The notes beneath the pieces are model-generated. The model saw only the letters and a list, made by a program, of their open reading frames with translations, made no database searches and was not told the origin of the DNA. The position numbers and the translations under genes were made by a program. Below, piece by piece: positions 1-64,000 of a DNA stretch of 64,000 bases; position 1 is the stretch's first letter, and the number at the start of each line of letters is the position of its first letter. Source of the stretch: Roseovarius gaetbuli (GTDB lineage Bacteria > Pseudomonadota > Alphaproteobacteria > Rhodobacterales > Rhodobacteraceae); NCBI RefSeq assembly GCF_900172365.1, contig NZ_FWFJ01000005.1:1-64000 (forward strand). Reading direction: 5' to 3'.

Positions 1-124
1 ACATGAATTTCCAGAACTGGGGCCGTGTCAGTTTTTTGCGGAATTGTTCCTTCCCCGACAGCAATGCCCCGTGAACCTGGAAAATACTCTTCGCCAGATC
101 TACACCAATCATTGTATCCTTCAT
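1..124 (-). mobile_element. IS110-family transposase, N-terminal fragment (runs off window)
   Basis: The reverse strand reads from an ATG at 124 to the window edge without a stop, giving about 41 residues. They begin MKDTMIGVDLAKSIFQVHG, which is the first strand of the RuvC-like DEDD domain of IS110-family transposases, with the first catalytic Asp in IGVDLAK. Proteins of this family cut and join a circular intermediate without terminal inverted repeats and are guided by an RNA encoded in the element. The rest of the gene lies outside the window, so whether it is intact cannot be judged. It sits head-on to the 3' end of the ectoine hydrolase gene and marks one border of the catabolic island. 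Confidence 0.85.
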
Positions 125-264
125 TTTGCCGTCCTCTCCGTTAGATGGTCTACAGACCACCATCTTGGCACATTGCGATGCCGTCAGGGGAGGGCGGCAA
201 CCACCCCATCTTCAGTACCTGGAACAGCACATCGCTGATCCTACCGGCGCCAGCCGGTAGTGGT
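125..264 (-). other. Non-coding flank of the IS110 gene with two hairpins
   Basis: This 140-base stretch lies between the transposase start and the ectoine hydrolase stop codon. It holds a perfect 8-bp hairpin (CTACCGGC at 241-248, GCCGGTAG at 253-260, four-base loop). It also holds a second structured inverted repeat near 143-164, with the core GGTC/GACC and outer AGAT/ATCT arms. Part of it must be the IS terminus. In the IS110 subgroup a guide (bridge/seek) RNA is encoded upstream of the transposase, so structured sequence here is of interest, but I cannot tell which subgroup this element belongs to or where its exact end is. Confidence 0.4.
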
Positions 265-1461
265 TCAGTATTTTACGAACATTTTGCGCGGACGATTGCA
301 GAAGGTTTCGGCCGGGCCGGTCTCTTTGATCAGAATGGATTCTGTGATCTCCAGCCCCCAGTCCGACATCCAGAGACCTGGCATGAAGTGGAAGGTCATG
401 CCGGGTTCCAGCAGGGTTTCATCCTCGGCGCGCAGAGAGATGGTGCGTTCGCCCCAGTCGGGCGGATAGCTCAACCCGATTGGATAGCCGCAGCGCGCGC
501 CGCGTTCGATGCCTGCCCGCTCCAGCGGTGCGGCAAGCGCATTGGCGATATCGCAGGCGCGGTTGCCGGCTTTTGCCGCCTCAAGACCCGCCTCTAGCCC
601 CTCGACCAGTGCCTTTTCCGCATCGAGCAGGAATTGCGGTGGTTTGCCGAGAAAGAGTGTGCGGCAAAACGGGGCATGGTAGCGTCGGTAACAGCCTGAA
701 ATTTCAAAGAAGGTCGCCTCGCCAGTGGCAAATTCGCGTCCGTTCCATGTCAGGTGGGGGGCCGCAGCGTCAGAGCCAGAGGGCAGAAGAGGCACGATTG
801 CAGGGTAATCGCCCCAGGCCCCGTCAACGCCGCGAATTCCGTCACGAAAGATCTCGGCGACGATTTCATTCTTCGGAATGCCCGGCTCGACCCGTTCAAG
901 CAGACCATCGACGATTTTTTCCGAGATCGCAGCGGCCTTGCGCATAAAGGCAAGTTCTTCTTCGGATTTGACAGTGCGTTGCCAGTTCACAAGCGCGGTC
1001 GCGTCGATGAACGTCGCGCCGGGCAGCTCCGTGCGCAGCACTTCCATTGCCTTGGCGGAGAAATAGTAGTTGTCCATTTCTACGCCGATGCGTTTGTCGG
1101 CAAGGCCCATCCCGGTGAGGCGTTCCGCGAGGTCCTGCATCGGGTGACGTTCGGTGGATTGCACGTAATTGTCGGCATAGCCCATCACGCGATCATCGGT
1201 CATCCAGACGGTACGAACGCCGCCATTGGCATCCTGATTGCGGCCCCACCAGATCGGATCGGCCTCGGGCAGGACGATAACGCCTTGATGGACATAAAAC
1301 GACCAGCCGTCATATCCGGTCAGCCAGTTCTGGTTTGACGGGTCGGTCACAAAGAGCGCATCAAGCCCTTTGCTTTCCATCGCGGCGCGGGTCTTGGCCA
1401 GGCGACGCTGAAATTCTTGCGGTGAAAACGGCAGGTCTTTTTCGATCATGTCATGGTCCAT
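265..1461 (-). CDS. doeA: Ectoine hydrolase (M24 family, DoeA/EutD)
   Basis: This 398-residue protein has the creatinase/prolidase (M24) fold: an N-terminal creatinase-like domain (about 10-165) and a C-terminal pita-bread domain. Blocks typical of ectoine hydrolases are present, including LTGYDGWSFYVHQ near residue 47, GVEMDNYYFSAKA, ALVNWQRTVKS, and the C-terminal stretch GMTFHFMPGLWMSDWG. The enzyme opens the ectoine ring to N-acetyl-2,4-diaminobutyrate (and acts on hydroxyectoine via the Eut route) in the cytoplasm. It is divergent from eutB across a 150-base gap, which probably holds both promoters. The C-terminus (RKMFVKY) looks complete even though an IS110 gene follows directly. The usual next enzyme, deacetylase DoeB/EutE, is not in the window. 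Confidence 0.85.
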   Translation of the reverse strand: MDHDMIEKDLPFSPQEFQRRLAKTRAAMESKGLDALFVTDPSNQNWLTGYDGWSFYVHQGVIVLPEADPIWWGRNQDANGGVRTVWMTDDRVMGYADNYVQSTERHPMQDLAERLTGMGLADKRIGVEMDNYYFSAKAMEVLRTELPGATFIDATALVNWQRTVKSEEELAFMRKAAAISEKIVDGLLERVEPGIPKNEIVAEIFRDGIRGVDGAWGDYPAIVPLLPSGSDAAAPHLTWNGREFATGEATFFEISGCYRRYHAPFCRTLFLGKPPQFLLDAEKALVEGLEAGLEAAKAGNRACDIANALAAPLERAGIERGARCGYPIGLSYPPDWGERTISLRAEDETLLEPGMTFHFMPGLWMSDWGLEITESILIKETGPAETFCNRPRKMFVKY

Positions 1462-1613
1462 GGCTAAGTTTCACTCCCATACTGGGGGTTTAGCGCCCTG
1501 TTGCCCCAAGAAATACGCCATAAAATGTCGTTTTCAGGAAACTGACCCGCGCGCGGTTGACGTTAGGCTATGGCCTGACCCAAGGTATGCCTGAGCCGGA
1601 AAAGGAGAGACGA

Positions 1614-2615
1614 ATGCAGCCTGTTTTGGCCGATGTTTATGCTGCGGCGCAGGTTATCCGGGGGCTTGCGGACGGCACGCCACTTGTGCCTTCGCCCTAT
1701 ATGAGCGTGCAGGCGGGTGCGGATTTTCTGCTCAAGCTTGAAAATATGCAACCGATCGGCGCCTTCAAACTGCGCGGTGCGCTGAACGCCGTGGCGGGGG
1801 TTGGCGAGGCGGCAGGCGTGACCTGTTGTTCGACTGGCAATCACGGGCGCGGTGTGGCTTATGCGGCGCGCGCCCGTGGCATGCGCGCGGTGATCTGCAT
1901 GTCGGAGCTGGTGCCGCAGGCCAAGGTCGATGGCATTCGTGCATTGGGCGCCGAAGTGCGCATTATCGGCCAAAGCCAGGATGACGCGCAGGCCGAGGTT
2001 GAAAGGCTTGTGCGCGACGAGGGTTTGACCGAAATCTCGCCCTTTGATGACCCCTTGGTGATTGCCGGACAGGCGACCATCGGGCTTGAGATGCTGGCGG
2101 CGCGCCCGGATTTGGACACCCTTTTGGTGCCCTTGTCGGGCGGTGGGCTTGCCGCAGGCGTCGCCATGGCCGCCAAGGCGATCAAGCCGGGTATCCGGGT
2201 GATTGGCATCACCATGGATCGCGGCGCCGCGATGCATCAGAGCATCAAGGCAGGCAAGCCGGTGGAGGTGGAAGAATACCCAAGCCTTGCCGATTCCCTT
2301 GGTGGCGGGATTGGCATGCACAACCGGCTTTCGTTTCCGATGTGCCGTGATCTGCTCGATGACATCGTGCTTGTCAGCGAGGAAGAGATTTATCGCGCCA
2401 TGCAGGTGCTTTACTACGAGGATCGGATCGTGGCCGAGGGTGCCTGTGTCGTTGGTCTGGCCGCCGTGTTGACCGGCAAGGTCAAACTGACCGGGCCGAC
2501 CGCCACCATTGTAACGGGTCGCAATCTGGATATGGATATGTTTACCCGCGTGATGACCGGGCAGGATATTCGCCTTGGCGATAAAGTTATTAACGGAGTC
2601 AAATATGACACATGA
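1614..2615 (+). CDS. eutB: Hydroxyectoine utilization dehydratase EutB (PLP threonine dehydratase-like)
   Basis: This is a PLP-dependent fold-type II lyase of 333 residues. The Schiff-base lysine lies in GAFKLRG (Lys52), and the phosphate-binding glycine loop is LSGGGLAAG near residue 180. In the Eut pathway it is thought to dehydrate a hydroxyectoine-derived intermediate. An upstream in-frame ATG exists at 1557, but I start at 1614 because the strong ribosome site AAAGGAGAG (1601-1609) precedes it at the right distance and the protein then aligns with the family N-terminus. The stop overlaps the eutC start by 11 bases, so the two are translationally coupled. A plain threonine/serine dehydratase is the alternative reading; the doeA and eutC neighbours argue for EutB. 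Confidence 0.8.
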   Translation: MQPVLADVYAAAQVIRGLADGTPLVPSPYMSVQAGADFLLKLENMQPIGAFKLRGALNAVAGVGEAAGVTCCSTGNHGRGVAYAARARGMRAVICMSELVPQAKVDGIRALGAEVRIIGQSQDDAQAEVERLVRDEGLTEISPFDDPLVIAGQATIGLEMLAARPDLDTLLVPLSGGGLAAGVAMAAKAIKPGIRVIGITMDRGAAMHQSIKAGKPVEVEEYPSLADSLGGGIGMHNRLSFPMCRDLLDDIVLVSEEEIYRAMQVLYYEDRIVAEGACVVGLAAVLTGKVKLTGPTATIVTGRNLDMDMFTRVMTGQDIRLGDKVINGVKYDT

Positions 2616-3597
2616 TATTCGTGTCGTGACCGAGGCCGAGTTGCGCGGTGTCGTCACGTTGAACAAAGACACCATTCGCGTGATTGAAAAAGCCTTTTCC
2701 GCCTTGTCCGATGACGGCGTGATCATGCCGCCGGTGATGTCGATGGAGCTGGCCGATGTGAATGGCGAGGTCGATGTAAAGACCGCCTATATCCCCGGAT
2801 TTGACGGCTTCGCGATCAAGGTCAGCCCCGGCTTTTTCGACAATCCCAAGCTTGGCCTGCCAAGCCTGAATGGCTTGATGGTGCTGTTTTCGGCCAAAAC
2901 CGGCATGGTGCAGGCGGTGTTTCTGGACAACGGTTATCTTACCGATTTGCGCACGGCGGCGGCGGGGGCGGTGGCGGCGCACCATCTTGCGCCCGACGTG
3001 GTGCATACGGCGGGTGTGATCGGCACCGGTGTTCAGGCGCGGCTTCAGATGAAGGCGGCGCATATCGTGCGCCCGTTTCAGCGTTTGCTGGTCTGGGGGC
3101 GTGACGCCGCCCACGCACAGGCCTGCGCCGATGATCTGGCGCGCGATCTGAAATGCGAAGCCCGCGTTGTCGCGCATCCCGGCGATCTTGTGATGGCGAG
3201 TCAGCTTGTGGTCACCACAACTCCGGCGCGCGACCCGATTGTCAAGGCGCGTTGGCTTCACCCCGAATTGCACATCACCGCCATGGGATCGGATCAGGAC
3301 GGCAAGAACGAGATCGAGCCAGAGGCGTTGATCAAGGCGGATCTTTACGTCGCCGACCGGGCTGCGCAGGCCGAAAAGCTTGGCGAATTGCGCAGCGCGA
3401 TTGCTGCGGGCATTTGGGACAAGGGCACGCCGTCCGAGTTGGGCGATGTCATTACCGGGCGCGCCCGCGGGCGGCGCAGCGACGCCGATATCACCATCGC
3501 CGATCTGACCGGCACCGGCGTTCAGGATACGGCGATTGCGACGCATGTGTTCGAGCGGCTCAAGAATGGCACGGTCGGCACCGTGATCTCGGCCTGA
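2605..3597 (+). CDS. eutC: EutC, ornithine cyclodeaminase/mu-crystallin family
   Basis: This 330-residue NAD(H)-binding protein belongs to the ornithine cyclodeaminase family. The Rossmann glycine motif GVIGTGVQ lies at residues 137-144, and the substrate-side lysine is in AIKVSPGF near residue 72. DLRTAAAGAVAAHHL is a family hallmark. EutC acts with EutB in hydroxyectoine breakdown. The start at 2605 has GGAG at 2595-2598 and lies inside the end of eutB. The gene ends three bases before the AsnC-type regulator, so eutB, eutC and the regulator form one operon. A second, more distant family member is encoded at 21353-22270. Confidence 0.8.
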   Translation: MTHDIRVVTEAELRGVVTLNKDTIRVIEKAFSALSDDGVIMPPVMSMELADVNGEVDVKTAYIPGFDGFAIKVSPGFFDNPKLGLPSLNGLMVLFSAKTGMVQAVFLDNGYLTDLRTAAAGAVAAHHLAPDVVHTAGVIGTGVQARLQMKAAHIVRPFQRLLVWGRDAAHAQACADDLARDLKCEARVVAHPGDLVMASQLVVTTTPARDPIVKARWLHPELHITAMGSDQDGKNEIEPEALIKADLYVADRAAQAEKLGELRSAIAAGIWDKGTPSELGDVITGRARGRRSDADITIADLTGTGVQDTAIATHVFERLKNGTVGTVISA

Positions 3598-3600
3598 TCC

Positions 3601-4074
3601 ATGAAACTTGACGCGCGCGATCTGGAAATTCTGCGGGTTCTGGCCGATGAGGGCCGGATCACAAAGGCCGATCTGGCCGCGCGTGTTGGCCTCTCGGCAA
3701 GCCCCTGTTGGGAGCGGCTTCGCCGACTTGAAGAGGGTGGCATTATCGAGGGTTACAACGCGCGGATCAGCCTGAAAAAGCTTGGGCCCCATGTGACGGT
3801 CTTTGTCGCCGCCGAATTGGCAGATCACACGCCGGCCAGCTTTCAGGCCTTCGAGGCCAGCGTGATGCGCTACGGTGAGGTGACGGCATGTTGGGCGCTT
3901 GGCGGCGGGTTTGACTATCTTTTGCAGATCGTGGCCCGCGATATTGACGCCTATCAGCGCCTGATCGACGCCATGCTAGAGGCGCGGATCGGGCTTGCGC
4001 GCTATTTCACCTATATTGTGACCAAGCCGGTAAAATCGCCGCGCCTGCCGCCGCTGGATATGTTTGGCGGATGA
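3601..4074 (+). CDS. Lrp/AsnC-family regulator (DoeX/AsnC type of ectoine clusters)
   Basis: This 157-residue regulator has an N-terminal winged helix-turn-helix (residues 3-60, with TKADLAARVGLSASPCWERL as recognition region) and a C-terminal RAM/AsnC ligand domain (about 66-145). AsnC/DoeX proteins are regular members of ectoine-degradation clusters and sense pathway intermediates such as diaminobutyrate. It starts three bases after eutC, so it is co-transcribed. It probably controls the divergent doeA/eutB promoter region (1462-1613) and perhaps the genes downstream. Confidence 0.85.
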   Translation: MKLDARDLEILRVLADEGRITKADLAARVGLSASPCWERLRRLEEGGIIEGYNARISLKKLGPHVTVFVAAELADHTPASFQAFEASVMRYGEVTACWALGGGFDYLLQIVARDIDAYQRLIDAMLEARIGLARYFTYIVTKPVKSPRLPPLDMFGG

Positions 4075-4184
4075 TTCATCTTTTGATGCCCTTATAAAAA
4101 GGCGATTAATCTGCAGAGGCGCCCAACTTCAGGCGCAGTTACTTGCCGTACCAGTGCATTCATTGGCGCAAAGGAGGGCAAGGC

Positions 4185-5660
4185 ATGTCAGATTCAGCAA
4201 ACTGGACCCGTCACGGGATCACCGATACGCGGCTTGTGCGTCACTTTTCCTATGTGAACGGAAAGTGGGTGGCCGGGGACGGCAACGAAACCCTGAGCGT
4301 GACCAACCCGGCCGATGGTGCCTTGCTTGGCGAGGTGGCCAGCATGAGCGCGGCACAGGCACGCACGGCGGTGGACGCCGCACAGGAGGCCTTTGCCACC
4401 TGGGGCATGACCCTGCCGCAAGAGCGTTCGGCGGTACTGCGCCGGTGGTTCGAGTTGATGATCAAGCACAAGGAAGACCTGGCCCGCATCATGGTGCTTG
4501 AACAGGGCAAACCCCTCTCCGAGGCGCGCGGCGAGATCGACTATGCTGCGAGCTTTGTCGACTATTACGCCGAGGAATCAAAGCGCCCGAATATCGAGGG
4601 GGTCACGAGCCATCTTCCCGACGCCGAGGTTGAATTGTGGCTTGAGCCGGTGGGCGTTGCCGCCCTCATCACACCGTGGAACTTTCCGGCGGCGATGCTC
4701 ACACGCAAGGCGGCGGCGGCAATGGCGGCGGGATGCACCGTGGTGGCGCATCCAAGCGGCGAAACCCCCTATTCGGCGCTTGCCCTGGCCGAATTGGCCG
4801 AGCGTGCGGGCGTGCCGACGGGGGTGTTCAACGTGGTCACGGGCCATGCCCCCACCGTGGTCGAACCCTGGACCCAAGACGCCCGCGTGCGGGTTCTGTC
4901 CTTTACCGGGTCAACCAATATCGGCCAGCTTTTGTATCGCCAATGCGCGGGCACGGTGAAAAAGCTGGTGATGGAACTTGGCGGGCATGCACCGGTGATC
5001 GTGTTCAAGGGATCGGATATCGACAGCGCGGTTGCCGAAACCATCAAGGCGAAATTCGCCACCTCGGGGCAGGATTGTCTTGGCGCGAACCGGATTTACG
5101 TGGAACGCGCGATTTACGAGCCGTTTTGTGAGCGCTTCATCGCAGTGACCAAAGCGTTGAGCCTGGGGGTCGGGTTGGATGACCCCGACCTTGGCCCGCT
5201 GATGAACGAGGCCGCCGTGCAAAAGCAGGAAGAGCAGGTAAAGGACGCGCTTGAACATGGAGCCAGGCTTGGCTGTGGTGGACAACGCGATGCTCTGGGG
5301 CCGCTGTTTTATCAGCCGACGGTCTTGACCGATGTGCCCGACGCCGCCGCGATTATGCGTGACGAAACCTTTGGTCCAGTGGCGGCGATCACGCCGTTTG
5401 ATACCGAGGACGAGGTGATTGCCCGCGCCAATGCCACCGAGTACGGGCTAATCGCCTATCTCCACAGTCTTGATCCGCGCCGGATTTACCGGATGTCGCG
5501 GGCGCTTCAATTCGGGATGGTGGCGGTGAACCGCACTAAGGTGACCGGCGCGCCGATTCCCTTTGGTGGGGTCAAGCAATCGGGGTTGGGCCGCGAAGGG
5601 GCGCGGCGTGGGATGGAAGAATTTATGGAAATGAAATACGTCTGTCGCGACTGGGCTTAG
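4185..5660 (+). CDS. NAD(P)-dependent semialdehyde dehydrogenase (Ssd/DoeC or GabD type)
   Basis: This 491-residue ALDH-superfamily enzyme has general base Glu264 in MELGGHAP and catalytic Cys298 in SGQDCLGANR. In ectoine clusters the gene named ssd oxidises aspartate semialdehyde to aspartate; in GABA or putrescine breakdown the same fold oxidises succinate semialdehyde. Position 4185 is chosen as the start because AAGGAGGG (4171-4178) sits just before it, although the frame is open from 4143. In the cofactor segment the lysine usual in this family (in a KPS/A-x-TP motif) is replaced: the residues read VAHPSGETP. The next gene encodes the aminotransferase expected to supply its substrate. 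Confidence 0.8.
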   Translation: MSDSANWTRHGITDTRLVRHFSYVNGKWVAGDGNETLSVTNPADGALLGEVASMSAAQARTAVDAAQEAFATWGMTLPQERSAVLRRWFELMIKHKEDLARIMVLEQGKPLSEARGEIDYAASFVDYYAEESKRPNIEGVTSHLPDAEVELWLEPVGVAALITPWNFPAAMLTRKAAAAMAAGCTVVAHPSGETPYSALALAELAERAGVPTGVFNVVTGHAPTVVEPWTQDARVRVLSFTGSTNIGQLLYRQCAGTVKKLVMELGGHAPVIVFKGSDIDSAVAETIKAKFATSGQDCLGANRIYVERAIYEPFCERFIAVTKALSLGVGLDDPDLGPLMNEAAVQKQEEQVKDALEHGARLGCGGQRDALGPLFYQPTVLTDVPDAAAIMRDETFGPVAAITPFDTEDEVIARANATEYGLIAYLHSLDPRRIYRMSRALQFGMVAVNRTKVTGAPIPFGGVKQSGLGREGARRGMEEFMEMKYVCRDWA

Positions 5661-5667
5661 CCAGACC

Positions 5668-5714
5668 AAAATCTTGGAAAGATTTTTGTCCGGAAATTTT
5701 TGAAATTTCCGGAC
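5668..5714. repeat. Two consecutive perfect hairpins between dehydrogenase and aminotransferase
   Basis: AAAATCTT (5668-5675) pairs with AAGATTTT (5679-5686) around a three-base loop. GTCCGGAAATTT (5688-5699) pairs with AAATTTCCGGAC (5703-5714), a perfect 12-bp stem with a three-base loop. The first ends in a short T run and could act as a weak terminator. Both could also modulate processing between the two genes of one operon. Confidence 0.6.
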
Positions 5715-5743
5715 CCCGACACAAAGGATCGAAAGGAACAAAC

Positions 5744-7114
5744 ATGCTGAGAAATGACCAACTGGCGGAGTGGGATCGCGACAACTTTTTCCACCCCTCA
5801 ACCCATCTGGCGCAATTCGCGCGCGGCGAGCTTACCCATCGGGTGATCAAGACCGGCACCAATTGCCATATCGAGGATCGCGACGGCAACAAGATGCTGG
5901 ACGCCTTTGCCGGGCTTTACTGTGTCAACGTCGGTTATGGCCGTCAGGATATTGCCGATGCCATCGCCGCGCAGGCCAAGGAGCTTGCCTATTATCACTC
6001 ATATGTCGGCCATGGCACCGAGGCGAGCATCACTCTTTCAAAGATGATCCTTGATCGTGCGCCTTCGAACATGTCGAAGGTCTATTTCGGCCAGAGCGGA
6101 TCGGATGCCAACGAGACCAACGTCAAGCTGATCTGGTATTACAACAACATCCTTGGCCGCCCCGAAAAGAAAAAGATCATCAGTCGCTGGCGTGGCTATC
6201 ACGGCTCGGGTCTTGTGACCGGCTCGCTCACCGGGCTTGAGCTGTTTCACAAGAAATTCGATCTGCCGCTGTCGCAGGTGGTCCATACCGAGGCGCCCTA
6301 TTATTTCCGCCGCGCCGATCTTGGTCAGTCCGAGGAGCAGTTCACCGCCCATTGCGTGGCCGAGCTTGAGGCGCTGATCGAACGCGAAGGTGCCGACACG
6401 ATTGCCGCCTTCATCGGCGAGCCGGTTCTTGGCACCGGGGGCATCGTGCCGCCGCCCGCAGGCTATTGGGCCGCGATCCAGGAGGTTCTAAAGAAGCACG
6501 ATATCCTGCTTGTGGTGGACGAGGTCGTTACCGGCTTTGGCCGCCTTGGCACGATGTTCGGCTCCGATCACTATGGGCTTGAGGCCGACCTTATCACCAT
6601 CGCAAAGGGCCTGACCTCGGCCTATGCGCCGCTCTCGGGGTCGATTGTCGGCGAGAAGATGTGGAAAGTGCTTGAACAGGGCACCGATGAAAACGGCCCG
6701 ATTGGCCATGGCTGGACCTATTCGGCGCATCCGATTGGTGCGGCGGCGGGTGTTGCCAACCTCAAGCTTCTGGATGAACTCGACCTGATTGCCAACAACC
6801 GTGATGTCGGTAGCTACCTCAACAAGACCATGACCGAGGCGCTTGGCGATCACGCCAATGTCGGCGAGGTCCGGGGTGAGGGCATGCTCTGCGCGGTCGA
6901 GTTCGTGAAAGACCGCGACAGCCGCACCTTCTTTGATGCCGCAGACAAGATCGGCCCACAGGTTGCCGCCGCTCTTGGCGCAGACGCGGTGATTGCCCGC
7001 GCCATGCCGCAGGGCGATATCCTTGGATTCGCGCCGCCCTTCTGTCTGACCCGTGCCGAGGCCGATGAGGTGGTCACCAAGACCGCCAAAGCCGTCAAAA
7101 CGGTTCTTGGCTAG
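5744..7114 (+). CDS. Class III (omega) aminotransferase, DoeD/SpuC-like
   Basis: This 456-residue class III PLP aminotransferase has its PLP lysine in TIAKGLTSAY (Lys288) and the aspartate motif VVDEVVTGFGR. The N-terminal DNFFHPSTHLAQFARGE block is typical of omega-aminotransferases that act on diamines and of the Atf/DoeD proteins of ectoine clusters, which transaminate 2,4-diaminobutyrate to aspartate semialdehyde. A putrescine-pyruvate aminotransferase (SpuC) is the alternative, favoured by the Pot-type transporter that follows. The ribosome site GAAAGGA lies just upstream of the start. A 235-base gap separates it from the transporter, with a possible promoter in between. Confidence 0.8.
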   Translation: MLRNDQLAEWDRDNFFHPSTHLAQFARGELTHRVIKTGTNCHIEDRDGNKMLDAFAGLYCVNVGYGRQDIADAIAAQAKELAYYHSYVGHGTEASITLSKMILDRAPSNMSKVYFGQSGSDANETNVKLIWYYNNILGRPEKKKIISRWRGYHGSGLVTGSLTGLELFHKKFDLPLSQVVHTEAPYYFRRADLGQSEEQFTAHCVAELEALIEREGADTIAAFIGEPVLGTGGIVPPPAGYWAAIQEVLKKHDILLVVDEVVTGFGRLGTMFGSDHYGLEADLITIAKGLTSAYAPLSGSIVGEKMWKVLEQGTDENGPIGHGWTYSAHPIGAAAGVANLKLLDELDLIANNRDVGSYLNKTMTEALGDHANVGEVRGEGMLCAVEFVKDRDSRTFFDAADKIGPQVAAALGADAVIARAMPQGDILGFAPPFCLTRAEADEVVTKTAKAVKTVLG

Positions 7115-7349
7115 ACTGAGTCTCTTGCAAAGAATGGGCCGGGGTTCGCGTTAAAGATGTGCGTGCCCCGGTCGAATATCCGCGAGTCACGGGAAAATCG
7201 TCTTTTATTGTTCCAGATATGGTCGTTTTGACCTGCGGTGGTCGGATTCCGGAAAAAAGTGACGCAATCGACTTGCAACAAAGGGCGATTGTCGTTTTAG
7301 TTTCGACCGAACGCGGGGGACTCCGCGAAATAATAACAGGGAGCCGAAC

Positions 7350-8459
7350 TTGGCCAATACTGGGAACAACGATGCATTCGTTGCTTTTGAACGCGTGCAA
7401 AAGAGCTATGACGGCGAGACTTTGGTCGTCAAGGATCTGAACCTTTCCTTGCCCAAGGGCGAATTTCTGACAATGCTTGGGCCCTCCGGGTCTGGCAAGA
7501 CCACCTGCCTGATGATGCTGGCCGGATTCGAGACCGCCACCCATGGCGAGATCAAGCTTGACGGGATCAGCATCAACAACATCCCGCCGCACAAACGCGG
7601 CATTGGCATGGTGTTTCAGAACTATGCGCTTTTCCCGCACATGACGATTGCCGAGAACCTCAGCTTTCCGCTTGAGGTGCGCAAGATCGGCAAGTCCGAC
7701 CGCGAGGCCAAGGTCAAGCGCGCGCTTGAGATGGTCGAGATGGGCGCCTTTGGCGGGCGTCGTCCGGCACAGTTGTCCGGTGGTCAGCAACAGCGCGTCG
7801 CGCTTGCCCGCGCCTTGGTGTTCGAACCCGAACTGGTCTTGATGGACGAACCGCTTGGCGCGCTCGACAAGCAGCTGCGCGAAAAGATGCAATTCGAGAT
7901 CACCCACCTTGCGCACGAGCTTGGCATTACCACGGTTTACGTGACCCACGACCAGACCGAGGCGCTGACCATGTCAGACCGGGTTGCCGTGTTCAACGAT
8001 GGCCGCATTCAACAGCTGGCCCCGCCGGATGAGCTTTATGAAAGCCCGCAAAACAGTTTCGTGGCCCAGTTCATCGGCGAGAACAACACGCTTGCCGGCA
8101 CCGTTCAAGAGATTAAGGGCGGCCGCGCTCTTGTGAAGCTCGACAATGGCGACGTGATTGATGCCACGCCGGTGAACGTTGAAAAGGCGGGCGATCGCAC
8201 GCTGATTTCGATCCGCCCCGAGCGGGTTGAGTTCAACCGCGACCGCCTTAGCCCTGATGCCCATACACTCAAGGCCGAAGTGGCCGAGTTTATCTATATG
8301 GGGGATATCTTCCGCACGCGCCTCAAGGTGGCCGGGCGTGACGATTTCATCATCAAAACCCGCAATGCCCCCGATCAACGCCGCCTGAAACCGGGCGAGA
8401 TGATCGAGATCGGCTGGCTTGCAGAAGATTGCCGGGCGCTGGATGCGCCAGACGCATAA
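7350..8459 (+). CDS. potA: ABC transporter ATPase, PotA-like
   Basis: This 369-residue ATP-binding subunit of a polyamine-type importer has Walker A GPSGSGKTT (near residue 46), Q-loop region VFQNYALFPHMT, signature LSGGQQQR and Walker B LVLMDEPLGALD. A C-terminal TOBE domain follows (about 285-360). It energises uptake by the two permeases encoded downstream. The start is a TTG at 7350: no ATG fits, and an AGGGAG site (7338-7343) precedes it. The substrate is not settled by sequence. The family suggests putrescine or spermidine, while the eut/doe neighbours make ectoine or another compatible solute possible. Confidence 0.85.
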   Translation: MANTGNNDAFVAFERVQKSYDGETLVVKDLNLSLPKGEFLTMLGPSGSGKTTCLMMLAGFETATHGEIKLDGISINNIPPHKRGIGMVFQNYALFPHMTIAENLSFPLEVRKIGKSDREAKVKRALEMVEMGAFGGRRPAQLSGGQQQRVALARALVFEPELVLMDEPLGALDKQLREKMQFEITHLAHELGITTVYVTHDQTEALTMSDRVAVFNDGRIQQLAPPDELYESPQNSFVAQFIGENNTLAGTVQEIKGGRALVKLDNGDVIDATPVNVEKAGDRTLISIRPERVEFNRDRLSPDAHTLKAEVAEFIYMGDIFRTRLKVAGRDDFIIKTRNAPDQRRLKPGEMIEIGWLAEDCRALDAPDA

Positions 8460-8582
8460 CCTTATTCGCGTCGTGCCTCATGGGGCGCGGCGCGGGTTGA
8501 GCGAGGCCTTCGGAAGTTTTACCCGTAGCACGGGGGCCCATTTACAGAACAACGGGACTAAGAATAAACTGGGAGTATGTTT

Positions 8583-9698
8583 ATGAAACTCACGAAAACT
8601 CTGCTTGCTACCACGGCTCTCACAGTCGTTGCAGGCACAGCGGTGACTGCACAGGATATGGCCGACAGCATGACGCTTGTATCCTGGGGTGGTGCCTATC
8701 AGGCGAGCCAGAACAAGGCCTATGTCGATCCTTACCTTGCGAACAACGCAGGCGTCAGCGCAACCTGGGACGAGAGCTCGGCCGAGGCCGTTGCCAAGCT
8801 CCGCGCGATGAACGAAGCCGGCAACGTCACCTGGGATCTGGTCGACGTAGTTGCGTCCGACGCCATGCGTCTGTGCGACGAAGGTCTGGCGATGGAGCTT
8901 GACCACGACGAAGATCTGGCCGCCGCGCCCGATGGCACCTCTGCCAGCGACGACTTTGGCGATCTGATCGTCAGCGATTGCTTCGTGCCGCAAATCGTTT
9001 ACTCGACCACATTCGGCTATCGTACCGATCTCGTGCCTGCGGGTGTAGAGCCCCCGACCAGCGTTTGCGACGTGTTCGACCTTGCCAAGTACCCCGGCAA
9101 GCGGTCGCTGCAAAAGCGCCCGATCGACAACATGGAATGGGCTCTGTACTGCGATGGCGTCGCCAAGGAAGACATCTATCCGACCCTTGGTACAGATGCC
9201 GGTGTAGAGAAGGCTCTGGCCAAGCTCGACACCATCAAGGATCAGGTTGTCTGGTGGTCGGCCGGTGCCGAAACGCCCCAGCTTCTGGCCGATGGCGAAG
9301 TGTTCATGGGCTCGACCTACAACGGTCGTCTGTTCTCGGCGATTGCCGAGCAGGGTCAGCCGATTGCCATGATGTGGGATATGCAGTCGTTCGATCTTGA
9401 CGGCTGGATCGTTCCCGCTGGTCTGCCCGCGGACCGTCTGGCGCGCGTGATGGACTTCCTCAAGTTCGCCACCGACACTCAGCGTCTTGCAGATCAGGCC
9501 GCCTATATCTCGTACGGCCCGGCACGCGCGTCTTCGGCGCCGCTGGTTGGCAAGCACGCGGATCTGGGCATCGACATGGCGCCGCATATGCCGACCGATC
9601 CGGCAAACGCGTCGAATGTGCACATCTATGACTACGAATGGTGGGCAGACAACCGTGACGATCTGGATGCAAAATTCCAGGCGTGGCTGGTGCAATAA
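8583..9698 (+). CDS. potD: Periplasmic substrate-binding protein, PotD-like
   Basis: This 371-residue extracellular solute-binding protein (family 1) has an N-terminal signal peptide with cleavage likely after AVTAQ. The mature part opens MTLVSWGGAYQASQNKAY, the usual start of polyamine/spermidine-type binding proteins. It would deliver substrate to the two permeases. The start at 8583 is preferred over an in-frame ATG at 8577 because GGGAG (8571-8575) is correctly spaced only for 8583. It is followed by two hairpins, the second with a T run, which would let the binding protein be made in excess over the permeases. Confidence 0.85.
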   Translation: MKLTKTLLATTALTVVAGTAVTAQDMADSMTLVSWGGAYQASQNKAYVDPYLANNAGVSATWDESSAEAVAKLRAMNEAGNVTWDLVDVVASDAMRLCDEGLAMELDHDEDLAAAPDGTSASDDFGDLIVSDCFVPQIVYSTTFGYRTDLVPAGVEPPTSVCDVFDLAKYPGKRSLQKRPIDNMEWALYCDGVAKEDIYPTLGTDAGVEKALAKLDTIKDQVVWWSAGAETPQLLADGEVFMGSTYNGRLFSAIAEQGQPIAMMWDMQSFDLDGWIVPAGLPADRLARVMDFLKFATDTQRLADQAAYISYGPARASSAPLVGKHADLGIDMAPHMPTDPANASNVHIYDYEWWADNRDDLDAKFQAWLVQ

Positions 9699-9720
9699 GT
9701 CTTGCCAACACAAACAGGAG

Positions 9721-9771
9721 GGGGCCGGATCGGCCCCTTCCACCCCATGCCGGGCAAAAGACCCGGTTTTT
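9721..9771 (+). terminator. Tandem hairpins after the binding-protein gene (attenuating terminator)
   Basis: GGGGCCG (9721-9727) pairs with CGGCCCC (9731-9737). CCGGG (9750-9754) then pairs with CCCGG (9762-9766), followed by TTTTT (9767-9771), a standard intrinsic terminator. Its place between binding protein and permease genes is typical of partial termination that sets transporter stoichiometry. Confidence 0.7.
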
Positions 9772-9799
9772 ATAAACACTACTGTCCGACGGGGATGAC

Positions 9800-11470
9800 A
9801 TGAGCGATACAACCCACACCGGCCCGGTTCTTGCCGCGGATGGCACGCCGCTGAAACGCAGCCTGCGACGCGCCCTTCGAGCGCAGAAATTGCGGGCCCT
9901 GGCGCTTATTGCGCCGCTGCTGCTCTTTGTGCTGCTGACGTTCATCGCGCCCATTGCGGACATGTTGTTTCGCTCGGTCGAAAACCAGATCACCGGAAAA
10001 ACCCTGCCGATGACGGTGGAAGAGCTGCGCGATTGGGATGGCACCGGCACGCCGGACGAGAGGGTTTATCGTGCGCTGTTCTTTGACCTGTTCTTTGCCG
10101 CCGAAGGCAAGGAGCACACCAAGCTTGGGTCGCGTCTGAACTATGAGGAAAGCGGTATCTCCTCGATGTTCCGCACCACCGGCCGTGATGTTGATGACAT
10201 GGGCAAGGTTTACCAGAAAGCCTTCAAGAAACTGAACCCGGCCTTTGACGAGGGCGCATTCTGGTATGAGATGATGTCCGGAGGCCAGGGGGCCGAGGGT
10301 AACACAAAGCTTTTGTCGAACCAGATCGGGCGTCTCGAAATGCTCGAAACCACGACGTTCAAAGGTGAGATCGGCTTTGTTCCCGGCGCCGAGATTTACA
10401 AAATCCTGCCCAACACCACGCGGGCCTATACCGCTTTTGCCGCCTTTACCTTTTTCATGAAGAACGATGTCGTTGCCGAAGAAGACCCGTGGGAGGCCGT
10501 CTATCCGGCGCTTGCGCTTGACCTTGCCGAGCCCGCCACGGTGGCGGCGCTTGCAGATTATCAGGGCCCCGGCGCACAGGAATTGCGCGATGCCGCCGCC
10601 CAGATCGACACCCTTCCTCCGGTTGACATGAAGGCCGCCTTTGCCGAGAGCAACAAGGACTGGCTTCGCACCGAATACTGGCAGGTGATCAAGGCCTATT
10701 CACCGCCCTATACCACCGGCTATTTCCTCAATGCCATTGATATGGAAAAAACGCCGAATGGCATCGCCCTGCGGTCCGAGGACGAGCGGATTTATGGCAT
10801 CCTGTTCAAGCGCACGATGTTCATGTCGATGGTGATCACCTTTAGCTGTATCGCGCTTGGCTATCCGATTGCCTGGATCATGGCGAACCTGCCGGCGCGC
10901 TCGGCCAACCTGTTGATGATCCTTGTTCTGCTGCCATTCTGGACATCGCTTCTGGTGCGAACCAGTGCCTGGAAAATCATGCTGCAACAACAGGGGGTGA
11001 TCAACGATGTGCTGGTCTGGCTTGGGCTTGTGGCCGATGAAAGTCGGCTTGTGATGATCAACAACCAGTTCGGCACGATCGTCGCGATGACGCATATCCT
11101 TTTGCCCTTCATGATCCTGCCGATGTATTCGGTGATGCAGACCATCCCGCAGACCTATCTGCGCGCGGCCAAATCGCTTGGGGCCAATAACTGGACAGCG
11201 TTCTGGCGGGTCTATTTCCCGCAATCTGTGCCGGGCATCGGCGCGGGCAGCATTCTCGTGTTCATCCTCGCGATCGGCTATTACATCACGCCCGAAATCG
11301 TCGGCGGCACCACCGGGACGTTCATTTCGAACCGGATCGCCTATCACATTTCGTCATCGCTCAACTGGGGTCTTGGCGCTGCTTTGGGCTCTATCCTGCT
11401 CGCGGTGGTGATGGTTCTCTACTACGCCTACGACAAGATCGTCGGCATCGACAACGTGAAGCTGGGGTAA
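9800..11470 (+). CDS. potB: ABC transporter permease, PotB-like, with large periplasmic insertion
   Basis: This 556-residue permease is much longer than usual PotB proteins (about 280-320). The first membrane helix is at about 31-57. The conserved six-helix core resumes at about residue 334 and carries the EAA coupling loop (TYLRAAKSLGANNWTAFWRV near 452). Residues 58-333 form a hydrophilic insertion between helices 1 and 2, predicted to lie in the periplasm. It is rich in charged and aromatic residues and lacks a signal or obvious repeat. The insertion may be an extra substrate-capturing or docking domain; I do not recognise it. The gene ends six bases before the second permease. Confidence 0.85.
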   Translation: MSDTTHTGPVLAADGTPLKRSLRRALRAQKLRALALIAPLLLFVLLTFIAPIADMLFRSVENQITGKTLPMTVEELRDWDGTGTPDERVYRALFFDLFFAAEGKEHTKLGSRLNYEESGISSMFRTTGRDVDDMGKVYQKAFKKLNPAFDEGAFWYEMMSGGQGAEGNTKLLSNQIGRLEMLETTTFKGEIGFVPGAEIYKILPNTTRAYTAFAAFTFFMKNDVVAEEDPWEAVYPALALDLAEPATVAALADYQGPGAQELRDAAAQIDTLPPVDMKAAFAESNKDWLRTEYWQVIKAYSPPYTTGYFLNAIDMEKTPNGIALRSEDERIYGILFKRTMFMSMVITFSCIALGYPIAWIMANLPARSANLLMILVLLPFWTSLLVRTSAWKIMLQQQGVINDVLVWLGLVADESRLVMINNQFGTIVAMTHILLPFMILPMYSVMQTIPQTYLRAAKSLGANNWTAFWRVYFPQSVPGIGAGSILVFILAIGYYITPEIVGGTTGTFISNRIAYHISSSLNWGLGAALGSILLAVVMVLYYAYDKIVGIDNVKLG

Positions 11471-11476
11471 AGAAAA

Positions 11477-12667
11477 ATGAGCGGATTCACTCTTACACCG
11501 GTTGAAACGAAACCCCTGTCCTTCACCTTGCCGATGGTCGGCGCGGCGGGGGCCTTTGCGGGGCTGTTTGTCGGTACGGCGCATGGCTCTGGCCTTATGG
11601 GCATCGTGATTGGCGCAATCGCCTTGATGGCGCTTTCCCTGATCGCGCTCAGGGTGCTTGGCCTTGGCATGGAAAAGACCACTCGCATGGGAATGATCGT
11701 CCTCTTTATCGTGGTGGGATGGCTTGTGGCCGGGCTTCCGGGGTTGGTGCTTGGCGCGCTGTCCGGATGGTTCTTTTCCTGGTTCATCTTCTGGATCGGC
11801 GAAGGCCGGTATCGCGCCAACCTTGCGCCCTATCTGACCTCTGGTCAGGTGCTCTGGCATTATACCTTCCGGGTCATCTGCGGCACGATCTTTGTCTTTC
11901 TGATCACACCCATTCTTGTGGTCATGCCGCTTAGCTTCAACGCCCAGGATTTCTTTACCTTCACGCCCGAAATGTTGCGGTTTGATCCCGCCGGTTACAG
12001 CCTCAAGCATTATGAGGATTTCTTCACCTCGACCGGCTGGCAGCAGGCGCTGCGCAATTCGCTGGCCATCGCACCGATGGCGACGGTCCTGTCGGTGGGC
12101 TTTGGCACGCTGGCGGCAATCGGCCTTAGCCAGCCGCATGTGCCGTTCCGCCGCGCCATTATGGCGATCCTGATTTCACCGATGATCGTTCCGCTGATCA
12201 TCTCGGCGGCGGGCATGTACTTTTTCTATAGCCGCGTTGGCCTGCAGGGCACCTATATGGGTGTTGTTCTGGCGCATGCCGCGCTTGGCATTCCCTTCGT
12301 GATCATCACCGTGACCGCGACGCTTGTGGGCTTTGACCGCTCGCTAACACGTGCGGCGGCGAATATGGGCGCTGATCCCCTGACCACCTTCTTCCGGGTA
12401 CAGATGCCTCTGATCCTGCCCGGCGTGATCTCTGGCGGGTTGTTTGCCTTTATCACTTCGTTTGACGAGGTTGTCGTGGTGCTTTTCGTCGGCTCGGCCA
12501 ATCAGCAAACCCTGCCTTGGCGGATGTTCACCGGCCTGCGCGAACAGATCAGCCCGACCATCCTTGCGGTTGCGACCATCCTTGTGGTGATCTCGATCTG
12601 TCTGCTGACCACGCTGGAATACCTGCGCCGCCGCTCCGAGCGTCTGCGCGGGCTTAGCCCGGGCTAA
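11477..12667 (+). CDS. potC: ABC transporter permease, PotC-like, with N-terminal membrane extension
   Basis: This is a 396-residue binding-protein-dependent permease. The PotC core occupies about residues 130-390, with its EAA loop near residue 289 (AAANMGADPLTTFFRV). About 115 residues ahead of the core contain three or four additional hydrophobic segments not found in ordinary PotC. The gene starts six bases after the first permease and is followed by a strong terminator. The two enlarged permeases probably form a matched heterodimer. Confidence 0.85.
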   Translation: MSGFTLTPVETKPLSFTLPMVGAAGAFAGLFVGTAHGSGLMGIVIGAIALMALSLIALRVLGLGMEKTTRMGMIVLFIVVGWLVAGLPGLVLGALSGWFFSWFIFWIGEGRYRANLAPYLTSGQVLWHYTFRVICGTIFVFLITPILVVMPLSFNAQDFFTFTPEMLRFDPAGYSLKHYEDFFTSTGWQQALRNSLAIAPMATVLSVGFGTLAAIGLSQPHVPFRRAIMAILISPMIVPLIISAAGMYFFYSRVGLQGTYMGVVLAHAALGIPFVIITVTATLVGFDRSLTRAAANMGADPLTTFFRVQMPLILPGVISGGLFAFITSFDEVVVVLFVGSANQQTLPWRMFTGLREQISPTILAVATILVVISICLLTTLEYLRRRSERLRGLSPG

Positions 12668-12689
12668 GCGGTCCAACCTGATAGAACAC

Positions 12690-12717
12690 AAAGGGCGCCC
12701 CCAACCGGGCGCCCTTT
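12690..12717. terminator. Intrinsic terminator after the transporter operon
   Basis: AAAGGGCGCCC (12690-12700) pairs with GGGCGCCCTTT (12707-12717) around CCAACC, followed by a T. The A/T flanks make it usable from both strands, which fits the convergent minus-strand operon ending at 12739. Confidence 0.85.
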
Positions 12718-12738
12718 TGCTTTGCCTCACACTGGCAT

Positions 12739-12846
12739 TCAGCGCAGCGCAAAGGCGATCACAGCCAGACACAGGCAGAGATTCACCACCAAGATCACGA
12801 TGCCTACCCGGCGCCGCAGGGTCATCTTTTTGAACGGATTAATCAT
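12739..12846 (-). CDS. 35-residue membrane peptide coupled to the ferric-reductase-like gene
   Basis: A short frame starts at an ATG (12846-12844) that overlaps the stop of the preceding minus-strand gene by eight bases (ATGATTAA). It encodes MINPFKKMTLRRRVG followed by one hydrophobic helix and ends ALR. The basic N-terminus and single helix predict a small inner-membrane protein with its N-terminus in the cytoplasm. The overlap implies translational coupling to the flavoprotein gene. No family is recognised. The bidirectional terminator begins 22 bases downstream. Confidence 0.55.
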   Translation of the reverse strand: MINPFKKMTLRRRVGIVILVVNLCLCLAVIAFALR

Positions 12847-14143
12847 AATCGAACCGCTCCGACAGGATGCGATCAGCGGGCGTGCCCCGCTTGATCAAAT
12901 GGGTTTCTACGATGTCCATCATCACCGTCGGCCCACAGACCACGAACAGCCAGTCCTTGAATTCCTGCGGCGCAAAAACCCGGTCCAGAAGCGCGCCGTC
13001 GATGAAACCCGTCTCGCCCGTCCATCCCTCTGGTGGCTCTGACAGGACATAGGTGACATCCGCCACACCAAGCTCGTCGCGAAAGGCAATCTGGTCGGCT
13101 TTCCTATTGCCATAGACAAGCCTGAGCTTGCGCGGATCACCCGTAAGGCGCATCTGCCTGAGAATACCCAGAAGCGGCGCGAGGCCGACACCGCCGGCAA
13201 TCAACGCGACGCCGGGTTCGGTGCGCCCTTCAATCGCGAGACTTCCATAGGGGCCGTCAAGATAGGCGATCGTGCCCGGCTTTATGTCACCAACCCCGCG
13301 CGTAAAGTCGCCAAGCTCCTTGATCATGAAGGAAACCTCTGGTCCGCCCGACGGCGCCGAGCAGATAGAAAACGGGTGTTCGTTGATCGAGAACGGGCTG
13401 TGCCCGACCGTCAGCCAGACAAATTGCCCGGCCTTGTAGGCAAGCCCCGAATGCGCATCGGGTGCGAGGGTCAGTTCCCACTGCTTGGGCGTCAACCGCG
13501 TCACAGAGGCGACGCGCCATGCCTGCCTGCGACCCTGAAACGGCACGATCAGGTAGACATAGAAAAGTGATCCAACCGCCAGCCCGGTCATCACCAGCCA
13601 GATCCAACTCATCACCGGCAGAGACCCATAGCGGCCCGCATGGGTGGCGTGATGCAACAAAAGCAGTGCGATCAAAACGGCACCGATCCCATGCATCAGC
13701 CGCCACACCTCGTATTTATGGTCAAGCTTGGTGCGCCCGATCGCCAGAAAAACAAGACTTGGAAGAATGAGGAACGCGGCAATGCCACTGGACAGGTCGG
13801 CAATATCAGTGGTGAGCGTAAGCTGGCCGGTCGGGTCCCAGGGTCGTGGCCCCCCGGACGGCGTAGCGCGATACAAGAACGGATGCAGCAGCGCAAAGAT
13901 CAGAGCCGTGCGCGCCATGATCTGATGAAACCGCATGGTCACATCCATCCCGACGCCATGCGAAATCTTCCTGAAACGGCCGGAAAGAACAAACTCTGCG
14001 AGGATCATCGAAAAGGCGAGAATGCCAAGGCCCGAGGCAAGCTCTTGATACACCGGGCGCGACGGCCCGCCGGTCAGAAAAGAGAGCACCAGCGGCAGCG
14101 CGACGACGCCGAGATAAACGAGGATCAAAAAGAGAGGCTTCAT
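12839..14143 (-). CDS. Ferric-reductase-like transmembrane flavoprotein (FAD/NAD-binding)
   Basis: This 434-residue protein has an N-terminal ferric-reductase-type membrane domain (about 1-210, several helices, with paired histidines such as MRFHQIM, ALLHPF, LMHGIG and LLHHATHAG as likely heme ligands). An FAD-binding ferredoxin-reductase-type domain follows (about 215-310, with HPFSICSAP) and then an NAD-binding domain (GGVGLAPLL, VVCGPTVMM). Such proteins pass electrons from NAD(P)H through FAD and heme across the membrane to metal or oxygen. It lies downstream of a TetR gene on the same strand and upstream of the coupled small membrane peptide. The true acceptor is unknown. Confidence 0.8.
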   Translation of the reverse strand: MKPLFLILVYLGVVALPLVLSFLTGGPSRPVYQELASGLGILAFSMILAEFVLSGRFRKISHGVGMDVTMRFHQIMARTALIFALLHPFLYRATPSGGPRPWDPTGQLTLTTDIADLSSGIAAFLILPSLVFLAIGRTKLDHKYEVWRLMHGIGAVLIALLLLHHATHAGRYGSLPVMSWIWLVMTGLAVGSLFYVYLIVPFQGRRQAWRVASVTRLTPKQWELTLAPDAHSGLAYKAGQFVWLTVGHSPFSINEHPFSICSAPSGGPEVSFMIKELGDFTRGVGDIKPGTIAYLDGPYGSLAIEGRTEPGVALIAGGVGLAPLLGILRQMRLTGDPRKLRLVYGNRKADQIAFRDELGVADVTYVLSEPPEGWTGETGFIDGALLDRVFAPQEFKDWLFVVCGPTVMMDIVETHLIKRGTPADRILSERFDYD

Positions 14144-14275
14144 GGGTTTCTTCGGCTCGGTATGCAGGACTTGGCAATCCTACGTCACCGCAGTGCCGCG
14201 CGCCTTGAGCCAGAACAATTCCGCAAGTTGTCCTTGGGCCCCCGGTTTCTGACCGCATGACCCGGCGGCGGGCGC

Positions 14276-14893
14276 TCAGACGCCGTAGCGCGCCATGAAC
14301 ATGTCAACAACGCCAGTGACCACGCGGTCGATATCGCCCTCTTTCGGAGCGTTGCAAAGCCCGCAAAGGCAGCGCACGAAAATATCGCATTTGCAGAGTT
14401 CGCAAAACTGTTCCGCCGCAAGATCCATATCGTCGATCTTGAGCGCGCCGGTTTCCACGTAGTGGCCCATGACCATGCCAAGCCGCTCGCGCAGCAATTC
14501 CGGCCCTGAGGCATAAAACCGTTTGCCAAGCTCGGGAAAGCGGTGGGATTCAGAAACGCTGATCCGGTAAACCTGAATGCCGAAATCCGACAGGAAAAAC
14601 CGCACGACACGATCCGCGATATCGCGCAGGGTGACGGCGCAGGGGGCGTTCAGATCAAATTCGCGCAGCGCCTCTTCGGCCTGGCGGTTGCATTCGATCC
14701 GCGCCACCTCAGAGAACAGCAGGCGTTTGTCCGGGAAATAGCTATAGAGCGTGGCCTTTGACACCTGCGCCTCGCGTGCGATGTCATCAACGCTTGCGCC
14801 CTCGAAACCATCACGCATGAAGACGTGCCGTGCCCCTTCGAGCACTTGATCAAACTTGCGCCCTTTTTTGATTTCTGCGGCCATTGCCGACAT
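14276..14893 (-). CDS. TetR-family regulator with a six-cysteine cluster
   Basis: This 205-residue TetR/AcrR regulator carries its DNA-binding helix-turn-helix in residues about 15-60 (ASVDDIAREAQVSKATLYSYF). The ligand domain resembles the AefR-like C-terminal type. Unusually, six cysteines lie at 164, 167, 169, 175, 177 and 180, in the symmetric spacing CxxCxC-x5-CxCxxC. That arrangement could bind a metal or iron-sulfur cluster or act as a thiol switch. The start at 14893 has GAGGGG just upstream; an internal ATG at 14884 is possible. Likely targets are the three matching inverted repeats at 15194-15267 and the operon it belongs to. Confidence 0.85.
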   Translation of the reverse strand: MSAMAAEIKKGRKFDQVLEGARHVFMRDGFEGASVDDIAREAQVSKATLYSYFPDKRLLFSEVARIECNRQAEEALREFDLNAPCAVTLRDIADRVVRFFLSDFGIQVYRISVSESHRFPELGKRFYASGPELLRERLGMVMGHYVETGALKIDDMDLAAEQFCELCKCDIFVRCLCGLCNAPKEGDIDRVVTGVVDMFMARYGV

Positions 14894-15019
14894 AAAGCCC
14901 CTCCCGGTAAGAGGGCTAGTTTAGTCGCCCTGACGGCTGGATCGCAAGCACATCCGCGCAGAGGCGCGGAAATCACAGGCCACCCTTGCAGGTTCGCGGT
15001 GACCTGTGGTCGCGAGACG

Positions 15020-15178
15020 TCATTTATTAATGCCGCTGTTGCCTTGGGTCACCGGCGCGGGCGCAGGATCGGGATAGGTCAGAACGGGCGTGAGCGTGCT
15101 CATGTCGATGCCAAAGGCCAGAATCGGCGAGGCGGCCAGAGAAAGCGAGAGAGCGATTGCGGTGACGATCTGTTTCAT
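15020..15178 (-). CDS. 52-residue predicted secreted peptide
   Basis: The frame starts at 15178 behind the ribosome site GGAG (seven bases away) and ends with TGA at 15020. The product has a basic start (MKQ), a hydrophobic core (about 4-20) ending in a plausible signal-peptidase site after ILA, and a short proline-rich tail (PDPAPAPV). It is too short to assign to a family. It is the first gene behind the triple inverted-repeat promoter and lies 126 bases ahead of the TetR gene on the same strand, so it may be its main target or the first cistron of the operon. Confidence 0.55.
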   Translation of the reverse strand: MKQIVTAIALSLSLAASPILAFGIDMSTLTPVLTYPDPAPAPVTQGNSGINK

Positions 15179-15193
15179 GTCGTTCTCCAAAAG

Positions 15194-15267
15194 TGAACTG
15201 TTTGGTTCAGAATCATATCTAAACGGTTTAGTTTACTTTTCAAGTAAAAAATAAACTAATCGGTTTA
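15194..15267. promoter_or_regulatory. Three copies of TRAAC-N6-GTTYA, candidate TetR operators
   Basis: TGAAC-TGTTTG-GTTCA is at 15194-15209, TAAAC-GGTTTA-GTTTA at 15220-15235 and TAAAC-TAATCG-GTTTA at 15252-15267. All have the same 5-6-5 inverted-repeat layout, with centres 26 and 32 bases apart. They lie just upstream of the secreted-peptide gene (minus strand) and upstream of mbfA (plus strand). For the minus-strand promoter, TTGAAA (15243-15238) and TATGAT (15217-15212) are possible -35/-10 boxes with a long 20-base spacer, and the middle repeat sits between them. TetR proteins typically bind 15-17 bp palindromes of this kind. Confidence 0.7.
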
Positions 15268-15323
15268 GATTGTGCGCGACACCCGGACGCTTTGCGCTTG
15301 AAGCGGCCAGCGGCTAGAGTACA

Positions 15324-15338
15324 TTAGAACCATTCTAA
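15324..15338. promoter_or_regulatory. Irr-like iron control element upstream of mbfA
   Basis: TTAGAA (15324-15329) and TTCTAA (15333-15338) form a perfect palindrome around CCA. This matches the rhizobial/roseobacter ICE box bound by the heme-sensing iron regulator Irr. It ends 14 bases before the mbfA start. mbfA is a known Irr target in Bradyrhizobium and Agrobacterium, where Irr blocks expression under low iron. Confidence 0.7.
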
Positions 15339-15352
15339 GGTAAGAGGCAGTC

Positions 15353-16330
15353 ATGATTCCCGGTATCCCGTCACGTCGACGTTTCAAGGATTTGTCAGAA
15401 CAGGAAATTCTGGCGCTCGCCATTTCGTCGGAAGAAGACGACGCGCGTATCTATCGAAGCTATGGCGAGTTGTTGCGCGGCGAATATCCCGATACCGCCA
15501 AGGTCTTCGATGGCATGGCCGCCGAAGAAGACGAACATCGAAAGCGCCTGATCGACCTGCATTCCAAGCGTTTCGGTGACGTGATCCCGCTTATCCGGCG
15601 CGAGCATGTTGCCGGGTTTTATGCCCGCCGCCCGGTCTGGCTTATCGAAAACCTCGGAATCGAGCGTATTCGCGCCGAGGCCGAAGGGATGGAGCGCGAC
15701 GCCGAGGCGTTTTACATCAAGGCGGCGCATCGCACGACCGATGCCGATACCCGCAGATTGCTTGGCGATCTCGCCGCCGCCGAGGCCGGGCATCAGGCCC
15801 GCGCGGGCGAACTTGAGGCCGAGCACCTTGACGAGGATTCGCTTGCCGCAGAAGAGCGCACCTCGAAACGCGCCTTTCTTCTGACCTGGGTACAGCCGGG
15901 GCTTGCCGGTCTGATGGATGGCTCTGTGTCGACGCTCGCGCCGATCTTTGCCACCGCTTTTGCCACCCAAGACACCTGGACCACCTTCCTCGTCGGCCTT
16001 GCGGCCAGTGTGGGCGCGGGCATTTCGATGGGCTTTACCGAGGCTGCCAGTGACGACGGTGAATTGTCTGGACGCGGTAGCCCGATAAAACGCGGCTTTG
16101 CGGCCGGGATCATGACCACGCTTGGCGGGCTTGGCCATGCCTTGCCCTACCTGATCCCGGATTTCTGGACTGCTACAATCGTCGCCTTTGTTGTTGTCTT
16201 TATCGAGCTTTGGGCGATTGCCTGGATTCAGAACAAGTTCATGGACACACCATTTTTCCGCGCCGCCTTTCAGGTGGTGCTTGGTGGCGCCTTGGTCTTT
16301 GCGGCGGGTGTGCTTATCGGGAGCGGCTAG
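15353..16330 (+). CDS. mbfA: Membrane-bound ferritin / iron exporter MbfA (Er-VIT1 family)
   Basis: This 325-residue fusion has an N-terminal erythrin/rubrerythrin-like diiron domain (about 15-165) with the ligand pairs ExxH seen in EEDEH and AEAGH. The C-terminal membrane domain is of the VIT1/CCC1 type (about 175-325, about five helices, with GLMDGSVSTLAP at its start). In rhizobia MbfA exports iron and protects against iron and peroxide stress. GAGG at 15343-15346 fixes the start. The Irr-like palindrome just upstream predicts iron control, and the three TetR-type repeats further upstream suggest a second input. Confidence 0.88.
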   Translation: MIPGIPSRRRFKDLSEQEILALAISSEEDDARIYRSYGELLRGEYPDTAKVFDGMAAEEDEHRKRLIDLHSKRFGDVIPLIRREHVAGFYARRPVWLIENLGIERIRAEAEGMERDAEAFYIKAAHRTTDADTRRLLGDLAAAEAGHQARAGELEAEHLDEDSLAAEERTSKRAFLLTWVQPGLAGLMDGSVSTLAPIFATAFATQDTWTTFLVGLAASVGAGISMGFTEAASDDGELSGRGSPIKRGFAAGIMTTLGGLGHALPYLIPDFWTATIVAFVVVFIELWAIAWIQNKFMDTPFFRAAFQVVLGGALVFAAGVLIGSG

Positions 16331-16398
16331 GCCTTTGGTCTGATGCCCCATGGCTCAGGGCCGATTGACCTTGGCCCGGAACCTGCTACCAAACGCGC

Positions 16399-17331
16399 AT
16401 GCTGAGTGTATTCCTCCAGACACTTCCGTTCTTTTTGATCATCGGGCTGGGATACGGCGCCGGGCGAAGCGGCTTTTTCCCCGAAGTGGCCACCGCATGG
16501 CTTACGAAATTCGTGTTCTACTTTGCGCTTTCGGCGATGCTGTTCCGGTTTTCGGCGAACTTGACGCTGGCGGATGTCCTGGATTGGAATTTCGTGATGG
16601 CCTATCTCTGGGCCACCGGATTTGTCTATGGCATCGCCACCATGGTCGCCCTGTTGCGCCGGATCAGCATTCAGGAAGTCGCCATCGAGGCGCAATGCGC
16701 GGTGATCGGCAATGTCGGCTTTCTCGGGGTGCCGATGCTGGCCATGCTGATGGGCGAGGCGGCGATTGGCCCGGTGATGATCGTTCTTGCGGTTGACCTG
16801 ATCGTTTTTGGCTCGCTTGTGGTGATCCTGATCACCGGGTCGCGCGATGGCCGGATGAGCCTTGGCATCCTGCGCACGGTTGGCCTTGGCCTTTTGAAAA
16901 ATCCGATGATCGTGTCGATTGTTCTGGGCCTCACATGGTCGGGCCTGCGCATTCCGATCCCGGACCCGATGAACGATTTCGTGGCCATTCTGGGTGGCGC
17001 GGCGACACCCGGCGCCCTGTTCGCAATTGGCGCATCATTGGCCTCGAAATCGGCTGAACGCGCGACGATTTCGGGCTGGTTGTCGTTCTGCAAACTGGTG
17101 CTGCACCCGGGCTTTGTGGCGCTTTCGGCGCTGGTTCTGTTCCGGGTCGAGCCCTATGCAGCTGCCGTGATGATTGCGGCCGCAAGCCTGCCGGTGGCGG
17201 GCAATGTCTATATGCTGGCCCAGCATTACGGGGTCGCGCCCAAACGGGTCTCGGCCTCGATTCTGATTTCCACGACGGCGGCAATCGTTACAGTGTCGCT
17301 TGTGATCGGCTGGGTGAACCAGCTTTATTGA
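16399..17331 (+). CDS. AEC-family (auxin efflux carrier) permease
   Basis: This 310-residue protein has about ten hydrophobic segments in two halves, the usual arrangement of the AEC (auxin efflux carrier/malonate permease) family. Blocks such as IGNVGFLGVPML and GGAATPGALFAIGASL in the two halves fit the family's helix-break motifs. Members carry organic anions or amino acid derivatives; the substrate here cannot be read from sequence. It precedes fghA by about 30 bases and may be co-transcribed with it. Confidence 0.8.
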   Translation: MLSVFLQTLPFFLIIGLGYGAGRSGFFPEVATAWLTKFVFYFALSAMLFRFSANLTLADVLDWNFVMAYLWATGFVYGIATMVALLRRISIQEVAIEAQCAVIGNVGFLGVPMLAMLMGEAAIGPVMIVLAVDLIVFGSLVVILITGSRDGRMSLGILRTVGLGLLKNPMIVSIVLGLTWSGLRIPIPDPMNDFVAILGGAATPGALFAIGASLASKSAERATISGWLSFCKLVLHPGFVALSALVLFRVEPYAAAVMIAAASLPVAGNVYMLAQHYGVAPKRVSASILISTTAAIVTVSLVIGWVNQLY

Positions 17332-17361
17332 ACACTGCTCAAGATGGTAAAGGAGAGACGC

Positions 17362-18195
17362 ATGCAAACGGTTTCGGAGAACACCTGCTTTGGGGGCATT
17401 CAGGGGGTTTATTCTCATTCCTCCAAGGCCTGCGGTGGCGATATGACCTTTGGCCTCTTCCTGCCGCAAGAGGCCAAGGATGGCCCGGTGCCGGTGCTTT
17501 GGTATCTCTCGGGGCTGACCTGCACCCATGAAAATGCCATGACCAAGGCCGGCGCACAGGGCTGGGCCGCAGAGCAGGGCATCGCGCTTGTCTTTCCCGA
17601 CACAAGCCCGCGGGGCGAGGGCGTTGCCAATGACGAGGCCTATGATCTTGGGCAAGGCGCCGGGTTTTACGTGAATGCCACGCAAGACCCCTGGGCGCCG
17701 CATTTCAAGATGTGGGATTACATTGCCGAAGAACTGCCCGCGCTGATCACCGAGAATTTCGCGATTGACGGCGAGCGTCAGTCGATCACCGGCCATTCGA
17801 TGGGGGGGCATGGCGCGCTTACCCTAGCGATGGGCCTCGCCGGGCGTTACCGTTCCGTCTCGGCCTTTGCGCCGATCTGCAACCCCACCGCAAGCGATTG
17901 GGGCCGCAAACAGTTCACCGCCTATCTTGGCGCCGATGAAAGCAAATGGGCCGCCCACGACGCCAGCACCCTGATGCGCGAGGTCGGCTTTGACGGGCCG
18001 GTTCTTGTGGATACCGGCACCAATGATCAGTTCCTTGACCTGCTGCGCCCCGAAACCCTTGCCGAGGCCGCCTTTGCGCGCCGCCAAGAGGGCGCGATCC
18101 GGATGCAAAAGGGCTATGATCACAGCTATTTCTTCATGTCGAGTTTCATGGAGGATCACGTGTCGTTCCACGCCGAGGCGCTTTATGCAGGTTAA
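17362..18195 (+). CDS. fghA: S-formylglutathione hydrolase
   Basis: This 277-residue esterase-D-type alpha/beta hydrolase cleaves S-formylglutathione to formate and glutathione, the second step of glutathione-dependent formaldehyde oxidation. The nucleophile is in GHSMGGHGAL. LSGLTCTHENAMTKAG forms the oxyanion/glutathione side. The catalytic Asp lies near VDTGTNDQFL and the His in KGYDHSYFF. I start at 17362, where AAAGGAGAG (17349-17357) precedes the ATG, instead of an upstream ATG at 17344. The formaldehyde dehydrogenase partner is not in the window. Confidence 0.9.
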   Translation: MQTVSENTCFGGIQGVYSHSSKACGGDMTFGLFLPQEAKDGPVPVLWYLSGLTCTHENAMTKAGAQGWAAEQGIALVFPDTSPRGEGVANDEAYDLGQGAGFYVNATQDPWAPHFKMWDYIAEELPALITENFAIDGERQSITGHSMGGHGALTLAMGLAGRYRSVSAFAPICNPTASDWGRKQFTAYLGADESKWAAHDASTLMREVGFDGPVLVDTGTNDQFLDLLRPETLAEAAFARRQEGAIRMQKGYDHSYFFMSSFMEDHVSFHAEALYAG

Positions 18196-18198
18196 ACC

Positions 18199-19641
18199 AT
18201 GAGCCATTATGACCTGATCATCATCGGCTCTGGCCCGGCGGGGCGCGCGGCTGCCATTCAGGCCGGCAAGCTCAAGCGCCGCGTGCTTGTCATCGACCGC
18301 AAGGACAGGCTCGGCGGGGTCTCGGTGCATACCGGTACGATCCCCTCCAAGACCCTGCGCGAGACGGTTCTGAACCTTTCGGGCTGGCGCGAGCGCAGCT
18401 TTTATGGCCGTGCCTATCGGGTCAAGGATGACATCGGCGCCGAGGATCTCAAGGCGCGGCTGCACATGACGCTTGATCACGAGGTTGACGTGCTTGAGCA
18501 TCAGTTCAACCGCAACCATGTCGACACGTTGCATGGGCTGGCGCGCTTTGTCGATCCGCATACCGTGGATGTCGCCACCGAGGCGGGCGATGTCACGCGG
18601 CTCACCGCTGAACGGTTTCTGATTTCCACCGGCACCAAGACCTATCGGCCCGACAACGTGCCCTTCAACGGGCGTACCGTGGTAGACAGCGACGAGTTTC
18701 TCGAACTTGCCCAGATCCCGCGCAGCCTGATCGTGGTCGGTGCCGGGGTAATCGGGGTGGAATATGCCACCATGTTCTCGGCGCTTGATGTCCGCGTGAC
18801 CCTGATTGAGCCGCGCGAGACCTTCCTCGATTTCATCGACACCGCGCTCATTCAGGATTTCACCCATCAAATTCGCGAGAATGGTGTCGATCTACGGCTT
18901 GGATCCGCCATCGAAACGATTGAGGACGCGGGCGATCACATCGAGGTCAGCCTTGCCAATGGCCGTCATGTCCGCGCCGAGATGTTGCTTTTTGCCGCCG
19001 GGCGGATGGGCGCAACCGAAGGCCTTGATGTTGCCGCCGCCGGGCTTGAAACCGACCATCGCGGACGGCTTGAGGTTGATCGCAAAACCTATCAGACCAA
19101 CGTGCCGCACATCTATGCTGCGGGCGACGTGATCGGTCACCCCTCGCTGGCCTCGACCTCGGTGCAACAGGGGCGCGTGGCCGGGTGTCATGCGCTTGAA
19201 ACGCCCACCTTGCCGGAAAGCCCCTGGTTTCCCTACGGAATCTATTCGGTCCCCGAGATTTCGACCTGCGGCATGTCCGAAGAGGAAATGCAGGAACGCG
19301 GCATTCCCTACGAGGTTGGCGTCGCGCGCTTTCGCGAGACGTCACGCGGGCATATCATGGGCTTGGAACATGGCATGCTCAAGATGCTGTTTTCGCTCAA
19401 GACGCGGCGGGTTTTGGGCGTGCAGATCGTTGGCGAGGGCGCGACCGAGCTTATCCACATTGCGCAGGCGGTGCTGAACCTCAAGGGCACGGTGGATTAC
19501 TTCGTGCAGAACACGTTCAACTATCCGACGCTTGCCGAGGCCTATAAGATCGCCGGTCTTGATGCTTTCAACCGCATGCCGATCCCCGAGGAATACAAGC
19601 TTGACCGCGGCGCGGCCAAAGCCAGCAAGGCAAAGAAATGA
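18199..19641 (+). CDS. sthA: Soluble (Si-specific) NAD(P)+ transhydrogenase
   Basis: This 480-residue flavoprotein belongs to the pyridine-nucleotide disulfide oxidoreductase family. It has an N-terminal FAD motif ([12 protein letters not shown]), a central NAD motif ([15 protein letters not shown]) and a C-terminal dimerisation domain. The redox-active CxxxxC of related enzymes is absent: the segment reads [17 protein letters not shown]. That loss is diagnostic for SthA, which shifts hydride between NADPH and NAD+ in the cytoplasm. It starts three bases after fghA and overlaps the next gene by four bases, so all three are one transcription unit. Confidence 0.9.
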
Positions 19642-20093
19642 GCATCTATGTCGATGCCGATGCCTGCCCGGTCAAGGCCGAGGTTGAAAAGGTCGGCACC
19701 CGGCATCGCGCGCAGATGTTTGTCGTCTCGAACGGCGGTTTGCGCCCCTCGCAGAACCCGCTTGTCGAGACGGTGATCGTGCCCGACGGTCCCGATGTCG
19801 CCGACATGTGGATCGCAGAGCGCGTCGGCCCCGGCGACGTGGTGATCACCGGCGATATCCCCCTCGCGGCCAAATGCGTCGAGGCGGGGGCGCAGGTGCT
19901 CAAGCACAACGGCGAGCCTCTGACACAGGCCAATATCGGCAACGTGCTGGCCACCCGTGATCTCATGACCGACCTGCGCGCCGCCGATCCGTTTCGCCAA
20001 GGCGGCGGCAAGGGGTTTACCAAGGCCGACCGCTCGCGCTTTCTCGATGCCCTTGAACGTGCCCTGCGCACCGCCAAGCAATCAGGCGGATAA
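19638..20093 (+). CDS. DUF188/UPF0178 (YaiI/YqxD) family protein
   Basis: This 151-residue protein opens [19 protein letters not shown], the signature of the YaiI/YqxD family, and contains the second conserved block [11 protein letters not shown]. The fold is related to PIN-like nucleases and the acidic residues could bind metal, but the function is not established. The ATGA overlap with sthA shows translational coupling. Confidence 0.85.
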
Positions 20094-20229
20094 AGGTCGG
20101 CTGTATGGGTGAAGCGGTCGCTCGCAAAGCCGCGCGTCCCAGGGCCGCAGTCCGGCGATGAGCGGCGGCCTTGATTGCGCGTGGGGCAAAGACCGCAACG
20201 AGCAAAAGCCACCCTTCCGACACCCGCTT

Positions 20230-20252
20230 CTTTCATCGTTCCACAAATACTC
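20230..20252 (+). repeat. Copy 1 of a 23-base intergenic repeat
   Basis: These 23 bases match 60806-60828 at 21 of 23 positions on the same strand; the shared core is AAATACTC. Both copies lie about 90-110 bases upstream of a plus-strand gene, and each is followed by a short hairpin (here AACCC/GGGTT at 20287-20300). Confidence 0.55.
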
Positions 20253-20357
20253 AATCCTTCCTTTTGGCCTGCGATTGCCTCAAGAGAACCCTCGGGGGTT
20301 TACAATGCGAGGGTCGTGGCCTTTGGTGACGCGGGTAAACAACAACCGTGGATTTTC

Positions 20358-21326
20358 ATGACCACCGCCACCGTTCAGCGCTCTAACCTGACCGGCGCCG
20401 CCTTTGCCTTGGCGGCGGTGATGTGCTTTTCGCTCAATGATGTCGGGATCAAGTTCCTGTCGGATGACTATGCGCTGCATCAGGTGGTGTTCATCCGCGC
20501 GATGATCGGGATCATTGCCTTTGTGACCTGCGTGATGCCCTTTACGGGCGGCACAAGCCTTTTGCGCACGCGCCGCCCCGTCGTTCACCTCATTCGCGGA
20601 CTTTGCGTGGTGAGCGCCAATATGTGCCTGTTTCTGGGGCTGGCGGCGCTGCCGATTGCCGATGCGGTGGCGGTGTTCTTTGTCTCGCCTTTGGTGATCA
20701 CGGTGTTCTCGGTGATTTTCCTCTACGAAACCGTCGGCCCGCGCCGTTGGGCCGCGGTTGCGGTGGGGTTTGTCGGCGTTCTGGTGATTGTCAAGCCGGG
20801 CACGGCGGCGTTTCAGCTGGCTTCGCTCTTGCCGATTGCGGCGGCGTTTCTTTACGCCACGCTGCATATGCTGACCCGCAAGATCGGCGGCACGGAAACC
20901 GCGCCAACCATGGCGTTTTATATCCAGCTCACCTTTGTCGTCGCCAGCCTTGCCATTGGGCTTGGGCTTGGCGACGGGCGTTTTGCCGGGATGGGCCACC
21001 CCTCGCTTGAATTCCTGTTTCGCGCCTGGGTGGTCCCTGATCCGGGCGATTATCCGATTTTTGTCATGCTGGGGATTTCGGCGATGCTTGGGGGCCTCTG
21101 CATCTCTCAGGCCTACCGCCTAAGCGAAGCGGCCTTTGCCGCGCCGTTCGAATATGTGGCCATGCCGATGGCAATCATGTGGGGCGTCACGGTCTTTGGC
21201 ACATGGCCCGACCAAAGCGCGTGGATCGGCATTGCGCTTATCATCGGATCGGGGCTCTATCTTTTGTGGCGCGAGTCGGTGAAGGATGAAACCCTCGCCA
21301 CCGACGCCCCGACATACCGGCGTTAG
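20358..21326 (+). CDS. DMT-superfamily (EamA) transporter
   Basis: This 322-residue membrane protein has ten predicted helices in two EamA repeats (about 10-145 and 155-300), beginning SNLTGAAFALAAVMCFSLND. DMT carriers of this type export or import small metabolites such as amino acids; the substrate is unknown. The frame stays open upstream to 20175, but the ATG at 20358 gives the normal family N-terminus. The ribosome site is weak (GTGGA). It probably leads the short operon with the next two genes. Confidence 0.82.
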   Translation: MTTATVQRSNLTGAAFALAAVMCFSLNDVGIKFLSDDYALHQVVFIRAMIGIIAFVTCVMPFTGGTSLLRTRRPVVHLIRGLCVVSANMCLFLGLAALPIADAVAVFFVSPLVITVFSVIFLYETVGPRRWAAVAVGFVGVLVIVKPGTAAFQLASLLPIAAAFLYATLHMLTRKIGGTETAPTMAFYIQLTFVVASLAIGLGLGDGRFAGMGHPSLEFLFRAWVVPDPGDYPIFVMLGISAMLGGLCISQAYRLSEAAFAAPFEYVAMPMAIMWGVTVFGTWPDQSAWIGIALIIGSGLYLLWRESVKDETLATDAPTYRR

Positions 21327-21352
21327 CGCCGCAAGACGAGAAAGGACCGCGT

Positions 21353-22270
21353 ATGAACATCACGATGATCCCCTTTACCGAGGGCGAGGCCAATCTTGAC
21401 TGGCGCGGGCTTTGCGCCGCCTTCAAAGCCGGGCATGCCTTGCCCAAGGCCGAGATTGCCGATACCTTTCTCTACCGCGATCCCGATACCCTGCTCAATC
21501 GCGCGGCCTGGATTGACGGGATGGGGCTTGCCGTGAAATCCGCCACGATCTTTCCGCGCAACCCCGACAAGGGCGAGGCGATGATCAACGGGGCGGTCAA
21601 TCTTTATTCCGACGATAACGGCACGCTTGAGGCGATTGTCGACTTCCACCTTGTGACCAAGTGGAAAACCGCTGGCGATAGCCTTTTTGCCGCCACCCGC
21701 CTCGCCCGGCCCGAGAGCGAAACGATCCTGATCGTTGGTGCCGGCACCGTCGGGCGCAATCTCTGGCAGGCCTATCGCTCGGTCTTTCCGAGCGCCCGCT
21801 TTTCGATCTGGAACCGCACCCGCGCCAATGCCGAGAAAATGGCCGCCGATTGTCCGGGGATGAGCGTCGCCGATGATCTTGAAGCAGCCGTGCGCGCCGC
21901 CGATATCGTGACCTCGGCGACCATGTCGACCGAACCGCTGATCAAGGGCGACTGGCTGCAACCCGGTCAGCATATCGACCTTATCGGCGCCTATCGCCCC
22001 GACATGCGCGAGGCCGATGATGCCGCATTGTTGCGCGCGCGGGTGTTTGTCGACAGCTATGACACGACCATCGGCCATATCGGCGAGATCAAGATCCCGA
22101 TTGAGGCGGGGGTGATCACCCGCGAGCACCTTGTCGCCGATTACTATGAGCCCGCGAATTTCAAACGCCGCTCGGATGATGAAATCACCCTGTTCAAGAA
22201 CGGCGGCGGTGCGCATCTTGATCTTATGACAAGCCGCTACATCCTTGACGCCTGGAGGGCCGCCGCATGA
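21353..22270 (+). CDS. Ornithine cyclodeaminase/mu-crystallin family protein
   Basis: This 305-residue Rossmann protein has ILIVGAGTVGRNLW near residue 123 and a lysine in LAVKSATIFPRN at the usual substrate-binding place. It is shorter and clearly different from EutC in this window. Family members include ornithine cyclodeaminases, ketimine reductases and alanine dehydrogenases; the exact reaction is not evident. AGAAAGGA precedes the start, and its last four bases overlap the hydrolase gene that follows (ATGA). Confidence 0.75.
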   Translation: MNITMIPFTEGEANLDWRGLCAAFKAGHALPKAEIADTFLYRDPDTLLNRAAWIDGMGLAVKSATIFPRNPDKGEAMINGAVNLYSDDNGTLEAIVDFHLVTKWKTAGDSLFAATRLARPESETILIVGAGTVGRNLWQAYRSVFPSARFSIWNRTRANAEKMAADCPGMSVADDLEAAVRAADIVTSATMSTEPLIKGDWLQPGQHIDLIGAYRPDMREADDAALLRARVFVDSYDTTIGHIGEIKIPIEAGVITREHLVADYYEPANFKRRSDDEITLFKNGGGAHLDLMTSRYILDAWRAAA

Positions 22271-23193
22271 TCTGGCTTTGGCTGATCCTCGGCCTTTTGG
22301 CGCTTGTGGTGGCCGCGCCCTATCTGCTTGAGGCGCTCAAACCGCGCATGGACGAGCGCGCCCGCCGCACGGCGCCGGGCAAGTTTGCCGATCTGTCGCG
22401 CGGGCGCACGCATTACCGCTGGCTCGGGGCAACGCGCGGGCCGGTGGCGGTCTGCGTGCACGGCCTTACAACGCCGTCTTTCGTCTGGACCGGCCTTGCG
22501 CCGGGGCTTGGGGCGCTTGGGTTTCGGGTGCTGGTCTATGACCTTTACGGGCGTGGCTATTCCGACCGCCCCTCTGGCCCGCAGGATTCGGCCTTCTTCG
22601 CGACCCAGCTTGAAGAGCTGCTTGAGGATCAGGGCATTGACGGCGACATCACGCTATTGGGTTATTCCATGGGCGGCTCTATCGCCACCGCCTTTGCCGC
22701 GCTGTTCCCCGAAAGGCTGCGCCAGCTGGTGTTGATTGCGCCTGCCGGGCTTGGCCATGACCTTGGCCCGCTGGCCGAGCGCGTGAGCCAGGGCAGCGCG
22801 ATTGGCCGTTGGGCGATGCAGGCGCTTTTCGCCCGCTCTTTTCGTGCGGGCACCGAGGCGGAACGTGACTTGCCAAGTTCGGTCAAAGGCATCGTCGATC
22901 TGCAACAGGGCGAATTGCGCTATCGCGGTTTTGTGCCCGCTGTCATTGCCTCAATCAACGGCATGGTGTCCGAGGATCTGCGCGAAGAGCATCGCGATAT
23001 CGCCCAAACCCGCCTTCCGGTTCTGGCGATCTGGGGCAGTGAGGACAGCATCATCCCGCTCAGCAGCATGGGCGATCTGGCGCAACTGAACCGCGCCGCG
23101 CGCCAAGAGGTGATCGAGGGCGCCGGTCATGGCCTGACCTACACCCATAGCGACGAGGTGATCCATGCCATGCGCGATCTGATGCGCGATTGA
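22267..23193 (+). CDS. Alpha/beta-fold hydrolase, membrane-anchored N-terminus
   Basis: This 308-residue protein has an N-terminal hydrophobic helix (about 2-22), probably a membrane anchor. A canonical alpha/beta hydrolase follows: oxyanion block VHGLTTPSFVW, nucleophile elbow GYSMGGS, an acid in WGSEDSIIP and a catalytic His in GAGHGLTYTH. The substrate is unknown. It is translationally coupled to the cyclodeaminase-like gene. Its stop abuts the stop of the convergent MFS gene with no bases between. Confidence 0.8.
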   Translation: MIWLWLILGLLALVVAAPYLLEALKPRMDERARRTAPGKFADLSRGRTHYRWLGATRGPVAVCVHGLTTPSFVWTGLAPGLGALGFRVLVYDLYGRGYSDRPSGPQDSAFFATQLEELLEDQGIDGDITLLGYSMGGSIATAFAALFPERLRQLVLIAPAGLGHDLGPLAERVSQGSAIGRWAMQALFARSFRAGTEAERDLPSSVKGIVDLQQGELRYRGFVPAVIASINGMVSEDLREEHRDIAQTRLPVLAIWGSEDSIIPLSSMGDLAQLNRAARQEVIEGAGHGLTYTHSDEVIHAMRDLMRD

Positions 23194-24426
23194 TCAGGCG
23201 GCCCGAAGGCTGCGCTCGCGAACCGGCAAATGCACGATTGCGCTGAACAACCCGATGCCGACGCCGATCCACCAGACCAGCGTATAATCGCCATTGAGAT
23301 CATAGAGCTTGCCGCCAAGCCAGACGCCCATGAAGCTTCCCAATTGGTGAGAAAAGAACACGATCCCGTAAAGTGTGCCCATGTAGCGAAGCCCGTAGAG
23401 ATGCGCGATCAGCCCGCTGGTCAGCGGCACAGTCGCCAGCCAGAGCGCGCCCATCGAGACCGAGAACAACAGCACCGTCGCCGGCGTGATCGGCGTCAGG
23501 ATAAACGCCGCCGAAATCAACGTGCGCCCGAGATAGATCATCGCCAGCAGGTTTTTCTTGGAATACCGCTTGCCCAGCCAGCCGGCGGTCAGCGTGCCGA
23601 CGATATTGGCCAGCCCGATCAGTGAAATCGCCACCGCCCCTAGCGCCGAGGTGGTGGTGATGCCCATACTGTGCAGCGCGCCACCGGGGGCAATCGGGCC
23701 GCATAATTCGGTCACGAAGGCCGGGAAATGCGCGGTGATAAACCCAAGCTGATAGCCGCAACTGAAAAACCCCAGGAAGATCAGGGTATAGGACGGATCG
23801 CGAAAGGCCTTACGCAGGATCGCGCCCATCGATTCCTCTAGCACGGCGCGATTGACTGGCTCTGGTGCGCGCATCAGCGGCAGGACCGCGAGGCTTGCCA
23901 GAATGATCGCGGCAAAGATCATGAACACCATTTGCCATGTCATCATGCCCAAAAGATATTCCGCCACCGGCGCGCCAAAGACCTGACCGGCCGACCCGGC
24001 GGCGGTGGCGATGGCAAGGCTCATCGAGCGGTTTTCATCCGAACTTGCCCGCCCTACCACGGCAAGGATCACCCCAAAGCCGGTGCCGGCAATGCCAAAG
24101 CCAACAAGTATTTCGTAAAGCTGATGCGCCTCGGGGGTGACCGCGAAAGACGACAGGACAAGCCCCGCCGCATAGGTCAGCGCGCCAAGCACGATTGCCC
24201 TGCGGTCACCCATCTTTTCGGCCAATCCGCCAAAGAACGGCTGACCAAAGCCCCAGGCGAGGTTCTGAATGGCGATGGCAAGCGAAAATTCAGCGCGGGG
24301 CCAGTTGAACTCGGCCGCGATCGGGATCTGAAACACCCCGAATGATCCGCGAATGGCGAATGAAATCAGGATGATCGCGCACCCTGCAATCAGGACGGGC
24401 GTGAACAGGGGGGCGGATTTCTGCAT
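23194..24426 (-). CDS. MFS transporter
   Basis: This 410-residue protein has twelve predicted helices and the motif-A-like loop GGLAEKMGDRRAIVLG between helices 2 and 3, as in the monocarboxylate/oxalate-formate branch of the major facilitator family. The substrate is unknown. It is convergent with the hydrolase at 22267. The hydrolase at 24517-25305 lies upstream on the same strand, about 90 bases away. Confidence 0.82.
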   Translation of the reverse strand: MQKSAPLFTPVLIAGCAIILISFAIRGSFGVFQIPIAAEFNWPRAEFSLAIAIQNLAWGFGQPFFGGLAEKMGDRRAIVLGALTYAAGLVLSSFAVTPEAHQLYEILVGFGIAGTGFGVILAVVGRASSDENRSMSLAIATAAGSAGQVFGAPVAEYLLGMMTWQMVFMIFAAIILASLAVLPLMRAPEPVNRAVLEESMGAILRKAFRDPSYTLIFLGFFSCGYQLGFITAHFPAFVTELCGPIAPGGALHSMGITTTSALGAVAISLIGLANIVGTLTAGWLGKRYSKKNLLAMIYLGRTLISAAFILTPITPATVLLFSVSMGALWLATVPLTSGLIAHLYGLRYMGTLYGIVFFSHQLGSFMGVWLGGKLYDLNGDYTLVWWIGVGIGLFSAIVHLPVRERSLRAA

Positions 24427-24516
24427 GATGATCTTTCAGCGAATTCCGCCGCAGTCTAGGGCCCCTGACCCGCCCGTCAATTCAGCCTTTGTGATGGGGC
24501 GCATCACAAGGGCGCG

Positions 24517-25305
24517 TCAGCCCAGCAATTGATCCATCATCGCGCTATCGGGATCGCTGAGCGCCTCGATGATATCGAAATGATGACGGTCTTTGGCGAC
24601 GTGATGCGTGGCCCCCCAAGCCTCGGCAAGCCATTGCGCCTGATCAAGGAAGACGGGCCGCTCATCGGCGCCGACCCAGACGGTGACCGGCACGCTCGGC
24701 GGCGCCATCAATGCCGGGCTTTCGGCCTCGGCAGCGGCCAGATCAAGTCGGAAATCGGCGTTCATCGAGGTCTCTAAAAGCGGGCGCAGGTCAGAGACCG
24801 GCGAAATTGGCATGACATGAGAAAGCCGCGCCGCCACGTCATCGGGCAAAACCCCAGTCATGCCCATACGCGCCACAAGATGCCCACCTGCCGAATGCCC
24901 GGCAAGGGCAATCGGCCCGTCCACCCGCGCCGCCGCCGCCGTCACGGCGCGCGCGATCTGCATCGTGATATCGGCGATCCGAACCTCGGGGCAGAGGTCA
25001 TAAGACGGCATCGCCACCGCCCAGCCCCTCGCAAGCGCGCCCGCCGCCAGATGCGACCAGAGCGAGCGGTCAAACCGAAGCCAATACCCGCCATGCACGA
25101 AGACCATCAAACCCTTGGCCGTGCCCTCGGGATGAAACAGATCAAACGCCTGCCGTTCGCTCGGGCCATACGAAATGCCAAGCTCGGCCCGCCCCTCTGC
25201 CACACGCGCGTCACGAAACGCCTGCGCCTCGGCGCTCCAGCGCGCGGGATAGTCCGCGCCGCCGGGAATATAGGGCACATTGGCATATGCATCGTCCAGA
25301 TTCAC
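24517..25305 (-). CDS. Alpha/beta hydrolase, kynurenine-formamidase-like
   Basis: This 262-residue hydrolase has the HGGYW oxyanion motif (about residue 71) and the GHSAGGH nucleophile elbow typical of arylformamidase/BD-FAE-type esterases. DERPVF and the C-terminal RHHFDIIE supply the acid and His. Kynurenine formamidase is possible, but no kynureninase or tryptophan dioxygenase gene is nearby, so the substrate is left open. Confidence 0.75.
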   Translation of the reverse strand: MNLDDAYANVPYIPGGADYPARWSAEAQAFRDARVAEGRAELGISYGPSERQAFDLFHPEGTAKGLMVFVHGGYWLRFDRSLWSHLAAGALARGWAVAMPSYDLCPEVRIADITMQIARAVTAAAARVDGPIALAGHSAGGHLVARMGMTGVLPDDVAARLSHVMPISPVSDLRPLLETSMNADFRLDLAAAEAESPALMAPPSVPVTVWVGADERPVFLDQAQWLAEAWGATHHVAKDRHHFDIIEALSDPDSAMMDQLLG

Positions 25306-25392
25306 GCTATTTTCCTTTCTGACTGGGCCTAGACATTCCTACCCCAAGGTGCTTTGCCTTTGCGAGATGAAAAGACAGGAGGCGATTGCGCC

Positions 25393-26865
25393 ATGACCAA
25401 GACCGATCTGAAATCACTGCTCAAAGACCCCAGCCTTTTGGCCGAAAAAGCCTATATCGGCGGTGAATGGGTGGATGGTGATAACGGGACATTCGAGGTC
25501 ACCAACCCCGCACGGGGCGACGTGATTGCAAATGTTGCCGATTTGAGCCGCGCACAGGTGGCCCGCGCCATTGCCTCGGCCGAGGCCGCGCAAAAGGAAT
25601 GGGCGAAATGGACCGGCAAAGAACGCGCCGCTGTCATGCGCAAGTTCTTCGATTTGATGATGGAAAACCAGCATGATCTGGGCGTTATCCTGACGGCCGA
25701 ACAGGGCAAACCGCTTGCCGAAGCCAAGGGCGAGATCGCCTATGGCGCGGCCTTTATCGAGTTTTTCGGCGAAGAGGCCAAGCGCATCTACGGCGAAACC
25801 ATCCCCGGCCATCAGCGCGACAAGCGCATCACCGTGATCAAGCAGCCGATCGGCGTTGTCGCCTCGATCACGCCCTGGAACTTTCCCAACGCGATGATCA
25901 CCCGCAAGGCCGCCCCGGCGCTTGCGGCGGGCTGTGCCTTTGTCGGTCGCCCGGCGGCGGAAACACCGCTTTCGGCCACCGTCATGGCGGTGCTGGCCGA
26001 ACGCGCGGGCATCCCGGCGGGTGTGTTCAACATCGTTCCGTCGTCGCGATCCTCTGACATCGGCAAGGAATTCTGCGAGAATCCCGCCGTGCGCAAGATC
26101 ACCTTTACCGGCTCGACCGAAGTGGGGCGTATCCTTTTGCGTCAGGCCGCCGATCAGGTGATGAAATGCTCGATGGAGCTGGGCGGCAACGCGCCGTTCA
26201 TCGTGTTTGACGATGCCGATCTTGACGCGGCGGTCGAGGGCGCAATCCTGTGCAAATTCCGCAATAACGGCCAGACCTGTGTCTGTGCCAACCGGATTTA
26301 CGTGCAGGCCGGCGTTTATGATGCCTTTGCCGAAAAGCTCAAGGTGGCGGTCAGCAACCTCAAGATCGGTGACGGCATGGAAGACGGCGTTGCCCTTGGC
26401 CCGCTGATCAACTCCGATGCAATTACCAAGGTTCAGGAACATGTGGCCGATGCCAAGGCCAAGGGCGCGCAAGTGATCCTTGGTGGCGGTGATCCGATGC
26501 AGGGTGAGGGCTATTTCCTTCCGCCGACGATCATCACCGGCGCCACGCAGGAGATGCAGGTTGCCACCGATGAAACCTTTGGCCCCTTTGCGCCGCTCTT
26601 CAAGTTCGAGAACGAGGATGACGTGATTGCCATGGCCAATGACACGATCTTTGGTCTGGCGAGCTACTTCTACGCCAAGGACCTGAGCCGCGTCTACAAG
26701 GTGGCCGAGGCGCTTGAATATGGCATCGTCGGCGTCAACACCGGCATCATTTCAACCGAAGTCGCGCCGTTTGGCGGGGTCAAGCAATCCGGCCTTGGCC
26801 GCGAAGGCAGCCATCACGGCATCGAGGACTTCCTTGAAATGAAATACATCTGCATGAGCGTCTGA
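25393..26865 (+). CDS. gabD: NAD(P)-dependent succinate-semialdehyde dehydrogenase (GabD-like)
   Basis: This 490-residue aldehyde dehydrogenase closely follows GabD in sequence: MELGGNAPFIVFDDADLDAAVEG with the general-base Glu, GQTCVCANR with catalytic Cys296 and neighbouring Cys298, and the C-terminal PFGGVKQSGLGREG. It would oxidise succinate semialdehyde to succinate at the end of GABA breakdown. The cofactor lysine position reads VGRPAAETP, an Arg form common in alphaproteobacterial members. AGGAGG (25377-25382) supports the start. It is a paralogue of the dehydrogenase at 4185-5660. Confidence 0.88.
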   Translation: MTKTDLKSLLKDPSLLAEKAYIGGEWVDGDNGTFEVTNPARGDVIANVADLSRAQVARAIASAEAAQKEWAKWTGKERAAVMRKFFDLMMENQHDLGVILTAEQGKPLAEAKGEIAYGAAFIEFFGEEAKRIYGETIPGHQRDKRITVIKQPIGVVASITPWNFPNAMITRKAAPALAAGCAFVGRPAAETPLSATVMAVLAERAGIPAGVFNIVPSSRSSDIGKEFCENPAVRKITFTGSTEVGRILLRQAADQVMKCSMELGGNAPFIVFDDADLDAAVEGAILCKFRNNGQTCVCANRIYVQAGVYDAFAEKLKVAVSNLKIGDGMEDGVALGPLINSDAITKVQEHVADAKAKGAQVILGGGDPMQGEGYFLPPTIITGATQEMQVATDETFGPFAPLFKFENEDDVIAMANDTIFGLASYFYAKDLSRVYKVAEALEYGIVGVNTGIISTEVAPFGGVKQSGLGREGSHHGIEDFLEMKYICMSV

Positions 26866-26869
26866 TCGC

Positions 26870-27030
26870 TCAAAACTCAAGCAGTGGCTTGTCGTTCTTG
26901 ATGTGACGATACAAAAGTTTCTGCACATCTCTGTTACGGGCGCGGATCGGTCTTACCGGCCCGCGCCCGCGTCGCTTGAGCAGGGTCCATGACGTGCGAT
27001 TGCCGTCCTTGATGGCCTTGACGCCTGGGT
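26870..27030 (-). other. Displaced C-terminal coding tail of the Hint-domain gene (other frame)
   Basis: On the minus strand, a frame other than that of the Hint open frame encodes a basic tail reading VKAIKDGNR, then RPIRARNRDVQKLLYRH, ending DKPLLEF and TGA at 26872-26870. Hint proteins of Rhodobacteraceae usually end in such an RQK-L-RRH-KN-PL tail, while the open frame instead runs into a low-complexity, Ser/Arg-rich end. Restoring one base near 27025-27030 would join the two. Confidence 0.6.
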
Positions 27031-27978
27031 TCCGCGCAACAGTGTTTCACAGGGCGCACCCTCAGCCAGAACGATTTCGTGATGCGCACACATGAAGTGG
27101 CAATAGCGGATGTCGCCAGTTGTCGCGTGCTGCGCAATGCCCGGAGACCCGGTCAACTTGATCGCGGGGGCAAGAACCTCTGGCGCACGAAACAGGCGGG
27201 CCGCGACCCGCGAGCGCACAAGAATACGGTATTGAGGTGATACCAGAAGATCGCGCCTGGGAAGCCCGTTACCAAGAGCGCCGGCGCTTATCCTGACGGG
27301 GCCAAGCGCGGGTGTGTGGGCGAGAACCTCTGCCTTGATGCGGCGCATATTGGTCCATAAAATCGGCTGTGCACCGCGGTCAAGGCTGGTGACAAGATCA
27401 TTGGGCACCAGCGTTTCAACCGCGCGCGGCCCTTCGGGCGTGTCGATAAGAGTGCCGGCCACGAAACACACCACGGTCGTGTTGTTATCCTGCTCGACAT
27501 CAATGATAACGTCGCCGCCGACAGGGCTGAAATCAAGCGCGCCGGTGGAAAGCGAATTGATCGGTCCGACATCACCGAGATCATCATCCATCAATGCAAA
27601 GTAACGCGTTGCGCCACCACCGACCGGCGACGCGATGATGAACACGATATTACTATTGTCGCCATCTCCGGGGATCGTACCCGTCCCCCCGCCGGACAAA
27701 CCATAGGTCACATCACCCGACGTCGAATTGTCGGGCGAAACAAGCTCGATATTATACTCTACGCCGCCAATGGTCAGAACGCCGTTATCGGCATCGCTCG
27801 TCTCGTTCAGCTCGTTGATATCTGTCGGGGTGTTGTTGTTTTCGGTGTCGGTATAGGTGGCATCATCCACGATGCCAAAAATGGTGCCGCCGCCCGACCC
27901 GTCGACCGTGTAGGTGGTGTTTTCCGTTATACCCGAAATCTCGATAAGATCGGGAATCGGTGTATTTCTGGCACCCAA
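26953..27978 (-). CDS. Hint (hedgehog/intein) domain protein, probably frameshifted near its C-terminus
   Basis: This 341-residue open frame has an acidic, Asn/Thr/Gly-rich N-terminal half (about 1-165), as in secreted adhesin-like proteins, and a Hint_2 domain beginning CFVAGTLIDTPEGPRAVE (Cys about 170), with LVSPQYRILVRS and FMCAHHEIVLAEGAP later. Such domains can self-splice or self-cleave, and in Rhodobacteraceae many are attached to secreted proteins. After ETLLRGTQ the frame leaves the family pattern; the expected tail is in another frame (26870-27030). The start is a TTG at 27978 with no convincing ribosome site, and an ATG upstream is out of frame, so the 5' end may also be damaged. 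Confidence 0.65.
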   Translation of the reverse strand: MGARNTPIPDLIEISGITENTTYTVDGSGGGTIFGIVDDATYTDTENNNTPTDINELNETSDADNGVLTIGGVEYNIELVSPDNSTSGDVTYGLSGGGTGTIPGDGDNSNIVFIIASPVGGGATRYFALMDDDLGDVGPINSLSTGALDFSPVGGDVIIDVEQDNNTTVVCFVAGTLIDTPEGPRAVETLVPNDLVTSLDRGAQPILWTNMRRIKAEVLAHTPALGPVRISAGALGNGLPRRDLLVSPQYRILVRSRVAARLFRAPEVLAPAIKLTGSPGIAQHATTGDIRYCHFMCAHHEIVLAEGAPCETLLRGTQASRPSRTAIARHGPCSSDAGAGR

Positions 27979-28223
27979 GACGCAACCATCCTTTTGTTCA
28001 TCACTCCCGCTAAAATGCCGAAAAACCGTGAAGAATTGGTGTTTGAAGGTTGGCCTTTTCTAGGAAAGGTCCTGTCCTTGCCGGTTCGGGGCTGCGGCCT
28101 CTCGCGCGCAATCGCTATGCGGGTAAATACCCGTTGCGCACTATGCTCAAGCAGTACTCGACCATGGGCGGGGCAATGGCTAGGATAGGCTACGACGATC
28201 CGCCCGCGCAAAGGAAGCAACCG

Positions 28224-29465
28224 ATGCCCCGCCTCATCGCCTTGGCCTGTCTCATGGCCCTGATATCGCCGGTCTCCGCTTTTGCGCAAGACGACGGCGC
28301 CCGCATCATCAAGGGCGGGCTTGGCTATGCGCAACGCATCGCCCTGCCACCCGAAGCACGCGCCACGGTGGTCGTTGAAGGCCATTTCGGAAGCATGCTT
28401 GGCGAGACCACCGTCAGCGCCGATGGCCAGCAGGTGCCGCTTGATTTCGAGGTGACGGTGCCATCCGATCTGTCCGGGCGTCTGAGCACGGTCATTCACA
28501 TTCAGGGGCAGCCTCGCTGGGTTCTGCGCGATGTGGGGTTTGACGCGGGGTCCGAGCCGCTCGATCTTGGCACGCTGATCCTTGAGCCGGTCACGCCGAT
28601 GGCCTTTGCCGTCGATTTTACCTGTGGTGACCTGTCGGTGTCCGTCGGGCTCCTGGGGCGAGAAATGATCCTGCGCGCCGAGGGTCGTGATATCACGCTT
28701 GCCGCCGCTGAATCGGCTGCCGGTGGGCGCTATGTCGGCGTGAATGACCCCGAAACAGAGGTCCTGACCGACGGCAATACGACGGTGATCCGCCTTGAGG
28801 GGCACGATCTGCCGGATTGTCAAAAGACAGAGTCGGCGCATCGCGCAGCCTATCGCGCGGGCGGGAACGAACCGGGCTGGTCGGTTGTGTTTGACGGCAA
28901 CAGCGCCGAGATCACGGCTGATTATGGCGAAATCCGCCGCACGGCCGCGCGCCCTGACGTTCAGGTCACACCCGGCGCCTATACGTTTTACATGCCCTCT
29001 GCGGGGGCGCATCTTACGGTCCACGACCAGGTTTGCAAGGACGATGCCACCGGCATGCCGCACCCCCATATCGCGCTTTTGGCCCTTGGTGACCGCGAGC
29101 TCCGGGGCTGTGGTGGCAACCCGGTAGAGTTGCTGACCGGGGCCGTCTGGCAGGTGATGCGCCTTGGCGATAGCCCGCTGGTCGAACCAGAGCGATTGAC
29201 GCTGAACTTTGTCGCGCCCGATCGCGTGGCGGGAAACACAGGGTGCAACCGAATGGTCGGCGGGTTTAGTCTGACCGGCGAGGGGATGCATTTCGGCGCC
29301 ATGAGCAGCACGATGATGGCCTGCCCTCTGCCGCTTATGGAACAGGAACGCCGGATGCTCGATGCGTTGGAGCAGGTCACCCGCTTTGACATCGCGGAGG
29401 ACGGCGCGCTCCACCTCATCGGCGATCAAAGCGGCGCGCCGCTGTTGATGGCGCGCCGCCCCTGA
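28224..29465 (+). CDS. Secreted YbaY/META-domain (HslJ-like) protein
   Basis: This 413-residue protein has a signal peptide (cleavage likely after AFAQ, about 22). A beta-rich YbaY-like domain follows (about 25-130), then a central COG3650-like region (about 130-290) with paired cysteines, then a C-terminal META domain (about 295-405) with the hallmark GNTGCNRMVGGF and MMACP. META proteins such as HslJ are envelope proteins of unclear biochemical role linked to stress and drug tolerance. AAGGAAG (28211-28217) fixes the start. The frame stays open far upstream, but that region has no family similarity. The intergenic region holds a perfect CGGGTA/TACCCG repeat at 28120-28133. Confidence 0.75.
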   Translation: MPRLIALACLMALISPVSAFAQDDGARIIKGGLGYAQRIALPPEARATVVVEGHFGSMLGETTVSADGQQVPLDFEVTVPSDLSGRLSTVIHIQGQPRWVLRDVGFDAGSEPLDLGTLILEPVTPMAFAVDFTCGDLSVSVGLLGREMILRAEGRDITLAAAESAAGGRYVGVNDPETEVLTDGNTTVIRLEGHDLPDCQKTESAHRAAYRAGGNEPGWSVVFDGNSAEITADYGEIRRTAARPDVQVTPGAYTFYMPSAGAHLTVHDQVCKDDATGMPHPHIALLALGDRELRGCGGNPVELLTGAVWQVMRLGDSPLVEPERLTLNFVAPDRVAGNTGCNRMVGGFSLTGEGMHFGAMSSTMMACPLPLMEQERRMLDALEQVTRFDIAEDGALHLIGDQSGAPLLMARRP

Positions 29466-29546
29466 CCCATGAGTGCTTGCGTCAAAGACAAATGCCGCCA
29501 CCGGCATCCCGGCGGCGGCACATTCATCTTTTAATCGGTGTCAGGT

Positions 29547-30014
29547 CTAGTTGACGCTTTTGGCGTCGACCACGTCCTGTTTCACGGCATCACCGCTGGC
29601 AATCTCGATCTGGCGCGGCTTGAGTGCTTCGGGCATCTCGCGAATCAGGTCGATATGAAGCATGCCGTCGGCATGGGTGGCACCGGTCACGCGCACATGA
29701 TCGGCAAGCTGAAAGCGGCGCTCAAAAGCGCGCGTGGCAATGCCACGATGCAGATAGCTTCGGGCGTCATCATCCTCGGCCTTGCGGGCCGAAACCACAA
29801 GCGCGCGGTCTTTTACCTCAACCGACAGATCGCGGCCGGAAAACCCGGCAACCGCGATGGAAATGCGATAGGCATCATCGGCGGTTTTCTCGATGTTATA
29901 GGGCGGATAGGTCGGCTGAGCGACATCGCTTGATAGAACCCGGTCCATCATGTCTGCGATCTGATCAAAGCCAACAGTGGCCCGGTAAAGCGGGGCAAGG
30001 TCAAAATTTCGCAT
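29547..30014 (-). CDS. Hsp20/alpha-crystallin family small heat-shock protein
   Basis: This 155-residue IbpA-like chaperone carries the alpha-crystallin domain at about 35-125 (AVAGFSGRDLSVEVKDRALVVSARK, RGIATRAFERRFQLAD). It holds unfolding proteins for refolding by DnaK and ClpB. The start at 30014 is chosen for the GGAGG placed seven bases upstream; an ATG at 30020 would leave no room. Its leader looks like a ROSE RNA thermometer, and a heat-shock-sigma-like promoter precedes that, so it is expected to be controlled at both levels. Confidence 0.9.
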   Translation of the reverse strand: MRNFDLAPLYRATVGFDQIADMMDRVLSSDVAQPTYPPYNIEKTADDAYRISIAVAGFSGRDLSVEVKDRALVVSARKAEDDDARSYLHRGIATRAFERRFQLADHVRVTGATHADGMLHIDLIREMPEALKPRQIEIASGDAVKQDVVDAKSVN

Positions 30015-30101
30015 GGTCATCCTCCATTGAGCGATACCTGATGTGTGCCTTCCCTGAGGGGACAGGCATGGAAATATCCGGCCCGCTAGGCGGCACCGGG
30101 T
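30015..30101 (-). ncRNA. ROSE-like RNA thermometer in the hsp20 leader
   Basis: The 5' leader can fold into three hairpins. The last pairs AUC-CUC (30035-30033 and 30031-30029) with GAG-GAU (30024-30019), leaving one bulged G (30032). It contains UCGCU, matching the ROSE anti-Shine-Dalgarno consensus UYGCU, and masks the ribosome site. A second hairpin pairs TGCCT/TCCC (30046-30054) with GGGA/AGGCA (30059-30068) around one bulged base. A third, GC-rich one lies at about 30076-30098. ROSE elements are the standard thermosensors of alphaproteobacterial hsp20 genes. Confidence 0.65.
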
Positions 30102-30108
30102 GTCATTA

Positions 30109-30137
30109 ATGTGGGGGGTGCATTTTGCGGTTTCAAG
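30109..30137 (-). promoter_or_regulatory. RpoH (sigma-32)-type promoter of hsp20
   Basis: On the minus strand CTTGAAA (30137-30131) is followed after about 13 bases by CCCCACATTA (30116-30107), close to the heat-shock consensus CTTGAAA / CCCCATNTA. It predicts a start near 30101 and a leader of about 87 bases. Confidence 0.6.
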
Positions 30138-30153
30138 ACCTGCCGCGCAGCAG

Positions 30154-30972
30154 TCAGGGTTTGGCGAATTTCGCACCAGAGGCGCGCTTGGTGGTGCCGA
30201 CCTCGACCCGGCGAAACCCGGTGTTGACCGTGGTCGCGGTCGGGCCCGCGCGCAGATCGCGCTTAAGGGTCTCGACCAAAGCAGGCAGATCCATACCGTA
30301 GGCGACCTTGTCGTCGGTCTTCCAATTGCCGCCACTGACCAGCGACAGAATGCGCGCGCGGTTGCCGTCGCGGGCAAAGACCGGTGCGCCGGACGAGCCG
30401 GAAATTATGTTGCAATCGAATTGCATGATCCCCTCGTGCCGCCAGTTCAACCCGCAATCGCGTTGCCATGACGGGGCCTTGTCGCGGTTTGCCCCGTAGG
30501 ACACGACGCTGACGCGCTGTCCCTTTGTGCCACCGCCATGCAGGCGGAACGGCGCGGCAAGCGCGCTTTGGATCGGTTCGGCAAGTTCGAGCAACGCGAC
30601 ATCGCGGCGGATGTTCTCGGCCGTCATGCCCGTCACGGGATCATATCCCTTGGTAGTGACATATCGGGCCACGCCTCGTTCGGCGACCACCACCCCATCG
30701 CGAAGCCCGGCGCGAAAGCGGATCGTGGTTGCCTCGACGGCTCTGCCCGTTTTATCAAAGATGCAATGGGCGGCGGTCAGCACCTGATTGGGGGCAATCA
30801 GAACGCCGGTGCAAAAGCCGCCCCGGCCGATGTCGACCCGGCCAACCGCCTCCCATCCGAACAGATCGTCACGATCCGTCAGGCGGATCAACCCGCTGGT
30901 CTGGGCCATCGCGCCGCTGGCGGACAACAGCGCGGCGAGGATCAGCGGCAGAATGGGGCGCAAGCGGATCAT
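30154..30972 (-). CDS. Secreted trypsin-like serine protease
   Basis: This 272-residue S1-family protease has a signal peptide (cleavage after AMAQ, about 24). The catalytic triad is visible: His in LTAAHC, Asp in RRDVALLEL and Ser in IISGSSGAPVF. The nucleophile motif has SGSSGAP in place of the canonical GDSGGP, a form common in bacterial members. It overlaps the upstream protease gene by four bases, and both proteins end in the same residues GAKFAKP. Confidence 0.85.
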   Translation of the reverse strand: MIRLRPILPLILAALLSASGAMAQTSGLIRLTDRDDLFGWEAVGRVDIGRGGFCTGVLIAPNQVLTAAHCIFDKTGRAVEATTIRFRAGLRDGVVVAERGVARYVTTKGYDPVTGMTAENIRRDVALLELAEPIQSALAAPFRLHGGGTKGQRVSVVSYGANRDKAPSWQRDCGLNWRHEGIMQFDCNIISGSSGAPVFARDGNRARILSLVSGGNWKTDDKVAYGMDLPALVETLKRDLRAGPTATTVNTGFRRVEVGTTKRASGAKFAKP

Positions 30973-31778
30973 GGTTTGGCAAATTTAGCGCCGGTCTTGC
31001 GCCGGGCGACTCCGCTTGTGAACATCTTCGGGGCGGCATCCTGAAACACGCCCTGACCCGCGTCAAGCGCGGCGCGCAGCACCCGCAGGGGATCAACAAG
31101 CTGTGTGCCAAGCGACACCTTGCGCCCGTCGACCTCGGCCATGGCCGAGACCACCGAGACGATCCGGGGCATGCCGCCCTCAAAGCTAAAGATCGGCGCA
31201 CCGGATGATCCGTAATTGACCTCGCAGGACATCACCAACACGCCCTGCTGGCGCGCGATAACCTCGCAAATATTCTGAAGCGACGGGGCCTCGGCGCGGT
31301 CCTTGCCATAGCTGACAACGCCTATCCGCTGGCCCTTGCGCGGGCGCTCGTCGGTTTCAAACGGGGTCACGCGGGTGTTCTTGATCGGGTGGTGAAGCTC
31401 CAACAGGGCCACATCGTTGCGCACGCGTTCGGCCGTTACGCCATTGGCGAAATCATAGTCGGGATGGGTCACTGCGCGGCGCACCGAACGATAGGCCGCA
31501 GCGCGCCCATTGCGCCACCCGGCCTTGAATTCGATCCGGGCCGGATCAATCCGCTTGCCGGTTTCCTTGTCATAAAGGCAATGCGCCGCTGTCAAAACCA
31601 GATCGGGCGCCACCAGAGAGCCGGTGCAAAACCCCTTGCCGGCAAGTTCAAGGCGGCCAACCGCCTCCCACTGGCGGGTATCATCGCCGGTATCAAGGCG
31701 CTCAAGGCGGCTATCTTGCGCCCATGCGCCTTGGGCGAATAGCAAGATCGACAGCGACAGATATAACGTGCGCAGCAT
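30969..31778 (-). CDS. Secreted trypsin-like serine protease (tandem paralogue)
   Basis: This 269-residue S1-family protease has a signal peptide (cleavage after AWAQ, about 21), His in LTAAHC, Asp in RNDVALLEL and Ser in NYGSSGAPIF. It is similar throughout to the next gene, with which it overlaps by four bases (start/stop), so the pair arose by duplication and is translated together. The conserved C-terminal GAKFAKP suggests a shared sorting or activation signal. Substrates are unknown. Confidence 0.85.
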   Translation of the reverse strand: MLRTLYLSLSILLFAQGAWAQDSRLERLDTGDDTRQWEAVGRLELAGKGFCTGSLVAPDLVLTAAHCLYDKETGKRIDPARIEFKAGWRNGRAAAYRSVRRAVTHPDYDFANGVTAERVRNDVALLELHHPIKNTRVTPFETDERPRKGQRIGVVSYGKDRAEAPSLQNICEVIARQQGVLVMSCEVNYGSSGAPIFSFEGGMPRIVSVVSAMAEVDGRKVSLGTQLVDPLRVLRAALDAGQGVFQDAAPKMFTSGVARRKTGAKFAKP

Positions 31779-31840
31779 GGCCCCTCCGAAAACGTATCTA
31801 CCTGCGAATTAACAGGCGTTTAGGGCCAAAATAGGGCGTA

Positions 31841-33163
31841 TTACCGTAGAATGGGAACCCCGGTCATGCCCTGCGCCGCGCGCTCCATCGCGGGCGGTTT
31901 CGGCCCACCGGTTGCCCAATCCAAGAGTTCGACAGTATGCACAATCGGCACCCCGGTGGCCGAGCCGATCTGCATCATGCAGCCGATATTGCCGGCCGCG
32001 ATCACATCGGGGTTCCTGGCCTCAAGCGTGCGCACCTTGCGTTCCTTGAGCTGTTTGGAAATCTCCGGCTGCATCAGGTTATAGGTGCCCGCCGAGCCAC
32101 AGCAAAGGTGGCTATCGGCGGGTTCAACAACGCCATACCCGGCCCGTTTCAACAAATCCTTCGGGAATGTCTTGATCTGTTGGCCATGTTGCAAAGAACA
32201 GGCCGCGTGATAGGCGACGGTCATCTGCGGCGCGCCACCCGTCGGCAGGTCAAGCTGCATCAGGACCTCGGAGACATCCATCGCAATCCCCGACACCCGC
32301 GCGGCATCGCTGGCAAGCGCGTCATGGCGGAACATATGACCGTAATCCTTGACCGTCGTGCCACAGCCCGAGGTGTTGATCACGATCGCATCAAGCCCCT
32401 CGCCATCCATTTCGCGCGCCCAGGCACGGATATTCTTGGCGGCGGTGCGGTGGCTTTCATCTGACTTGCCCATGTGATGGGTCAGAGCGCCACAGCATCC
32501 CGCGCCCTCGGCCACCACAACCTCGCAGCCAAGCCGCGTCAAAAGCCGGATCGTGGCATCGTTGATATCGGTGTTAAGCGCCTTTTGCGCACAGCCCGTC
32601 ATCAGCGCCACGCGCTTTTTGCGCGCGCCTTCGGGGGCAAAGCTCTGCGGGTCGTCATTGCGGCTTACCGGCGGGATTTGCTTGGGCGCCATTTCAAGCA
32701 TCGCGCGCAGCCGTGCATCGGGCATCAGCCGCGCAAACGGCCGCCCGATCTTGGCGCCCAACAGGGCAAGCCGAAAGCGTGTCGGATAGGGCAGGATACG
32801 TGCCAAAATCCAGCGCAACGCGCGATCCCCAAGCGGGCGCTTGTAGCGTTCTTCGATATATTCCCGTGCGTGATCAACAAGATGCATGTAATGCACCCCC
32901 GACGGACAGGTCGTCATGCAGGCCAGACAGGACAGGCAGCGATCAATATGCTTGACCGTCTTGGCATCCGGCACGCGGTTGTTTTCAAGCATATCCTTGA
33001 TCAGGTAAATCCGGCCTCGCGGGCTATCAAGCTCGTCGCCAAGCACCTGATAGGTGGGGCAGGTCGCGGTGCAGAATCCGCAATGCACGCAAGAGCGCAA
33101 AATCTCGTTGGCGCGGGTGATCTTCGGGTCTTTCAGCTGCTCTGCGGTAAATTCGGTTTTCAT
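31841..33163 (-). CDS. glcF: Glycolate oxidase iron-sulfur subunit GlcF
   Basis: This 440-residue protein has two 4Fe-4S ferredoxin motifs near the N-terminus (CVHCGFCTATCP at about 26 and CLSCLACMTTCP at about 76). Two CCG domains follow, with GCCGALTHH and HLCCGSAGTYN. It passes electrons from the flavin subunits to the membrane quinone pool when glycolate is oxidised to glyoxylate. It is the third gene of glcDEF, 59 bases after glcE. Confidence 0.93.
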   Translation of the reverse strand: MKTEFTAEQLKDPKITRANEILRSCVHCGFCTATCPTYQVLGDELDSPRGRIYLIKDMLENNRVPDAKTVKHIDRCLSCLACMTTCPSGVHYMHLVDHAREYIEERYKRPLGDRALRWILARILPYPTRFRLALLGAKIGRPFARLMPDARLRAMLEMAPKQIPPVSRNDDPQSFAPEGARKKRVALMTGCAQKALNTDINDATIRLLTRLGCEVVVAEGAGCCGALTHHMGKSDESHRTAAKNIRAWAREMDGEGLDAIVINTSGCGTTVKDYGHMFRHDALASDAARVSGIAMDVSEVLMQLDLPTGGAPQMTVAYHAACSLQHGQQIKTFPKDLLKRAGYGVVEPADSHLCCGSAGTYNLMQPEISKQLKERKVRTLEARNPDVIAAGNIGCMMQIGSATGVPIVHTVELLDWATGGPKPPAMERAAQGMTGVPILR

Positions 33164-33222
33164 ATCTATGCCACCATCTATGCGGTTTCAGGCCCAAACG
33201 GGCGACGGGGTAGGCGCGCGGT

Positions 33223-34371
33223 TCAGGCCGCCCGTCCCTGTGTCATCAGCCCTGGATTCAGGATCTGCCTTGGGTCGAATTTCTGGCGCAGCGCGTCCTG
33301 AAGGGTGCTGACGGCCGGCGATAGCGGTTGGAACGCGCCCACCGACGGGTTGCCACGGATCAAGGTGGCATGGCCGCCAACCTTTGCCACGGCGGCGCGG
33401 ATGGTGGTGGCACTCACGCCCGACCCTTCCGGTGCCAAGAGCCAGACAAGCCCGCCGCCCCAGTCGTAAAACGCCCGCGCCCCGGACAGGCCCGCCACAA
33501 GGCCGGGGGCATCGGTTGGTTTCACCGAAATCCGCCAGACATCGCCCTTCGCGTCGTGATAAGGGGCCACATCGCGGATCGCGGCCCATGTGGCCTCGGT
33601 CTCGGCGGGGCCTGCATCAATCGAAAGCTTGCCCAGATCGCCGAGCATGCTCTGCAATTCCGACCCGCGGTAAGCGACCGAGTTTTCAAACCCTTCCAGC
33701 CGCAAAAGCGTGGTCGGTGCGCCTGTGTCACCCTCCTGAAGATGCGCGGCACCGGAGACTTCGAAAGGCGAGCCAAGCGCGCGGCCAAGTGCGCCAACGG
33801 CGGCCTCATCGGCCAGCCCCTCAATCCGCAAGGTCGCGGCAAAGCGCGGTTTCGGCAGCACCTTGAGGGACACTTCGGTGAGAACGCCCAAGGTGCCGTA
33901 ACTGCCGGCCATCAGCTTGACGAGGTCATAGCCGGTCACGTTTTTCATCACCCGGCCACCGTTCTTGATGATCTGCCCGCGACCATCGACAAACCGCACG
34001 CCAAGCATGAAATCCCGCGCCGCGCCGGATTGAATACGGCGCGGACCGCTGACATTGGCCGCCGCCACGCCGCCAATCGTCGGCGTGCCGGTGGTGCCCA
34101 ACAATCCGCGATGATCCATCGGCTCAAAGGCAAGGCGTTGTCCCTCGACGGCCAAAGCCGCCTCGATCTCGGCCACGGGCGTGCCGGCCTTGGCCACCAG
34201 CGTCAGCGATCCGGGCTCGTAAAGCTCGATCCCCGACAGGGCGCTTGTGCTTAGGATCGTGCCGTTGGTTGGCATCCCGATCGGGCGCGTGCCGCCGCCC
34301 TGAATGCGCAGCGGCGCGTCGATCTCGGCGACGATCCGGGCCAGATCGTCTTCGGTTTTGGGGGTCAGCAT
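33223..34371 (-). CDS. glcE: Glycolate oxidase FAD-binding subunit GlcE
   Basis: This 382-residue FAD_binding_4 protein begins MLTPKTEDDLARIV, with the flavin-phosphate loop IQGGGTRPIG and GTTGTPTIGGVAAANVSGPRR. It is the smaller flavin subunit of glycolate oxidase. The frame is open to 34461, inside glcD, but the ATG at 34371 has AAGGA eight bases upstream and matches the family start. The gap to glcD is 20 bases. Confidence 0.92.
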   Translation of the reverse strand: MLTPKTEDDLARIVAEIDAPLRIQGGGTRPIGMPTNGTILSTSALSGIELYEPGSLTLVAKAGTPVAEIEAALAVEGQRLAFEPMDHRGLLGTTGTPTIGGVAAANVSGPRRIQSGAARDFMLGVRFVDGRGQIIKNGGRVMKNVTGYDLVKLMAGSYGTLGVLTEVSLKVLPKPRFAATLRIEGLADEAAVGALGRALGSPFEVSGAAHLQEGDTGAPTTLLRLEGFENSVAYRGSELQSMLGDLGKLSIDAGPAETEATWAAIRDVAPYHDAKGDVWRISVKPTDAPGLVAGLSGARAFYDWGGGLVWLLAPEGSGVSATTIRAAVAKVGGHATLIRGNPSVGAFQPLSPAVSTLQDALRQKFDPRQILNPGLMTQGRAA

Positions 34372-34391
34372 GTTGGAAATCCTTTCGCCGA

Positions 34392-35831
34392 TCAGGCGGC
34401 CACGTCGCGATGCGAATCCGAGGACAAAAGTGGAAAGACCTTGGCCGGGTTCAAAAGCCATTTGACATCAAACACGTCCTTGACCGCCATCTGCGCCTCA
34501 AGGTCGGCGGGGGCATATTGATAGGTCATCAAATCGCGTTTTTCGATCCCCACCCCATGCTCGCCGGTCAGACACCCGCCGACCTCGACGCAAAGCTTGA
34601 GAATCTCGGCCCCGAAATCTTCGCATAGCTCAAGATCGCCGGGCTTGTTGGCATCAAACAGGATCAGCGGATGCATATTGCCGTCGCCCGCATGAAACAC
34701 ATTGGCGACATCAAGCCCGAAGTCCTTGCTCATCTCGCCAATCCGCTTAAGGACATGCGGCAGCTCGCTCACCGGGATCGTGCCGTCAAGGCACATGTAA
34801 TCGTTGATCTGTCCCATCGCGCCAAAGGCCGATTTGCGGCCAAGCCAGATCTTGGCGCTTTCCTCGGCCGAGCGGCTCTGGCGCAACTCAACCGGATTGT
34901 GACGGCGCGCGATCTCTTCGATCAGGGCAAGCTGTTCGTCGATTTCGGTGTCCGAGCCCTCGACCTCGACGATCAAAAGCGCCTCGCACATCGGATAGCC
35001 GGCCTTGGCAAAGGCCTCGGTCGCCTCGATGCAGGGACGGTCCATGAACTCGATCGCCACCGGCAGAACGCCCGCCTTGATGATATCCGACACACAGGCG
35101 CCGGCCACTTCGTTACTGTCAAACCCGATCAGCACGGGGCGCGCGCCTTCGGGCTTGTGCAGGATGCGCAGGGTCGCCTCGGTGACAACGCCAAGCTGCC
35201 CCTCGGAGCCACAGATAAGCCCCAGAAGATCAAGCCCCTCGGCATCAAGGAATGCGCCGCCAATCTCGGTCACGGTGCCATCCATAAGCACCATGGTGAC
35301 CCCCATGAGGTTGTTGGTCGTCACCCCGTATTTAAGGCAATGCGCGCCGCCCGAATTCATCGCGATATTGCCAGCGATTGCACAGGCAAGCTGCGATGAT
35401 GGGTCGGGAGCATAGAAAAAGCCGTTTTCCTCGACCGCGCCGGTCACGCTCAGGTTGGTGCGCCCGGTTTGGACCTTGATAAAGCGGTTCTCGTAATCGG
35501 TTTCAAGCACGTCACTCAGGCGCGCAACCCCGAGGATGACACTATCAGCGGTCGGCAAGGCCCCGCCCGCCAGAGAGGTGCCAGAGCCGCGCGGTACCAC
35601 CGGCACGCCCATCTCGTGGCAAATCCGAAGCGCATCAGAGACCTCTTTCGTGCTTGCCGGCAGAACGGCCAGCAGGGGAGCGCACTTATAAGCCGTCAGA
35701 GCGTCGCATTCGTAAACGCGGGTTTCCGACGGATCAGAGATAACCGCGTCTTTCGGCATAACCTCTTGCAAACGCGTGATAAGCTCGGCCTTTTTGGCGA
35801 TGATTTCCGGCTTTGGGGTTGGCATTTCCAT
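34392..35831 (-). CDS. glcD: Glycolate oxidase subunit GlcD
   Basis: This 479-residue FAD-linked oxidase is the catalytic glycolate dehydrogenase subunit. It has the flavin loop RGSGTSLAGGALP near residue 80, SSQLACAIAGNIAMNSGGAHCLKYG, and the C-terminal half with HAGDGNMHP and GCLTGEHGVGIEKR. Glycolate is a major phytoplankton exudate, which fits a marine heterotroph. GGGAG seven bases upstream supports the start at 35831. A palindrome overlaps the likely promoter. Confidence 0.93.
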   Translation of the reverse strand: MEMPTPKPEIIAKKAELITRLQEVMPKDAVISDPSETRVYECDALTAYKCAPLLAVLPASTKEVSDALRICHEMGVPVVPRGSGTSLAGGALPTADSVILGVARLSDVLETDYENRFIKVQTGRTNLSVTGAVEENGFFYAPDPSSQLACAIAGNIAMNSGGAHCLKYGVTTNNLMGVTMVLMDGTVTEIGGAFLDAEGLDLLGLICGSEGQLGVVTEATLRILHKPEGARPVLIGFDSNEVAGACVSDIIKAGVLPVAIEFMDRPCIEATEAFAKAGYPMCEALLIVEVEGSDTEIDEQLALIEEIARRHNPVELRQSRSAEESAKIWLGRKSAFGAMGQINDYMCLDGTIPVSELPHVLKRIGEMSKDFGLDVANVFHAGDGNMHPLILFDANKPGDLELCEDFGAEILKLCVEVGGCLTGEHGVGIEKRDLMTYQYAPADLEAQMAVKDVFDVKWLLNPAKVFPLLSSDSHRDVAA

Positions 35832-35847
35832 GGTCGCGCTCCCTATG

Positions 35848-35870
35848 ATTGGTAATAAAATATAACCAAT
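35848..35870 (-). promoter_or_regulatory. Candidate operator/promoter of glcDEF
   Basis: ATTGGT (35848-35853) and ACCAAT (35865-35870) form an inverted repeat around an A/T-rich centre. TTGCCA and TATATT on the minus strand may be the -35/-10 boxes, so the repeat would overlap the -10. TTGGT...ACCAA half-sites are typical of FadR-subfamily GntR regulators (PdhR, LldR, GlcC), but no such gene is in the window. Confidence 0.45.
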
Positions 35871-35914
35871 TTTTGCTTATGGCAAGTTAAACCTTACGGC
35901 GGTACTGTGCCACC

Positions 35915-36634
35915 ATGTCATGGACTGAACCTTTTGCCTATTTCAATGGCCTCGATATGGCGGCGCTTGCGCTGTTGTTCGGGTCGTGGGCGATCACCGG
36001 CTTTGCGATTGATCACGCCCCCAAGGGCCGCCCGTCCGTGTCGCGCCTTATGGCGCAGTACCGGCGCGAATGGATGGTGGTGATGATTTCCCGCGATCCG
36101 CGCATCTTTGACGCCCATATCCTTGGCACCCTGCGACAGGGCACATCGTTCTTTGCCTCGGCCACCCTGATTGCGATTGGTGGCTCACTGGCGCTTTTGG
36201 GCGATCTGGATCGGGTGATCGGCATTGCCGGCGATCTTACCCCCGGACAAGAGCCTATCGTCGTCTGGGAGCTCAAGATTCTCGTGATCCTGCTGTTTCT
36301 TGCCAATGCCTTTCTCAAATTCGTCTGGTCGAACCGGCTGTTTGGGTATTGCGCCGTTGTGATGGCGGCGGTTCCCAACGATGCCAGTGATCCGCGTGCC
36401 ATTGTCCGGGCGCGCAAGGCGGGCGAGATCAACATCACCGCCGCGCGCGGGTTCAATCGCGGCCTGCGGTCGCTTTACTTTGCCCTGGCCACTGCCGCCT
36501 GGCTTTTGGGGTCAGAGGCGCTTTTGGTGGCCACCGCTGTGACCGTGCTGCTGCTGTTGCGCCGTGAATTCGCCTCGCAGTCGCGCGCCGTTCTGATGCA
36601 ACCCGATGACGCTACGACCCACACACAGACGTGA
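35915..36634 (+). CDS. DUF599-family membrane protein
   Basis: This 239-residue protein has about four hydrophobic segments. Its N-terminal block LALLFGSWAITGF, followed by RREWMVVMISRDPRIFDAHILGTLRQG, matches DUF599. The function is unknown. It diverges from glcD across about 80 bases. Confidence 0.75.
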   Translation: MSWTEPFAYFNGLDMAALALLFGSWAITGFAIDHAPKGRPSVSRLMAQYRREWMVVMISRDPRIFDAHILGTLRQGTSFFASATLIAIGGSLALLGDLDRVIGIAGDLTPGQEPIVVWELKILVILLFLANAFLKFVWSNRLFGYCAVVMAAVPNDASDPRAIVRARKAGEINITAARGFNRGLRSLYFALATAAWLLGSEALLVATAVTVLLLLRREFASQSRAVLMQPDDATTHTQT

Positions 36635-36670
36635 GTGTTATTCCCCTCAGAATGGGTTATATTGCGCGCC

Positions 36671-37030
36671 ATGAAACAGATTAGCCTTACCCTCGCCGCC
36701 CTTGCCCTTGCCTCTGCTGCTTCTGCGCATGAACCCAAAGTGCTTGACGTCAACGTCGAGAAATCAGGCATGGCCTGGCGTGTGGATGTCACGGTCGAAC
36801 ATCCCGATAGCGGATGGGAGCATTATGTTGACGGCTGGGAGGTGCTGGATAACGCCGGCAATCGCCTTGGCTATCGCATCCTGCATCACCCGCATGTCAA
36901 CGAACAGCCCTTTACCCGATCACTGACCAATCTAGCCCTGCCCGATGGCACGCGCGAGATTTTCGTGCGTCCGCATTGCTCGGTTGATGGCTGGGCGGGC
37001 GACAGCCTGCGCGTCACGCTAGAGCCATAA
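36671..37030 (+). CDS. Small secreted protein of unknown function
   Basis: This 119-residue protein has a signal peptide (cleavage after ASAH region, about 20) and a single compact domain of likely beta structure. It contains a His-rich patch (RILHHPHVNEQPF, about 77-89) and a Cys in RPHCSVDGW. The patch could bind a metal ion. The start at 36671 gives the signal peptide; the frame is open 12 codons further up. It is a conserved-looking small protein that I cannot name. Confidence 0.65.
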   Translation: MKQISLTLAALALASAASAHEPKVLDVNVEKSGMAWRVDVTVEHPDSGWEHYVDGWEVLDNAGNRLGYRILHHPHVNEQPFTRSLTNLALPDGTREIFVRPHCSVDGWAGDSLRVTLEP

Positions 37031-37065
37031 GCGGGACGGCACGCAAGGGCCGACGAGCGGCCCCT

Positions 37066-39120
37066 TCACCGCCGTCCTTCGCGCAGCCATCCTGACAGGA
37101 TCAATCCCGACACCAAAAGCAACACAAGCCATGTCGGCAAAAGCGGCATCTGGCTGACGCTGCGGGTCTCATAGGCGCCGCGCGGCGTGATCCCGATCCA
37201 GCCGCGTCCGGCGGCAGGGCGGCCCGCGCGTACCTCGCGAATACCGGGCACGCCGTCGGCAAGGGCGAGCACCCCGCCATTGGTGGCGCTGATCAGCGGT
37301 TGCAGGGCCTCGGCGCTGGCGATGGTCTGTTCAAATTCCACAGGCGCGGCGGGGCCAAGACCGATCACCGCGTTCTGGTCGTCGTTCTCCAATCGGTAAA
37401 GGCCAATCTCCGGCCCGTCATAGACAAGCTCGAACCGGCCCGGCGACACCTCTGTCATCTCGCGCTCTATCACCTCGCCCGACGGGGTGGTGATGCTGAG
37501 CGCGCCGATGCTGTCTTCAAGCGAGCGGCGGATCACGCGCATCTGCTGGCCGGTGGCCTCGGCCCAGAGCGCCTCTTCCTCAAGCTCGGGTTCCTTCATC
37601 ATCCAATGCGCCAGACGGCGCAACAACTCAAGCTGCGGCCCGCCACCCTCGAACCCACGACCCCAAAGCCAGGCGTGATCCGAGGCAAGCAGCGCCACAC
37701 GCCCCTCGCCGACCCGATCAAGCAACAACAGCGGCCGTTCGCCCGCACCCGACATCACCACATTGCCCGAGGTCTGGGTGACCTCGATCTGGCGCATCCA
37801 GCGGCCCCAATCGCCCGCCTCTTCGCCCTCGGCCTGTAATCCGGCGGTGACCGGATGGCGCTGCCCAAGGTCGGTTACCTTGGGGCGATATCCCTCTTCG
37901 ACCACCCGCGCGGTGGGGCGGGCGGGCACGATTTCCTCAAACGGTCCGCGATAGATGCTTTCGGCCCCGGCAAAATCCGGCCCCGCCGCAAATAGAACCG
38001 CGCCGCCATTTTCGACATACTGGCGGATATTATCGAGATAGATCGACGGCAGGATGCCGCGCCGACGGTAGCGGTCAAAAATGATCAGGTCGAAATCATC
38101 GACCTTTTCCAGAAACAGCTCGCGCGTCGGAAAGGCGATAAGCGACAGTTCCCGCACCGGCACGCCGTCTTGCTTTTCCGGCGGCCGCAGGATGGTGAAA
38201 TGCACAAGGTCGACCGAGCTGTCGGATTTCAGAAGGTTGCGCCATGTCCGTGTGCCGGGATGCGGTTGACCCGAGACCAAAAGCACGCTGAGGCGGTCGC
38301 GCACACCGTTGATCTGAATGAGCGCGGTGTTGTTGCGATCAGTAAGCTCGCCCGGCGCGGCAGGGGTTGTGAACTGCAACACGTTGCGCCCGCCATGTGG
38401 CAGGGTCAGCGGAAGATCAATCGTTTCGCCAAGCGCGACCTCAAAGCGGCGCGGCTCTGCGCCGTCGACCGAAATATCGAGCGGTACGGTCGTGACGCCC
38501 GGCGGGCTGGCGCCCTCATCGGTGATGGTCAGCATCATGCGCACCTCTTCGCCGAGGATGGCAAAGGCGGGGGCATTGTCGATCCTTAACCGGCGGTCCC
38601 AATCGCCCGCGCGACCGGTGTGAAGCAAATGCAGCGGGGCGGGCAGGGGCGGCGCGCGATCAACGTCATGCAGCCGCCCATCCGACAACAGGATCGTGCC
38701 GGCAATCCGGCCCTGCGGTTCCTCGGCCATGGCCTGCGCCAGGTCGGTCATCATCTGGGTGCCGCCATTGTCGGGCGCGTCGGGCACACGGATGCGGCGC
38801 ACCTCGGTGTTGGGGCGCGCCTCAAGACGTGCGGCCAGCGTATCCGCCGCCGAAGCGGTCATCGCGCCGCGATCGCCAAGCCCCTGACTGGCGCTTTCAT
38901 CCTCGACGATCATCACGATATCCGACAGCGGCGCGCGGTCTTCCTCCTGGTAAACCGGCCCCATCAGCGCGCCCAGGATAACCAGCCCGGCAAGCGTGCG
39001 AAACGCCCAGCCGGAAAGCCTGCGCCAGATCGCCAGCCCAAGACCGGCGGCCAAAAGACCCGCCAGCGCCGCGATCAGCAGCACCGGCAAAAGTGGGTCA
39101 AAGATAAGCGTCGCGGTCAT
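37066..39120 (-). CDS. Membrane protein with glutamine-amidotransferase-like domain
   Basis: This 684-residue protein has two N-terminal helices (about 10-55), a region resembling a von Willebrand A-type fold (about 60-170), and Ig-like and amidotransferase-like segments (SVLLVSGQPHPGTRTWRNLL, VENGGAVLFAAGPDFAGAES). A C-terminal helix (about 655-680) closes it. No catalytic Cys-His pair is evident, so the amidotransferase fold is probably structural. It overlaps the BatA-like gene by four bases and is the last gene of the MoxR operon. Confidence 0.7.
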   Translation of the reverse strand: MTATLIFDPLLPVLLIAALAGLLAAGLGLAIWRRLSGWAFRTLAGLVILGALMGPVYQEEDRAPLSDIVMIVEDESASQGLGDRGAMTASAADTLAARLEARPNTEVRRIRVPDAPDNGGTQMMTDLAQAMAEEPQGRIAGTILLSDGRLHDVDRAPPLPAPLHLLHTGRAGDWDRRLRIDNAPAFAILGEEVRMMLTITDEGASPPGVTTVPLDISVDGAEPRRFEVALGETIDLPLTLPHGGRNVLQFTTPAAPGELTDRNNTALIQINGVRDRLSVLLVSGQPHPGTRTWRNLLKSDSSVDLVHFTILRPPEKQDGVPVRELSLIAFPTRELFLEKVDDFDLIIFDRYRRRGILPSIYLDNIRQYVENGGAVLFAAGPDFAGAESIYRGPFEEIVPARPTARVVEEGYRPKVTDLGQRHPVTAGLQAEGEEAGDWGRWMRQIEVTQTSGNVVMSGAGERPLLLLDRVGEGRVALLASDHAWLWGRGFEGGGPQLELLRRLAHWMMKEPELEEEALWAEATGQQMRVIRRSLEDSIGALSITTPSGEVIEREMTEVSPGRFELVYDGPEIGLYRLENDDQNAVIGLGPAAPVEFEQTIASAEALQPLISATNGGVLALADGVPGIREVRAGRPAAGRGWIGITPRGAYETRSVSQMPLLPTWLVLLLVSGLILSGWLREGRR

Positions 39121-41876
39121 TGGCCCAACCTATCAAGCAAAGCGGGCACATGCACCTGATCGGATTTGTAATTGCCGGTCAGCACATGCATCACAAGGTT
39201 CACCCCAAAGCGATAGGCCAGCTCGCGCTGCCGTTCACCGGCATAGCCGCGCCCGACAGGAAAAAGCGGATCACCGCGATCATTCACCGCCCAGGCCGAG
39301 GCCCAGTCATTGCCGCCGATCACCACCGGCGTCACCCCGTCATTGAGATTGCGAAACGGCATGCCCTCGATACGTTCGGCATCGGGCGGGGCGGCCTCAA
39401 CCCATACCGGGCGACCCGCATGACGGCCCGGAAAATCCGTCAAAAGGTAAAACGCGCGCGTCAGGACGTGGTCATCGGGCACCGGTTCGAGCGGCGGAAT
39501 ATCAAGCGGCGCGGCCAGCCGTTGAAGCCGCACGCCATTGGGCGAGGACGCGCCAAAGCCCGCCACATCGGCGTCGCGCGTGTCAAACACGATAAGCCCG
39601 CCATTGCGCAGGTAATCGTTGAGCTTGACATAGGCCTCGGCCGAGGGAGTCGGCTGATCCGGGGTGATCGGCCAATAAAGGATCGGATAAAACGCAAGAT
39701 CGTCGGTTTCAAGGTTAACGCTGATCGGGGCTGCAGGCTCGATCGAGGTGCGGAAATTCAAAACCCGTCCCAGACCGGCAAGCCCGGCGCGCGCGGCATC
39801 ATCGAGCGCCGCGTTGCCGGTGATCACATGCGCCAGCACGACCTCTGATGTGGCAAGGATCGCGCGCGCATCATCCTGCGCCTTTGCCCCTCCGGGTGCG
39901 CCGAAAAGGCCGAGCGCCAGCAAAAGCGCCGCTGTCGCCCGCACTGGCCAGAGCCGTCCGGAAAGGGCAAGCGAGGCCGCGATATCAGCCACCAACAGCA
40001 TCAAAGAGGCCGCTAAAAGCCAACCGCCCAAAGGGAGCTCCTGCGCGCGCGCCAAGCCCTCGACCGGGATACGCGCGGGCCACGCCATCGGGGCAAGCGT
40101 GGTCTCGGCCGAGACCACGTTGCGGGCAATCCGCCGGTCCGGTCCGTCATAAATGCCGGGGGCAAGGTCTGGGCCAAGTGGCGCGGCAAGAATGCGCTCG
40201 CCCGCCACACCGGGCAGGGTGCCCGCATCATTGAGCGCGCCAAACCCGTCAAGCACCGCGACCGGCTGCCATGTAGTATTGGCCAGTTCCGCCGCATCAG
40301 GCGGGGCCACGGCGGAAGAAACCGCAAGCCGTTCCAGCATCTGCACGAACAGGCCCGACAGCGGCAGGCTTGACCATTCGGCATTGGCGGTGACGTGAAA
40401 CAGCACGACCTGCCCCGCGCCGATCCGCTTGCGGGTGACAAGCGGCGTGCCATCGGTCAGTTGCGCGATCACCCGTTCGGCCAGCACCGGGTCGGGCTGG
40501 GCCATGACCTGTGCGGTGACGCTGACATCTTCGGGGATCGAGAGGCCGTAAAACGGTGTGTCCTCGGCGAAGGGCGCAAGCGCCTTGGGTTCGCCCCAAC
40601 TCATCGCGCCGCCCACCGTGCGTCCGCCGACACGCAGACGCACCGGCATAAGCGGCGCCTCTTCGGTGCGCGACACGTCGCTCGCGGCAAGGCGCGGCCC
40701 GGCAAAGCGCAGCAACAGCCCGCCTTGCGTTGTCCAGTCGAGAAGCGCGGCCTGTTCGGCCCCTGACAGCGTTGCCACATCCGCGAGGATGATAACATCG
40801 GGATTGGCCGGCAGCACATCCATCAGCGCGCCATCCAGAAGATCGGCGGTCGGGATCAGCGCCTGTTCGAGGTAGTGCAGCGGCGACAAAAGCTCTAGCC
40901 CTTCGCGGTCATCGCGCCCGGCGATCATCGCCACCTCGCGCCGCTTGAGGCCATCATCGCCAAGCGTGACCGCCCCGGCATGATCCTGTCCGGCGATCTT
41001 GAACCGGGTGAGGCGGGCGCGCAATTCGGGCGGCAAGGATAGCGCGCCCTGCGCGCCGGTCTCGCCTTCGCCAAAGGTCATCGGCAGGCTGGCCAGAACG
41101 CGCGGAACGCCTGCGGGGTCAAGGCCATGGGCGTTGACGATAATCTCTCGCGTCGGTCCCGACTGCGCGCGCAGCGCCTCAAGGTTGACCAAGCCATCGG
41201 CCAGCGTTGCGGGCTTGAGCGCCAAAATTGGTCGCGGGCTTTCGTGTGCGGTCACCGGGCCGCGCGCCTCTAATGCAGTCAAAAGGCGCTCGCGGCCCTC
41301 GTGCATCAAACCGTCAGAGAACCAGCGGGTTTCAAACGCCGCATCGCCCAGCAGTCCGGCGGCCTCGTCCAGCATCTCTGGCGTGGCCGACCACGGCGCG
41401 GGCGCAAGGCCGGGCAGGCGGCTGCGCCAGCTTTCGGCGGCCTGAAACAGGGGCGGCTCTGGATCGCTGAGCTGCATCACCGCCGCGGGGCGCCCGGCGC
41501 GCCCGGCCTCGGCCAAAAGCCCGTCGATCACGGCGATCTGCGCGTTCCAGTCACGGGCACTGGCCCAGCTGTTGTCGAGCAGAATCAAAAGCGGGTCGAT
41601 GGCGCGGGCCTCGCCCGCGTCGCGCGGGTTAAGGACCGGCCCCGCCAGCCCGATAATCACCGCCGCCACCGCCAGCATCCGCAGCAGCAAAAGCCACCAG
41701 GGCGTGCGGTCGGTGACGCTATCCTCGTCCTTGAGGTCCAGCATAAGCGCGACACCCGGAAAGCGCCGCCGCACCGGTGCGGGCGGCACGGCGCGCAGGA
41801 TGATCCAGAGGATCGGCAGGGCGGCGAGCGCCAGCAGCAACCAAGGCGCGGCAAATCCGATGGGGCCAAGCATCAT
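39117..41876 (-). CDS. BatA-N/DUF4159 membrane protein
   Basis: This 919-residue protein opens with the BatA N-terminal motif GFAAPWLLLALAALPILWIILRA and ends with a DUF4159 domain (about 700-919, with GGLIVFDTRDAD and RVLNFRTSIEP). Between them lie a vWA-like region and further helices (about 59-80, 635-680). Proteins of this type occur with MoxR ATPases in envelope-stress or assembly operons; the molecular role is not established. It overlaps both neighbours by four bases. Confidence 0.8.
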   Translation of the reverse strand: MMLGPIGFAAPWLLLALAALPILWIILRAVPPAPVRRRFPGVALMLDLKDEDSVTDRTPWWLLLLRMLAVAAVIIGLAGPVLNPRDAGEARAIDPLLILLDNSWASARDWNAQIAVIDGLLAEAGRAGRPAAVMQLSDPEPPLFQAAESWRSRLPGLAPAPWSATPEMLDEAAGLLGDAAFETRWFSDGLMHEGRERLLTALEARGPVTAHESPRPILALKPATLADGLVNLEALRAQSGPTREIIVNAHGLDPAGVPRVLASLPMTFGEGETGAQGALSLPPELRARLTRFKIAGQDHAGAVTLGDDGLKRREVAMIAGRDDREGLELLSPLHYLEQALIPTADLLDGALMDVLPANPDVIILADVATLSGAEQAALLDWTTQGGLLLRFAGPRLAASDVSRTEEAPLMPVRLRVGGRTVGGAMSWGEPKALAPFAEDTPFYGLSIPEDVSVTAQVMAQPDPVLAERVIAQLTDGTPLVTRKRIGAGQVVLFHVTANAEWSSLPLSGLFVQMLERLAVSSAVAPPDAAELANTTWQPVAVLDGFGALNDAGTLPGVAGERILAAPLGPDLAPGIYDGPDRRIARNVVSAETTLAPMAWPARIPVEGLARAQELPLGGWLLAASLMLLVADIAASLALSGRLWPVRATAALLLALGLFGAPGGAKAQDDARAILATSEVVLAHVITGNAALDDAARAGLAGLGRVLNFRTSIEPAAPISVNLETDDLAFYPILYWPITPDQPTPSAEAYVKLNDYLRNGGLIVFDTRDADVAGFGASSPNGVRLQRLAAPLDIPPLEPVPDDHVLTRAFYLLTDFPGRHAGRPVWVEAAPPDAERIEGMPFRNLNDGVTPVVIGGNDWASAWAVNDRGDPLFPVGRGYAGERQRELAYRFGVNLVMHVLTGNYKSDQVHVPALLDRLGQ

Positions 41877-42754
41877 GCGCCAATCCCCCCGTCAAGCGCG
41901 CGATAGAGCCATAACAGAGCCGATTGCGCGCTATCGCTGGTGTGATGACAGCCATAGCGCCAGCCGGTCACAGAGCATAGCGAGGCCAGCTCTGCCTTAC
42001 GCTCGGCGAGGCGTTCAAGATAGCGGTCGCGCAGGTCACCGGCCTTGAGGGTCTCATGCGCCATGGTGCCGCCGATGCTTTCAAATATCGTGCGCCCGGC
42101 ATAGGGAAAGGCCTCTTCTGCCGGGTCGAGCACCTGGTAGAGCACGCCGCGCACGCCGCGATCCGCCGCCGCCGTAAGCGCACCGCGCAGGCCCTTGAGG
42201 TCGCCCATGAAGTCGGAAATCAGGACCGCGCGGCCATGCGGCAACAGCCCGGCCATGTCGGGGCTGGCGTAATCCTCGTCGCTGTCTTGCATCAGCGCCT
42301 CGGTCAGGCGCGCGATCTGAATCTGCCCGCGCCGCGGCGGCAAGGCACCGCCAGTCAGGCCGACACGTTCGCCGCCCCGAATAAGCAGGATCGCACTGGC
42401 AAGCGCCAAAAGCCGGGCGCGATCGGCCTTGTCGGGCAGGCCGCTGTCGCTGGCAAAGCGCATCGAGGCTGCCGGATCGACCCAGAGCATCACGCTTTGC
42501 GCGATCTGCCATTCCCTTTGGCGCACGAATTGCGCGTCACTGCGCCCCGAGCGGCGCCAGTCGATCATCCGGCGGCTATCGCCGGGCTGAACCGGGCGAT
42601 ATTGCCAGAAATCATCCCCCTGACCGGCACGGCGTCGGCCATGCTCGCCCAGCAGGACCGTACCGGCAAGATGCTCGGCCCGCGCCAAAAGCGGCGGCAG
42701 GCGGGCGGCTTCTGCCTCGGCCCGAGGGCGCAGGGGGGTGACAGGGGCGTTCAT
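41873..42754 (-). CDS. DUF58-domain protein
   Basis: This 293-residue protein carries the DUF58 signature GDDFWQYRPVQPGDSRRMIDWRRSGRSD (given in part; about residues 42-70), which has a vWA-related fold. It is a regular partner of MoxR ATPases. The start at 42754 is one base after the MoxR stop; the frame is open 16 codons further but inside moxR. The ribosome site is poor, so translation probably depends on coupling with moxR. Confidence 0.85.
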   Translation of the reverse strand: MNAPVTPLRPRAEAEAARLPPLLARAEHLAGTVLLGEHGRRRAGQGDDFWQYRPVQPGDSRRMIDWRRSGRSDAQFVRQREWQIAQSVMLWVDPAASMRFASDSGLPDKADRARLLALASAILLIRGGERVGLTGGALPPRRGQIQIARLTEALMQDSDEDYASPDMAGLLPHGRAVLISDFMGDLKGLRGALTAAADRGVRGVLYQVLDPAEEAFPYAGRTIFESIGGTMAHETLKAGDLRDRYLERLAERKAELASLCSVTGWRYGCHHTSDSAQSALLWLYRALDGGIGA

Positions 42755-42755
42755 C

Positions 42756-43763
42756 CTAGGCGGCGACCTTGACCTGCGCCACGTCAGCAACCGTGCGCGC
42801 AATCAGTGCGCTAAGGTCATCGCCCCGCGCCCTTGCGGCAAAGTTAAGCGCCATGCGGTGACCGAGCACCGGTTGCGCCATCGCGGCCACATCGCCCGCA
42901 TCGGGCGCAAGCCGCCCCTGAAGCATCGCACGCGCCCGCACCGTCAGCATAAGCGCCTGCGCGGCGCGCGGCCCCGGGCCCCAGGCGACGGTGTCGCGCA
43001 CCACTTCGCTGGCGCTTGGATCATCCGGGCGACAGGCACGCACAAGATCAAGGATCGCCTCCATCACCGCCTCGCCGACGGGCATCCGGCGCAGCATCTG
43101 TTGCGCTTCAATAAGATCGGCGGGCGTAAAGACGGCATGCGCCTCTTCCTCGGCGGCACCCGTGGTGGCGAGCAAAATCGCGCGCTCGGTGTCGCGGTCG
43201 GGATAGGGCACCTCGATCTGGACCAGAAAGCGGTCAAGCTGGGCCTCGGGGAGGGGATAGGTGCCCTCCTGTTCAATCGGGTTTTGCGTCGCGAGCACGT
43301 GAAACGGCGGCTCAAGCGGGCGGTTGGCCCCGGCGACGGTCACCTGGCGTTCCTGCATCGCCTGCAAAAGGGCGGATTGGGTGCGCGGGCTGGCGCGGTT
43401 GATCTCATCGGCCATCAGAAGCTGACAAAAAATCGGCCCTTCGATGAACTTGAACGCCCGGCTGCCGTCGCTGGCGGTTTCAAGCACTTCGCTGCCAAGA
43501 ATATCGGCCGGCATCAGGTCAGGGGTGAACTGAACCCGGTTGGTATTGAGGCCCATGACCGTGCCAAGGGTTTCCACAAGCCGCGTCTTGCCAAGCCCCG
43601 GCAGGCCGATCAACAACCCGTGCCCGCCGCACAACAGCGCCGAGAGAGCCAGATCAACCACCTGTTCCTGACCGATAAAACGCCGCGTGATCGAGGCCCG
43701 TGCCTGTGCAAGCTTGCCTTCAAGCGCCTCAAGACCAGCAAGAAGGTCAGTGTCATCGGTCAT
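42756..43763 (-). CDS. MoxR-family AAA+ ATPase
   Basis: This 335-residue AAA+ ATPase has Walker A GLPGLGKTRL (about 52), Walker B LLMADEINRASPRTQ, and sensor ATQNPIEQEGTYPLPEAQLDRF, all hallmarks of MoxR. MoxR proteins act as chaperones for vWA-domain partners, here the DUF58, BatA-like and amidotransferase-like products of the same operon. The gene diverges from a DUF1285 gene across 57 bases, which must hold both promoters. Confidence 0.9.
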   Translation of the reverse strand: MTDDTDLLAGLEALEGKLAQARASITRRFIGQEQVVDLALSALLCGGHGLLIGLPGLGKTRLVETLGTVMGLNTNRVQFTPDLMPADILGSEVLETASDGSRAFKFIEGPIFCQLLMADEINRASPRTQSALLQAMQERQVTVAGANRPLEPPFHVLATQNPIEQEGTYPLPEAQLDRFLVQIEVPYPDRDTERAILLATTGAAEEEAHAVFTPADLIEAQQMLRRMPVGEAVMEAILDLVRACRPDDPSASEVVRDTVAWGPGPRAAQALMLTVRARAMLQGRLAPDAGDVAAMAQPVLGHRMALNFAARARGDDLSALIARTVADVAQVKVAA

Positions 43764-43820
43764 GGCAAAACTCCTGTTTGGACTATATCCTAACGGTAGA
43801 GTGTATAGCGCTAGACAGAA

Positions 43821-44420
43821 ATGGCAAAAGCAATGAGCAAAGAATCCATCACGTCGCCGTCAGCCGAAGGAATTGCCGCCTCTGCCAGGGCCGCCAAGGC
43901 CAAAGGGCGCGGCCTTCCGCCGGTTCACCTTTGGAACCCGCCGTTTTGTGGCGACCTTGATATGCGAATCGCCCGTGATGGCACGTGGTTCTACCTTGGT
44001 ACCCCGATCGGGCGGCCCGAATTGGTACGGCTGTTTTCCACCATCCTTCGGCGTGACGGCGACGATTATTTCCTTGTCACCCCGGTGGAAAAGGTTGGCA
44101 TCACCGTCGATGACGCGCCGTTTGTGGCGGTTGATTTCGAGGTCGCGGGCGCGGGCGAGGCCCAGGAATTACGCTTTGAAACCAACGTCGGCGATCATGT
44201 GACCGCTGGCCCCGATCATCCCATTCGCGTCACCCGCGACCCCGAAACAGGCGAGCCGTCGCCCTATGTCCTTGTGCGCGCCAACCTTGAGGCTTTGATT
44301 GATCGCAAAAGCTTTTACCGGCTGGTTGATATCGGCACAGATCACGAGGGCTGGTTCGGGCTCTGGTCGGGCGGTGCGTTTTTTGGCGTGATCCCGTCGG
44401 ATGAATTGCCCCGCGACTAG
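43821..44420 (+). CDS. DUF1285-family protein
   Basis: This 199-residue cytoplasmic protein fits DUF1285, with [22 protein letters not shown] (shown in part) near residue 33 and [24 protein letters not shown] following. A structure-based link to phosphate-ester or small-molecule binding has been suggested for the family, but the function is unknown. The start could be 43821 or 43833. Confidence 0.8.
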
Positions 44421-44571
44421 GCCTGCACCGACCGCATTCTGGGGGGAAATCACGCCACGCTTTCCCGGTAAAAAGCGGCATTTTCAGGCACGTCTTTGCG
44501 CAACTTGTGCTATTGCACTTGCGCGAGCGGGCAGGATGATCCGCCGTCAGACAGTGTAAAAAGGGACGAAG

Positions 44572-44991
44572 ATGCTTCAAGAGTTCAAGGATTTCATTGC
44601 CAAGGGCAATGTGATGGATATGGCGGTCGGTATTATCATCGGCGCGGCCTTTACCGCGATTGTCGGCTCGCTTGTGTCCGATCTTATCAACCCGATCATC
44701 AGCCTGTTTCTGGGCGGGGTCGATTTCTCGGGGCTTTATGTGCTTCTTGGCTCGGGTGAATACGCCTCTATTGCCGCCGCAGAAGAAGCCGGCGCTGCCG
44801 TCTTTGCCTATGGTCGCTTTATCATGGCCGTGATCAACTTTTTGATCATCGCATGGGTGGTGTTCATGCTGGTCAAGGCCGTCAATCGCGCCAAGCCCGA
44901 GGCCGAAGTCGAAGAGGCGCCTGCCGCCGATCCCGGCCCATCCGAACTGGACATCCTGATCGAAATCCGCGATTCTCTGAAGAACAAGTAA
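44572..44991 (+). CDS. mscL: Large-conductance mechanosensitive channel MscL
   Basis: This 139-residue protein has two membrane helices. The N-terminal [20 protein letters not shown] and [10 protein letters not shown] match MscL exactly in layout, and the C-terminal helix [13 protein letters not shown] forms the cytoplasmic bundle. It is an emergency valve that opens under hypo-osmotic shock. The linking loop after helix 1 is longer than in E. coli. A terminator follows at 45008. Confidence 0.95.
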
Positions 44992-45007
44992 GCCACGGCT
45001 TATGGCG

Positions 45008-45037
45008 AAAGGGTCCGCGATCCAGCGGGCCCTTTTT
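45008..45037 (+). terminator. Intrinsic terminator after mscL
   Basis: AAAGGGTCCGC (45008-45018) pairs with GCGGGCCCTTT (45025-45035), with one T-G wobble, around GATCCA, and is followed by TT. Confidence 0.85.
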
Positions 45038-45096
45038 CATGTCCGGCGTAAGGCCTGCGGGCCTCGCGCGATCAAGACCAGAAAGGAAATGCAGCA

Positions 45097-45903
45097 ATGC
45101 AAGACATCATCGCACAACTAAGCGGGTACGGCCCGATGCTCCTCAGCGCGGGCAAGGCCCTCGCGGTTCTGGTCTTTGGCTGGATGGCGGCAGGGATCAT
45201 TAGCGGCATGGTGCGCCGCCGCGTGAATGCCAGCCCGCGCATCGACAAAACCATCGGCAATTTCGCCGCCTCGATCGTGAAATGGGTCATTCTGGCGATG
45301 GTGCTTGTCGCGGTTCTTGGCATCTTCGGCATTCAGGCAACCAGCCTTGTGGCGGTCATGGGCGCGGCGACGCTGGCCATTGGTCTGGCGTTGCAGGGCA
45401 CGCTTTCTGATCTTGCGGCGGGGTTCATGCTGGTGCTGTTTCGGCCCTACAAGTTGGGCCAATACGTTGAAATCGGCGGCACATCCGGGACCGTGGTTGA
45501 TCTCAACCTGTTTTTCACCGAACTTGCGACGCCGGATAACGTGCAGATCATCCTGCCCAACGGTCAGGCCTGGGGCGCAGTGATCCGCAATTTCTCGCAT
45601 CATCCCAAGCGGCGCTGTGATTTTGGGTTCGGGATTGATTACGGCGATGATGCCGATCACGCCATGCAGATCATCCTTGATCTGGCAAATGCCGACCCCC
45701 GCGTTCATGCCGACCCCGAGCCTTGGGTGCGGGTGGTGAACCTTGGCGACAGCAGTGTCGATCTTGGGGTGCGGCTTTGGTGTGATGCGGCCGATTACTG
45801 GGGTTTGAAATTCGATATGACCAAATCGGTGAAAGAGGCCTTCGACAAGAACGGTGTCTCGATCCCCTATCCGCATCAGGTCGAAGTTCAAAAGGCGGGC
45901 TAA
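45097..45903 (+). CDS. mscS: Small-conductance mechanosensitive channel MscS
   Basis: This 268-residue protein has three membrane helices. The pore-lining helix is glycine/alanine rich (MGAATLAIGLALQGTLSDLAAG) and is followed by the family motif VLFRPYKLGQYVEIGGTSGTV and a cytoplasmic beta/cage domain. It is a compact MscS of the E. coli YggB size class. It sits just after mscL, so the two tension valves are grouped. Confidence 0.92.
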   Translation: MQDIIAQLSGYGPMLLSAGKALAVLVFGWMAAGIISGMVRRRVNASPRIDKTIGNFAASIVKWVILAMVLVAVLGIFGIQATSLVAVMGAATLAIGLALQGTLSDLAAGFMLVLFRPYKLGQYVEIGGTSGTVVDLNLFFTELATPDNVQIILPNGQAWGAVIRNFSHHPKRRCDFGFGIDYGDDADHAMQIILDLANADPRVHADPEPWVRVVNLGDSSVDLGVRLWCDAADYWGLKFDMTKSVKEAFDKNGVSIPYPHQVEVQKAG

Positions 45904-45924
45904 TCAAACGCTTGTCGGGCAGTC

Positions 45925-46395
45925 TCAGACCCTGTGATAGGGGCTGCCCGCCAGGATTGAGGCCGCGCGGTAAAGCTGTTCGCTCAGCATCACCCGCGCG
46001 AGCATATGCGGCCAGACCATGCGCCCGAACGACAGCTTGAAATCGGCGCGCCCGCGCAGCTCGGGGGCAATGCCATCGGCACCACCGATCACAAAGGCAA
46101 CGTCGCCGCGCCCGCCGTCGCGCCAAGCGCCAATCTGGTCGGCAAACTCGGGCGAGCTCTGCAATTTGCCGCGCTCGTCGAGCGCCACAATCACCGATGC
46201 TTTGGGGATGACCCGTTCCAAAAGGGCGGCCTCGGCAGCCATGCCGCCGCCCTTTTTATCCTCGACCTCAAGCAATTGCGCGGGGCCAAGTCCAAGGGCG
46301 CGGCCCGTGCGATCAAACCGGGTCAGGTAGTCGTCGATAAGCGCGCGTTCCGGGCCGGTACGCAACCGGCCCACCGCGCAAATATGAATCCGCAT
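45925..46395 (-). CDS. rlmH: 23S rRNA (pseudouridine1915-N3)-methyltransferase RlmH
   Basis: This 156-residue SPOUT methyltransferase has FVIGGADGIAPELRGRA (knot region, about 105) and the C-terminal EQLYRAASILAGSPYHR conserved in RlmH. It methylates pseudouridine 1915 of 23S rRNA in assembled 70S ribosomes. It starts directly after rsfS (no spacer), the usual pairing. Confidence 0.95.
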   Translation of the reverse strand: MRIHICAVGRLRTGPERALIDDYLTRFDRTGRALGLGPAQLLEVEDKKGGGMAAEAALLERVIPKASVIVALDERGKLQSSPEFADQIGAWRDGGRGDVAFVIGGADGIAPELRGRADFKLSFGRMVWPHMLARVMLSEQLYRAASILAGSPYHRV

Positions 46396-46761
46396 TCAGA
46401 CCTGAGAATCTGCCGTCTGCTCCGGGGTTTGTCCGGTGGGCAGCCACATTTTCTCAAGCTGATAGAATTCACGCACTTCGGGGCGGAACACGTGAACGAT
46501 CACATCGCCTGTGTCGATCAGTACCCAATCGCCGGTTCCCTTGCCTTCCATCCGCGACAGAATGCCGAAATCCTGCTTGAGGCGATCCGTCAGCTTTTCG
46601 GCAATTGCCGCCACCTGACGGGACGAACGCCCCGAGCACACGATCATATAGTCGCCGATCGCCGTTTTGCCGCGCAGGTCGATCTGCACGATATCTTCGG
46701 CCTTGTCGTCGGAAAGTGAGGAAAGAATCGCCGCAAGCTGCGTTTCGCTGTCAGCGGTCAT
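46396..46761 (-). CDS. rsfS: Ribosome silencing factor RsfS
   Basis: This 121-residue protein binds uL14 and blocks subunit joining under starvation. The conserved block DDKAEDIVQIDLRGKTAIGDYMIVCSG (in part), with RQVAAIAEKL and GDWVLIDTGDVIVHVF, identifies it. The frame is open to an ATG at 46854, but that has no ribosome site. The start at 46761 overlaps the stop of a short upstream frame that does have one; 46773 is another possibility. The start is therefore uncertain, the function is not. Confidence 0.9.
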   Translation of the reverse strand: MTADSETQLAAILSSLSDDKAEDIVQIDLRGKTAIGDYMIVCSGRSSRQVAAIAEKLTDRLKQDFGILSRMEGKGTGDWVLIDTGDVIVHVFRPEVREFYQLEKMWLPTGQTPEQTADSQV

Positions 46762-46829
46762 GGCAGGCACCATGGCAAGCGCCCCCTGTTGAGCGGCCTC
46801 GGCCGCATAGGTCGTAAAAGACAGGACAT
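46758..46829 (-). CDS. Possible 23-residue leader peptide of rsfS
   Basis: AAAGGAGG lies five bases ahead of an ATG at 46829 that opens a 23-codon frame, out of frame with rsfS. The product starts MSCLLRPMRPRPLNR and is rich in Arg and Pro, residues that can slow ribosomes. Its TGA overlaps the rsfS start in an ATGA. The best ribosome site in the region therefore serves the leader, and rsfS would be translated by reinitiation. It could also be chance. Confidence 0.4.
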   Translation of the reverse strand: MSCLLRPMRPRPLNRGRLPWCLP

Positions 46830-46956
46830 AGTCCTCCTTTGCTGCACACCGCAAAACCCCGGTGCCGGGCTATGGTTACAAAGTAGCAATCCAAAGATGA
46901 TTTTTCAATGAACGGCAACCCCCAGAGTGCTGTGCGCCCCGCAAACTGCTGCAAAT

Positions 46957-48282
46957 TTACCCGTCCTGTGGCAATTCCACGCCGGTATCGCCCAACATTC
47001 GCACCTCGCGCTGTGGGAAGGGGATGGAAATGCCATGCTCCTGAAACGCATCCCAGAGCGCCAGATAGACATTGCCGCGGATATTCGTAAGCCCGCCGGT
47101 CGGGTCGCGAATCCAGAATCGCAGGATGTAATCGACGCTGCTGTCGCCGAAACCCACGATATGACAGACCGCCGGCTTGCTGCTTAGAACGCGCTCGACA
47201 CCATTTGCCGCCTCGATCGCGATCTTGCGCACAAGGTGCGGGTCATCGCCGTAAGCGGTGCCAAAATAGATATCGAGGCGCACGAAATCGTTGGAATGCG
47301 ACCAGTTCACCACCTGCCCGGTGATCAGGTCCTCATTCGGGATCAGGTACTCGCGCCCGTCGCGGGTGGTGATCGAGACATAGCGCGCGCCAAGGCTGTT
47401 GATCCAGCCAAAGGTCTCGCCAAGGCTGATGACATCACCGGGTTTGATCGACTTGTCGAGCAGGATGATGATCCCCGAGACAAGGTTCGACACCACCTTT
47501 TGCAGGCCAAAGCCAAGGCCGACACCGATGGCACCCGACAGCACGGCAAGCCCGGTCAGGTCCACCCCGACGGTGCGCAGCCCGATAAAGAACGCGGCGC
47601 CATAAAGCAGAACCTGCATGAACTTGACGACAAGCACCTGCATCGAGGGCGAAATATCGTTGTTTTTGCGCACCTGCGCGGCGGTGGCGGTCGAGGTGAA
47701 ACGCGCCATTGTAAACAGGACGCCGATCACGATCACCGCCTGCACCAATAGCCAGAGCGACAGCCGCGTTTCGCCTACCTCGAAGGCGGCACTGTCAAGA
47801 ATGGCCTGCGCCTCGTCGGTAAGTTTCAGGATGCTGAGCGTGACCCATGTCCACCCCGCGTAGCGCACCATTGAGCGTAGGAAATTATTGGCAATCAACC
47901 GGGTGGCAATCGCGATCACAAGCCAGGCAAAGGCCAGATTGCCAACTGCGGCCAGGATATAGGAGCGGCTTGGCCAGGTGACTTCGCGCATGGCCCAGAC
48001 CAGCGGCCAGATCATCAGGACGAAAAAGATAAGCCGAAGGCGGCGGTGCAGCATCACCAGAAGGCGCATTCGCCATTTCGGCCAGCCTTCGCGGGTGCGC
48101 ATCCATTCGCGCGCCATCGGGCCGAAAACTTGCGCCATGACGTGCGCGGCGATGAAGAGTAATACTGCGATCCCCACCTGATAGGCGTTCCAGGGCCGCA
48201 TAAGCCCTGTCAGGAAAAGCTGTGCCTGAGCCCAGAGGCCAAGCGCAATTTCCTGCGTGATGGTGATGGTATCGCCTTCCAT
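46957..48282 (-). CDS. MscS-family mechanosensitive channel, multi-helix type
   Basis: This 441-residue MscS-superfamily protein has about five or six membrane helices before the pore helix (LSGAIGVGLGFGLQKVVSNLVSG, in part), followed by the beta domain (LLDKSIKPGDVI, YLIPNEDLITGQVVNWS). It is longer than the MscS at 45097, like the YbdG/YnaI group. The start at 48282 is the last reasonable ATG before the hydrophobic region; the upstream open frame overlaps the divergent gene. The ribosome site is weak. Confidence 0.85.
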   Translation of the reverse strand: MEGDTITITQEIALGLWAQAQLFLTGLMRPWNAYQVGIAVLLFIAAHVMAQVFGPMAREWMRTREGWPKWRMRLLVMLHRRLRLIFFVLMIWPLVWAMREVTWPSRSYILAAVGNLAFAWLVIAIATRLIANNFLRSMVRYAGWTWVTLSILKLTDEAQAILDSAAFEVGETRLSLWLLVQAVIVIGVLFTMARFTSTATAAQVRKNNDISPSMQVLVVKFMQVLLYGAAFFIGLRTVGVDLTGLAVLSGAIGVGLGFGLQKVVSNLVSGIIILLDKSIKPGDVISLGETFGWINSLGARYVSITTRDGREYLIPNEDLITGQVVNWSHSNDFVRLDIYFGTAYGDDPHLVRKIAIEAANGVERVLSSKPAVCHIVGFGDSSVDYILRFWIRDPTGGLTNIRGNVYLALWDAFQEHGISIPFPQREVRMLGDTGVELPQDG

Positions 48283-48379
48283 TACATAGCAGATTGGCAC
48301 GCGCCACGCCGCCTCACAAGCCCGCACTGGACAAGCCCCGCAATTCAGGCTCTTTTCAGGGCCGAAACGGAGAGGTGCG

Positions 48380-49309
48380 ATGACAACAGCCCTGATTACC
48401 CACCCCGATTGCCTTGGCCATGAAACGCCCGAAGGCCACCCTGAACAGATTGCTCGGCTAGAGCATGTTCTGGCCGCGCTTGAGGGCAAGGAGTTGCGCC
48501 GCGTCACCGCCCCGTTGGTGGCCGAAGACGACCTGTTGCGGGTGCATCCCCATAGTCATATCGAGACCATCCGCGCCGCAGCCCCCAAAGAGGGGATCAT
48601 ACAGCTTGACGCCGATACCTATATGTCGCCGGGCACATTGGCCGCGGCGCATCGTGCGGCGGGCGGTGCGGTGCGCGCGGTTGATCTTGTGATCTCGGGC
48701 GAGGCGCAGAATGCCTTTGTCGCCACCCGCCCGCCGGGCCACCACGCCGAGCGCGAAACCACCATGGGGTTCTGTCTGTTCGGCAATATCGCCGTGGCGG
48801 CAAAACATGCGCTGGATCATCACGGGCTGTCGCGCGTGGCGATTGTCGATTTCGACGTGCATCACGGCAACGGCACGCAGGACCTGCTTGAGGATGACGC
48901 GCGCGCGCTTTTCGTGTCCTCGCACCAGTTTCCGCTTTGGCCCGGCACCGGCACCGCCGATGATACCGGCCCGCATGACACCATCCTCAACCTGCCGCTT
49001 GCGCCGGGCACCGGCGGCGAGGGCTTTCGTAAGATCTATGAGGACAAGGTCTTTCCCGCCGTCACCGCCTTTAAACCAGATCTGTTGCTGATCTCAGCCG
49101 GTTTTGACGCGCATCGCGACGACCCGCTTGCCGATCTGCGCCTGACCGAGGATGACTTTGCCTGGGTCACCGGGCGGCTTTGCGATCTGGCGGATGATCT
49201 GTGTGGCGGGCGGGTCGTGTCTTGTCTTGAAGGTGGCTATAACCTGATGGCGCTGGCCCAAAGCGCGGCGGCGCATGTTGACGTGTTGATCGCGCGCGGC
49301 GCGGCCTGA
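48380..49309 (+). CDS. Histone-deacetylase-like amidohydrolase
   Basis: This 309-residue zinc hydrolase of the HDAC/acetoin-utilisation/acetylpolyamine family carries the catalytic and zinc residues in PPGHHAERETTMGFCLF, DFDVHHGNGTQ, SSHQFPLWPGTG and SAGFDAHRDDPLAD. Bacterial members deacetylate acetylpolyamines or acetyl-lysine; the polyamine reading would suit the Pot-type transporter elsewhere in the window, but nothing here proves it. GGAGAGG precedes the ATG. The MFS gene follows after 25 bases. Confidence 0.88.
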   Translation: MTTALITHPDCLGHETPEGHPEQIARLEHVLAALEGKELRRVTAPLVAEDDLLRVHPHSHIETIRAAAPKEGIIQLDADTYMSPGTLAAAHRAAGGAVRAVDLVISGEAQNAFVATRPPGHHAERETTMGFCLFGNIAVAAKHALDHHGLSRVAIVDFDVHHGNGTQDLLEDDARALFVSSHQFPLWPGTGTADDTGPHDTILNLPLAPGTGGEGFRKIYEDKVFPAVTAFKPDLLLISAGFDAHRDDPLADLRLTEDDFAWVTGRLCDLADDLCGGRVVSCLEGGYNLMALAQSAAAHVDVLIARGAA

Positions 49310-49334
49310 TTTTCCCTGTTCAAGGATAACGCTC

Positions 49335-50507
49335 ATGCGTGCCGGTCTTGCCCTGCTCTGTCTGGCCTATGTGCTAAGTCAGTTTTTTCGCGCCTTTCTT
49401 GCGGTTCTGAGCGGTGTTCTTGAGCGTGACATCGGCGCGACGCCGGATGATCTTGCCTTTGCCTCGGGGCTTTGGTTCCTGGCCTTCGCAGTGATGCAGG
49501 TGCCCGTAGGTTGGGCGCTTGACCGGGTCGGGCCACGGCGCACCTCGGCGGTGCTTTTGCTGATTGGCGGGGCCGGGGGCGCCGCGCTGTTTGCCATGGC
49601 CACAAGCCCGCTGCACATCGCCGTGGCGATGCTGTTGATCGGGGTCGGGTGCTCGCCGGTCTTGATGGCGTCCTATTACATTTTCGCGCGCCAGTTTCCG
49701 CCTGCCAAATTCGCCACCCTTGCGGCGTTGATGCTTGGGGTCGGATCAATCGGCAATCTGGTTGCCTCTTACCCGATGGCCTGGGCCGCCGAAACGCTTG
49801 GCTGGCGGGCGGCCCTGTTGGTGCTGGCGGGGGTGTCGGGCGTCGTGGCGGTTGGTATTCTGGCGCTTGTACGCGATCCCGAGGCCCTGACCGGCGATAC
49901 CCGTGGCTCGGTTCTGGACCTGCTGAAGATGCCGGTGCTTTGGGCAATCATGCCGCTGATGTTCGTGGCTTATGTGCCCTCTGCCGCGTTGCGCGGGCTT
50001 TGGGCGGGGCCATATTTGCGCGATGTGTTCGCGCTTGATACCGGGCAGGTGGGGCAGGCGACCTTTGTCATGGGTGTGGCGATGATCGCCGGAACGCTGT
50101 GTTATGGCCCGCTTGATCGCATCTTCAAAACTCGCAAATGGGTGATCTTTGCCGGCAACGCGATCAGCGCGCTCGCGCTTTTGGTGATGGTTGCGCTGCC
50201 CGATCACAATCTGGCGCTGTCGATTGCAATGCTGGCGGTCGTCGGCTTTTTCGGCGCTTCCTTTCCGGTGATCATCGCCCATGGCCGGGCGTTTTTCCCG
50301 CCCCACCTTGCGGGGCGTGGCGTGACCCTTTTGAACCTGTTTGGCATCGGCGGCGTGGGCGTGGCGCAATTCGCCTCTGGTCCCTTGCACAGCGCCGCCT
50401 CGGCCAGTGGCGCGCTTGCGGGCTATACGGCGATCTTCCTGTTGTTTGCGGTTTCATTGCTGCTTGGTTTGGCGATCTACCTCTTCAGCCGCGACAGTAT
50501 GGACTGA
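49335..50507 (+). CDS. MFS transporter
   Basis: This 390-residue protein has twelve helices and begins MRAGLALLCLAYVLSQFFRAF, with GWALDRVGPRRTS as motif A. The substrate is unknown. It lies 25 bases after the HDAC-like gene and is probably co-transcribed, so it may carry a substrate or product of that enzyme. asd follows after about 70 bases. Confidence 0.82.
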   Translation: MRAGLALLCLAYVLSQFFRAFLAVLSGVLERDIGATPDDLAFASGLWFLAFAVMQVPVGWALDRVGPRRTSAVLLLIGGAGGAALFAMATSPLHIAVAMLLIGVGCSPVLMASYYIFARQFPPAKFATLAALMLGVGSIGNLVASYPMAWAAETLGWRAALLVLAGVSGVVAVGILALVRDPEALTGDTRGSVLDLLKMPVLWAIMPLMFVAYVPSAALRGLWAGPYLRDVFALDTGQVGQATFVMGVAMIAGTLCYGPLDRIFKTRKWVIFAGNAISALALLVMVALPDHNLALSIAMLAVVGFFGASFPVIIAHGRAFFPPHLAGRGVTLLNLFGIGGVGVAQFASGPLHSAASASGALAGYTAIFLLFAVSLLLGLAIYLFSRDSMD

Positions 50508-50580
50508 AACCGCCCCCTTTCACCTTCTGCACAGACACGATAAGACCCCCCGGCAACCCCGAACCTGGAGATTGATCAAA

Positions 50581-51603
50581 ATGGGTTACAAAATCGCCGT
50601 CGTCGGTGCCACGGGCAATGTGGGCCGCGAAATGCTGAACATTCTGGCCGAGCGCCAGTTTCCTGTTGATGAGATCGTGGCCCTTGCCAGCCGCAAGTCT
50701 CTCGGTACCGAAATCAGCTTTGGCGACCGAACTTTGAAAACCAAGGATCTGGACACCTTTGATTTCACCGGCTGGGATATTGCCCTGTTCGCCATCGGCT
50801 CGGACGCGACCAAGATCTATGCGCCCAAGGCGGCGAAATCCGGCTGTATCGTGATCGATAACTCGTCGCTTTATCGCTATGATCCCGACGTGCCGCTGGT
50901 GGTTCCGGAAGTGAACCCCGAGGCGGTTCTGGGCTATGCCAAGAAGAACATCATCGCCAACCCCAACTGTTCGACCGCACAGATGGTCGTGGCGCTCAAG
51001 CCGCTGCATGACCGTGCACGCATCAAGCGTGTTGTCGTCTCGACCTATCAGTCGGTTTCAGGGTCGGGCAAAGAGGGCATTGATGAGCTCTGGGATCAGA
51101 CCAAGTCGATCTACAACCCGACCGACAGCAAACCGCCGCGCAAATTCACCAAGCAGATCGCGTTCAACGTGATTCCGCATATCGACGTCTTCCTTGAGGA
51201 CGGCCAGACCAAAGAAGAATGGAAAATGGTCGCCGAGACGAAGAAAATCGTCGATCCCTCGATCAAGGTGACCGCCACCTGTGTGCGCGTGCCGGTGTTT
51301 GTCGGCCATTCCGAGGCGATCAACATCGAATTCGAAGATCACCTCGACGAGGCCGAGGCCCGCGATATCCTGCGCGAGGCGCCGGGCATCATGGTGATCG
51401 ACAAGCGCGAAGACGGTGGCTATGTCACGCCGATCGAATGCGTCGGCGATTTCGCCACCTTCATCAGCCGCATCCGTCAGGACCCGACGATTGATAACGG
51501 CATCAACCTGTGGTGCGTCAGTGACAATCTGCGCAAGGGCGCGGCGCTGAACGCGGTGCAGATCGCCGAGACACTGGGCCAGCGGGTGCTGAAAAAGGGC
51601 TAA
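50581..51603 (+). CDS. asd: Aspartate-semialdehyde dehydrogenase
   Basis: This 340-residue enzyme has the NADP motif VVGATGNVGREML at the N-terminus, catalytic Cys in NPNCSTAQMV (about 130), and base-binding GSGKEG and CVRVPVFVGHSEA. It makes aspartate semialdehyde from aspartyl phosphate for lysine, threonine and methionine synthesis. CCTGGAG lies upstream of the start at 50581; the frame is open further up inside the MFS gene, but that part is a shadow. Confidence 0.95.
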   Translation: MGYKIAVVGATGNVGREMLNILAERQFPVDEIVALASRKSLGTEISFGDRTLKTKDLDTFDFTGWDIALFAIGSDATKIYAPKAAKSGCIVIDNSSLYRYDPDVPLVVPEVNPEAVLGYAKKNIIANPNCSTAQMVVALKPLHDRARIKRVVVSTYQSVSGSGKEGIDELWDQTKSIYNPTDSKPPRKFTKQIAFNVIPHIDVFLEDGQTKEEWKMVAETKKIVDPSIKVTATCVRVPVFVGHSEAINIEFEDHLDEAEARDILREAPGIMVIDKREDGGYVTPIECVGDFATFISRIRQDPTIDNGINLWCVSDNLRKGAALNAVQIAETLGQRVLKKG

Positions 51604-51637
51604 TCGCCGTTTCGAAACCCCTCTATCCCAACATCAT

Positions 51638-51665
51638 CGGGCGCATCTTCGGGTGCGCCCGTTTT
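51638..51665 (+). terminator. Intrinsic terminator after asd
   Basis: CGGGCGCA (51638-51645) pairs with TGCGCCCG (51654-51661), eight-base loop, followed by TTTT (51662-51665). Confidence 0.85.
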
Positions 51666-51808
51666 CATATTCGATGCACGGCGCGCGATGGCTTGGATGA
51701 AGGGGCATCTTGGTAAACAAGGCGTAAATCCGCGCGAATGGCCAGCCTGTGCTTGCACTTGCCCCGCGCCAGCGGGATGATCCTCACATGTTTACAGGAG
51801 TGATCCCC

Positions 51809-53446
51809 ATGCGCGCGCTGTCCTTTGTCCTTCCGTTTGTCCTTTTCGCCCCGGCGCTACATGCCGAAGAGATCGCCCTTAACAGTCGGGTCAGCGCCGT
51901 GACCCTTTATCCGCAGGGCGCGACCGTCATCCGGCAGGTGCCATTTTCCATCCCCGAAGGCCAGCATGACCTGATCCTTGCCGATCTGCCGCAAAACACA
52001 CCGCTGGCCGCGGTCCGGGTCGCCGTCACGGGCGCGCAAATGGGCGGGGTCACCACCCGCAACGATTATGTGCCGCCGCGTGACACAACCGAATCGCCCG
52101 CCCTGATCGCGGCCCGCGCCAGGGTCGAGCGGTTGGAGGATGCGCTGCGAGCGGCCCGCGCCGGTGTCGAGGATATCGCGCTGGAGGCGGATGCCGCCCG
52201 TGCCCGGATCGCCTTTCTCGCCGAGATTGGCCGGGGCGATGGCGTGGCAGCGCTTGGGGTTGAGGCGCTGCGCGATCTCTCGGCGATGATTGGTGCCGAA
52301 ACCCTCGCCGCACAATTGGCCGCCGCCGAGGCCACCCGCCGCGCCGACACCGCCGAACGGGGCCTCAAGGATCAGATCAAGGCGCTCGAGGATGCGCAAC
52401 AGGCCCTTGCCGCGCTGGTCCCCGAAGACACGGCGCGCGCAATGCTTGCCGTTGCGGTTGCCTCGGATCAACCGACGACCGGCACGCTGAGCGTGACCTA
52501 CTCGATCAGCGATGCCGGATGGCAGCCACTTTATGACCTGCATTTGACACGCGACACCGGCAAGCTTCGGCTGGAGCGCGGCGCATTTGTGCATCAATAC
52601 ACCGGCGAGAACTGGCGCGATGTGGCGCTTACCCTGTCCACGCTTCGCCCCTCGGCCCAGACCGAACCCGGCCAGATATGGCCCTGGATTCCGCGCATCG
52701 AGGACCCGAACGAAATTCGCCCCAAATCGCGCCAGCTTGAAAGCGCCGAGGGCGCCCTGATGCAGATGGCCGAACCGATGATGGATGCGCCCGCCCCCGC
52801 GCGCATCGAGGCGGATGCCCAGTTTGACGGCCTGTCAGTCACCTATACCTACCCCGCGCCGGTTTCGGTCAGCACCGGCGCGGATCGCGTGCGCCTGTCG
52901 CTTGGCACCCTTGGCATGACCGCCGATGTGGTGGCGCAGGCCGTGCCGATGGTTGATCAGACCGCCTTTGTCATGGGGCGCATGACCAATGACACCGGTG
53001 AACTGATCCTGCCCACGTCAGAGGCGCGGTTTTATCTTGATGGCCGCTATGTCGGGCAACGCTGGATTGATCTTGTTCCGGCGGGAGGCAAGGTGGATTG
53101 GGCCTTTGGCGCCATTGAGGGCCTGCGCCTCAAGCGGATTGTGCGGGATCGCAATGAGGGGGATCGCGGGATCATCTCGAAATCCAACGAGATGAGCGAA
53201 ACGGTCGAGATCAGCGTGGAAAACCTGACCGATACGGCCTGGCCGCTGCGCATTCTGGACCGTGTGCCGCAATCGGATCAGGAAGACCTTGAGATCACAT
53301 GGTCGGCCAAGCCCCAACCGAGCGAGCGTGACGTGGATGGCAAACGCGGCATTCTGGCCTGGGATGTCACCCTGCCCGCCGGCCAGACGCAAGAGATTAC
53401 CCTTACCCACGCGCTCGAATGGCCCGACGGCAAGGTTTTGCGCTAA
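51809..53446 (+). CDS. DUF4139 (MuiA-like) secreted protein
   Basis: This 545-residue protein has a signal peptide (cleavage after LHAE region, about 19). An N-terminal DUF4140 domain with VSAVTLYPQGATVIRQ is followed by a coiled coil (about 95-205) and then a C-terminal DUF4139 beta domain (SVTYSISDAGWQPLYDLHL onward). MuiA-type proteins affect mucoidy or envelope traits; no enzyme activity is known. The ATG at 51809 has CAGGAG upstream. Confidence 0.8.
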   Translation: MRALSFVLPFVLFAPALHAEEIALNSRVSAVTLYPQGATVIRQVPFSIPEGQHDLILADLPQNTPLAAVRVAVTGAQMGGVTTRNDYVPPRDTTESPALIAARARVERLEDALRAARAGVEDIALEADAARARIAFLAEIGRGDGVAALGVEALRDLSAMIGAETLAAQLAAAEATRRADTAERGLKDQIKALEDAQQALAALVPEDTARAMLAVAVASDQPTTGTLSVTYSISDAGWQPLYDLHLTRDTGKLRLERGAFVHQYTGENWRDVALTLSTLRPSAQTEPGQIWPWIPRIEDPNEIRPKSRQLESAEGALMQMAEPMMDAPAPARIEADAQFDGLSVTYTYPAPVSVSTGADRVRLSLGTLGMTADVVAQAVPMVDQTAFVMGRMTNDTGELILPTSEARFYLDGRYVGQRWIDLVPAGGKVDWAFGAIEGLRLKRIVRDRNEGDRGIISKSNEMSETVEISVENLTDTAWPLRILDRVPQSDQEDLEITWSAKPQPSERDVDGKRGILAWDVTLPAGQTQEITLTHALEWPDGKVLR

Positions 53447-53453
53447 GATACCC

Positions 53454-53482
53454 CTGCGGCGGCAGTTATTGCGTCGCCGCAG
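53454..53482 (+). terminator. Hairpin after the DUF4139 gene
   Basis: CTGCGGCG (53454-53461) pairs with CGCCGCAG (53475-53482) over a 13-base loop. A TTTT tract follows only some nine bases later, so termination strength is uncertain. Confidence 0.5.
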
Positions 53483-53530
53483 AGCCCTGTTTTCAGAATG
53501 TCAGCTTTTTCGCAAGAATCGGATGTCACA

Positions 53531-55144
53531 ATGGCCAGTCAGTATAAAACGCCCGGCGTTTACATTGTCGAGACGAGCGCCTTTCCCAATTCCGTGGTTG
53601 AGGTCGCCACCGCTGTGCCCGCCTTTATCGGGCACACGGAAACGGCAATGAATGGCAGCGGGTCTTTGCGTGACACCCCGACGCGCCTCACCTCGCTGGC
53701 CGAGTTTCAAGCGGTGTTCGGCAGTGCCCCGACGCCGCTTTTTGAGATCAAGCCAACAGCGGCGCTGCCCAACCCTTCACCGCTGAGCGACGCGGGTGCT
53801 GATAGCGCTCCCGCCTTGCCGCCTATTCCAATTTCTTCCACGCAAGACCTGATCCAGAGCAACCCGGCCTATTGCCTTTATGGCGCCTTGCGTCTCTTTT
53901 TCGAGAACGGAGGCGGGCCCTGTTATGTCACCTCAATCGGTGGCTATGATGATCCCTTTGATGCCGACAAAATGATCGCCGCCATCACCGGCCTTGAAAA
54001 AGAACCCGAGCCGACGCTTTTGGTAATCCCCGAAACCACCCGCCTGTCGCGGGCCGATGCGAAACGGGTGCTTCAGGCGATGCTTGATCACTGTGGCGAA
54101 AGAATGCGCAACCGCTTTGCCATCCTCGATATCTCTTCCGGCCACCTGCCGCAGAACAGTGTGCTTGGGGATCCTGTCGCGACCTTTCGCAATGATATCG
54201 GTCACACCTCTCTCAGTTTCGGCGCGGCCTATTATCCCTGGCTCAACACGACCATCTTCCAAGACCGCGATTTCACTTTTGAAAACATCACTCCCGCGAG
54301 CCACGCAGAGCTGCGCAGGCTCTTGAGCGCAGAGGCTAGCGGCAACGCATCTCTTGCCGAGGAAATCAACAAGATAGGCGCGCCGGGTCAGTCGGGCAGT
54401 CTTGCAATCACGGCGCCCGACGAGGATCAGGCCGCGCCAGGTTTGGACATGCAGGACAATTTGCAAACCGACAAACGCGAGATGCGCCAGAAGACACTTG
54501 ATAAAAGCCTTCGCGCTACTTTTCCGACCTATGTGGAAATCACCCGCGCCATAGCCGCCGCGATGAATACCTTGCCTCCTGCCGCCGCCTTGGCCGGGAT
54601 TTATACCATGGTCGACAATTCGCGTGGCGTCTGGAAGGCGCCTGCCAATGTTTCGGTCAATGCCGTCACCTCACCAACCGTTACGATCAACGATGGCCAG
54701 CAGCAAAACCTCAACGTCCCCACCACCGGCAAATCCATCAACGCGATCCGCTCTTTCATGGGCGAAGGCACGCTTGTCTGGGGCGCGCGAACGCTTGATG
54801 GCAACTCGCTTGACTGGCGCTATATCCCGGTGCGTCGCGCCATGATCATGATCGAGCAATCCATCCGGCTTGCCGTCGAGGCCTATGTCTTTGAAGCCAA
54901 CAATGCCAGCACATGGGTTACGATCCGCGCGATGATCGAAAACTTTCTGACAGGCGTCTGGAAGCAGGGCGGTCTTGCCGGGGCGGTGCCCAACGAGGCC
55001 TTTGGCGTTCAGGTTGGTCTTGGGGAAACCATGACGCCTGAGGATATAATCGAAGGCACCCTGCGGGTCACGGTTCTGGTCGCTGTTACCCGCCCTGCCG
55101 AATTTATCTACATCACGTTTCACCAGCAGATGCAGACATCCTGA
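53531..55144 (+). CDS. Phage/eCIS-type contractile tail sheath protein, solitary
   Basis: This 537-residue protein begins MASQYKTPGVYIVETSAFP, the standard opening of contractile tail sheath proteins, with AVPAFIGHTE next. The C-terminal sheath domain contains SINAIRSFMGEGTLVWGARTLDGNS (in part) and WRYIPVRRAMIMIEQSI, and the end is LVAVTRPAEFIYITFHQQMQ. The opening with ETAVPAFIG-like spacing is closest to extracellular contractile injection systems. No tube, baseplate, spike, ATPase or lysis gene lies nearby. It could be a relic of an injection system, a moron gene, or a subunit working with genes elsewhere. The start at 53531 is taken from the family N-terminus; the ribosome site is weak. 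Confidence 0.88.
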   Translation: MASQYKTPGVYIVETSAFPNSVVEVATAVPAFIGHTETAMNGSGSLRDTPTRLTSLAEFQAVFGSAPTPLFEIKPTAALPNPSPLSDAGADSAPALPPIPISSTQDLIQSNPAYCLYGALRLFFENGGGPCYVTSIGGYDDPFDADKMIAAITGLEKEPEPTLLVIPETTRLSRADAKRVLQAMLDHCGERMRNRFAILDISSGHLPQNSVLGDPVATFRNDIGHTSLSFGAAYYPWLNTTIFQDRDFTFENITPASHAELRRLLSAEASGNASLAEEINKIGAPGQSGSLAITAPDEDQAAPGLDMQDNLQTDKREMRQKTLDKSLRATFPTYVEITRAIAAAMNTLPPAAALAGIYTMVDNSRGVWKAPANVSVNAVTSPTVTINDGQQQNLNVPTTGKSINAIRSFMGEGTLVWGARTLDGNSLDWRYIPVRRAMIMIEQSIRLAVEAYVFEANNASTWVTIRAMIENFLTGVWKQGGLAGAVPNEAFGVQVGLGETMTPEDIIEGTLRVTVLVAVTRPAEFIYITFHQQMQTS

Positions 55145-55165
55145 CGGCCCGTTTTCCGGGCCGTC
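55143..55165. terminator. Hairpin between convergent sheath and IalB genes
   Basis: GACGGCCCG (55143-55151) pairs perfectly with CGGGCCGTC (55157-55165). It starts at the sheath stop codon and lacks a T run, so it may act as a bidirectional transcription block or only a 3'-end stabiliser. Confidence 0.5.
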
Positions 55166-55175
55166 GGTCCGCCGC

Positions 55176-55703
55176 CTACTTACAGCGCTTTTCGGCCTCT
55201 TCGACCGCTGCCGTATAGCCCGACAGAGAAAAAGAATCCTTGGTGATCGTGCCGCGCGACGAGCGCGCGCTAAGGACGGCCTCTGCGCCGCGCTTCATCG
55301 CCGCCAGAATCTTGGCGTCATCGCTGGTGCTTGCGGGCCAGGCCCATTCGCCCTCGGTGAACAATTCGAACTCGGAACCGCCGATATTCATGTTGACGGT
55401 CGAGCCGCCGGCAAAGGGATAGCCGCCGGTAAAGGTGATCTGGCCCTGAACGCCCGCGCCGGGGCGAAAGAACGTCATCAAAAGAATGTCACCACGGCGC
55501 ACGGCGACGACGCGACCATCCTTGGTGTTCACCGTTTCGGTCGGGGCCGACACCGCCCAGCATTCGCGCGGGTCGCCGTCTTCAAACACGCTCCATGCGG
55601 TCTTGGCCGCCACCTGATTGGTGCTTGTTTCCTGCGCGGTTGCGCCCGTTGCCACCATCGCGGCCAATGCCACGGCCACGCCGCGTGCAAATCGTGATAC
55701 CAT
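55176..55703 (-). CDS. Invasion-associated locus B (IalB) family protein
   Basis: This 175-residue protein has a signal peptide (about 1-24, ATAQ) and a beta-rich IalB-type domain, with WSVFEDGDPRECWAVSAP and the matching C-terminal Cys. IalB proteins are periplasmic, common in alphaproteobacteria and of unclear function outside Bartonella. The start at 55703 has GGAGG eight bases upstream; a TTG further up is less likely. Confidence 0.8.
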   Translation of the reverse strand: MVSRFARGVAVALAAMVATGATAQETSTNQVAAKTAWSVFEDGDPRECWAVSAPTETVNTKDGRVVAVRRGDILLMTFFRPGAGVQGQITFTGGYPFAGGSTVNMNIGGSEFELFTEGEWAWPASTSDDAKILAAMKRGAEAVLSARSSRGTITKDSFSLSGYTAAVEEAEKRCK

Positions 55704-55892
55704 CTGTCCAGCCTCCAAGCTGTCCTAAGCCTCAATTTTAGAGGTCGCGCCTATCCCTTTACGGAATTCTTTTTATGTGCGACCAGTCCCGTCTCGACAT
55801 TGCAACATTAGCCTGAAACAGGCGAGAAGTGAAAGACGCAATTGGCGGATTTTCGCACACGCGCCTGTGAGCCACACTTATCGGAGGTCCCA

Positions 55893-56888
55893 ATGACCCA
55901 GCCTGTTCCCATGACCGAAATCTGGCGCGGCCCGATGGCCGAAAGCGTGCACCTCGGTCACGCGGTGATTTGCGCCTCGGGTGGTGAGATTATCGAGGCT
56001 TGGGGCGATCCCGCCACAACCATTCTGCCGCGCAGTTCGTCCAAGATGATTCAGGCGCTGCCGTTGGTCACAAGTGGCGCGGCCAGGGTCCATGGCCTTA
56101 CCTCAGAGCAGCTTGCGCTGGCATGCGCGTCGCACAACGGGGCGGCCATTCACACCGAGCGCGTCAATCGCTGGCTGGCCGATCTTGGGCTGAGCGATGA
56201 TGATTTGCGCTGCGGGCCACAAGACCCGGATGACAAGGTGGCCCACAAGGCGCTGCTGTGTTCTGACACGTCGCCCTGTCAGGTGCACAACAACTGCTCG
56301 GGCAAACATGCGGGCTTCCTGACGCTGAACCGTCACCTTGGCGGCAGCGCCGAATATATTGACCCCGATCATCCGGCGCAAAAGGCGGTTTTGGATGCAT
56401 TTGAAACGGTAACCGGCGAGACCTCGCCGTTTTACGGAATCGACGGATGTTCGGCGCCCAACCATGCCTCAAGCCTGCACGGGATGGCGCGTGCGATGGC
56501 GTGGTTTGCCGGGGCTCGGGAGGGTGTCGATTCCAATCAAACCGCCGCTGTCCAGCTTTGGCAGGCCATGGTCGCGCATCCCGAACTTGTGGCGGGTGAG
56601 GGGCGCGCCTGCACCGAGCTGATGCGCGCCTGTAAAGAACCTGTGGCGCTCAAGACCGGGGCCGAGGCCTTTTTCATCGCCATTCTGCCAAACCGAAAGA
56701 TGGGTGTCGCGCTCAAGATCACGGATGGCACCACGCGCGGCGCGGAATGTACGATTGCGGCGCTGCTGGTCAGGTTGGGTGTGCTCGATGCGGATCACCC
56801 GGCCACCCGCAAATTCATGAACGCGCCGATTCTCAACCGGCGCGGAATCGAGACCGGAATGATCAAACCTGCCGCCACGCTGGTCTGA
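55893..56888 (+). CDS. L-asparaginase, Rhizobium AnsA-like (COG4448) type
   Basis: This 331-residue protein of the thermolabile asparaginase II family begins with the typical EIWRGPMAESVHLGHAV. It carries ILPRSSSKMIQALPLV (the serine-rich active-site block), ACASHNGAAIHTERV and CSGKHAGFL. Such enzymes hydrolyse asparagine to aspartate and ammonia and are unrelated to E. coli AnsB. The start has CGGAGG upstream. It converges on serB with seven bases between stops. Confidence 0.85.
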   Translation: MTQPVPMTEIWRGPMAESVHLGHAVICASGGEIIEAWGDPATTILPRSSSKMIQALPLVTSGAARVHGLTSEQLALACASHNGAAIHTERVNRWLADLGLSDDDLRCGPQDPDDKVAHKALLCSDTSPCQVHNNCSGKHAGFLTLNRHLGGSAEYIDPDHPAQKAVLDAFETVTGETSPFYGIDGCSAPNHASSLHGMARAMAWFAGAREGVDSNQTAAVQLWQAMVAHPELVAGEGRACTELMRACKEPVALKTGAEAFFIAILPNRKMGVALKITDGTTRGAECTIAALLVRLGVLDADHPATRKFMNAPILNRRGIETGMIKPAATLV

Positions 56889-56896
56889 TCCGCCGC

Positions 56897-57769
56897 TCAT
56901 CCGCCCACGAATTCATCCTGCGCGTAGCCCTGTAGATAGAGCAGCGCCGTCAGGTCGCCGTGATTGATGCGGATGTCACACTCTGCGGCGACGCTTGGCT
57001 TGGCATGAAGCGCAACGCCGGATCCGGCCCGCCCCAGCATGCCAAGATCGTTGGCCCCGTCACCGACCGCGATCACATCGGTTTCGGCAAGCCCAAGCCG
57101 CGTACTGATCTCTTCCAGAGCCTGTATTTTGGCCTCGCGCCCCAAGATAGGCCGCGCCACATCACCCATCAGAACGCCGCGTTCCACTAAAAGCGTGTTG
57201 GCGCGATTTTCGTCAAATCCGAGCGTGGCGGCGACCGCCTGTGTAAAGGCAGTAAAACCGCCAGAGACCAGCGCGCAATAGGCCCCATGCGCTTTCATCG
57301 TCGCCAGCAGGGGGGCGCCACCGGGCATATAGGTGATCCGGCTTTCAAGAACTTGCGCGATCACGCCCTCATCCAGCCCCTTGAGCAGGGCCACTCGTTC
57401 GATCAGCGCGCCCTCGAAATCAAGCTCGCCATTCATCGCCCGCGCGGTGATTTCTTTGACATGCGCGCCGACGCCCGCGACCTCGGCCAGCTCATCAATG
57501 CATTCCTGGCAAATCATCGTGCTGTCCATATCCGCCAGCAGCATCTTCTTGCGCCGCCCCGTTTTGGGTTGCACCACAAGGTCGACACGCGCCTTTTGCA
57601 GATCACCCCACACGTCCCACTGATTGTCCGGCACCTTCTCCAGCGCGAATTCCGCCGCCTCATCGGGCGCAAGCCAGACCGCGTCACCGCCCCCCCAGGC
57701 ATTGCGCAGGGCGTGAACAAGGGCAGGGTCCAGCGCGCCCTTGGGCGCAATCAACGTGGCAATGAACAT
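56897..57769 (-). CDS. serB: Phosphoserine phosphatase SerB
   Basis: This 290-residue HAD-family phosphatase has the nucleophile motif LLADMDSTMI (about residue 77), motif II in LVSGGFTAF and the Asp-rich motif AVGDGANDLGML. The N-terminal about 75 residues form the extra domain seen in long SerB proteins. It makes serine from phosphoserine. It diverges from serC, so with serC and serA the complete serine pathway is clustered here. Confidence 0.93.
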   Translation of the reverse strand: MFIATLIAPKGALDPALVHALRNAWGGGDAVWLAPDEAAEFALEKVPDNQWDVWGDLQKARVDLVVQPKTGRRKKMLLADMDSTMICQECIDELAEVAGVGAHVKEITARAMNGELDFEGALIERVALLKGLDEGVIAQVLESRITYMPGGAPLLATMKAHGAYCALVSGGFTAFTQAVAATLGFDENRANTLLVERGVLMGDVARPILGREAKIQALEEISTRLGLAETDVIAVGDGANDLGMLGRAGSGVALHAKPSVAAECDIRINHGDLTALLYLQGYAQDEFVGG

Positions 57770-57869
57770 TTAACGAAGTTTCCGATCGTAGTCGCGACGG
57801 GTCGCATTTTCTCATTCAAGCGGCGTTCTAGCGTCATTTCTGCACTTGCGAAAGGCCCTGATGCGCCGT

Positions 57870-57928
57870 AATGCGATAGGCGGGACACCCCTCCCCAACG
57901 AGGGGCGCTTATCTGAAAGGGTAGCATT
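57870..57928 (+). ncRNA. serC-type leader RNA
   Basis: Three nested helices can form just ahead of serC: AATGC (57870-57874) with GCATT (57924-57928), GATAGGCG (57875-57882) with CGCTTATC (57906-57913), and CCCCTC (57888-57893) with GAGGGG (57900-57905). The likely ribosome site AAAGGG (57917-57921 region) lies between the second and first helix partners, and the serC ATG follows at 57930. A serC RNA motif upstream of this gene is known from alphaproteobacteria; its ligand, if any, is not known. Confidence 0.7.
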
Positions 57929-57929
57929 C

Positions 57930-59087
57930 ATGGCTATTGATACTCCGGCAACGCGGCCGGCTAATCCGCGTTTCTCTTCTGGCCCCTGCGCCAAAATCCC
58001 CACATTCTCGCTTGATAAGCTTAGCGATGCGCCCTTGGGCCGCAGCCACCGTGCCGCCGTCGGCAAGGCCAAGCTGAAAGCCGCGATCGAGCGGACACGC
58101 GACATCCTCGGCATCCCCGATGATTACCGCATCGGTATCGTGCCCGCTTCGGATACCGGCGCGGTCGAAATGGCCATGTGGAACCTTCTGGGCGCCCGCC
58201 CGGTTGAAATGCTCGCCTGGGAAAGCTTTGGCGCCGGTTGGGTCACCGATGTGGTGAAACAGCTTAAACTCGACGCGACGATCAAGACCGCCGAGTATGG
58301 CGAGATTGTCGATCTGGCCGGTGTCGATACGGACAACGATGTCGTCTTTACCTGGAACGGCACCACCTCTGGTGTGCGCGTGCCGAATGGCGACTGGATC
58401 AAACCCGACCGCGAGGGCCTTACCATTTGTGATGCCACATCGGCCGCCTTTGCGCAGGATCTGCCCTGGGACAAGCTTGATGTGACCACCTTCAGCTGGC
58501 AAAAAGTGCTGGGCGGCGAGGCGGCACATGGCATGCTTATCCTGAGTCCGCGGGCGGTTGAGCGGCTTGAAAGCTATACCCCGGCCTGGCCCCTGCCCAA
58601 GATTTTCCGCCTGACCAAGGGTGGCAAGCTTATCGAGGGCGTGTTCGTCGGCGAGACCATCAACACCCCGTCGATGCTTGCGGTCGAGGATTACCTCGTC
58701 GCCCTTGACTGGGCGGCCTCGGTTGGCGGCCTCAAGGGGCTGATGGGCCGTGCGAACGCCAATACCAAGGCCGTGGCCGATTTTGTGGAACTGCACGACT
58801 GGGTCGATTTTCTGGCCCATGATCCGGCCACCCTGTCAAACACCTCGGTTTGCCTGACCTTCAATGATGCCCGCATCACCGACGGTGCCACATTCGCCAA
58901 AGCCGTCGCCAAACGGCTTGAGGCCGAAAATGTCGCCCTTGATGTCGGGGCCTACCGCGATGCGCCGGCCGGGCTTCGGATCTGGTGCGGTGGAACGGTG
59001 GAAACCTCTGATGTCGCGGCCCTGATGCCATGGATCGAATGGGCGTTTCAGACCGAAATCGCCGCTCTGCGTGAGATGGCAGGTTAA
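57930..59087 (+). CDS. serC: Phosphoserine aminotransferase SerC
   Basis: This 385-residue class V PLP aminotransferase begins [18 protein letters not shown], typical of the alphaproteobacterial/archaeal SerC type. The PLP lysine lies in [14 protein letters not shown]. It makes phosphoserine from 3-phosphohydroxypyruvate. The frame is open to 57846, but the ATG at 57930 follows the leader RNA and its ribosome site. serA follows after 68 bases. Confidence 0.93.
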
Positions 59088-59155
59088 AAATATCGCGTAG
59101 GGTGCGCATTCATGGCGCACCTTCCCCCGACATTCTCCATAAAGGACGCTTAAAC

Positions 59156-60754
59156 ATGGCTCCCAAGGTACTCGTCTCTGACAAACTGTCCGAAACCGCC
59201 GTTCAAATCTTTCGCGATCGCGGCATCGAGGTCGATTTCCAGCCCGATCTTGGCAAGGACAAGGATAAACTGGCCGAGGTGATCGGCCAATATGATGGTC
59301 TTGCCATCCGCTCGGCCACCAAGGTCACCGAGAAAATTCTCGAAAACGCCACCAACCTCAAGGTGATCGCGCGCGCCGGGATCGGCACCGACAACATCGA
59401 CAAAGAGGCAGCAAGCAAAAAGGGCGTGATCGTGATGAACACGCCGTTTGGCAACATGATCACCACCGCCGAACACGCCATCGCCATGATGTTCGCCGTG
59501 GCGCGCCAGATCCCAGAGGCCTCGGCCTCGACCCATGCGGGCAAATGGGAGAAATCCAAGTTCATGGGGGTCGAGCTTACCGGCAAAACCCTAGGCGTGA
59601 TCGGTGCCGGCAATATCGGCGGCATCGTCTGTGATCGTGCCCGCGGCCTCAAGATGAAGGTCGTGGCCTATGATCCCTTCCTGAGCCAGGACAAGGCCGA
59701 CAAGATGGGCGTTGAAAAGGTCGAAGAGCTTGATGAGCTGCTCACGCGCGCCGATTTCATCACGTTGCATGTGCCGCTCACCGATCAGACCCGCAACATC
59801 CTGAGCCGCGAAAACCTTGAGAAAACCAAGAAAGGCGTGCGCATCATCAACTGTGCCCGTGGTGGTCTTGTGGATGAAGAGGCGCTGGCCGATCTGTTGA
59901 AATCCGGCCATGTCGCCGGTGCCGCCCTTGACGTCTTCAAGGTCGAACCCGCGACCGAGAACCCGCTTTTCGGCCTGCCCAACGTGGTCTGCACGCCGCA
60001 CCTTGGCGCCGCCACCACCGAAGCACAGGAAAACGTTGCCCTGCAAGTGGCCGAGCAAATGTCGGACTACCTTTTGACCGGTGCCGTGACCAACGCACTC
60101 AACATGCCTTCGGTGACGGCCGAAGAGGCCAAGGTCATGGGGCCTTGGATCAAACTTGCCGATCACCTGGGCAATTTCATCGGCCAGATGACCGACGAGC
60201 CGATCAAGGCCATCAACATCCTCTATGACGGTGTCGTCTCGGAAATGAATCTCGGCGCGCTCAATTCCGCCGCCGTGGCGGGGATCATGAAATCGGTCAA
60301 CCCCGAGGTCAACATGGTCTCGGCGCCCGTGGTGGCCAAGGAACGCGGCATCAAGATCAGCACCACCAAACAGGATAAATCCGGCGCCTTCGAGGGCTAT
60401 GTCAAGGTGACGGTGGTGACCGACAAGCGCGAGCGCTCGATTGGCGGCACGGTCTTCAGCGATGGCAAGCCGCGGTTCATCCAGATCAAGGGCATCAATA
60501 TCGACGCCGAAATCGGCCGTCACATGCTCTATACCACGAACGAGGACGTGCCGGGCATCATCGGCCTTCTGGGCCAGACCATGGGCGAAAACGGCGTCAA
60601 CATCGCCAACTTTACCCTTGGCCGCGCTGATGCGGGCGGCGAAGCAATCGCGCTTTTGTATGTTGATGCAGACGTGCCCGAGGCTGCCATCAAGGCGCTC
60701 AATGCAACCGGCAAGTTCCAGCAAATTCGCCAGCTGCACTTCGACGTCGGTTAA
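59156..60754 (+). CDS. serA: D-3-phosphoglycerate dehydrogenase SerA
   Basis: This 532-residue long-form enzyme has an N-terminal catalytic and Rossmann part (GVIGAGNIGGIVCDRA, about 145; His in TPHLGAATTEAQ), an intervening domain and a C-terminal ACT domain (about 455-530, MLYTTNEDVPGIIGLLG). It oxidises 3-phosphoglycerate at the start of serine synthesis, and the ACT domain usually gives serine feedback. AAAGGA lies just upstream of the start. It is co-transcribed with serC. Confidence 0.95.
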   Translation: MAPKVLVSDKLSETAVQIFRDRGIEVDFQPDLGKDKDKLAEVIGQYDGLAIRSATKVTEKILENATNLKVIARAGIGTDNIDKEAASKKGVIVMNTPFGNMITTAEHAIAMMFAVARQIPEASASTHAGKWEKSKFMGVELTGKTLGVIGAGNIGGIVCDRARGLKMKVVAYDPFLSQDKADKMGVEKVEELDELLTRADFITLHVPLTDQTRNILSRENLEKTKKGVRIINCARGGLVDEEALADLLKSGHVAGAALDVFKVEPATENPLFGLPNVVCTPHLGAATTEAQENVALQVAEQMSDYLLTGAVTNALNMPSVTAEEAKVMGPWIKLADHLGNFIGQMTDEPIKAINILYDGVVSEMNLGALNSAAVAGIMKSVNPEVNMVSAPVVAKERGIKISTTKQDKSGAFEGYVKVTVVTDKRERSIGGTVFSDGKPRFIQIKGINIDAEIGRHMLYTTNEDVPGIIGLLGQTMGENGVNIANFTLGRADAGGEAIALLYVDADVPEAAIKALNATGKFQQIRQLHFDVG

Positions 60755-60763
60755 CCCCGAAAC

Positions 60764-60794
60764 GGCGCCGCCTTTCGGGGTGGCGCCTGTTTTT
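60764..60794 (+). terminator. Intrinsic terminator after serA
   Basis: GGCGCCGCC (60764-60772) pairs with GGTGGCGCC (60779-60787), one wobble pair, followed by TGTTTTT. An alternative hairpin, CCCCGAAA/TTTCGGGG (60755-60780), overlaps it. Confidence 0.8.
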
Positions 60795-60805
60795 CCGCTC
60801 CGTGA

Positions 60806-60828
60806 CTTTCATCATTCCAGAAATACTC
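60806..60828 (+). repeat. Copy 2 of a 23-base intergenic repeat
   Basis: It matches 20230-20252 at 21 of 23 positions on the same strand. It is followed by GGGGG-rich sequence and a hairpin at 60855-60869, and lies 87 bases upstream of the metallophosphoesterase start. Confidence 0.55.
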
Positions 60829-60854
60829 CGGGGGAATCGTCGCTTTGCGGCGAT

Positions 60855-60869
60855 GGGGGCAGCGCCCCC
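60855..60869. repeat. GGGGGC/GCCCCC hairpin before the metallophosphoesterase gene
   Basis: GGGGGC (60855-60860) pairs with GCCCCC (60864-60869) over AGC. No T run follows. It appears to belong with the repeat just upstream. Confidence 0.5.
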
Positions 60870-60914
60870 TAAAACCTGCTGGACATTTCGGACGCGACAG
60901 GGCTTTTGTGCGCC

Positions 60915-61640
60915 ATGACACATCCAATCTATACCATCCCCGACGTTCATGGGCAGGATGCCCTTCTAGAAGCCGCATTGACGCTGATCGAGGCCGAGGG
61001 CGGCCCCGATGCCGAAATCATATTCCTTGGCGATCTGGTGGATCGCGGCCCCGATAGCCGCGCGGTGATCGACCGCGTGATGCAGGGTCAGGCAGCGGGG
61101 CGCAACTGGACCGTGCTGCGTGGCAATCATGACCAGATGTTCATAGATTTCATTGAAAGCGGCGATATTCACCCCGCGCGCCTTCGACCCGACTTAAGCT
61201 GGCTGCATCCGCGCCTTGGCGGAGACACCACGCTTGCCTCTTACGGGGTGGTGTGTTCCGAAGCCGACCTCAATCTTGAGGGGGCCCGCGCCGCTGTTCC
61301 AGCCGCGCATATTGACTGGCTTTCCAACCTGCCGCTGACCCATCTGGTCGGCGATCTTTTGTTTGTCCATGCCGGCATCCTCCCTGGCGTGCCGCTTGAG
61401 AAACAGGACCCGGATGATCTCATGTGGATCAGAAACGGTTTTCTTGATTATGAGGGCGAGTATCCCTGGCTTTTGGTGCATGGCCACACCGCCCTTGATA
61501 TGCCGACCCATTTCGGCAACCGGATTGACCTTGATGGCGGCGCCGGTCGTGGTCGCGGCCTTTGGCCCGCCGTCTTTGAGGGCCGCGACTGCTGGCTTTT
61601 GGCCGACACCGGACGAATCCCACTCAAGCCTGCCGAATAG
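60915..61640 (+). CDS. Calcineurin-type metallophosphoesterase (PrpA/ApaH-like)
   Basis: This 241-residue phosphatase has the metal-binding motif series IPDVHGQ, FLGDLVDRGPDS, RGNHDQMF, FVHAGI and VHGHTALD. This is the PPP family, which includes bacterial Ser/Thr phosphatases and diadenosine tetraphosphatase; the length fits the PrpA group. The ATG at 60915 is preferred to an in-frame TTG nine bases earlier. It is not clearly in an operon. Confidence 0.88.
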   Translation: MTHPIYTIPDVHGQDALLEAALTLIEAEGGPDAEIIFLGDLVDRGPDSRAVIDRVMQGQAAGRNWTVLRGNHDQMFIDFIESGDIHPARLRPDLSWLHPRLGGDTTLASYGVVCSEADLNLEGARAAVPAAHIDWLSNLPLTHLVGDLLFVHAGILPGVPLEKQDPDDLMWIRNGFLDYEGEYPWLLVHGHTALDMPTHFGNRIDLDGGAGRGRGLWPAVFEGRDCWLLADTGRIPLKPAE

Positions 61641-61722
61641 AGCCGCTCGCGCGTCGCGTTTTACCTGTCTGCCCTGTGCGAAACGGCGAAAGAGCCGCAT
61701 TGCCAGCGGCGGGGTAACCTCG

Positions 61723-61742
61723 TTAAGGTTGTGACAACTTAA
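61723..61742. promoter_or_regulatory. Near-palindrome upstream of the thiolase gene
   Basis: TTAAGGTTGT and ACAACTTAA form an almost perfect inverted repeat (one extra G) that ends 15 bases before the thiolase start. It may be an operator; no regulator gene is adjacent. Confidence 0.4.
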
Positions 61743-61757
61743 AACCGAGGGACAGAC

Positions 61758-62933
61758 ATGACTGATATCGTAATTCTTGATGGCGCACGCACGGCAATTG
61801 GCACATTTGGCGGGGCCCTTGCGGGCACACCGCCGACAACCCTTGGCGCGATTGTTGCCAAAGAGGCGCTTGCGCGCTCGGGCGTCGAGGGCGCACAGAT
61901 CGGGCATGTGGTCTTTGGTCATGTGATCAACACCGAACCGCGCGACATGTACGTGAGCCGCGTTGCCGCCATTGAGGCAGGCATTCCAGACAGCGCCCCG
62001 GCGATGAACGTAAACCGTCTCTGTGGCTCTGGCGCACAGGCGATTGTATCGGCGGTTCAGTCCCTGATGCTGAATGATGCGGACTTCGCCCTTGCCGGCG
62101 GTGTCGAGAACATGTCGCGTTCGCCCTTTATCATCCCCGACCAACGCTGGGGCGCCAAGATGGGCGATGTGACCACACGCGATATGATGTTGGGTGCGCT
62201 GAACTGTCCGTTTGGCACCGGCCATATGGGTGTGACCGCGGAAAACGTTGCCGCCGAGCATGACATCAGCCGCGCCGATCAGGATGCCTTTGCCCTTGAA
62301 AGCCAGCGTCGCGCAGGCATCGCGATTGCCGAGGGGCGCTTTAAATCCCAGATCGTTCCGGTCGAGGTGCGCGTCAAGCGCGACATGGTTGCCTTTGACA
62401 CCGATGAACACCCCAAGGCGACCACCGCCGAGGCGCTTGGCGGCCTGCGCACCGTGTTCCAGAAAGACGGCACAGTGACGGCCGGCAATGCCAGCGGCAT
62501 CAACGACGGCGCGGCGGCGATTGTCCTTGCCCGCGCCAGTGCGGCCGAGGCCGCAGGCCTCAAGCCGCGCGCGCGTATCCTTGGCTATGCCCATGCCGGT
62601 GTGCGCCCCGAGGTGATGGGCATTGGCCCGGTCCCCGCAGTACAAAAGCTGCTTGAAAAGACTGGGTTGAGCGTCGGTGATTTCGATCTGGTCGAATCAA
62701 ACGAGGCCTTCGCGGCGCAGGCGCTTGCAGTCAACAAGGGGCTTGGCCTTGATCCGGCGCGTGTAAACCCGAATGGCGGCGCAATCGCGCTTGGCCATCC
62801 GGTTGGTGCCACCGGCGCGATTCTTGTCATCAAGGCGCTCTACGAGCTTGAACGCACCGGCGGAAAACGCGCCATCATCACCATGTGCATCGGTGGTGGT
62901 CAGGGGATCGCCATCGCAATCGAGCGCCTCTGA
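61758..62933 (+). CDS. Acetyl-CoA acetyltransferase (thiolase)
   Basis: This 391-residue thiolase has the nucleophile Cys89 in NVNRLCGSGAQAI, His in GHPVGATGA and the second Cys in CIGGGQG, plus NEAFAAQAL. The size and motif set fit the biosynthetic/degradative type (PhaA/BktB/AtoB). It may serve PHB synthesis or amino-acid and fatty-acid breakdown, but no phaB or other partner gene is nearby in the window. GAGGGACAG precedes the start. Confidence 0.88.
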   Translation: MTDIVILDGARTAIGTFGGALAGTPPTTLGAIVAKEALARSGVEGAQIGHVVFGHVINTEPRDMYVSRVAAIEAGIPDSAPAMNVNRLCGSGAQAIVSAVQSLMLNDADFALAGGVENMSRSPFIIPDQRWGAKMGDVTTRDMMLGALNCPFGTGHMGVTAENVAAEHDISRADQDAFALESQRRAGIAIAEGRFKSQIVPVEVRVKRDMVAFDTDEHPKATTAEALGGLRTVFQKDGTVTAGNASGINDGAAAIVLARASAAEAAGLKPRARILGYAHAGVRPEVMGIGPVPAVQKLLEKTGLSVGDFDLVESNEAFAAQALAVNKGLGLDPARVNPNGGAIALGHPVGATGAILVIKALYELERTGGKRAIITMCIGGGQGIAIAIERL

Positions 62934-63042
62934 TCGAGCGTCACGGGCAATAATCTGCTGATTTTGGCAAGGCTTTAAGCAGTTCTTCACGACGATGTCG
63001 GATGGTGACGATGGTACATCCCGGCATGGCGGAGGACAGGCA

Positions 63043-64000
63043 TGAGCCTTGCCAATAAGCTGGCAGAGGAACGGCGCGCCCGATTGGCCGCCGAACGGCT
63101 GCTGGAACAGAAACAGGCGGAGTTGCAATCCGCCAACCGAAAGCTGGGCAAGCACGCGCGCGCCCTGTCCCACGAGATTGTCGAAACCCGTGCTCAGGTT
63201 CAGACGGTTCGTGATGAAAATCAGCGCGTCAAATCCGACCTTCACGTTGCCAATCAAAAGGTTGAAATCGCCGAACGCCGCCTGTGGCATTCGATCGAGA
63301 CGATTCAGGACGGGTTTGCCTTTTTCGACAATGACAGCCGCATGATCGCCGCCAATCATGCCTATCTCGCGGTGTTTGAAGGGCTGGAGGCGGTCGAACC
63401 CGGCGTCAGCTATATCGAGATTTTGCAATTCATCACCGAAGAAGGGATCGTGAACATCGGTGACATGACCCCGGTAGCGTGGCGCGAAAAGATGCTGGAT
63501 CGGTGGCAATCCACCGCGCCGGAGCCCGAGGTGGTGCGGCTTTGGTCCGGTGAATATATCAAGCTGATTGATCAGCGCGGCCACGGTGGTGACATGGTGA
63601 GCCTTGCACTCAATATCACCGATACGATCCGCCATGAAAAAGAGCTTCAAGAGGCGCGCCGCAAGGCCGAGGCGGCCAACCGGGCCAAATCATCCTTCCT
63701 CGCCAATATGAGCCATGAAATCCGCACCCCGATGAATGGGGTTGTGGGCATGGCCGAATTGCTGGGCGATACCGACCTGACCGACGAGCAGCGCCTTTAT
63801 GCCAGCAGGATCAAGCATTCCGGCGAGGCGCTTTTGGTGATCATCAACGACGTCTTGGATTACTCGAAAATCGAGGCGGAAAAGCTTGTTCTTCATGAAG
63901 AACCGTTTGACCTTGAGCGCTGTATTCACGAGCTCATCACCCTGCTTCAGGCCAATGCCCGCGACAAGGGCCTCGAACTTTTGGTCGATTACGACATGTT
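63043..64000 (+). CDS. Hybrid sensor histidine kinase, N-terminal part (runs off window)
   Basis: The frame opens at an ATG at 63043 behind CGGAGG and reads 319 residues to the edge. An N-terminal coiled coil (about 5-80) is followed by a PAS-type domain (about 85-200, with [22 protein letters not shown] in part). A HisKA domain follows with the phosphorylation site in [21 protein letters not shown] (in part). There is no membrane helix or signal peptide, so it senses in the cytoplasm. The [12 protein letters not shown] form is typical of hybrid kinases with receiver domains, which would lie outside the window. Confidence 0.9.

Follow-up and report, generated by a model that had tools for sequence, protein, structure and literature searches.

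MexL and NalC of Pseudomonas aeruginosa are efflux regulators, and to our knowledge neither of them carries a cysteine cluster. The key cysteine of NemR is C106. TetR repressors controlled by cysteines also include AltR, in which C100 has this role (PMC13178969), and DitR, which is controlled by C92/C127 (PMC9342713). FrrA of Bradyrhizobium responds to flavonoids and is encoded next to the RND pump FreCAB (PMC4070704), and AefR of Pseudomonas fluorescens is a flavonoid-sensing repressor of the RND pump MexEF-OprN (PMC11915855).

The regulator described here is encoded in a stretch of 64,000 nucleotides from Roseovarius gaetbuli (contig NZ_FWFJ01000005.1, assembly GCF_900172365.1), hereafter the window. 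It resembles FrrA (PDB 6g87, 6g8g, 6g8h) in about 34% identity over the full length, in a TetR_C_7-type fold and in a cysteine aligned with its own C68. However, the C-terminal stretch of FrrA that aligns with the cysteine cluster is free of cysteines, and whereas the flavonoid-binding FrrA adjoins its pump genes (PMC4070704), the pump operon attributed to the window regulator is unlinked to tetR. AefR belongs by name to the same Pfam C-terminal domain family and represses an RND pump, but it has another regulon and no cysteine switch is described in the text of the paper (PMC11915855). MexL and NalC (PDB 8wrf, 8ke8) display 26-31% identity and align with the structural model with Z scores of 20.1 and 18.7, although their targets are unlike those of the window regulator. 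Finally, NemR, AltR, and DitR would offer a mechanistic parallel if the cysteines of the window protein sense electrophiles; nevertheless, their key cysteines are placed elsewhere and they are not its closest relatives.

All things considered, the window protein is quite probably a repressor of the FrrA/AefR/MexL type that controls its own operon with a peptide gene (pep-tetR), an RND efflux operon, and an oxidoreductase, and its six clustered cysteines represent the extreme, in one clade, of a segment that tends to gain cysteines.

Gene, protein, and predicted structure

Comparative sequence evidence establishes the membership of the protein in the TetR family, and its domains file it as an AefR/FrrA-like regulator. 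In the Pfam search, both the TetR_N helix–turn–helix domain PF00440 (62.3 bits, cutoff 24) and the AefR-like C-terminal domain TetR_C_7, PF14246 (120.2 bits, cutoff 22, E 6e-35), exceed their gathering scores. FrrA, MexL, and NalC, with which it shares its fold, head the Foldseek and VIA-align lists (Z 17.6-20.1), and also lead the sequence searches. Homologues of tetR are widespread: matches at E <= 1e-30 were obtained for 277 of the 395 genomes sampled from the family, and at E <= 1e-60 for 67 of the 84 from the genus. The features of the locus are collected in Table 1.

Table 1. Features of the tetR locus, with positions in the window
Feature	Position	Strand	Basis or remark
tetR, 205-aa TetR regulator	14276..14893	-	ATG start at 14893, stop at 14276; Pfam PF14246 + PF00440; closest PDB relatives FrrA, MexL, NalC
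Six-cysteine segment, residues 164-180, CxxCxC-x5-CxCxxC	14354..14404	-	Exact spacing; conservation counts; AlphaFold2
pep, 52-aa ORF, signal-peptide-like N-terminus	15020..15178	-	Putative first gene of a pep-tetR operon
TetR operator 1 (predicted), TGAACTGTTTGGTTCA	15194..15209	.	Motif match
TetR operator 2 (predicted), TAAACGGTTTAGTTTA	15220..15235	.	Motif match
TetR operator 3 (predicted), TAAACTAATCGGTTTA	15252..15267	.	Motif match
Irr-type (ICE) palindrome TTAGAACCATTCTAA, assigned to mbfA and not to TetR	15324..15338	.	Motif; none expected by chance
mbfA, iron exporter, divergent neighbour, not among the predicted TetR targets	15353..16330	+	NCBIfam NF045676, E 3.5e-169
Ferric-reductase-like flavoprotein, downstream of tetR	12839..14143	-	PF01794, PF08022, PF00175; neighbour not conserved

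The cysteines of the protein are residues 68, 85, 164, 167, 169, 175, 177, and 180. The last six of them form the cluster pointed out in the initial annotation, and its symmetric spacing is exact in the translation. The view that related TetR proteins have ordinary residues at this place agrees with the closest solved relative, since FrrA reads FLSLVRGELPLLIVLGLS there, with no comparable cysteines. In contrast, the single helix proposed for the segment finds no counterpart in the AlphaFold2 model (88-sequence alignment, mean pLDDT 91), in which a helix at 156-167 is followed by a break at 168-170, a short helix at 171-176, and a loop at 177-184. The break and the loop thus indicate that the segment is not one helix.

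The DNA pattern that corresponds to this spacing was found once in the whole genome (4.13 Mb), where a reversed control pattern gave 0 matches. Across the order, the pattern is present in 59 of 391 genomes, the reversed control being about equally frequent, and none of 30 fetched matches elsewhere in the order belongs to a TetR protein; they are out of frame, or fall in short ORFs, repeats, or proteins without real similarity.

Predicted operators and target genes

The same kind of comparison, on which the target genes and the history of the cysteines also rest, establishes the motif of the predicted operator, the 16-bp palindrome TRAACN6GTTYA. It matches three times in the window against 0.03 expected. 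Regions upstream of tetR carry it in 134 of 156 cases, and downstream control regions in 1 of 152; 58 of the 134 positive regions have three copies with similar spacing. In the window, the three copies directly precede pep, which is oriented like tetR. With a loose pattern, an ORF related to pep was detected ahead of tetR at 84 of the 156 loci. The locus adds a linked family of small, putatively secreted peptides under triple operators that is absent from Pfam and NCBIfam. This family exhibits an LTxP motif and up to three operators, and many members from outside Roseovarius also contain a T[QK]GC...C pair.

Away from tetR, the genome of R. gaetbuli contains the motif about 90-105 bp upstream of an operon that encodes a membrane-fusion protein (PF16576) together with a pump of the AcrB type (PF00873). 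The motif also immediately precedes the gene for a [2Fe-2S] protein, which is followed by the gene for a molybdenum-cofactor subunit. Within the genus, a predicted operator lies 84-114 bp upstream of the membrane-fusion protein–RND operon in 29 of 30 loci and before the oxidoreductase gene in 23 of 30. Moreover, the site before the pump operon follows the presence of the regulator: it is found in 41 of 41 genomes with this TetR versus 2 of 9 without it (50 genomes, Fisher 3.6e-7, a test that ignores the shared ancestry of the nine). One of the two exceptions (G453) has a site with an atypical centre and encodes a relative with 34% identity. Another TetR protein could read the RND and oxidoreductase sites; however, loss of the pump site accompanies loss of the window-type TetR.

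All four genomes whose proteins have the six cysteines carry the operator at the same three units, further matches being near the control count, and therefore the cysteines were added without a change of targets. The oxidoreductase site of the R. gaetbuli genome (C40; L219:4057-4572) stands directly before the pair of [2Fe-2S] and molybdenum-cofactor oxidoreductase genes. Two further operator-like sites of this genome (C59, C82) were set aside, since they are located inside coding genes.

Repression and release would be expected from the membership in the TetR family. Probably as a dimer, the regulator would bind the palindrome and repress its own operon with the small secreted peptide through three operators, as well as the RND efflux operon and the [2Fe-2S]/molybdenum-cofactor oxidoreductase. 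The repressor would be released by an inducer, presumably an organic compound that is small and toxic, which would then be exported or oxidised.

Iron-related neighbours

The initial annotation had suggested iron or redox sensing from the neighbouring genes. Nevertheless, apart from the window, a single fetched locus (L036) has the ferric-reductase-like gene beside tetR, and mbfA, a divergent neighbour of tetR in many loci, is preceded by an Irr-type box of its own. Irr binding at the mbfA promoter has been demonstrated in R. sphaeroides, where such a box contains the mbfA 5' end (PMC3413700). Genomes that lack tetR or have it at another place were selected for comparison; none of the eight mbfA genes examined there carries the TetR operator, and seven of them keep the Irr-type box. 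Since the reductase is not conserved, mbfA has an Irr-type box, and unlinked mbfA genes lack the operator, the argument from the neighbourhood fails and iron sensing on this ground was rejected. The predicted regulon, with operators at efflux and oxidoreductase genes, thus corrects a guess based on gene neighbours.

A narrower possibility is that mbfA, too, is repressed by the regulator, through the intergenic region between the divergent genes, and that iron export is thereby linked to a stress signal. The frequent divergent arrangement would suit it, as would the about 9-fold induction of R. sphaeroides mbfA with peroxide and the lack of a major role of Irr in its iron-dependent expression (PMC3413700). 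However, this link appears quite improbable in view of the unlinked mbfA genes, of the operators retained at tetR loci without adjacent mbfA, and of the 57 bp that separate the nearest operator from the Irr-type box, within which the R. sphaeroides transcript starts.

In most loci of Ruegeria (L080-L113), mbfA and the peptide gene are absent from this place, and tetR is instead divergent from the Mem_trans (PF03547) carrier gene.

Evolution of the cysteine-rich segment

Conservation was followed in 156 distinct proteins of this TetR family, 67 of them Roseovarius-like. All six cysteines occur in only 4 of the 156, which are Roseovarius orthologues with 94-100% identity, namely the window protein and those of an uncultured Roseovarius (L036), R. 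marisflavi (L037), and R. lutimaris (L038). On this count, a conserved metal site was rejected. Individually, C68 is found in 155 proteins, C167 in 154, C112 in 135, C177 in 74, C180 in 28, C175 in 27, C169 in 11, and C164 in 5. Both C167 and C177 are invariant in the 67 proteins of the Roseovarius set, in which the other segment cysteines vary, and the position of C177 is occupied by Phe in most family members outside this set.

The initial annotation had named a lack of conservation in close orthologues as refuting its proposal, and outside the clade of four species conservation does break down. Orthologues from Roseovarius with 64-77% identity have only C167 and C177 in common, and carry two to five segment cysteines in different places (e.g., ELCKSDLFVRCLCGVECD, ELCKGDLFVRSLCGMC). 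Besides C177, 18 of the 67 have no Cys at 175, 180, 181, or 183, and residues 175 and 180-183 vary widely in relatives (S, K, R, N, Q, E, D, G, A). Since the full set is confined to four species while the other cysteines come and go, the symmetric arrangement is a lineage-specific extreme rather than a conserved site.

Among the four species, tetR exhibits a dN of about 0.025-0.028 and a dS of 0.39-0.89, and is thus under purifying selection. However, no more than 18 columns vary between these orthologues, and the probability that six given sites are all constant is 0.57 without special constraint; therefore, retention of the cysteines in the clade is no proof of function. The trend at the level of the genus is stronger: Cys is involved in 24 of 226 inferred substitutions at residues 161-184 versus 18 of 1112 elsewhere (7-fold), with recurrent changes at residues 175 (8) and 180 (7); the p-value of this enrichment (Fisher 2e-9) is approximate, because the changes were counted as minima by parsimony on a single FastTree tree. 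The segment does seem to have a preference for cysteines, but no fixed geometry. Within Roseovarius, residues 161-184 have gained them repeatedly around the fixed C167 and C177, with the six found in four sister species as the extreme.

Possible roles of the cysteines

If the cysteines of the segment sense anything, modification by an electrophile or an oxidant would be the likeliest signal. In such a thiol switch, electrophiles or oxidants would modify C167 and C177, the further cysteines would contribute reactivity, and the repressor would be released, as in NemR, AltR, and DitR. The near-universal C167 (154/156), the constancy of C177 in the Roseovarius set (67/67), and the far commoner gains of Cys here than elsewhere in the protein are consistent with this role; detoxification would also fit efflux and oxidoreductase targets, and AltR (PMC13178969) and DitR (PMC9342713) are precedents for control of a TetR repressor through one or two cysteines. 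However, the 18 members of the Roseovarius set without a further Cys at 175, 180, 181, or 183 indicate that the extra cysteines are not required, and C177 is replaced by Phe in most of the remaining family; the switch is a plausible but tentative proposal. About equally likely is tolerated drift with some preference for Cys, a serious candidate although short of probable, in which positions 164, 169, 175, 180, and 181 are permissive for small or polar residues, and the codons of Ser, Gly, and Arg lie one step from Cys. The wide variation at 175 and 180-183, the constancy of the six sites, unremarkable in a clade with only 18 variable columns, and the operators kept at the same targets whatever the number of cysteines agree with drift, whereas the over-representation of changes to and from Cys, above all at 175 and 180, argues against it.

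That the six cysteines bind a metal (Zn, Cu(I)) or an Fe–S cluster and make the protein a metal or iron sensor is very unlikely. Two CxxC and two CxC elements lie within 17 residues, and the predicted helix break and loop could bring the thiols together. Nevertheless, the lack of conservation of the ligands, with the six-Cys set confined to four species, speaks against this reading, as does the absence of metal-homeostasis genes from the predicted targets (pep-tetR, the RND pump, and the oxidoreductase), mbfA having its Irr-type box and lacking a TetR operator when away from tetR. Moreover, no Fe–S or cysteine-cluster TetR regulator was found in the literature searched, a limited collection. 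It is unlikely, too, that in the four-species clade the segment of an efflux repressor became a six-thiol sensor, either a thiolate metal site or a multi-Cys redox switch, stepwise from C167 and C177; if true, this would be a TetR input of a kind not described before. The orthologues form a clean natural series of one repressor with two to six segment cysteines and the same targets, in which the origin of thiol switches in TetR proteins could be tested directly.

Two minor observations concern other cysteines. C68, C112, and C167 are the three family-wide cysteines (155, 135, and 154 of 156), but the six-Cys clade has lost C112. A separate CC pair in the region of residues 180-182 (e.g., GVNTCCPPRD) occurs in L014, L016, L019, L020, and L035, on a non-Roseovarius branch.
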